This document shows, in pieces, positions 1 through 23,391 of a DNA stretch of 23,391 nt. This DNA comes from a virus, in IMG/VR virus record IMGVR_UViG_3300028393_000344, positions 1 to 23,391 of that record; one strand, 5' to 3'. The notes below the pieces were generated by a model. The model saw nothing but the letters and a program-made list of their open reading frames with translations, was not told the origin of the DNA and did not search any database. Position 1 is the stretch's first letter. Every line of letters begins with the position of its first letter. A program made the translations under genes and the position numbers.

Positions 1-1
1 T

Positions 2-457
2 TATGACACGCCTGCGGCAAAAGCGAAGATGCGTGAATCGTTGATTAAGCAGGGCGCTCCGACTAACGTAGAAGGTGGCGCGTTATATAAAGTTGATTTA
101 CCCGACGAACACATAGCGAAGATGCTAGATTGGGATAAGCCGCTAAGTCAGCAGAGTTGGTATCGTCCGGTGGCTGATGTTGTAAAAGAATACAAGGGCG
201 CCGGCAAAAATGTTGATGCTTATGCCAAACTTATTTCTAAAGCAAATGCACGCGGGGGCGAAATAACTGGCAGGCAACTTTACGAAGGTATGCTATCTCA
301 ATTCGGAGGTAGCCAAGCAAAGGTAAGTGAGTTCATGCGAGAAGCAGGCATCCCCGGCATCCGCTACCTAGATCAAAGCTCTCGTGCTGGCGGCGCAGGC
401 ACAAGCAACTTCGTCGTATTTGACCCCAAGCACATGAACATCATAGGACGCGAATAA
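2..457 (+). CDS. C-terminal end of a large phage protein (polyvalent/ejection type), cut by left edge
   Basis: The frame is open from base 2, so this is probably the last ~150 residues of a longer protein. The first ATG (base 29) has no good ribosome-binding site before it. Two motifs stand out: GALYKVDLPDEHIAKMLDWD near the start, and GIPGIRYLDQSSRAGGAGTS followed by NFVVFD close to the end. I recall this pair at the C-terminus of very large multidomain phage proteins ('polyvalent' proteins and internal virion proteins), where related domains have been compared with ADP-ribosyltransferase or nuclease-like folds. No catalytic activity can be assigned from this fragment. Its stop overlaps the next start (TAATG), so the two genes are co-translated. 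That it is a real coding end is secure; the function is open. Confidence 0.8.
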   Translation, partial: YDTPAAKAKMRESLIKQGAPTNVEGGALYKVDLPDEHIAKMLDWDKPLSQQSWYRPVADVVKEYKGAGKNVDAYAKLISKANARGGEITGRQLYEGMLSQFGGSQAKVSEFMREAGIPGIRYLDQSSRAGGAGTSNFVVFDPKHMNIIGRE

Positions 458-750
458 TGACCGCAGCATGGACCCGCAAAGAAGGCAAAAACCCTGCTGG
501 TGGACTGAATGCCAAGGGCCGCGCCAGTTACAAGGCCGAAACCGGTGGAACCCTGAAGGCGCCGGTCAAGTCTGGCGACAATCCCCGCCGCGCCAGTTTT
601 CTGGCTAGAATGGGCAACATGCCGGGACCAATGGCAAAACCCAACGGGGAACCGACGCGGTTGGCGCTGTCTTTAAAGGCATGGGGAGCCAGTTCTAAGG
701 CTGATGCTAAGTCGAAAGCCGCGGCAATCTCAAAACGGAATAAACGGTAA
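457..750 (+). CDS. Small basic conserved phage protein (DUF6321-like)
   Basis: A 97-residue, Lys/Arg-, Gly- and Ala-rich protein beginning TAAWTRKEGKNPAGGLNAKG and ending in a lysine/arginine-rich tail. The pattern W-x-K-x-GK-x-P-x-GGLN-x-KGRASY matches a conserved phage family that I recall as DUF6321, typically found just upstream of terminase genes. The biochemical role is unknown. The strong positive charge would suit nucleic-acid binding, but that is inference. The start is fixed by the TAATG overlap with the upstream stop. A 50-base gap follows before the next gene. Confidence 0.82.
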   Translation: MTAAWTRKEGKNPAGGLNAKGRASYKAETGGTLKAPVKSGDNPRRASFLARMGNMPGPMAKPNGEPTRLALSLKAWGASSKADAKSKAAAISKRNKR

Positions 751-800
751 GCACTTACTTTTCTTTTATCGCAAAGAGTGATTAAGAGCCAAAACTACAT

Positions 801-1082
801 ATGGCAAAAGGCATAAAGACTGGCGGCGGTTCTCGGCAAGGCAAGCCGAACAAAAGCACACAAGACGTGCGCGAGGCGATTGCGCTGATCGCGCAGCGTA
901 ATGTAGGCAACTTTGAGACATGGATCGGTCAGGTTGCTGCAACTGATCCCTACAAAGCCGCTGATCTATTTCTGAAGGCTATCGAATACCACATTCCAAA
1001 GCTCGCAAGGTCTGAAATCACTGGCAAAAACGGTGGGGATATTATGGTCCACATCAACAACCAGGACACCGACCTTGTTTAG
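801..1082 (+). CDS. Probable terminase small subunit
   Basis: A 93-residue protein directly upstream of, and overlapping, the large terminase gene. The basic N-terminus (GGGSRQGKPNKSTQDVREAI) is followed by a helical middle and the segment DPYKAADLFLKAIEYHIPKL ending in LARSE. This arrangement is common in small phage proteins at the small-terminase position, which bind the packaging site and hand DNA to the ATPase. At 93 residues it is short compared with P22 gp3 (about 160), and I cannot see a classical helix-turn-helix with certainty. The identification therefore rests mainly on position and family resemblance. It could instead be a conserved protein of unknown function, with the true small terminase elsewhere. 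Confidence 0.65.
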   Translation: MAKGIKTGGGSRQGKPNKSTQDVREAIALIAQRNVGNFETWIGQVAATDPYKAADLFLKAIEYHIPKLARSEITGKNGGDIMVHINNQDTDLV

Positions 1083-2424
1083 CGCCACCGCAGCCCAAAG
1101 CAGGGCAACAGGGCTGATGACCGGCGATGCCAAGCATGTGATGCTGGTCGGCGGATCAAGGTCGGGCAAGACGTTTGTGGCACTTCGAGCACTCATCATC
1201 CGGGCGACTCTGGCGCCTAAGTCTCGGCACGTTGTCCTGCGGTTTCGGTTCAACCACGTGAAGTCGTCGGTTATTCTTGACACCTTTCCCAAGGTCATGA
1301 GCCTGTGCTTTCCGCAGCTCACCTACACCCTGGACAAGACTGACTGGTATGCAACCCTGCCGAACGGCTCCCAAATCTGGTTTGGCGGGCTGGACGACAA
1401 GGACAGGACTGAGAAGATTCTAGGTCAGGAATACGCCACAATATTCTTTAACGAGTGCTCACAGATACCCCTCTCGGCTCGCAACATGGCGGTCACACGA
1501 CTCGCACAGAACTGCGTGGCTACGGTAGGCGGTCAGCAACGACAGATGCGTCTGAAGGCGTTCTACGACTGCAACCCTCCGTCGATGGCGCACTGGACGT
1601 ATAAAATGTTCGTCAAGAAGATTGAGCCAGAATCGGGTAAAGCATTGGCTGACCTGGTCAACTTCAGCATGATGACCATCAATCCCCGCGACAATTTGGA
1701 GAACTTGCCGCCTGACTACATCAAGGAACTGGAGAACCTGCCAGCCAGGATGCGGCAACGGTTTCTTGAGGGCAAGTTTGCAGACGTGGCCGCAGGTGCG
1801 CTCTGGAACATTGAGATGATCGACACCTACAGGGAAACAACCAATCTGCCGGACATGTTGCGGGTGGTCGTGTCTGTCGATCCTTCTGGCAGCGGCGACA
1901 CCGACAACGCAGGGAACGACGAGATCGGGATTGTGGTGGCTGGCCTAGGCATTGACGGTCGGGCTTACGTGCTCGAGGATTGCACGATGAAAGCCGGTCC
2001 GAGCGTTTGGGCTAATGTCGTGGCGACTGCTTACGACCGGCACGCCGCAGATCTGGTGGTGGCTGAAAAAAATTATGGTGGTGAAATGGTCCGGCATGTG
2101 ATAAAAAGTGCCAATCCACACCTAAAATGCGAGTTAATCAACGCATCGAGAGGCAAAGCTGTGCGAGCAGAGCCAGTGTCAGCACTGACAGAACAGGGCA
2201 AGATCCGGTTCGGCGGCACGTTCCCCGAGCTTGAGGACGAGCTGTGCTCGATGACCACCAACGGTTACATGGGCGAACGCAGCCCTAACCGCGCAGATGC
2301 TTTTGTCTGGGCAATGACTAAGCTATTCCCCGGCATCATCAAGACCGATGCCAAATCTCAGCGCAAGCACGTAATGCCGACGCAGAACGTAAACCGTGGC
2401 GCAACTAGCTGGATGGGTGCTTAA
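1033..2424 (+). CDS. Terminase large subunit (packaging ATPase/nuclease)
   Basis: The motor that threads DNA into the prohead and cuts it. Numbering from a GTG start, the ATPase Walker A is GGSRSGKT (residues 40-47), Walker B is IFFNE (137-141, with Asn where Asp is usual), and the CNPPS segment (180-184) is the likely coupling motif. The nuclease half has an RNase H-like layout with VDPSGSGD (Asp283), VAEKN (Glu345) and SPNRADAFVWA (Asp422) as candidate metal ligands. This layout fits the Terminase_6C type. Length (463 aa) is normal. The start is uncertain: GTG at 1033 overlaps the upstream gene by 50 bases with no ribosome-binding site, while TTG at 1075 has AGGA (1063-1066) eight bases upstream and still retains the ATAAQ adenine-binding (Q) motif. 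ATG 1117 would lose that motif. Confidence 0.96.
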   Translation: MGILWSTSTTRTPTLFSATAAQSRATGLMTGDAKHVMLVGGSRSGKTFVALRALIIRATLAPKSRHVVLRFRFNHVKSSVILDTFPKVMSLCFPQLTYTLDKTDWYATLPNGSQIWFGGLDDKDRTEKILGQEYATIFFNECSQIPLSARNMAVTRLAQNCVATVGGQQRQMRLKAFYDCNPPSMAHWTYKMFVKKIEPESGKALADLVNFSMMTINPRDNLENLPPDYIKELENLPARMRQRFLEGKFADVAAGALWNIEMIDTYRETTNLPDMLRVVVSVDPSGSGDTDNAGNDEIGIVVAGLGIDGRAYVLEDCTMKAGPSVWANVVATAYDRHAADLVVAEKNYGGEMVRHVIKSANPHLKCELINASRGKAVRAEPVSALTEQGKIRFGGTFPELEDELCSMTTNGYMGERSPNRADAFVWAMTKLFPGIIKTDAKSQRKHVMPTQNVNRGATSWMGA

Positions 2425-2570
2425 TGAAACCCGGACTGTACGCCAACATCAACGCAAAACAAGCACGTATTGCTGCGGGCAGCAAAGAGAAGATGCGTAA
2501 GCCTGGTGCTGCTGGCGCGCCAACCGCCAAGGCGTTCAAGCAATCGGCCAAAACCGCAAAGAAACGCTAA
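2424..2570 (+). CDS. Tiny lysine-rich phage protein (48 aa)
   Basis: The reading frame begins MKPGLYANINAKQARIAAGS and ends TAKKR. Thirteen of 48 residues are Lys or Arg and only one is acidic. Its ATG overlaps the terminase stop (TAATG), which fixes the start and implies translational coupling. Very similar mini-proteins (MKPGLYANINAKR-type) are, as I recall, frequent beside portal genes in tailed phages. No function is established. A DNA- or RNA-contacting accessory in packaging is a guess from charge and position. It ends one base before the next small gene begins. Confidence 0.75.
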   Translation: MKPGLYANINAKQARIAAGSKEKMRKPGAAGAPTAKAFKQSAKTAKKR

Positions 2571-2571
2571 C

Positions 2572-2715
2572 ATGCCCCTCGTCAAGTCAAAATCTCCCGC
2601 CGCCTTCCGAAAAAACATTCGGGCTGAAGTGACCGCGGGCAAGCCGGTCAAACAGGCCGTGGCAATCGCCTATTCCGTCAAGCGCGCTGCGGCGGGCAAG
2701 AAGAAAGGCAAATAA
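2572..2715 (+). CDS. Tiny basic phage protein (47 aa)
   Basis: Starts MPLVKSKSPAAFRKNIRAEV, continues with AGKPVKQAVAIAYSVKRAA and ends in the run GKKKGK. Thirteen of 47 residues are basic and one is acidic. A longer reading frame begins at 2470, but it would overlap the preceding coupled gene, and the conserved family I recall starts at MPLVKSKS, so I chose ATG 2572. Its stop overlaps the next ATG by one base (TAATG at 2713-2717). The family is widespread in phages and environmental contigs; the function is unknown. Confidence 0.78.
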   Translation: MPLVKSKSPAAFRKNIRAEVTAGKPVKQAVAIAYSVKRAAAGKKKGK

Positions 2716-3059
2716 TGGCTGATCCAAAATTCGTTGACATTTCAAAGTTCACGCCTAATGAACAGGCGGCTTTGCAATATCATCGCAACCATCTGACCGG
2801 CGGCACAGGGCTGAAGAATGCAGACGGTTCAACCACTACGTTTATGGGTTCTGTTGTGGATACGCCAAGCGGCGGCGCAATGATCCTTCCGACGTATTGG
2901 CATGGTGAGGTCAGGGACGTACCGCAAGCGATGAAGTTTGCAACCAAAAGCGGCGTAACCTTTCCCGAGTACGAGTCGGTGAAAGACGCTTTGGCGGCGG
3001 AACAACGGATGCACAAGATTATGGAACAAGACGTTGAATCTTACGGGGCGGCTAAATAG
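2715..3059 (+). CDS. Conserved phage protein of unknown function upstream of portal
   Basis: A 114-residue protein beginning MADPKFVDISKFTPNEQAAL. The core has ILPTYWHGEVRDVPQAMKFA, then SGVTFPEYESV, a helical stretch and HKIMEQD near the end. I recognise the PTYW...VP.AM.FA pattern from conserved proteins next to portal genes in podoviruses, but no function is known to me. There is no signal peptide or membrane segment. It is coupled at both ends by TAATG/TAGTG overlaps, which places it in the head-gene transcript. An accessory role in head assembly is possible on position alone. Confidence 0.75.
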   Translation: MADPKFVDISKFTPNEQAALQYHRNHLTGGTGLKNADGSTTTFMGSVVDTPSGGAMILPTYWHGEVRDVPQAMKFATKSGVTFPEYESVKDALAAEQRMHKIMEQDVESYGAAK

Positions 3060-5296
3060 TGGCCTATCAGGACACAGGCATTAACGAAGCCGGCGCCGTA
3101 GCGTCGGGCGGCACTAAGCGCGACCGTGACAACAGCGAGATGCTGGCGACCATGCGTACCCGCCTGACGATGGCGATCAGCGCGTATTCGGACTCCCGCG
3201 AGGACGAACTGGACGACCTGCGCTTTCGTGCTGCAAGCCCTGATAACCAGTGGCAGTGGCCTGCTGATGTGCTGGCGACACGCGGCTCGGTGCAGGGGCA
3301 GACGATCAACGCTCGACCCTGCCTGACCATCAACAAGCTGCCGCAACACGTCCTGCAAGTCACCAACGACCAGCGGCAGAACCGGCCTAGCGGCAAGGTG
3401 ATACCGGCTGACGATAAAGCTGACGTTGAGGTAGCCGAGATATTCAACGGCATCGTGCGGCACATTGAGTATATTTCGGACGCTGACGTAGCCTACGACA
3501 CGGCCTGCGACAACCAGGTGACGTTTGGTGAGGGTTACTTTCGCATCTTGACCGAGTATTGCAACGACGACAGCTTCGACCAAGACCTGCGAATTGGGCG
3601 TATCCGCGACAGTTTTAGCGTCTACATGGATCCAACGATCCAAGACCCCTGCGGTTCGGACGCCGAATGGTGTTTTATTTGTCAAGAAATCACCAAAGAG
3701 GACTATGAACGCCAGTTCCCCGACGCGGCCACGCTCTCCAGCTTGGAATACGGCGTGGGCGACGGGCAACTGAACGCCTGGATCAACCAAGACACGGTGC
3801 GGATCGCGGAATACTTCTACATTGAGCATGAAGCCAAGAAACTGCACCAGTATCACGGCGGCATCACCGCGATGGCCGGCTCGCCCGAGGCAAAACAAGC
3901 CGAAATGATGGGGTTGAAGCCGATAAAGACGCGGGATGTGGACGTTCAGATCGTGAAATGGTGCAAAACCAACGGTTTTGAGATACTGGAGGAACGCGAT
4001 TGGATGGGCAAATTCATCCCCGTTATCCGCGTGGTTGGCAACGAATTTGAGATTGATGGCCGTATGTATGTTAGCGGTCTGGTGCGAAACGCCAAAGACG
4101 CGCAGCGCATGTATAACTATTGGGTAAGCCAAGAAGCGGAAATGCTGGCCTTGGCGCCAAAGGCACCGTTTATTGGCTACGGCGGTCAGTTTGAGGGTTA
4201 CGAGCAACAGTGGAAAACGGCCAACATCAACAACTGGCCGTATCTGGAAGTCAACCCCGACGTGACCGACGGCCAAGGCAGCGTGCTACCGTTGCCGCAA
4301 CGCGCACCGCCACCGTTGGCGCAGAACGGATTGTTGCAAGCCAAGCTGGGAGCCGCCGACGACATTAAAGGCACGACTGGTCAATACGATAGCAGTCTTG
4401 GCGCCGCGGGTAATGAAACCTCTGGCCGAGCTATTTTAGCGCGTGAAAAACAAGGCGACACTGGCACTTATCATTTTATCGACAACCTTGCCAGAGCCAT
4501 TCGTTATTCAACGCGGCAGCTCGTTGACATGATTCCCAAGATTTACGACACGCAACGCATTGCGCGGATTATTGGGATTGATGGGGAAACTGATCAGGCA
4601 ACGATTGACCCAACTCAGCCGATGCCGGTTCGTAAGATCGTTGACCAGCAAACCGGCGCCACCATCAAGAAAATATATAACCCAAACGTTGGTAAATACG
4701 ACGTGGCGGTCACCACCGGCCCGAGCTACATGACCAAGCGGCAGGAGTCGCTTGATGCCATGTCTAGACTGTTGCAGGGCAATCCGAACTTGTGGGCTGT
4801 GGCTGGTGACTTGTTTATTAAAAACATGGATTGGCCAGGCGCTCAAGAGATGAGCAAACGCTTTGCTAAAACCATTGATCCTAAACTAATGAACGAATCG
4901 GACGCTTCGCCAGAATTAGCGAAAGCGCAGCAACAAATGCAAGCGATGGCGCAAGAGATGGATCAGATGCACATGATGTTGCAAAACGTCAACAAGTCGA
5001 TGGAAGCGCAAGATTTGCAGGTCAAACAGTTTGAGGCCGAGGTCAAAGCCTACGACGCCGAAACCAAACGTATTAGCGCGGTGCAGGCCGGCATGTCGCC
5101 CGAGCAAATCCAAGATATTGTTATGGGAACCGTGCATGGCATGATTACCTCGGGCGATCTGGTGAGCGAGATGCCAGGCCGCGATACCGACATGCCGGGT
5201 ATGGCCGAAATGCCGCAAGAGGGCATGGAGCAGATGCCACCGCAAGGTATGGAACAGATGCCGCCGCAAATGCCACCGATGGGGATGCCACAGTGA
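3059..5296 (+). CDS. Portal protein, P22-type
   Basis: Forms the dodecameric ring at one capsid vertex through which DNA enters and leaves. At 745 residues it is close to the P22 portal (725). The conserved N-terminal part includes RPCLTINKLPQHVLQVTNDQ (86-105) and NRPSGKVIP, followed by the acidic GSDAEW region typical of this family. A long Gln/Met-rich helix (about residues 620-680) matches the position of the P22 portal barrel. The last ~42 residues are a Met-Pro-Gln tail with 11 methionines and a repeated MEQMPPQ unit. The GTG start at 3059 overlaps the previous stop (TAGTG). The 3' end overlaps the next GTG by four bases. Function is secure from sequence pattern and position. Confidence 0.95.
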   Translation: MAYQDTGINEAGAVASGGTKRDRDNSEMLATMRTRLTMAISAYSDSREDELDDLRFRAASPDNQWQWPADVLATRGSVQGQTINARPCLTINKLPQHVLQVTNDQRQNRPSGKVIPADDKADVEVAEIFNGIVRHIEYISDADVAYDTACDNQVTFGEGYFRILTEYCNDDSFDQDLRIGRIRDSFSVYMDPTIQDPCGSDAEWCFICQEITKEDYERQFPDAATLSSLEYGVGDGQLNAWINQDTVRIAEYFYIEHEAKKLHQYHGGITAMAGSPEAKQAEMMGLKPIKTRDVDVQIVKWCKTNGFEILEERDWMGKFIPVIRVVGNEFEIDGRMYVSGLVRNAKDAQRMYNYWVSQEAEMLALAPKAPFIGYGGQFEGYEQQWKTANINNWPYLEVNPDVTDGQGSVLPLPQRAPPPLAQNGLLQAKLGAADDIKGTTGQYDSSLGAAGNETSGRAILAREKQGDTGTYHFIDNLARAIRYSTRQLVDMIPKIYDTQRIARIIGIDGETDQATIDPTQPMPVRKIVDQQTGATIKKIYNPNVGKYDVAVTTGPSYMTKRQESLDAMSRLLQGNPNLWAVAGDLFIKNMDWPGAQEMSKRFAKTIDPKLMNESDASPELAKAQQQMQAMAQEMDQMHMMLQNVNKSMEAQDLQVKQFEAEVKAYDAETKRISAVQAGMSPEQIQDIVMGTVHGMITSGDLVSEMPGRDTDMPGMAEMPQEGMEQMPPQGMEQMPPQMPPMGMPQ

Positions 5297-5658
5297 CCAA
5301 AGCATGTGATTTTGTAGGGATGCTGTTCCTAGCGCGCGATGTGGCGCACAGCGTCCACTTGAACACCCGCAGCTACGCCAAACACGTAGCCCTGAACATC
5401 TTTTACGATCGTATTGTGGGCGCTGCTGACGATTTTGCCGAAGCCTATCAAGGCCGGCACGGTATGATCGGCCCGATATCGCTTATGTCAGCCAAGAAAA
5501 CGACCAACATCATTGAGTTTTTGGAAGATCAATTGAAAGAAATTGAGTCAATTCGGTATGATGTGTGCGACAAGTCCGATTCTTCGTTGCAACAGCTTAT
5601 TGACAACATCGTCGAAATATACCTTCGCACGCTCTACAAACTACGCTTTTTAGCTTGA
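5293..5658 (+). CDS. DUF5856-like phage protein, possibly ferritin-like fold
   Basis: A 121-residue, mainly helical protein. The stretch LARDVAHSVHLNTRSYAKHV followed by ALNIFYDRIVGAADDFAEAY and QGRHG is characteristic of a phage family that I recall as DUF5856. The alternating His/Glu/Asp positions in the first two helices resemble a four-helix, Dps/ferritin-like bundle, but metal binding is not demonstrated. The start is GTG, overlapping the portal stop by four bases (GTGA). The role is unknown. Its place just after the portal suggests a virion or head-assembly accessory. Confidence 0.75.
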   Translation: MTKACDFVGMLFLARDVAHSVHLNTRSYAKHVALNIFYDRIVGAADDFAEAYQGRHGMIGPISLMSAKKTTNIIEFLEDQLKEIESIRYDVCDKSDSSLQQLIDNIVEIYLRTLYKLRFLA

Positions 5659-5666
5659 GGTAAACC

Positions 5667-5939
5667 ATGTCAGCCACATACAAGAATATCAGCGCCACTA
5701 ACCAGGTCAAAATCGGGTTTACGGTGCTTAAGGGCATTTTTGTGAGCGCCGCGTCGGCCACGCCGACAATCACGGTATACGATTCCGGCACCGCGAGTAA
5801 CAGTGACCCTACGATTTTGAGCGTGTTTACGCCCACCGCTGCGACCAACTACAATTTTACCGCGATGGGCATCTCGGCAAGCAAAGGGCTATACGTGGTC
5901 ATATCCGGAACGGTAGCCGCTACATTTATCTATGAGTAA
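5667..5939 (+). CDS. Small beta-rich virion protein (unknown)
   Basis: A 90-residue protein, MSATYKNISATNQVKIGFTV through SKGLYVVISGTVAATFIYE, rich in Val/Thr/Ser/Ile in alternation as expected for a beta-sandwich. Proteins of this type (GIFVSAAS... ITVYDSGTAS...) recur in phage structural regions, but I know of no assigned role. The start is supported by GAGG seven bases upstream. It opens the host-recognition cassette that follows, so it may be a small fibre-associated or head-surface protein. There is no signal peptide and no membrane segment. Confidence 0.72.
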   Translation: MSATYKNISATNQVKIGFTVLKGIFVSAASATPTITVYDSGTASNSDPTILSVFTPTAATNYNFTAMGISASKGLYVVISGTVAATFIYE

Positions 5940-5945
5940 GCAAAG

Positions 5946-6827
5946 ATGACCGTCGGTCTTTCCCCAGTTGCTGGCGCGGGTTGGCAGTTTTTTGATTCCA
6001 ACGGCGTGCCCTTGTCCGGCGGCAGGTTGTATACCTATGCCGCAGGCACTACGACGCCGCAAACTACGTACACCAGTAGCACCGGCGCAACCGCTAATGC
6101 GAACCCGATTGAATTGGATTCGGCGGGGCGTGTTTCCGGCACCACCGAAGTTTGGCTAGATATCACCGTCGCATACAAATTTGTATTGAAAACCACCGAC
6201 GATGTTCAGTTGTGGAGTGCCGACGATATTTCCGGCATGGCGGGTATTGGTAACCCCCTGCCTGTTCCGTCAGGCGGCACTGGACGTGCAACGGCTACGG
6301 CCTATGCGGTGATATGCGGCGGCACTACGGCCACGGGGGCACTGCAATCCATAGCCTCGGTAGGCACTACGGGGCAAGTGTTGACCAGCAACGGCGTCGG
6401 TGCTTTGCCGACCATGCAAGCCAGTTTTGTCGCCGGCATGATTATTCTGTGGTCTGGAAGTGTCTTGGCTATCCCGACCGGTTGGCTGTTGTGCGACGGC
6501 ACCTTAAGCACACCAAACCTTCGGGATCGGTTTGTCGTAGGCGCCGGTTCCACCTACGCCGTAAACGCAACGGGCGGCACTGCCGACGCGGTTGTTGTTA
6601 CTCACACCCACGTAGCCACAGACGCGGGGCACACGCACACCACCACGGCCTTTGGTGCTGCCGGCACGGCGCTCGCTGGCGGTGCGGGAAGTAACACCGC
6701 GTCGGGCGCGCTTACGTCAAGCACCGGTTTTGCAAGCGTCACTAACGCAGTTCCGGTTGGAAGCGTTAGCGGCACAAACCAAAACCTTCCGCCGTATTAC
6801 GCCCTTTGCTACATTATGAAGTCCTAA
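5946..6827 (+). CDS. Tail fibre with collar domain and HxH motifs
   Basis: Likely host-binding fibre of 293 residues. Residues ~10-65 (AGWQFFDSNGVPLSGGRLYT, TTTPQTTYT, ELDSAGRV) form the head-proximal attachment module found in many podovirus fibres and tailspikes. PSGGTG (108-113) marks a linker. From ~162 comes a phage-collar/T4 gp12-like receptor domain: GMIILWSGSVLAIPTGWLLC, then TPNLRDRFVVGAG. Paired HxH motifs at His220/222 and His229/231 resemble metal-coordinating sites that lie along the trimer axis in T4 short and long fibre tips. The ending LPPYYALCYIMK is characteristic of this fold. Trimer formation is inferred from the family. Confidence 0.85.
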   Translation: MTVGLSPVAGAGWQFFDSNGVPLSGGRLYTYAAGTTTPQTTYTSSTGATANANPIELDSAGRVSGTTEVWLDITVAYKFVLKTTDDVQLWSADDISGMAGIGNPLPVPSGGTGRATATAYAVICGGTTATGALQSIASVGTTGQVLTSNGVGALPTMQASFVAGMIILWSGSVLAIPTGWLLCDGTLSTPNLRDRFVVGAGSTYAVNATGGTADAVVVTHTHVATDAGHTHTTTAFGAAGTALAGGAGSNTASGALTSSTGFASVTNAVPVGSVSGTNQNLPPYYALCYIMKS

Positions 6828-6833
6828 AAAATT

Positions 6834-7829
6834 ATGGCTAACGTAAAAATTTCATCGCTCGCCGCCGCCACTACACCGCTAACAGGCGCAGAGGTATTGC
6901 CCATTGTTCAATCTGGCGTAACCGTTAATGTTGCGGTAAGCAATTTGACCGCAGGTAGATCGGTTAGCTCTACAGCTATAGCAATAACGGGCAGCACGTC
7001 CGGCACGGCGACGATTGTAACGCCTGCGGTGGCCGGCACGCCGACGCTGACGTTGCCAATCACTACGGATACGCTGGTCGGCAAGGCAACGACAGATACG
7101 CTAACGAACAAGACGTTGACCGCGCCGATCATAGCAACCATTTCAAACACGGGCGTGTTGACCTTGCCGACCGCTACCGACACCTTGGTAGGCCGGGCTA
7201 CGACAGACACTCTGACGAACAAAACGCTAGTCGCTCCGATACTTGGAACCCCAACAAGCGGCGTATTGACAAACGCCACCGGGCTTCCGCTTTCTACCGG
7301 TGTCACCGGAACCCTGCCGGCAAATAACGGCGGGACAGGTGTAGCTAACAACGTAGCAAGCACACTTACTATATCGGGTAGCTTTGCCAGCACGTTTGTA
7401 GTGGGTGGGGCTTTCTCATACACCTTGCCTAGTGCTTCAGACACTATAGTTAACTTGGGGTCTACGCAGACCCTGACAGCCAAGACGCTGACAAATCCTA
7501 CTGTTACCAATTACGTTGAAACTCTGCAAGCAGTAGGCACTGTCGGTGCGTCGTCTACTCTGGCACTGACTACCGGAACTGTTCTTACGGCTACGCTCAC
7601 AGCATCAACTCCTTGCACATTCACGATGCCAACCGCTGGGGCTGGTAAGTCGTTCATACTTATCTTGACGCAAGCCGCTACGGGTATGACTACGGCGACG
7701 TTTACGGGCGTTAAATACCCCGGCGGCACTGCGCCAACTATTACTGCTACCGCTTCGGCGGTGGATATTCTAAGTTTTGTAGCTAACGGCACGGTCTGGT
7801 ATGGCACCTTTGCCCAGGCGTTTGCATAA
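6834..7829 (+). CDS. Repeat-bearing tail fibre protein
   Basis: A 331-residue Thr/Val/Ala/Gly-rich protein typical of phage fibre shafts. It has two near-identical units with [18 protein letters not shown] (residues ~74-100 and ~111-137, 37 residues apart) and a third degenerate copy (198-224, with [18 protein letters not shown]). NGGTG (165-169) is the usual fibre linker motif. The C-terminal ~90 residues form a separate beta domain containing [19 protein letters not shown] and ending [11 protein letters not shown]. There is no recognisable ribosome-binding site before ATG 6834, only six bases after the previous stop, so translation is probably coupled. Receptor binding is inferred; no enzymatic motif is seen. 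Confidence 0.82.
7053..7244 (+). repeat. Direct repeat pair coding TDTLVG...TLTNKTL units in fibre gene
   Basis: Two 27-codon units (7053-7133 and 7164-7244), 111 bases apart, encode almost the same peptide. A third degenerate copy lies at about 7425-7505. The DNA copies differ at many third positions, so the peptide repeat is old and kept by selection on the fibre shaft; it is not a recent duplication. Confidence 0.75.
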
Positions 7830-9361
7830 TGTTTGCTGCGCCTAATTTTTTCCTTACCAAAATTGCGGGTGGTTTTCTAATCATCCAGCAGTTCACTGCG
7901 TCTGGAACGTGGGTAGCGCCTACGGGGGTGACGAAGGTTGATTACCTTGTTGTTGCGGGGGGTTCTGCTGGCGGTTATAACGGCGGCGGTGGCGGCGCTG
8001 GTGGATTTAGAACCGCAACAGCTTTTTCCGTTACCGCGGGAAATTCATATACAGTAACAGTAGGCGCAGGAGGCACCGGAAGCACAACCAGAACAATCAC
8101 TGGCGGTGCGGGTTCAAATTCAGTGTTTTCGACCATTACCGCAAACGGTGGCGGCGGCGGCGCTGCCGATCTTCTCACTGGCGGCGCGGGGGCAAGTGGC
8201 GGTTCTGGTGGCGGCGGTGCTAATTCAACCGGAACAGGCGGCGCAGGTAATACACCATCAACAAGCCCATCGCAGGGAAATAACGGCGGCGCAGCGGCGG
8301 CAGGAACATCGCAAACCGGTGGCGGCGGCGGCGCTAGTGCGGTTGGCGGCACTGCAACATCATCTGTTGGCGGTGCTGGCGGCAACGGAACGGCAAGCAG
8401 CATTAGCGGATCATCAGTTACTTATGCTGGCGGTGGTGGTGGTTATGTTGACAACACCGGCAGCGGCGGCGTTGCGGGTTCTGGCGGTGGTGGCACAGGC
8501 GGCAAGGGCAATACCACAGATGGAACTGTCGGCACCGTAAATACGGGCGGCGGTGGTGGTGGCAGTGGTTTTACGGGCGGTAAGAACGGCGGTTCAGGCA
8601 TCGTAATCCTGTCCTTCACCGCGCCTAGCAAAATTGCCGTATTCAATATGTCCGGTATCTGGACTGCTCCGGCTGGCGTGACAAGCGTGAATTATCTTGT
8701 TGTGGCGGGTGGCGGTGGTGGCGGTGGTAGTTTTGGTGGGGTCGGAGGTGGTGGTGCGGGTGGATTCCGTACTGCGACGGGTCTTGCGGTAACGCCGGGT
8801 TCCGACTACACAGTAACGATTGGCGCGGGTGGTAGCGGCGGCGTGAGTGCGGTCGGAACTGTTGGTTCATCCTCTGTTTTTTCAAGCATTACTTCTGCCG
8901 GTGGCGGCTACGGCGGCGCTTACGTTGGGTCGGCGCTTAATGGCGGTGCTGGCGGTAGCGGCGGTGGTGGCGGTAGCGTCGGCGCAACAAATGCGACCGG
9001 AGGTGCAGCTAGCCCGTCCGGGCAAGGAAATGCCGGTGGTAACGGATTTGGCACAGCCATCGTATCAGCCGGTGGCGGCGGTGGTGGCGCAACTCAAGCA
9101 GGAAACGTGGGTGGAAATGGAATAGGCGGAAATGGCACAGCGTCGTCATTAAGTGGCTCCTCGGTTACGTATGCTGGCGGTGGCGGTGGCGTTAGTGATA
9201 ATCCTGTAACTGGCTACGCTGGAGGTTCTGGCGGTGGTGGTGCGGGTAACGGTGCTGGCACTGGAACTGCTGGAACTACTAATACTGGCGGTGGCGGTGG
9301 CGGCGGCAGGTCAACCACGGGCGGCGCTGGCGGTTCAGGCATAGTAATCATCACATGGTAA
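7829..9361 (+). CDS. Glycine-rich receptor-binding adhesin, internally duplicated
   Basis: A 510-residue protein dominated by GGGGG and GGAGG runs. Two homologous units are visible. Unit 1 (21-263) starts FTASGTWVAPTGVTKVDYLV and ends GGSGIVILSF. Unit 2 (270-510) starts FNMSGIWTAPAGVTSVNYLV and ends GGSGIVIITW. Both carry GGFRTAT, SGSSVTYAGGGGG and NTGGGGGG at matching offsets of about 250 residues. Phage adhesins with polyglycine lattices, such as gp38 of T4-like phage S16, bind host outer-membrane proteins; by analogy this one sits at the tip of the tail apparatus. The ATG overlaps the previous stop (TAATG). A structural role on the virion is likely; the receptor is unknown. Confidence 0.85.
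   Translation: MFAAPNFFLTKIAGGFLIIQQFTASGTWVAPTGVTKVDYLVVAGGSAGGYNGGGGGAGGFRTATAFSVTAGNSYTVTVGAGGTGSTTRTITGGAGSNSVFSTITANGGGGGAADLLTGGAGASGGSGGGGANSTGTGGAGNTPSTSPSQGNNGGAAAAGTSQTGGGGGASAVGGTATSSVGGAGGNGTASSISGSSVTYAGGGGGYVDNTGSGGVAGSGGGGTGGKGNTTDGTVGTVNTGGGGGGSGFTGGKNGGSGIVILSFTAPSKIAVFNMSGIWTAPAGVTSVNYLVVAGGGGGGGSFGGVGGGGAGGFRTATGLAVTPGSDYTVTIGAGGSGGVSAVGTVGSSSVFSSITSAGGGYGGAYVGSALNGGAGGSGGGGGSVGATNATGGAASPSGQGNAGGNGFGTAIVSAGGGGGGATQAGNVGGNGIGGNGTASSLSGSSVTYAGGGGGVSDNPVTGYAGGSGGGGAGNGAGTGTAGTTNTGGGGGGGRSTTGGAGGSGIVIITW
7889..9358 (+). repeat. Two tandem glycine-rich units within the adhesin gene
   Basis: Unit 1 (about 7889-8617) and unit 2 (about 8636-9358) code for homologous glycine-rich domains with matching start and end motifs and the same internal landmark order. 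GGC/GGT-rich runs are dense throughout both, making the region prone to recombination between units. Confidence 0.8.
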
Positions 9362-9585
9362 AAATATATCAACTCTACGGCATTGATACTGCAATGCAAC
9401 TGCTGCGGCCTAATGCGCGTTGGGAGATCAGCAACAACGTGATTACTAGGTGGGAAGATTACAGAGAAAAGCCGACTTGGGAAGAAATACAGGAAACAAT
9501 GGATAAGATAAAAGCGTTTGAGGATTCCATACCTACCGTTTGGTCACCGGCACAGATTAAAGAATACACAGGACAGGAAAAATAA
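9355..9585 (+). CDS. XkdW-like small tail-associated protein
   Basis: A 76-residue protein, with MQLLRPNARWEISNNVITRW then KPTWEEIQETMDKIKAFEDS. The 'LLRPNA-W ... W-D ... PTWEEI' layout resembles small proteins such as XkdW that accompany phage tail adhesins, possibly as assembly chaperones. That role is inferred. It overlaps the adhesin gene by seven bases and is followed by a coupled gene (TAATG), which ties it to adhesin production. No membrane segment or secretion signal is visible. Confidence 0.75.
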   Translation: MVKIYQLYGIDTAMQLLRPNARWEISNNVITRWEDYREKPTWEEIQETMDKIKAFEDSIPTVWSPAQIKEYTGQEK

Positions 9586-9941
9586 TGGCGCACTTTGCTA
9601 AAGTAGAAAACGGCGTGGTCACTCAAGTGATCGTGGTCGGCAATGCGGATACCGCAAACGCAGAAGGCGTTGAGCTTGAGCATATAGGCGCTGCGTTCTG
9701 TGAGCGTTTGCTGGGCGGTGACTGGAAGCAGACTAGCTACAACGGCAACATCCGCAAGAACTACGCGGGTATCGGCTACACCTTTGATGAAGCACGGGAC
9801 GCTTTCATTGCGCCAACTCCGTATCCGTCGTGGTCGTTGAACGAGCAAACTTGCCGATGGGAATCTCCCACCCCGATGCCTACTGATGGCAAAATGTATG
9901 CGTGGGATGAAGCCACACTGAATTGGATTGAACGTAAATAA
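9585..9941 (+). CDS. Conserved phage protein found beside tail fibres
   Basis: A 118-residue protein beginning MAHFAKVENGVVTQVIVVGN, with WKQTSYNGNIRKNYAGIGYT in the middle, then APTPYPSWSLNEQTCRWESP and DGKMYAWDEATLNW at the end. I recognise this as a family common in aquatic phages, especially cyanophages, where it lies among structural genes. Aromatic-rich PYPSW and W-E-x-P motifs suggest a small compact domain. The function is unknown; a virion or assembly-helper role is suggested by position. The start overlaps the previous stop and has AGGA upstream. Confidence 0.8.
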   Translation: MAHFAKVENGVVTQVIVVGNADTANAEGVELEHIGAAFCERLLGGDWKQTSYNGNIRKNYAGIGYTFDEARDAFIAPTPYPSWSLNEQTCRWESPTPMPTDGKMYAWDEATLNWIERK

Positions 9942-9951
9942 CCAAACCTTA

Positions 9952-9983
9952 CCGGTGAGGTTCACCGGGGATTCCAAGGAATC
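9952..9983 (+). promoter_or_regulatory. Two adjacent inverted repeats over the scaffold ribosome-binding site
   Basis: CCGGTGA (9952-9958) pairs perfectly with TCACCGG (9962-9968) across a 3-base loop. Immediately after, GATTCC (9970-9975) mirrors GGAATC (9978-9983). The second repeat contains the AGGA (9977-9980) that serves the scaffold ATG at 9989. Folding would therefore hide the ribosome-binding site. P22 scaffolding protein is known to regulate its own synthesis after transcription, so a translational operator is a reasonable inference. A protein-binding DNA site or a weak RNA processing site are alternatives. Confidence 0.5.
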
Positions 9984-9988
9984 GAGCC

Positions 9989-10771
9989 ATGTCTGACGAA
10001 GTAATAGCGGAAGTGCCCGCGCCGGAACAGGACGCAACGGCTGCGCCTGAACCCGTAGTAAATGCGCCGGAAGCAGTAGAAGCACCCGAAGGTGAGCCGA
10101 AAGAAACTCCAAAGGTATTTACCCAGGAGGATTTGGACGCGGCCATCGGTAAGCGGCTTGCACGAGAACAGCGCAAGTGGGAACGCGAACAGAAACAGGC
10201 CGAAGCACCAAAGCCAGTTCCTGTAGAGCAAGTGCGGCCGGATCAGTTTGCTACGATTGACGAATACGTCGAAGCATTGACGGTTTCTAAGGCGCAACAG
10301 ATTGTTCAGCAGCAGCAGTTTGCACAGCAGCAGCAAGAATTGCTTGGCAGCTATCACGACAAGGAAGAAGCGGCGCGGGATAAATACGAGGACTTTGAAC
10401 AGGTCGCGTATAACCCCAAGCTACCGATCACCGACGTGATGGCGCAAACGATTCAAGCATCGGACAACGGGCCGGATATTGCATACTATCTAGGCACCAA
10501 TCCGAAAGAAGCTGACCGCATTGCCCGACTAGCACCGTTTTTGCAAGCAAAAGAAATAGGACGTTTGGAAGCAAAAGTTGCTTCTGAGCCGGTAACTAAA
10601 CAAACCTCGAAGGCATCTGCGCCGATTTCACCTGTCACACCCAGAAATGGGGGACCAACCAATTTTGATACTACTGACCCACGCTCAATAAAAACTATGA
10701 GCACAAGCCAGTGGATTGACGCTGAACGGTTACGTCAGATGAAAAAGCAGGAGTCTAAGGGCCACCGTTAA
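9989..10771 (+). CDS. Scaffolding protein
   Basis: A 260-residue, highly charged, mostly helical protein directly upstream of the coat gene, where P22 gene 8 (scaffold) lies. The first ~42 residues are Glu/Pro/Ala-rich. FTQEDLDAAIGKRLAREQRK (44-63) opens a charged helix typical of phage scaffolds. A Gln-rich coiled-coil stretch spans ~102-118. The C-terminus is a short basic helix (AERLRQMKKQESKGHR), as in P22 scaffold, whose basic C-terminal end binds coat. No enzymatic motif is seen. It would direct prohead assembly and then exit. Possible translational control is suggested by the inverted repeats just upstream. Length is a little below P22 gp8 (303). Confidence 0.88.
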   Translation: MSDEVIAEVPAPEQDATAAPEPVVNAPEAVEAPEGEPKETPKVFTQEDLDAAIGKRLAREQRKWEREQKQAEAPKPVPVEQVRPDQFATIDEYVEALTVSKAQQIVQQQQFAQQQQELLGSYHDKEEAARDKYEDFEQVAYNPKLPITDVMAQTIQASDNGPDIAYYLGTNPKEADRIARLAPFLQAKEIGRLEAKVASEPVTKQTSKASAPISPVTPRNGGPTNFDTTDPRSIKTMSTSQWIDAERLRQMKKQESKGHR

Positions 10772-10792
10772 TACTTTTTAGGAGTTTCATTC

Positions 10793-12001
10793 ATGGCTAA
10801 CAGCCTGCTTACCATTGATATGATTACGAGGAAATCTCTGGAAATTCTGGAGAACAACCTGGTAATTTCCCGCAACTGCAACAAAGAATACGACGACAGC
10901 TTTGCCGTTGAAGGCGCCAAGATCGGTTCGACCCTGCGGATTCGTCTGCCGGACCGCGCGCTGGTGACGGACGGCGCCGCCCTGCAAGTTCAGGACGACA
11001 ACGAGCAATACACCACGCTGACGGTTTCCAGCCAGAAGCATATCGGCATTAACTTTACCTCTGCCGAACTGACGATGCAATTGGACGATTTTGCGGAACG
11101 TGTCTTGAAACCGCGTATCAGCCAATTGGCGGCTAGTGTGGACGCTGACGTTGCTAGCGCCTACAAGTCGATTTACTCGGCTGTTGGCACTCCGGGCACG
11201 ACGCCGGCTACTTCGCTAGTCCTGTTGCAAGCGCAACAGAAACTGAGCGAATTTGCCACACCTATGTCGCCGCGTTACGCGACCGTTAACCCGGCGGCTA
11301 ACGCTGCGCTGGTCAACGGCATGACCGGTTTCTTCAACCCGACGGGCACGATTTCCCGCCAGTTCAAGACCGGCATGATGGGTGAGGGTGTTCTCGGCTA
11401 CGACGAAATCAATATGTCGCAGTCGATTGTCAACCACACCGTCGGTAGCCTTCCGGTTGCGCCTATCTGCGCGTCCACCGTGCCTGCAACTCAAGGTGCG
11501 GCTACGCTGGATATTACGTACACCAGCGGCACCAAGACCATCAAACAAGGCGATATCTTTACCATCGCTGCCGTTTATGCGGTCAACCCGCAAACCCGTC
11601 TTAGCACGGGTAGCCTGCAACAGTTTGTCGTGACTGCCGATCAGACCCTGACCAGCACCTCGGCTACTATTGCGTTCTCGCCGCCGATGTACACCGCGAC
11701 TAACGCGTTGGCTACGGTTGACGCGTTCCCGGCTGCGTCGGCTGCGCTGACGTTCTTGGGCACCGCGTCCACCGTGTACCCGCAAAACTTGGTGTATCAC
11801 AAGAACGCGATCACGCTGGCTACAGCTGACCTCTTGCTCCCGCAAGGTGTCGATATGGCCTCACGCCAGGTGCATAACGGTATTTCGATGCGTATCGTGC
11901 GTCAGTACGATATCAACAACGACCGTATGCCTTGCCGTGTTGACGTGCTGTATGGCTTTTCAGTTATTCGCCCGGCGATGGCCTGCCGTATCTGGGGTTG
12001 A
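10793..12001 (+). CDS. Major capsid (coat) protein, P22 gp5-like
   Basis: Forms the icosahedral shell. It has 402 residues (P22 coat: 430). The N-terminal pattern MANSLLTIDMITRKSLEILE, then EYDDSFAVEGAKIGSTLRIR, fits the P22 coat family, followed by the E-loop/A-domain-like region with NFTSAELTMQLDDFAERVLK. There is a strong ribosome-binding site (AGGAG, eight bases before the ATG). Codon choice is notably GC-rich and regular (CGT, GGC, GCG, ACC), in keeping with very high expression. A strong terminator follows the stop. Together with the scaffold it forms the central head-assembly unit. Confidence 0.93.
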   Translation: MANSLLTIDMITRKSLEILENNLVISRNCNKEYDDSFAVEGAKIGSTLRIRLPDRALVTDGAALQVQDDNEQYTTLTVSSQKHIGINFTSAELTMQLDDFAERVLKPRISQLAASVDADVASAYKSIYSAVGTPGTTPATSLVLLQAQQKLSEFATPMSPRYATVNPAANAALVNGMTGFFNPTGTISRQFKTGMMGEGVLGYDEINMSQSIVNHTVGSLPVAPICASTVPATQGAATLDITYTSGTKTIKQGDIFTIAAVYAVNPQTRLSTGSLQQFVVTADQTLTSTSATIAFSPPMYTATNALATVDAFPAASAALTFLGTASTVYPQNLVYHKNAITLATADLLLPQGVDMASRQVHNGISMRIVRQYDINNDRMPCRVDVLYGFSVIRPAMACRIWG

Positions 12002-12008
12002 TAAAACT

Positions 12009-12042
12009 GCCCCCGCCTGGTGCGGGGGCATCTTAATTTTTA
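12009..12042 (+). terminator. Rho-independent terminator after the coat gene
   Basis: A perfect 8-base stem, GCCCCCGC (12009-12016) and GCGGGGGC (12022-12029), with a 5-base loop, followed within a few bases by a T-rich tract (TCTTAATTTTT). The stem is almost entirely G/C and starts seven bases after the coat stop codon, so it is likely to end or attenuate the scaffold-coat transcript. Confidence 0.88.
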
Positions 12043-12054
12043 GGAGAAACAATC

Positions 12055-12477
12055 ATGGCACTTCCTTCAGTTGGTGGCGGCTATCAATACACCGATGGCA
12101 ATCTTAACGAGCAGGTAATGGAAACCCAAGCGGCGCCCCAAACGGCGACTGCAACCGCAACGTTGACTGTTGCTCAACTCACCAATGGCCTTTTGGTATG
12201 CGATCCGACCGCTACCGCAGCGTCCTACACGATGCCTACTGCGGCGGCAATTGACGCCGTAATGACCAACCTTAAAACCAATAGCTGTTTTCTGTTGAAC
12301 GTGGTTAATCTTGGCACTTCGTCTGGTGTTCTTACCTTTGTAGTTGGCACTGGCATCACTTCGGTGGGTAACCTTTTGGTTGCTATTACCGGCAGTGCGG
12401 CTGGCGTTGGTGGCGCGGCACAGTTCCTGTTCCGCAAAACCGGCACGGCAGCGTATTCCGTTTACCGGGTAGCTTAA
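12055..12477 (+). CDS. Candidate capsid decoration or virion surface protein
   Basis: A 140-residue, Ala/Thr/Val-rich, beta-type protein immediately after the coat gene, where head decoration proteins are often encoded. ATATLTVAQLTNGLLVCDPT, then AASYTMPTAAAIDAV and FLLNVVNLG, suggest a compact beta domain also seen in fibre proteins of this phage. It has its own strong ribosome-binding site (TAGGAG) and is flanked by terminators on both sides, a setting that suggests separately tuned, abundant expression. There is no signal peptide. A decoration role is inferred; it may instead be a tail component. Confidence 0.72.
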   Translation: MALPSVGGGYQYTDGNLNEQVMETQAAPQTATATATLTVAQLTNGLLVCDPTATAASYTMPTAAAIDAVMTNLKTNSCFLLNVVNLGTSSGVLTFVVGTGITSVGNLLVAITGSAAGVGGAAQFLFRKTGTAAYSVYRVA

Positions 12478-12484
12478 GTAACAA

Positions 12485-12518
12485 CACCTCGCGGTGTAAT
12501 AGCCGCGAGGTGGTTTTT
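12485..12518 (+). terminator. Rho-independent terminator after the decoration-like gene
   Basis: A perfect 10-base stem, CACCTCGCGG (12485-12494) with CCGCGAGGTG (12503-12512), an 8-base loop, and a TTTTT tract (12514-12518). It begins eight bases after the stop of the upstream gene and lies directly before the ribosome-binding site of the next gene. The left arm also contains the smaller palindrome ACACC...GGTGT, allowing an alternative fold. Confidence 0.9.
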
Positions 12519-12528
12519 AGGGGATATT

Positions 12529-12717
12529 ATGGTCATCTACATGCGGCACCCTATTCACGGTAGCAAGGTCGCTATTGCCGAAGCCGAAGCGGCACACGAT
12601 GAAACGAACGGTTGGGAACGCTACGAAGTTGGCGCGTTGCTACGCCCTTCGCTGCCCGAATCGGTAAACGAATTGGCAAAACCTCGCGGGCGCCCGCGTA
12701 AGGAGCTTGCGGCATGA
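12529..12717 (+). CDS. AT-hook mini-protein (62 aa)
   Basis: A small protein with an N-terminal conserved phage motif (YMRHPIHGSKVAIAEAEAAH, then NGWERYE) and, at residues 51-58, KPRGRPRK, an AT-hook with the GRP core flanked by basic residues. AT-hooks bind the minor groove of A/T-rich DNA, so this gene product may contact packaged or host DNA; that is inference from one short motif. AGGGG lies five bases before the ATG. The end overlaps the next start (ATGA), coupling it to the gp4-like tail gene. It follows a strong terminator, so it needs read-through or a promoter I cannot identify. Confidence 0.8.
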   Translation: MVIYMRHPIHGSKVAIAEAEAAHDETNGWERYEVGALLRPSLPESVNELAKPRGRPRKELAA

Positions 12718-13427
12718 CGACCACGGCTGGCGATCAGATCAATGGCGCGTTGCGGCTAATCGGTCAATTGGCCGAAGGCGAAACGCCATCTGCGGCGACT
12801 TCGCAAGACGCTTTGACCGCAATGAACCAGATGTTGGATAGCTGGTCGTCTGAACGTCTGTCTGTATTCTCAACGCAAGACCAAGTGTTTACGTGGACGC
12901 AGGGTCTTATATCACGGACTCTTGGGCCCACTGGCGATTTTGTGGGCAACCGCCCAGTGCAAGTAGACGATTCAACTTACTTCCGCGATCCGGCTAACAA
13001 CATTAGTTTTGGCATCAAGATTATCAATCAGCAGCAGTATGACGGTATTGCAGTTAAGACCGTCACCTCGACATATCCGCAAGTATTGTGGATCAACATG
13101 GATATGCCGAACATCAATATGTATATCTACCCGGTGCCGACTAAGGCGTTGGAGTGGCACTTCATTAGCGTCACCGAATTGGTTGAGCCGGCTACGCTGA
13201 TAACGGACTTAGTGATTCCGCCAGGCTATCTGCGGGCGTTTCGGTTTAACCTAGCCTGCGAGATTGCTGCCGAGTTTGGCGTTGAGCCACCGCCCCAAGT
13301 GCAACGGATTGCGATGAGTAGCAAGCGCAATATCAAGCGGATCAATAACCCCGACGATGTGATGAGCCTGCCGTATAGTATTGTAGCAACACGGCAAAGG
13401 TTTAACATTTTTGCTGGCAATTACTAA
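12714..13427 (+). CDS. Tail accessory factor, P22 gp4-like
   Basis: In P22, gp4 adds to the portal ring after packaging and starts tail assembly. This 237-residue protein has the conserved N-terminal layout INGALRLIGQLAEGETPSAA, then DALTAMNQMLDSWSSERL, followed by a YIYPVP beta segment and LVIPPGYLRAFRFNLACEIA near the C-terminus. It is longer than P22 gp4 (166 residues). P22 gp4 also has peptidoglycan-hydrolysing activity, which cannot be confirmed here from motifs. Its position directly before the gp10-like gene reproduces the P22 order 4-10. The start overlaps the AT-hook gene by four bases. Confidence 0.88.
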   Translation: MTTTAGDQINGALRLIGQLAEGETPSAATSQDALTAMNQMLDSWSSERLSVFSTQDQVFTWTQGLISRTLGPTGDFVGNRPVQVDDSTYFRDPANNISFGIKIINQQQYDGIAVKTVTSTYPQVLWINMDMPNINMYIYPVPTKALEWHFISVTELVEPATLITDLVIPPGYLRAFRFNLACEIAAEFGVEPPPQVQRIAMSSKRNIKRINNPDDVMSLPYSIVATRQRFNIFAGNY

Positions 13428-14960
13428 GTGAAATCGCCCATCTTAGGTGGTAGCTACGTAGCCCGGTCGGTCAACGCTGCCGCTAACCGCATGGTCAACT
13501 TGTTTCCTGAAGCGGTGCCGGATGGCAGCGGCGGGAAAGAGGCGGGCTTTCTGCTGCGGTGCCCAGGCTTGCGTCTAATCACAACCGTCGGCGCCGGTCC
13601 TATTCGCGGGCTGTGGGTGACCAACGGTGTTGCCTACGTGGTGTCCGACGATAAGTTCTACAGCGTGACTACCAATTGGGTTATCACCCTGCTCGGCACC
13701 GTAACCGGCAGCGGGCCGGTTAGCATGGCCGACAACGGCACGCAAATATTCATTGCCTGCAATCCGCTGAGTTACATCTACAACACCTCCACGGCGGTGT
13801 TTGCCCAAATTACGGACGTTGACTTCCCCGGCGCCGGCTCGGTCAGCTACCTTGACGGTTACTTCGTGTTCAACGAACCAAACACGCAAAAGTTTTGGGT
13901 AACCAGCCTTTTAGACGGCACCGCTGTTGACCCGTTAGATTTTGCCAGCGCGGAAGGCTACCCCGACAACGTGGTGGCCTTGATCGTAGACCACCGCGAA
14001 ATATTCCTATTTGGCAGCACCAGCGTTGAAGTTTGGTATGACGCCGGCACGCCGGACTTTCCGATGGCGCGGATTCAAGGCGCGTTTATGGAAGTCGGTT
14101 GCGAGGCTGCGTATTCGGTAGCCAAGCTGGACAACAGCGTGTTCTGGCTAGGGTCGGATGCCCGAGGTCGCGGGATCATTTACCGCGCCAACGGTTACAC
14201 ACCAGCGCGGATATCCACCAACGCGGTTGAATACGCCATCCAAAGCTACGGCAATATCACCGACGCAATCGGCTACACATACCAGCAAGACGGGCACCCG
14301 TTTTACGTGCTGATATTCCCGTCTGCCGAGGCTACGTGGGTCTACGACGTGTCCACCCAACTATGGCACGAACGCGCCGCGTTTGAAAATGGGCAATTTG
14401 CCCGGCACCGCAGCAACTGCCAAATGTCGTTCAATGACGAGATTGTGGTAGGTGATTACGAGGACGGGCGTCTATACGCCTTTGACCTTGACGTTTACGC
14501 TGACGATACCCAAACGCAAAAATGGTTGCGGTCGTGGCGCGCGCTGCCCGCAGGCCAAAATAACCTTAAGCGCAGCGCGCACCACAGCTTGCAGCTTGAC
14601 GCTGAAACGGGTGTTGGGCTGGCTCAAACCCCCGGCATTGAAACTAAAAATATAACCACCGAAACTGGGCTATACCTCATAACTGAATCTGACGACTATT
14701 TAGTCACCAATGGGTTTCTTGCAACCGCCGGTTACGACCCGCAGGTCATGCTGCGCTGGTCTGACGACGCGGGGCATACGTGGTCGAACGAGCATTGGAA
14801 CTCAATGGGCCGCATTGGTGTTTACGGCTTTCGCACCATCTGGCGCCGGCTCGGCATGACCGAGAAGATTCGGGATCGGGTGTATGAAGTGTCCGGCACC
14901 GATCCGGTCAAGATTGCCATTGTAGGTGCTGAACTGTTCGTCACACCAACGAGCAGCTAA
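13428..14960 (+). CDS. Packaged DNA stabilisation protein, P22 gp10-like
   Basis: gp10 forms the hub below the gp4 ring and keeps DNA inside. This 510-residue protein (P22 gp10: 472) opens SPILGGSYVARSVNAAANRM, then LFPEAVPDGSGGKEAGFLLR and CPGLRL, the conserved N-terminal signature of this family. Repeating Tyr/Val/Asp-rich segments along the length are compatible with a beta-propeller-like hub. GTG at 13428 directly abuts the preceding TAA, with no overlap. The position after the gp4-like gene supports the call. Confidence 0.9.
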   Translation: MKSPILGGSYVARSVNAAANRMVNLFPEAVPDGSGGKEAGFLLRCPGLRLITTVGAGPIRGLWVTNGVAYVVSDDKFYSVTTNWVITLLGTVTGSGPVSMADNGTQIFIACNPLSYIYNTSTAVFAQITDVDFPGAGSVSYLDGYFVFNEPNTQKFWVTSLLDGTAVDPLDFASAEGYPDNVVALIVDHREIFLFGSTSVEVWYDAGTPDFPMARIQGAFMEVGCEAAYSVAKLDNSVFWLGSDARGRGIIYRANGYTPARISTNAVEYAIQSYGNITDAIGYTYQQDGHPFYVLIFPSAEATWVYDVSTQLWHERAAFENGQFARHRSNCQMSFNDEIVVGDYEDGRLYAFDLDVYADDTQTQKWLRSWRALPAGQNNLKRSAHHSLQLDAETGVGLAQTPGIETKNITTETGLYLITESDDYLVTNGFLATAGYDPQVMLRWSDDAGHTWSNEHWNSMGRIGVYGFRTIWRRLGMTEKIRDRVYEVSGTDPVKIAIVGAELFVTPTSS

Positions 14961-15637
14961 TGTCCGAACTTAACATAACCAATATCCCCGCGCCTCGGGT
15001 GCCGTTCGTTGACGAGCGCACCGGACTAATGGCGCGGGAATGGTATCGGTTTTTTCTCAATATGTTTGTCTTGACCGGCAGCGGTAGCAACGCGACCACG
15101 CTTGACGAACTGCAATTGGGGCCACCTAGCCAACCCGTTAGCAACGCCGGCAGCGGCACCGTAACTAACGTGTCTGTGGTGTCAGCCAATGGCTTTGCGG
15201 GCACCGTAGCCACCGACACCACCACACCGGCGATCACGCTCTCGACAACCGTCACCGGCGTGCTGAAGGGTGATGGCACGGCGATCTCGGCGGCGGTTGC
15301 CAATACCGATTACGTTCCGTTGTCTACCGTCCTGACCAAAACCGCCGACTACACGATCACGGGAACGGACACATGGATTATCAACAACAAGACGGGTTCG
15401 ACGTTCACGTTGACTTTCCCCGCCGCGTCAGCTTGGCCTGGTCGGTATATCACGGTCAAGAACATGCAGGCGCAAACGGTGGTGTCGGCAACCAGCAACA
15501 TTGTGCCTATCGACAGCACAACCGCCGGAACGGCTATCCTGCTCAATAAAATAGGCAACTGGGCAACACTGGTGTCCGACGGCACTAATTGGGTCATTAT
15601 GCAAGCCGCGCCGAACAACATCCTACTTCTGGAATAG
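14960..15637 (+). CDS. Beta-rich tail protein in the tail-needle position
   Basis: A 225-residue protein, similar in length to P22 gp26 (233) and in the same place after the gp10-like gene. The N-terminus NIPAPRVPFVDERTGLMARE, followed by WYRFFLNMFVLTG, is a conserved segment likely to dock on the tail hub. A fibre-like repeat follows (GTVTNVSVVSANGFAGTVAT, then AITLSTTVTGVLKGDGTAIS), ending in a C-terminal beta domain with FTLTFPAASAWPGRYITVKN. Unlike gp26 it has no long coiled coil. It may be the plug, a short tail fibre, or both; position alone favours a tail-tip role. Confidence 0.8.
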   Translation: MSELNITNIPAPRVPFVDERTGLMAREWYRFFLNMFVLTGSGSNATTLDELQLGPPSQPVSNAGSGTVTNVSVVSANGFAGTVATDTTTPAITLSTTVTGVLKGDGTAISAAVANTDYVPLSTVLTKTADYTITGTDTWIINNKTGSTFTLTFPAASAWPGRYITVKNMQAQTVVSATSNIVPIDSTTAGTAILLNKIGNWATLVSDGTNWVIMQAAPNNILLLE

Positions 15638-15640
15638 GTC

Positions 15641-15976
15641 ATGACCGTTACCGTAAAAGTGCTGATACCCGCCAAGACTGCCGAGTCGATCCAGACCACG
15701 CAGTATACGGCGTCGAACGTCACCACAATTATAGACAAGTTCACCGCCACCAACTACAGTGCCAGCCCGGCGGCGTTGAGCGTCAATATAGTCACCTCGG
15801 GCGACACGACGGGCAACCAGAACCTGATTACCAAGACCAAGACGCTAGCGGCTGCGGAGGTATATACTTTCCCTGAGATTGTCGGCCAGGTGCTGGTAGC
15901 CGGCGGGTTTATCTCCACCATCGCGGGTGCGGCCAGCGCGATCAACATTCGCGCTTCAGGGCGGGAGGTGTCGTAG
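15641..15976 (+). CDS. Small beta-rich virion protein
   Basis: A 111-residue protein, MTVTVKVLIPAKTAESIQTT through SAINIRASGREVS. Alternating Val/Thr/Ile/Ala with FTATNYSASPAALSVNIV suggests an immunoglobulin-like beta sandwich, a fold frequent in small capsid or tail decoration proteins. No specific function is known to me. It is three bases after the previous gene, with its stop overlapping the next GTG (TAGTG), so it belongs to the tail operon. Confidence 0.74.
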   Translation: MTVTVKVLIPAKTAESIQTTQYTASNVTTIIDKFTATNYSASPAALSVNIVTSGDTTGNQNLITKTKTLAAAEVYTFPEIVGQVLVAGGFISTIAGAASAINIRASGREVS

Positions 15977-16407
15977 TGGAAGCCGTAGCCAAACATGACG
16001 GTATGCAACAGCGCGTAGAAAAACTACAGTTTGAGGTTTCAAAGCTGCCGCAATACGAACCGCAAACAAAACATACTTTTCACGGGGGCATGTATTGCCG
16101 TGAAGTTTGGCGACCGGCGGGCGTTTTAGTTATTGGAAAAGTTCATAAAAAAGAACATTTTTACGTCGTCATGTATGGCACGGTAAGCGTAACAACGGAT
16201 GACGGTGTGCGGAGTATTACAGGCCCTTGCGTATTGAGCAGTATGCCCGGAACAAAACGCGCCGTGTATGCCGAAACAGATGCCCTTTGCGTAACCTTCC
16301 ATCGCACGGATTCAGCTACCATTGAGGACGCCGAAACGGAATTGGTAGAAACCGACCCAAATACAATGTATTTGGCAGGAAATACTGTTAAAGGAGTTTT
16401 ACCATGA
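15976..16407 (+). CDS. Cupin-fold phage protein
   Basis: A 143-residue protein with a single cupin-like barrel: TFHGGMYCREVWRPAGVLVI, then GKVHKKEHFYVVMYGTVSVT (residues 54-73), and a late strand with VTFHR. His57, Glu60, His61 and His109 are the plausible metal ligands, arranged like cupin motifs 1 and 2 though spaced H-x3-H rather than H-x-H. Such cupins occur in phage structural cassettes, as I recall, but no substrate is known. It sits between tail and ejection genes, with a GTG start overlapping the previous stop and an ATGA overlap at its end. Enzyme and purely structural roles are both possible. Confidence 0.8.
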   Translation: MEAVAKHDGMQQRVEKLQFEVSKLPQYEPQTKHTFHGGMYCREVWRPAGVLVIGKVHKKEHFYVVMYGTVSVTTDDGVRSITGPCVLSSMPGTKRAVYAETDALCVTFHRTDSATIEDAETELVETDPNTMYLAGNTVKGVLP

Positions 16408-17153
16408 CTTTTTGGGTTGCAGGAGCTGTAGTAGGCACCGGTGTAGTTGGCGGGTATTTAGGTAATAAAGCCGCCGAAAATGCGGCAGACAAATCGGCGC
16501 AGGCGGCTGCTGCGGCGGTTGCCGAGCAGCGCCGCCAGTTCGATATTAACCAAGCCAACCAAGCACCGTATCTTGCTGCAGGCACCGGCGCGGTCAATCG
16601 GTTAGGTGCTGGCGTAATGGCCGGCGGTGAGTTTGGTGATGCTACACCGTTTAATTTCCAATACGACCAAAACTCTGACCCCGGCACCGCGTTTCGTATG
16701 TCGGAAGGTGTCAAGGCGTTGGACCGTAGTGCGGCCAGCCGTGGCGGTCTGTTGTCGGGTGCAACGCTCAAGGGTGTGCAACGTTACGGGCAAGACCTGG
16801 GTAGCCAAGAATACCAAAACGCGTTTAACCGCTACCTGACCGGTTTCAACGCCAACACGGGTGAGCGCAATGCGCTTTTCAACCGTATTTCGGGTGTGGC
16901 TGGAACGGGACAAGCGGCGGCTAATCAAGTTGGCGCGGCGGGCGCCAACATGGCGGGTAATATTGGCAACACCTATATGAACGACGCCGCCAACCAAGGC
17001 AACGCGGGGATGGCCGGCGCGGGGATGCGTATGTCGGCGTTTAGCGGCGGCGCCAATGCGCTAGGCCGGTTCTACGGTAATTATGGCCGGAACCCCACAA
17101 CCCCCACAACCCCCGCTTCCGGCGCTCCACCCCTTACCGATCTATACGCATAG
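16404..17153 (+). CDS. DNA ejection/transfer protein, P22 gp7-like
   Basis: A 249-residue Ala/Gly/Asn-rich protein (P22 gp7: 229). A glycine-zipper hydrophobic segment lies at the N-terminus (VAGAVVGTGVVGGYLG), followed by the helix AAAVAEQRRQFDINQANQAP and the conserved core GGLLSGATLKGVQRYGQDLG with EYQNAFNRYL. Related proteins are annotated as DNA transfer proteins in podoviruses; they leave the virion and help carry DNA across the Gram-negative envelope. It is the first of three genes matching the P22 order 7-20-16. The ATG overlaps the cupin stop (ATGA). Confidence 0.83.
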   Translation: MTFWVAGAVVGTGVVGGYLGNKAAENAADKSAQAAAAAVAEQRRQFDINQANQAPYLAAGTGAVNRLGAGVMAGGEFGDATPFNFQYDQNSDPGTAFRMSEGVKALDRSAASRGGLLSGATLKGVQRYGQDLGSQEYQNAFNRYLTGFNANTGERNALFNRISGVAGTGQAAANQVGAAGANMAGNIGNTYMNDAANQGNAGMAGAGMRMSAFSGGANALGRFYGNYGRNPTTPTTPASGAPPLTDLYA

Positions 17154-17164
17154 AAAGTTAAATC

Positions 17165-18751
17165 ATGGCCGAACTTAATTTTGGACTACTGACCCCGCCC
17201 GGCTCGCAGTCGATTGGCAATGCGTTTGTGTCGGGTATGGATCAAGCGGCGGTGGCTCGGGCGCAGGAGAACCAGAACGCGTTGGCTCAATATCAGTTAT
17301 CAGCAGCGAAACGCACCGATCAAACGCAAGACACGATCAATAGGGCGTATCAAGGCGCCATTGGCCCGGATGGAACACTTGACTACGGCGCTGTCCGCCG
17401 CGCGCTGGCGGCGGGGGGCGCTGGTTCGGCGATCCCAAAACTAGAATCTGAACGGGCCACTGCGGAACATCTAGCCGCACGGACGGCAGCTAGTAAAGCA
17501 TCCACAAATAAAACAAACTATGAATTAACGCACGAAAGAACTAACCGGGCAATTCTTGACATTGCTGATTTGCCTGACGCTGCGACTGCCGTAGCCTCTA
17601 TTGACCGGCATCTTGCGGCTGGCGATATTGACGAACCTAAAGCAAATGCGTTGAAAGCTAAGTTAGGCGATCCAACAACATTTTTAGCGGGGCGAAAAGA
17701 AATACTGCGCGGGATGTTAGCCGCCAAAGATCGGTTGGCGCAAGACAATGTATCGACTAAAGATACTGATATGGGTGGCTATATATCAAGACAAAAATAC
17801 GACGCGCAAGGCACACCCGTTGGCGATCCGATTATGCTACCTAAGACTGCCGCGCCGAGCACCGAAGCGGCAATGCTATCAGCGACCGTAAGATTTAACC
17901 CTGAAAGAGGGCAATTTGAAAATATCGCACCTAGAGGCGGTATGTCACTGCGCCAGCCAGTGCCGGCCGGAGCACCCCTAGCAGCGCCGGGTAACGCAAT
18001 GGTTGCGCCACCCGCGCCACTAGCGGCGCCAGTTAACTCAATGATTTCACGTCCGGCCGCAACAGCGCCGGGTGGTGCGACTACGGATACAAGAGGGTAT
18101 TCGCCTCGGATGTTGCGAGAAATAGAAATGGAAAGGGTTAAATCTTTAACGCCAAAATTTGACGTTTCCGCTGGTGGGTTTGTGTATCCGCCGTCAGCAG
18201 AAAATCCAGAAGGGAAATTTGTTCCTGTTTCTGGAATTGAAGGAAAACCTCTTACTGAGTCACAAGGAAATGCAACAGCTTATGGCTTAAGAATGAAAGA
18301 ATCCGAAGCAATTTTACAAGATTTAGCTAATCCAAAAACTGGAAAAGGAACCTTACGAGGCGCTAACGTTGAATCAATTCCTTTTGTTGGTGAATCGGTA
18401 GGAAAAGTATTGCCAAATTTTCTTGGTGGAACTAGCGAACAACAACAACAAGTAAATCAAGCAAAAAGTAATTTTATAACTGCTGTTCTTAGAAAAGAAT
18501 CGGGCGCTGTAATTAGTGATTCTGAATTTGCTCGGGAAGATAATAAATATTTTCCGCAATTAAATGATAGTCCAAAAGTTATTGAACAAAAAGCAAATGC
18601 CAGAAAGTTAGCCATTCAAGCAATGAAATTTCAAGCTGGGTCAGGCGCTAAAGAAATTGATAAATACGTGCCAAGTGTATCTTCAAAAAAAGAAACACCT
18701 AATCTATCTGAACCACCGCCTGGAGCAGTAAGGCCGCGGGGGAGTAGGTAA
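17165..18751 (+). CDS. DNA ejection protein, P22 gp20-position
   Basis: A 528-residue, mainly helical protein in the second of three ejection slots. The N-terminal ~120 residues are polar helices rich in Ala/Gln/Arg. Residues ~259-308 form a Pro/Ala-rich linker. The C-terminal half contains ITAVLRKESGAVISDSEF (~438-455) and YFPQ, a motif I recall from conserved virion proteins of many podoviruses. Base composition changes within the gene: the linker DNA is GC-rich, while the part after ~18100 is markedly A/T-rich. No catalytic motif (transglycosylase or protease) is visible. ATG 17165 has GAAAG upstream; the stop overlaps the next ATG. Confidence 0.78.
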   Translation: MAELNFGLLTPPGSQSIGNAFVSGMDQAAVARAQENQNALAQYQLSAAKRTDQTQDTINRAYQGAIGPDGTLDYGAVRRALAAGGAGSAIPKLESERATAEHLAARTAASKASTNKTNYELTHERTNRAILDIADLPDAATAVASIDRHLAAGDIDEPKANALKAKLGDPTTFLAGRKEILRGMLAAKDRLAQDNVSTKDTDMGGYISRQKYDAQGTPVGDPIMLPKTAAPSTEAAMLSATVRFNPERGQFENIAPRGGMSLRQPVPAGAPLAAPGNAMVAPPAPLAAPVNSMISRPAATAPGGATTDTRGYSPRMLREIEMERVKSLTPKFDVSAGGFVYPPSAENPEGKFVPVSGIEGKPLTESQGNATAYGLRMKESEAILQDLANPKTGKGTLRGANVESIPFVGESVGKVLPNFLGGTSEQQQQVNQAKSNFITAVLRKESGAVISDSEFAREDNKYFPQLNDSPKVIEQKANARKLAIQAMKFQAGSGAKEIDKYVPSVSSKKETPNLSEPPPGAVRPRGSR

Positions 18752-20592
18752 TGGCTACAAAACCTTACGAAGTTGATGTTGGCGGCGTAACGTATGACGT
18801 TGACGCACCAGATGAAGCCACGGCGTGGCGTTGGGCTAATATTGAGCACAACAAACCTGAAAACAGAATACCCGGTGCAATACCTCAACCAAAACCTCCG
18901 CAAACTTCTTTCTGGCGGGGCGACCCAAACAAAAGCATATTGGGAAATATCGCTCAGGCGGGTTCTGATGTTGGATCGTTAATGTCAGAGGTTCCAATTT
19001 CTTTGGCTACAGGCGCTGCAAGCGGAATAATTGCCCCGTTAACCGCATTTGCAACACGCTTAACTGGCGGTGATGAATATCAGGCCGACAAAGCGCTTAA
19101 AGAGGCTTTGCAACGATATACATACCAGCCTCGCAATGAGATGGCTCAGAATGCTGTTTCTGCTATTGGCGAAACACTAGCACCACTTGTTGGCGTTCCA
19201 ATTCCTACGTTAAACGCATTGGGAAGAACAGCACCAGCCGCGGTAAACGCTTTAAAAGCCAGGGCTACAACCGCGGCACCAGAAATAACCAATATGCTGC
19301 GCCGCCCTGCTAGTGAAACAATGGTTGGCATGGGCGCTGCATCAACAGAATTGCCTATGCAACGGCAAACTATGGCCGAAAGCGCAAGAATACCTTTGAA
19401 AATGAGTAAAGGACAATTAACAAGAGATTTAGAGCAACAACAGTTTGAGCATGAAACAGGAAAAACATATCCGAGCGCGGAAGGAAAACCGCTATTGCTT
19501 CAACAACAAAAGCTAAACGAAGATTTCCTGCGTAATTTTGATGCGTCTGCTGAAGCTATGGGCGGGGAGATTTTTGGGGAAACACAACTTGTCCCTATAG
19601 GAAAGGTTGTAGATGCGCCGTTAGTAAAACGGTTTAAGGAAGCAAAAGCAGAAGTAAAAAGACTTTACGATGCCGCCGATACCGCTGGTGAAACGCAAGA
19701 ACAAGTTAGCATAAACCCGTTAATTAAATATATTGCTGATCACGAAACAGAAATAGCAACCAACAATGCTCCGGTTCTTGCAAACCTAAAAATGCAACTT
19801 GCAAAATTAGGCAATCCAGATACGTTATCAATTTATGATTCTGAACAATTAAGAAAAAGTGCAAATAAAATATCGTTTCCCGGTAGCGGTGTAAATGAGG
19901 TTTATATGGGCGAATTGCGACCTTTATTTGAGGGAATTACAGAAGGTAAAGGCGGCGATTTTTATAAAGCAGCAAGAGCAGAAAATACTAAATTTGCCAA
20001 CGAATTTAAAGACCACGCAATAATTTCTAAGTTGTTGCGTAACAAACCCGGCACAAAAGACAGAGCCGTTGCGTTTGAAGATATTTATAAACACGTTGTT
20101 CACAGTGGTAGTGCTGATGATTTAAAACTTGTTCAAGATACTTTATTAAAAGCCGGTGATGAAGGAGAGTTTGCATGGAATCAGATACGCGCTCAAGCGG
20201 CTAATGAATTAAAAGAACGGGCAATGTCTAACATTAGCAAAGACGCGGCTGGCAATCCAATACCTAACGCAAAAGCGTTGAGGACTGCAACGGCACAATT
20301 AGATAGAGATGGAAAACTTGATTTGTTATTTGGCAAAGACGAAGCTAAACGAGTCAGGGAGCTTGTGCAACTTGGAGGCGATATCTATTCTACAGTGCCT
20401 GGAACAATTAGCCCCGGCACAGCCAGTGTGCTTATTAGATCGCTGGATGCAATAGCTAAAAACGCTGTGATTAGTAGAATTCCAGTTGTGCGCTCTGTTG
20501 CAAGTGGTGTTGCAGAAATGGCTTCAAAAAAAGCTAGAGAAAAAAGAGTTGGCGAGGCCATTAATTACAACGCTTTAGCGCCAAAAAAATAA
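18751..20592 (+). CDS. DNA ejection protein, P22 gp16-position
   Basis: A 613-residue protein in the third ejection slot; P22 gp16 has about 609 residues. The N-terminus YEVDVGGVTYDVDAPDEATA, followed by WRWAN, is a small domain seen at the start of several large phage virion proteins. Then come amphipathic/hydrophobic segments (ISLATGAASGIIAPLTAFAT), a long helical middle, and a C-terminus with LFGKDEAKRVRELVQLGGDI and a basic tail (SKKARE). This fits an ejected, membrane-interacting protein. The gene is A/T-rich compared with the rest of the window. ATG 18751 is preceded by GGGGGAG and overlaps the previous stop. Function is inferred from place and length. Confidence 0.76.
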   Translation: MATKPYEVDVGGVTYDVDAPDEATAWRWANIEHNKPENRIPGAIPQPKPPQTSFWRGDPNKSILGNIAQAGSDVGSLMSEVPISLATGAASGIIAPLTAFATRLTGGDEYQADKALKEALQRYTYQPRNEMAQNAVSAIGETLAPLVGVPIPTLNALGRTAPAAVNALKARATTAAPEITNMLRRPASETMVGMGAASTELPMQRQTMAESARIPLKMSKGQLTRDLEQQQFEHETGKTYPSAEGKPLLLQQQKLNEDFLRNFDASAEAMGGEIFGETQLVPIGKVVDAPLVKRFKEAKAEVKRLYDAADTAGETQEQVSINPLIKYIADHETEIATNNAPVLANLKMQLAKLGNPDTLSIYDSEQLRKSANKISFPGSGVNEVYMGELRPLFEGITEGKGGDFYKAARAENTKFANEFKDHAIISKLLRNKPGTKDRAVAFEDIYKHVVHSGSADDLKLVQDTLLKAGDEGEFAWNQIRAQAANELKERAMSNISKDAAGNPIPNAKALRTATAQLDRDGKLDLLFGKDEAKRVRELVQLGGDIYSTVPGTISPGTASVLIRSLDAIAKNAVISRIPVVRSVASGVAEMASKKAREKRVGEAINYNALAPKK

Positions 20593-20679
20593 TTGCTTCA
20601 TTGCTCTGTTGCCCGATCAGCGATTCCAAAACGCTCTTGCTCAGTAGTCTAAACCCCAACCGCAAAAAGAATATTACCA

Positions 20680-20913
20680 ATGGAAAACCAGCACCTAATA
20701 AACGCTTTACTCGGCGGCGGCTTTACCGTCCTTGGCTGGTTTGCGCGGGAACTGTGGGCGGCGGTCAAAGAGTTAAAGGCCGATCTTGGCAAGCTGCGCG
20801 AGGACTTACCTAAAGACTACGTTATTCGGAGCGACTACCGCGAGGACATCCGGGACATTAAAACGATGTTAGCAAAGATATTTGAAAAACTTGAAAACAA
20901 GGCCGACAAATGA
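20680..20913 (+). CDS. Small membrane-anchored protein in lysis cassette
   Basis: A 77-residue protein with an N-terminal hydrophobic stretch (LINALLGGGFTVLGWFARELW, here residues 6-26) followed by a charged coiled-coil tail: ELKADLGKLREDLPKDYVIR, then DIRDIKTMLAKIFEKLENKA. Very similar small proteins stand next to endolysin genes in many phages. One membrane segment plus a helical tail would suit a holin modulator or an inner-membrane spanin-like protein; neither is proven. A longer overlapping frame from 20601 in another register has no family features. The 3' end overlaps the next gene (ATGA). Confidence 0.78.
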   Translation: MENQHLINALLGGGFTVLGWFARELWAAVKELKADLGKLREDLPKDYVIRSDYREDIRDIKTMLAKIFEKLENKADK

Positions 20914-21455
20914 TTAAGCTATTTGCGTTGCTCATATTCTCAACCGCTGTTACTGCGGCTCCAAACCTTGTCATCTGCCAAGGGCGTTACGCCCTGTGTG
21001 CATCCAGCCCAACTACGCTAACGGGAAAAACCATTGTAATTAATGGCACGACATTCAAAGAAGGAATATCTGTGTGTCCTGTTTTGAGTGGTAAAGCTAT
21101 TGGAGATAATAATCTGATGGGTTCCTGCAAACCACCGCGTGGTGAGAACACAGTCTGGTCGTTGTTTAGCTTTGAGACTACCTATCCGCAAGCACCTTCA
21201 TGGGCAGTTGTAACGGCAGTGCCTAGGACGTTTGTAACTACATCGGGAGAGGGTGGGATGGCTAATCAATGGTCTTACCCTTGCGTAGTGCGTCCCAAGA
21301 AGGTCAACGGAGCCACCATAGCCGACTGCCTTGGCCCGATTAACGAGTCACCGTGGAATGGCGATGCAATACCCGCTGGGACGAGCGTGGTTACTTCTGC
21401 GCCTGTTGGTTCAGCCTATCCGGTTGGTGGAAATATACCTGCGGGGTCTAAGTGA
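20910..21455 (+). CDS. Secreted six-cysteine protein of unknown function
   Basis: A 181-residue protein with a clear signal peptide: MIKLFALLIFSTAVTAAP, with a likely type I cleavage near residues 16-18. The mature part has six cysteines (23, 30, 56, 73, 125, 140), an even number compatible with three disulfides in the periplasm. Motifs include KTIVINGTTFKEGISVCPVL, WSYPCVVRPKKVNG and GPINESPWNG. There is no lipobox, so it is not a typical outer spanin. I recall similar proteins only from uncultured aquatic phages. Placed between a membrane protein and the holin, it might act on the envelope during lysis or block superinfection; both are inference. Confidence 0.78.
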   Translation: MIKLFALLIFSTAVTAAPNLVICQGRYALCASSPTTLTGKTIVINGTTFKEGISVCPVLSGKAIGDNNLMGSCKPPRGENTVWSLFSFETTYPQAPSWAVVTAVPRTFVTTSGEGGMANQWSYPCVVRPKKVNGATIADCLGPINESPWNGDAIPAGTSVVTSAPVGSAYPVGGNIPAGSK

Positions 21456-21940
21456 TGTTTACTCTCCTTACTACGGTTATCTCTTTCCTATCAGGTGGTG
21501 TGCCAAAACTTCTGGATTTCTTTCAAGATAAATCTGACAAAAAGCACGAGCTTGAATTGGCGCAGTTGCAGACCAGCCGTGAGATTGAGCTTAAAAAAGC
21601 AGGGCTGGAAGTTGAAGAGCGGATAGCTCATATTCAGACTGAACAGGTGCAGATCACTTCTGACGTAACGGAACGCCAAGCCCTCTACGCGCACGACATC
21701 GCTATTGGTCAGGGTGCCAGCCAGTGGGTTATCAACGCAAGGGCTATGGTGCGTCCTGCTGTTACCTACGGCATGTTTATGCTGTTTGCCTTTGTAGAAA
21801 TCTTTGGGTTTGTTTACGCGTGGAAGTCTGGGGTGGCTTTTGATATCGCTCTAGATAACCTATGGGATGCCGATACGCAGATCATCTGGGCGTCAATTGT
21901 GTCGTTCTGGTTTGGATCACAAGCTTTTAGCAAGAAATGA
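21452..21940 (+). CDS. Holin, three-TM GTA-release type
   Basis: A 162-residue protein matching the family 'holin of 3 TMs, for gene-transfer release'. An N-terminal hydrophobic segment (1-16) and VPKLLDFFQDKSDKKHELEL lead into a charged coiled coil (28-75). ALYAHDIAIGQGASQWVINA and ARAMVRPAVTYG come before TM2 (103-125), and the C-terminus has IIWASIVSFWFGSQAF as TM3. It would form the membrane lesion that lets endolysin reach the wall. Two starts are adjacent, GTG 21452 and ATG 21455; dual starts are a known control device in some holins, but here both give nearly the same protein. It overlaps the endolysin start (ATGA). Confidence 0.88.
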   Translation: MMFTLLTTVISFLSGGVPKLLDFFQDKSDKKHELELAQLQTSREIELKKAGLEVEERIAHIQTEQVQITSDVTERQALYAHDIAIGQGASQWVINARAMVRPAVTYGMFMLFAFVEIFGFVYAWKSGVAFDIALDNLWDADTQIIWASIVSFWFGSQAFSKK

Positions 21941-22377
21941 GGGTATCCGACAAAGCCATAGAGATGCTGTGCCACCATGAGGGGGTAAGACGCAAGCCCT
22001 ATCAGGACTGCATCGGCCTCTGGACTGTGGGTGTCGGACACTTAATCGGGAAGACGTTGCTACCAGAATGGAACAGAATACTCACAATGGATGAAGTCCA
22101 TGCGCTTCTTAAAGAAGACGTTGCTAGATTTGAAGTTGGGGTTCCCAGACTATGTCCTGCTGGGCTTACTGGTGGTCGTTTTGACGCACTTGTTTCCTTT
22201 ACGTTTAACACTGGGCTAGGCTGTTTACAGCGTTCCAGCATCAGGATGAAGCACAACAGGGGTGACTTTGGGGGTGCTGCCGATGCGTTTAAACTGTATA
22301 ACAAGGCTTCTGGCAAAGTGTTTCAAGGTCTGGTAACCCGTCGAAAAGACGAACGTGCCGTATATTTAGGGGCATAA
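21937..22377 (+). CDS. Endolysin, GH24 lysozyme (T4/P22 type)
   Basis: Cleaves the glycan strands of peptidoglycan (muramidase). It has 146 residues, as in P22 gp19. The catalytic triad has the T4 spacing: Glu15 in HHEG, Asp24 in PYQDC and Thr30 in LWTVGVGH (T4: 11, 20, 26). FDALVSFTFNTGLGCLQRSS and the C-terminal GLVTRRKDERAVYL are further family signatures. There is no signal peptide or SAR anchor, so export depends on the upstream holin, whose stop codon its ATG overlaps. All key residues are present. Confidence 0.95.
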   Translation: MRVSDKAIEMLCHHEGVRRKPYQDCIGLWTVGVGHLIGKTLLPEWNRILTMDEVHALLKEDVARFEVGVPRLCPAGLTGGRFDALVSFTFNTGLGCLQRSSIRMKHNRGDFGGAADAFKLYNKASGKVFQGLVTRRKDERAVYLGA

Positions 22378-22378
22378 G

Positions 22379-23391
22379 ATGCCGTTACAGAAGCTACAGC
22401 TAAGACCGGGGGTTAACCGGGAAAGCACGACCTACGCTAATGAGGGCGGGTGGTTTGAATCTGACAAGATCAGGTTCCGTTCCGGTCAGCCTGAAAAGAT
22501 CGGCGGCTGGACTAACTTGGCTACATCAACTGGTGGGGTGGTTAATACCTACAATGGTGTAAGCCGTGATATGAATAACTGGGTTACGCTGAACTACAGC
22601 AACCTGAACGGGGTAGGCACTAACCAGAAATACTATGTTGAGAACGGTGGGTTGTATCACGACGTTACCCCACTGACTGCGGCGTCTCCGGTATCTATTG
22701 GCGGGACTGGCCCGTTTGCCACTACCAGCGGCTCCAAGCTGGTTTTAGTTACTGTCTCAGCGCATGGTATATCCCCCGGCACTTGGGTTACATTCTCTGG
22801 CGCTGTAGCGGGCGGCGGTTTGACGCTTAATGGTGAGTTTGAAGCGGTTACTACCCCAACGGGCAATACGTTTACCATCATTAGCCCGACTGCGGCTACG
22901 TCTACAAGCGCCAATACTGGTGGAGCTTCTGTTGTTGCTAACTTCCAAATTGCCGCTGGCAGCGCCACTTACACTACTAGCAATGGTTGGGGCGCTGGCC
23001 CGTGGAACGGGGCTTATGGATGGGGCGATGCCTCTGCTACGGCAAACTCTATTGGCACACAGCTTCGGTTGTGGACTGCGGATAACTTTGGTCAGGACTT
23101 AATCTTTGCCCCGCGTGGTGGCGCTATTTACTACTGGGCTGTAGATACATCCACGTATGCACGGGCAGTGACACTGACAAGTTTGGCAACTACATACAAT
23201 GCAACAAACGGCCCATATACCCCGACAACTACGCTTGCTGTCATAGCCTCAGATGTTCAACGATTTGTCATAGCGTTTGGTTCAAACCCATACGTCCCCG
23301 GTAACTCAGCCACGACATTTGACCCGATGATTGTGCGTTGGTCTGACCAAGAAGATGCATACACATGGGTTCCTGCTGCAACCAATCAATC
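22379..23391 (+). CDS. Virion structural, hub-like protein, cut by right edge
   Basis: An open frame with no stop from ATG 22379 to the window end (at least 337 residues), one base after the endolysin stop and with AGGGG upstream. It begins MPLQKLQLRPGVNRESTTYA, then NEGGWFESDKIRFRSGQPEK and IGGW, a conserved start I recall from tail/virion proteins of aquatic phages. An inserted small beta domain (SAHGISPGTWVTFSGAVAGG, then LNGEF and NTFTI) is shared by many phage proteins. Repeated aromatic-Gly segments (LRLWTADNFGQDLIFAPRGG, then YYWAVD) suggest propeller-type blades. The gp10-like gene already supplies a hub, so this may be a second tail or fibre-attachment component. The C-terminal part lies outside the window. 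Confidence 0.85.
   Translation, partial: MPLQKLQLRPGVNRESTTYANEGGWFESDKIRFRSGQPEKIGGWTNLATSTGGVVNTYNGVSRDMNNWVTLNYSNLNGVGTNQKYYVENGGLYHDVTPLTAASPVSIGGTGPFATTSGSKLVLVTVSAHGISPGTWVTFSGAVAGGGLTLNGEFEAVTTPTGNTFTIISPTAATSTSANTGGASVVANFQIAAGSATYTTSNGWGAGPWNGAYGWGDASATANSIGTQLRLWTADNFGQDLIFAPRGGAIYYWAVDTSTYARAVTLTSLATTYNATNGPYTPTTTLAVIASDVQRFVIAFGSNPYVPGNSATTFDPMIVRWSDQEDAYTWVPAATNQ

Follow-up and report, generated by a model that had tools for sequence, protein, structure and literature searches.

The gene at 7829-9361 appears to encode the tip of a viral tail fibre, built from two glycine-rich domains in one chain. We consider the whole account probable, i.e., a docked tandem tip adhesin which is assisted by a chaperone and whose unit interiors are traded as cassettes. 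With less confidence, although we still lean towards it, we propose the wider reading of a plug-in tip, in which a constant tag would carry unrelated heads, one to four polyglycine units would trade their interiors in any position, and each such head would come with a dedicated chaperone, phrog_7759.

The window, i.e., the whole 23.4-kb virus record analyzed here, encodes a P22-like portal (phrog_156, 1.6e-126) and a phrog_578 head-closure protein, and its tail cassette sits between the portal and coat genes. The closest named genome by DNA is MW202483 (73% nt identity over 10% of the query), followed by Phage DSL-LC05 (79% over 5%), whose record labels the corresponding genes as gp10-like DNA stabilisation protein and coat protein. 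The slot corresponding to 7829-9361 holds a single-unit Gly-rich gene in MW202483, and in DSL-LC05 it is occupied by a tailspike behind a similar N-terminal adaptor. A scan of genome contigs gave one distant locus and no host. The features of the region are listed in Table 1.

Table 1. Genes, units and seams of the fibre tip region, with positions in the window and the basis for each feature.
Feature	Position	Strand	Basis
Fibre gene, 331 aa	6834..7829	+	Translations compared by eye; weak PHROG tail-fibre match
Proposed tandem polyglycine tip adhesin, 510 aa, two Gly_rich_2 units	7829..9361	+	ORF, Pfam, model, structure match
Proposed docking tag, residues 1-12	7829..7864	+	Start motif behind fibre; pLDDT <50 in monomer model
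Unit 1, residues 18-264	7880..8620	+	Pfam, unit alignment, model
Seam A, first 26 residues of unit 1	7880..7957	+	95% nt to L001 vs 57% in the interior
Unit 1 interior, putative exchanged cassette (polyglycine lattice and tips)	7958..8584	+	Allele comparison
Seam B, unit 1 end, linker and opening 26 residues of unit 2	8585..8710	+	81% nt to L001, 90-93% to L014, L186 and L006
Unit 2, residues 269-510	8633..9358	+	Pfam, unit alignment, model
Unit 2 interior, putative exchanged cassette	8711..9328	+	Allele comparison
Seam C, last 10 residues of unit 2, GGSGIVIITW	9329..9358	+	Identity to L001 high again from here into the next genes
76-aa protein, phrog_21526, function unknown	9355..9585	+	Accompanies the tandem form behind this fibre
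118-aa protein, phrog_7759, proposed chaperone/partner of Gly-rich head	9585..9941	+	Linkage, structure match

The ORF runs from ATG to stop and encodes 510 aa. The initial annotation described its product as two homologous glycine-rich domains of about 245 residues in tandem, and this description holds. Unit 1 (247 aa, 86 Gly) and unit 2 (242 aa, 93 Gly) are identical at 141 of 236 aligned residues (60%), and their alignment score of 631 lies above 200 full shuffles (mean 253, maximum 301) as well as 200 shuffles in which the glycines were fixed (mean 344, maximum 396). Two stretches of the protein match Pfam family Gly_rich_2 (PF21722) with E 1.2e-47 and 163.2 bits, exceeding the curated cut-off of 24.3. 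At DNA level the units share 58% of their nucleotides, with an identical codon at just 54 of the 141 residues common to both, and their interiors are 57% identical (0.570), compared to a mean of 0.571 between units of different genes. This nucleotide divergence, codon use and interior identity rule out a recent internal duplication, and judged by them the two units are old copies or of separate origin. Family-wide, units 1 and 2 of one gene are slightly closer than units of different genes (0.594 vs 0.571, p 8e-8), so a degree of genuine duplication or conversion among the Gly-rich genes is possible as well. A repeat search of the window found repeats solely within the two units and no inverted pair. 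Shufflon-type inversion is unsupported, as there is no inverted repeat of at least 24 nt in the window, which is a fragment.

By our counts, the tandem form is not unusual in this family. The 367 sources (366 loci and the window) yielded 475 Gly-rich ORFs in 316 clusters, and two to four units are found in 112 of the 276 intact clusters, which divide into 163 with one unit, 96 with two, 12 with three, four with four and one with no full unit. Since the loci were fetched mostly with the 7829-9361 protein or parts of it, these numbers are not a census. The linker is at most 15 aa at 102 of 132 unit junctions. Phages whose hosts are named carry two-unit proteins as well, namely DSL-LC04, whose record gives a gammaproteobacterial host, Bellamy and HTVC033P. 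A search of openly accessible papers found no tandem polyglycine adhesin, which is no proof of novelty. Circular permutation of single-unit tails (e.g., GGYRVYKWTGSGSITF) relative to the tandem units was suggested by eye but was not supported by a position-weight test, in which one of 110 tails beat its own 50 shuffles.

A structure prediction of the 7829-9361 product supports the earlier view of an ordered fold over disorder. The AlphaFold2 model, built with a 26-sequence alignment, has a mean pLDDT of 88.3, falls below 50 at residues 1-12 and 144-146 alone, and contains no helix of four or more residues. Each unit is predicted to be an ordered TNF-like fold with a polyglycine lattice. The top Foldseek match in the PDB is the cyanophage Pam3 fibre (E 8.6e-5), and VIA-align places Pam3 chain 7ypx_A on unit 2 with Z 16.3, rmsd 2.2 and 32% identity over 174 aligned residues. 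Bxb1 tail tip chain 9d93_Qb gives Z 15.3, while ALK/LTK are partial fold matches (Z about 7-8.5), and 228 predicted viral proteins match the model at E <=0.001. The initial annotation named S16 gp38 as a known polyglycine adhesin, but the nearest solved folds are Pam3 gp24, the Bxb1 tail-tip chains and, more weakly, ALK/LTK; neither the 38 Foldseek matches nor the VIA-align list include S16 gp38 (6F45), an absence that does not exclude likeness. Sequence-profile searches of the PDB gave Pam3 at E 0.13-0.14. Monobodies made up most PDB rows in the phmmer and profile searches (best E 0.002 and 0.0096), and we attribute them to chance from composition.

The idea of a separate tip protein behind the fibre gene is supported, as the ATG of 7829-9361 shares the last base of the upstream fibre stop codon and this layout is common to relatives. 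In S16, the gp38 tip gene likewise comes directly after the fibre gene. When translations are compared by eye, the N-terminus of the fibre resembles the gene directly before the tailspike in DSL-LC05. Relatives were gathered with the fibre gene alone as query, and the C-terminal match of about 110 aa ends at the stop in 97 of the 98 plus-strand relatives that have one; this part of the fibre is proposed as a docking platform for the tip protein. The next gene is Gly-rich after 17 of 38 non-redundant fibre ORFs. After 51 of 61 non-redundant fibre ends it opens with M[FL][AGS][AST], mostly MFAA-NFF or near it, a count favoured by choosing the motif-fitting start where several were possible; as background, 71 of 1927 ORFs had the pattern at any point within their frame's first 60 residues (Fisher test). 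The heads behind the tag are Gly-rich, RCC1, laminin-G, DUF7483 and propeller. Since the tag is kept whatever head comes after, it probably docks the head onto the fibre. At locus L328, a laminin-G domain lies inside the first Gly-rich unit.

The 118-aa protein is closely tied to the Gly-rich heads. Its family lies within 1.5 kb downstream of 29 of the 30 testable Gly-rich heads behind the window's fibre type (14/15 single and 15/15 double, one double, L321, stemming from a wrongly picked ORF), with L327 as the single Gly-rich head without this neighbour. Behind the same fibre it accompanies none of the 13 testable non-Gly-rich genes, 10 of which are tagged (0/10). These counts leave out 17 cut or short cases and L308, which is weakly Gly-rich and without the partner. 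In the reverse direction, 24 phage records matched by the 118-aa protein (L081 among them) have a Gly-rich ORF upstream of the homologue within 100 nt in 17 cases and within 3 kb in 23; the upstream DNA of the exception covered just 1.7 kb. In four cyanophage records (L378 and L381-L383) the nearest Gly-rich gene in the covered DNA is 2.8 kb off. The genomes of two cultured phages, Melnitz-1 and Melnitz-3, share 99.8% identity across one stretch of 6.7 kb and 99.4% across another of 1.1 kb, and they diverge in between: Melnitz-1 has the shared N-terminus followed by a Gly-rich head and a 118-aa-type homologue, whereas Melnitz-3 has the shared N-terminus followed by a different head, with no 118-aa-type homologue there.

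The model of the 118-aa protein (pLDDT 95.7) has 7YPX chain a as top Foldseek match (E 0.11, prob 0.93). The match is modest (Z 5.3, rmsd 2.7 over 58 residues, chain residues 3-60), and 7ypx_a is the only chain reaching Z >=2 among 151 aligned to the model. We take 7ypx_a to be the Pam3 fibre chaperone gp25, because the chain has 162 residues and gp25 is given as Met1-Phe162 (PMC9608196). No Pfam family, Tfa chaperones included, was found for 9585-9941 at E up to 1. The 41 phage records with a member of phrog_7759 include cyanophages and pelagiphages as well as other phages and mostly label it 'hypothetical protein', and a search of openly accessible papers found no function for the family. 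We infer that the 118-aa protein is a chaperone of the Gly-rich head, because 7ypx_a is partnered by the adhesin's own best match, because the co-occurrence is 29/30 vs 0/10, and because head and neighbour were exchanged jointly in the Melnitz pair. It could instead be a component of the virion tip, such as a cap or second adhesin. The tight linkage suits either role, and the model has no helix after residue 43 and is without the C-terminal helical trimerisation domain of gp25; however, the one solved structure that it matches is the fibre-binding domain of gp25, itself a chaperone, and we find a tip component rather unlikely. The 76-aa protein goes with the tandem form: by a hand count, behind this fibre it is present with 15 of 17 uncut doubles and 2 of 16 uncut singles, and among testable clusters it lies within 1.5 kb downstream of 26/72 doubles, 4/14 proteins with three or more units and 1/130 singles.

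A comparison of alleles suggests how the two units vary. Relative to L001, the window is 90-95% identical at nt level from 7743 to 7922 (fibre end, tag and seam A), about 40-65% in both interiors (57% for unit 1) and 88-97% from seam C through the 76-aa gene. Seam B is 80-83% identical to L001 and 90-93% to L014, L186 and L006. Interior statistics were calculated first on representatives of 90% clusters, in which near-identical genes are lost, and then on 78 distinct alleles from 117 intact short-linker doubles. Leaving aside 1731 pairs that lacked a usable 150 nt downstream, 87 allele pairs had a downstream flank identity of at least 80%. The resulting 174 interiors, from pairs which are non-independent since alleles recur, fall at or below 0.70 nt identity in 159 cases and at or above 0.85 in 15, with none at 0.70-0.85. 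Exactly one unit was replaced in three of the pairs (unit 2 each time) and none in six. For 64 related pairs of cluster representatives, flank and interior identity show no correlation (rho 0.006, p 0.96); the interior means are 0.62 and 0.59, and unrelated pairs have a mean of 0.575 (sd 0.030).

Individual pairs place the boundaries at the unit ends. L059 and L232 have flanks of 97.4% identity over 4.1 kb and 1.5 kb and share 98% nt in unit 1 but 65% in unit 2, where identity drops 28 residues into the unit and returns 10 residues before its end. Similar boundaries are found in L047/L048, at 25 and 10-11 residues. The two-unit L021 and the one-unit L152 have outer seams that are alike, and they differ in what lies between these. 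A comparison of 454 units from cluster representatives gives 21 between-cluster pairs with at least 75% identity (two of which are one protein and its cut copy), and position or architecture differs in nine of the 21. For example, unit 1 of L168 and unit 2 of L191 share 83% nt, compared to 60-62% for the three other combinations, and unit 1 of L014 is 82% identical to the lone unit of L063 and 81% to unit 2 of L002. The unit tree shows no separate clades for unit 1 and unit 2, but as 89 of its 156 inner branches are open, it serves only as a lead to near-identical pairs. Kept seams and neighbours, differing interiors, single-unit replacements and near-copies in the other position together indicate that unit interiors are exchanged as cassettes between conserved seams.

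Column statistics from 23 of the 26 alignment rows (three partial rows dropped) agree on where the variation lies. Mean pairwise identity is 0.59 in strand columns, 0.81 in Gly-consensus columns and 0.34 in the others, with 0.02, 0.05 and 0.14 inserted residues per site, respectively. Because Gly-consensus columns are conserved by the way they were chosen, strand columns are fairly compared only with the other columns, and this identity gap was matched by none of 487 slid masks. The initial annotation placed the differences between units mostly in the glycine loops. The excess outside the framework stands across relatives, but it reflects mainly wholesale interior replacement and not drift of single loops.

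The two units had been suggested to present two receptor surfaces or to lengthen the tip. Two surfaces are favoured over a mere change in length, because three pairs replaced one unit and kept the other and because the window's units are as unlike as those of different genes; a longer tip is retained as a possible addition. It is rather unlikely that the second unit serves chiefly as a spacer to make the tip longer while one unit alone binds. Chains of one, two, three and four units do occur, as if their number sets length, and all three single replacements hit unit 2, so that unit 1 could be the spacer, but the interiors of both units turn over near-equally, which a pure spacer would not need. 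A different concern is that most of the doubles compared, and nearly all tandem alleles, are from metagenome contigs in IMG/VR, where assembly chimeras could arise at conserved seams and mimic one- and two-unit replacements. We find this improbable, since the pattern extends over 87 allele pairs with graded flank identities, and since the complete cultured genomes of Melnitz-1 and Melnitz-3 show an exchange of head plus partner, albeit of a whole head and not of a unit. Rapid point mutation, either under selection or through a targeted mutator, would fit the highly variable tips and the many interiors at saturation, but is very improbable given the bimodal identities with an empty range at 0.70-0.85, untied to flank identity, and the near-copy units in other positions and in single-unit proteins.

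Collectively, our results are consistent with 7829-9361 encoding the tip adhesin of a tail fibre in a phage with a P22-like portal. Its N-terminal tag would dock on the C-terminus of the fibre made from the upstream gene. Each unit is predicted to form a TNF-like beta-sandwich whose glycine-rich strands extend as a packed polyglycine lattice, and the variable lattice tips would touch the host surface. The 9585-9941 protein would bind a unit and aid its folding, as Pam3 gp25 does for gp24. The exchange pattern seen among the alleles could be produced by recombination at the conserved unit ends, swapping whole interiors in either position and sometimes singly, so that two units might provide two separately exchangeable surfaces together with a longer tip. 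If this is true, one fibre changes its grip by swapping head domains like cartridges, and the fibre is not rebuilt. Host-range change in uncultured aquatic phages would then become readable from sequence, by comparing two related genomes and naming the exchanged unit. In addition, phrog_7759 would gain a testable role, and tip docking by a 12-residue tag would become testable.

The closest known system is Pam3 gp24, in which strands of the TNF-like domain extend into 12 glycine-rich motifs in four layers; its diversity rises toward the distal tip, where the receptor site is proposed, and its likeness to ALK is already in print (PMC9608196). Like Pam3 gp24/gp25 (PDB 7YPX), the window combines a predicted TNF-like plus glycine-rich fold with a small nearby protein, whose model matches the gp25 fibre-binding domain modestly and is without the helical domain. 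Unlike gp24, the protein has two units instead of one, and while the TNF-like units are trimeric in Pam3, two are found here in one chain. Moreover, gp24 trimerises and docks to the baseplate through a long helical domain at its N-terminus, whereas the protein here has a tag of about 12 residues and no modelled helix. Because this alpha-helical trimerisation and docking domain is absent from the model, we regard the domains as gp24-like by their predicted structure but do not class the protein as gp24.

The polyglycine lattice is also known from gp38 of S16, where it sits on a beta-helix (PMC6851490), and from gp38 of PP01 (PMC12892980). With these the window protein would share a separate fibre-capping tip protein, a polyglycine lattice and variable loops. 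S16 gp38 is described with a three-helix attachment domain, a beta-helix and a polyglycine sandwich of 10 motifs in three layers, whereas an S16-type three-helix attachment domain with its conserved Trp is absent here, there being no modelled helix and no Trp before unit 1. The polyglycine-rich domains of the Bxb1 tail tip (PDB 9D93), from a mycobacteriophage siphovirus (PMC13252515), have the same fold by structure match. The extracellular glycine-rich (TG) domains of ALK/LTK match the fold in part; these are animal receptor kinases, and no functional relation is implied. The polyglycine adhesins in the cited papers, S16 gp38 included, have one lattice per chain, whereas the fold appears to be used in series here, and comparison of the relatives separates the constant pieces, namely the tag, the unit ends and the neighbours, from those that are traded.

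Among the genes behind the window's fibre type, the 76-aa protein of phrog_21526 is linked to two-unit Gly-rich adhesins. Two single-unit loci, L137 and L152, keep this protein. Since the start of their lone unit resembles that of a second unit, these singles look, from sequence, like doubles that have lost unit 1. Single-unit proteins (L027, L029, L061-L065 and other single-unit loci) carry a conserved C-terminal tail of about 35 aa, STTGSP...GGYRVYKWTGSGSITF.

The two-unit adhesin of L328 contains a laminin-G lectin domain within its first unit, where it appears to be an insertion, arranged as if displayed by a lattice loop. The window also encodes a 143-aa product with hits to PHROGs annotated as short tail fiber protein (1.2e-36) and tail fiber adhesin (4.8e-28); it may therefore be a second tail-tip or receptor-binding protein.

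The GenBank label 'baseplate wedge protein gp6' on Gly-rich genes of L081, L373 and L374 looks like a misannotation. Genes named 2OG-Fe(II) oxygenase (in some of the phages 'leprecan' or ferrochelatase) adjoin Gly-rich genes in several phages (L367, L380, L381, L383, L384, L385, L387, L388, L390).

Coordinates of the features discussed
Feature	Source	Position
76-aa protein	window	9355-9585
143-aa protein	window	15976-16407
Two-unit adhesin	L328	5312-7582
Gly-rich, labelled gp6	L081	16418-17266
Gly-rich, labelled gp6	L373	3949-4986
Gly-rich, labelled gp6	L374	4037-4984
Gly-rich, labelled gp6	L374	5361-6290

The cultured phages Melnitz-3 (L379) and Melnitz-1 (L391) are near-identical except at the adhesin head and small partner gene; judged by sequence comparison, the head is swapped along with its partner.
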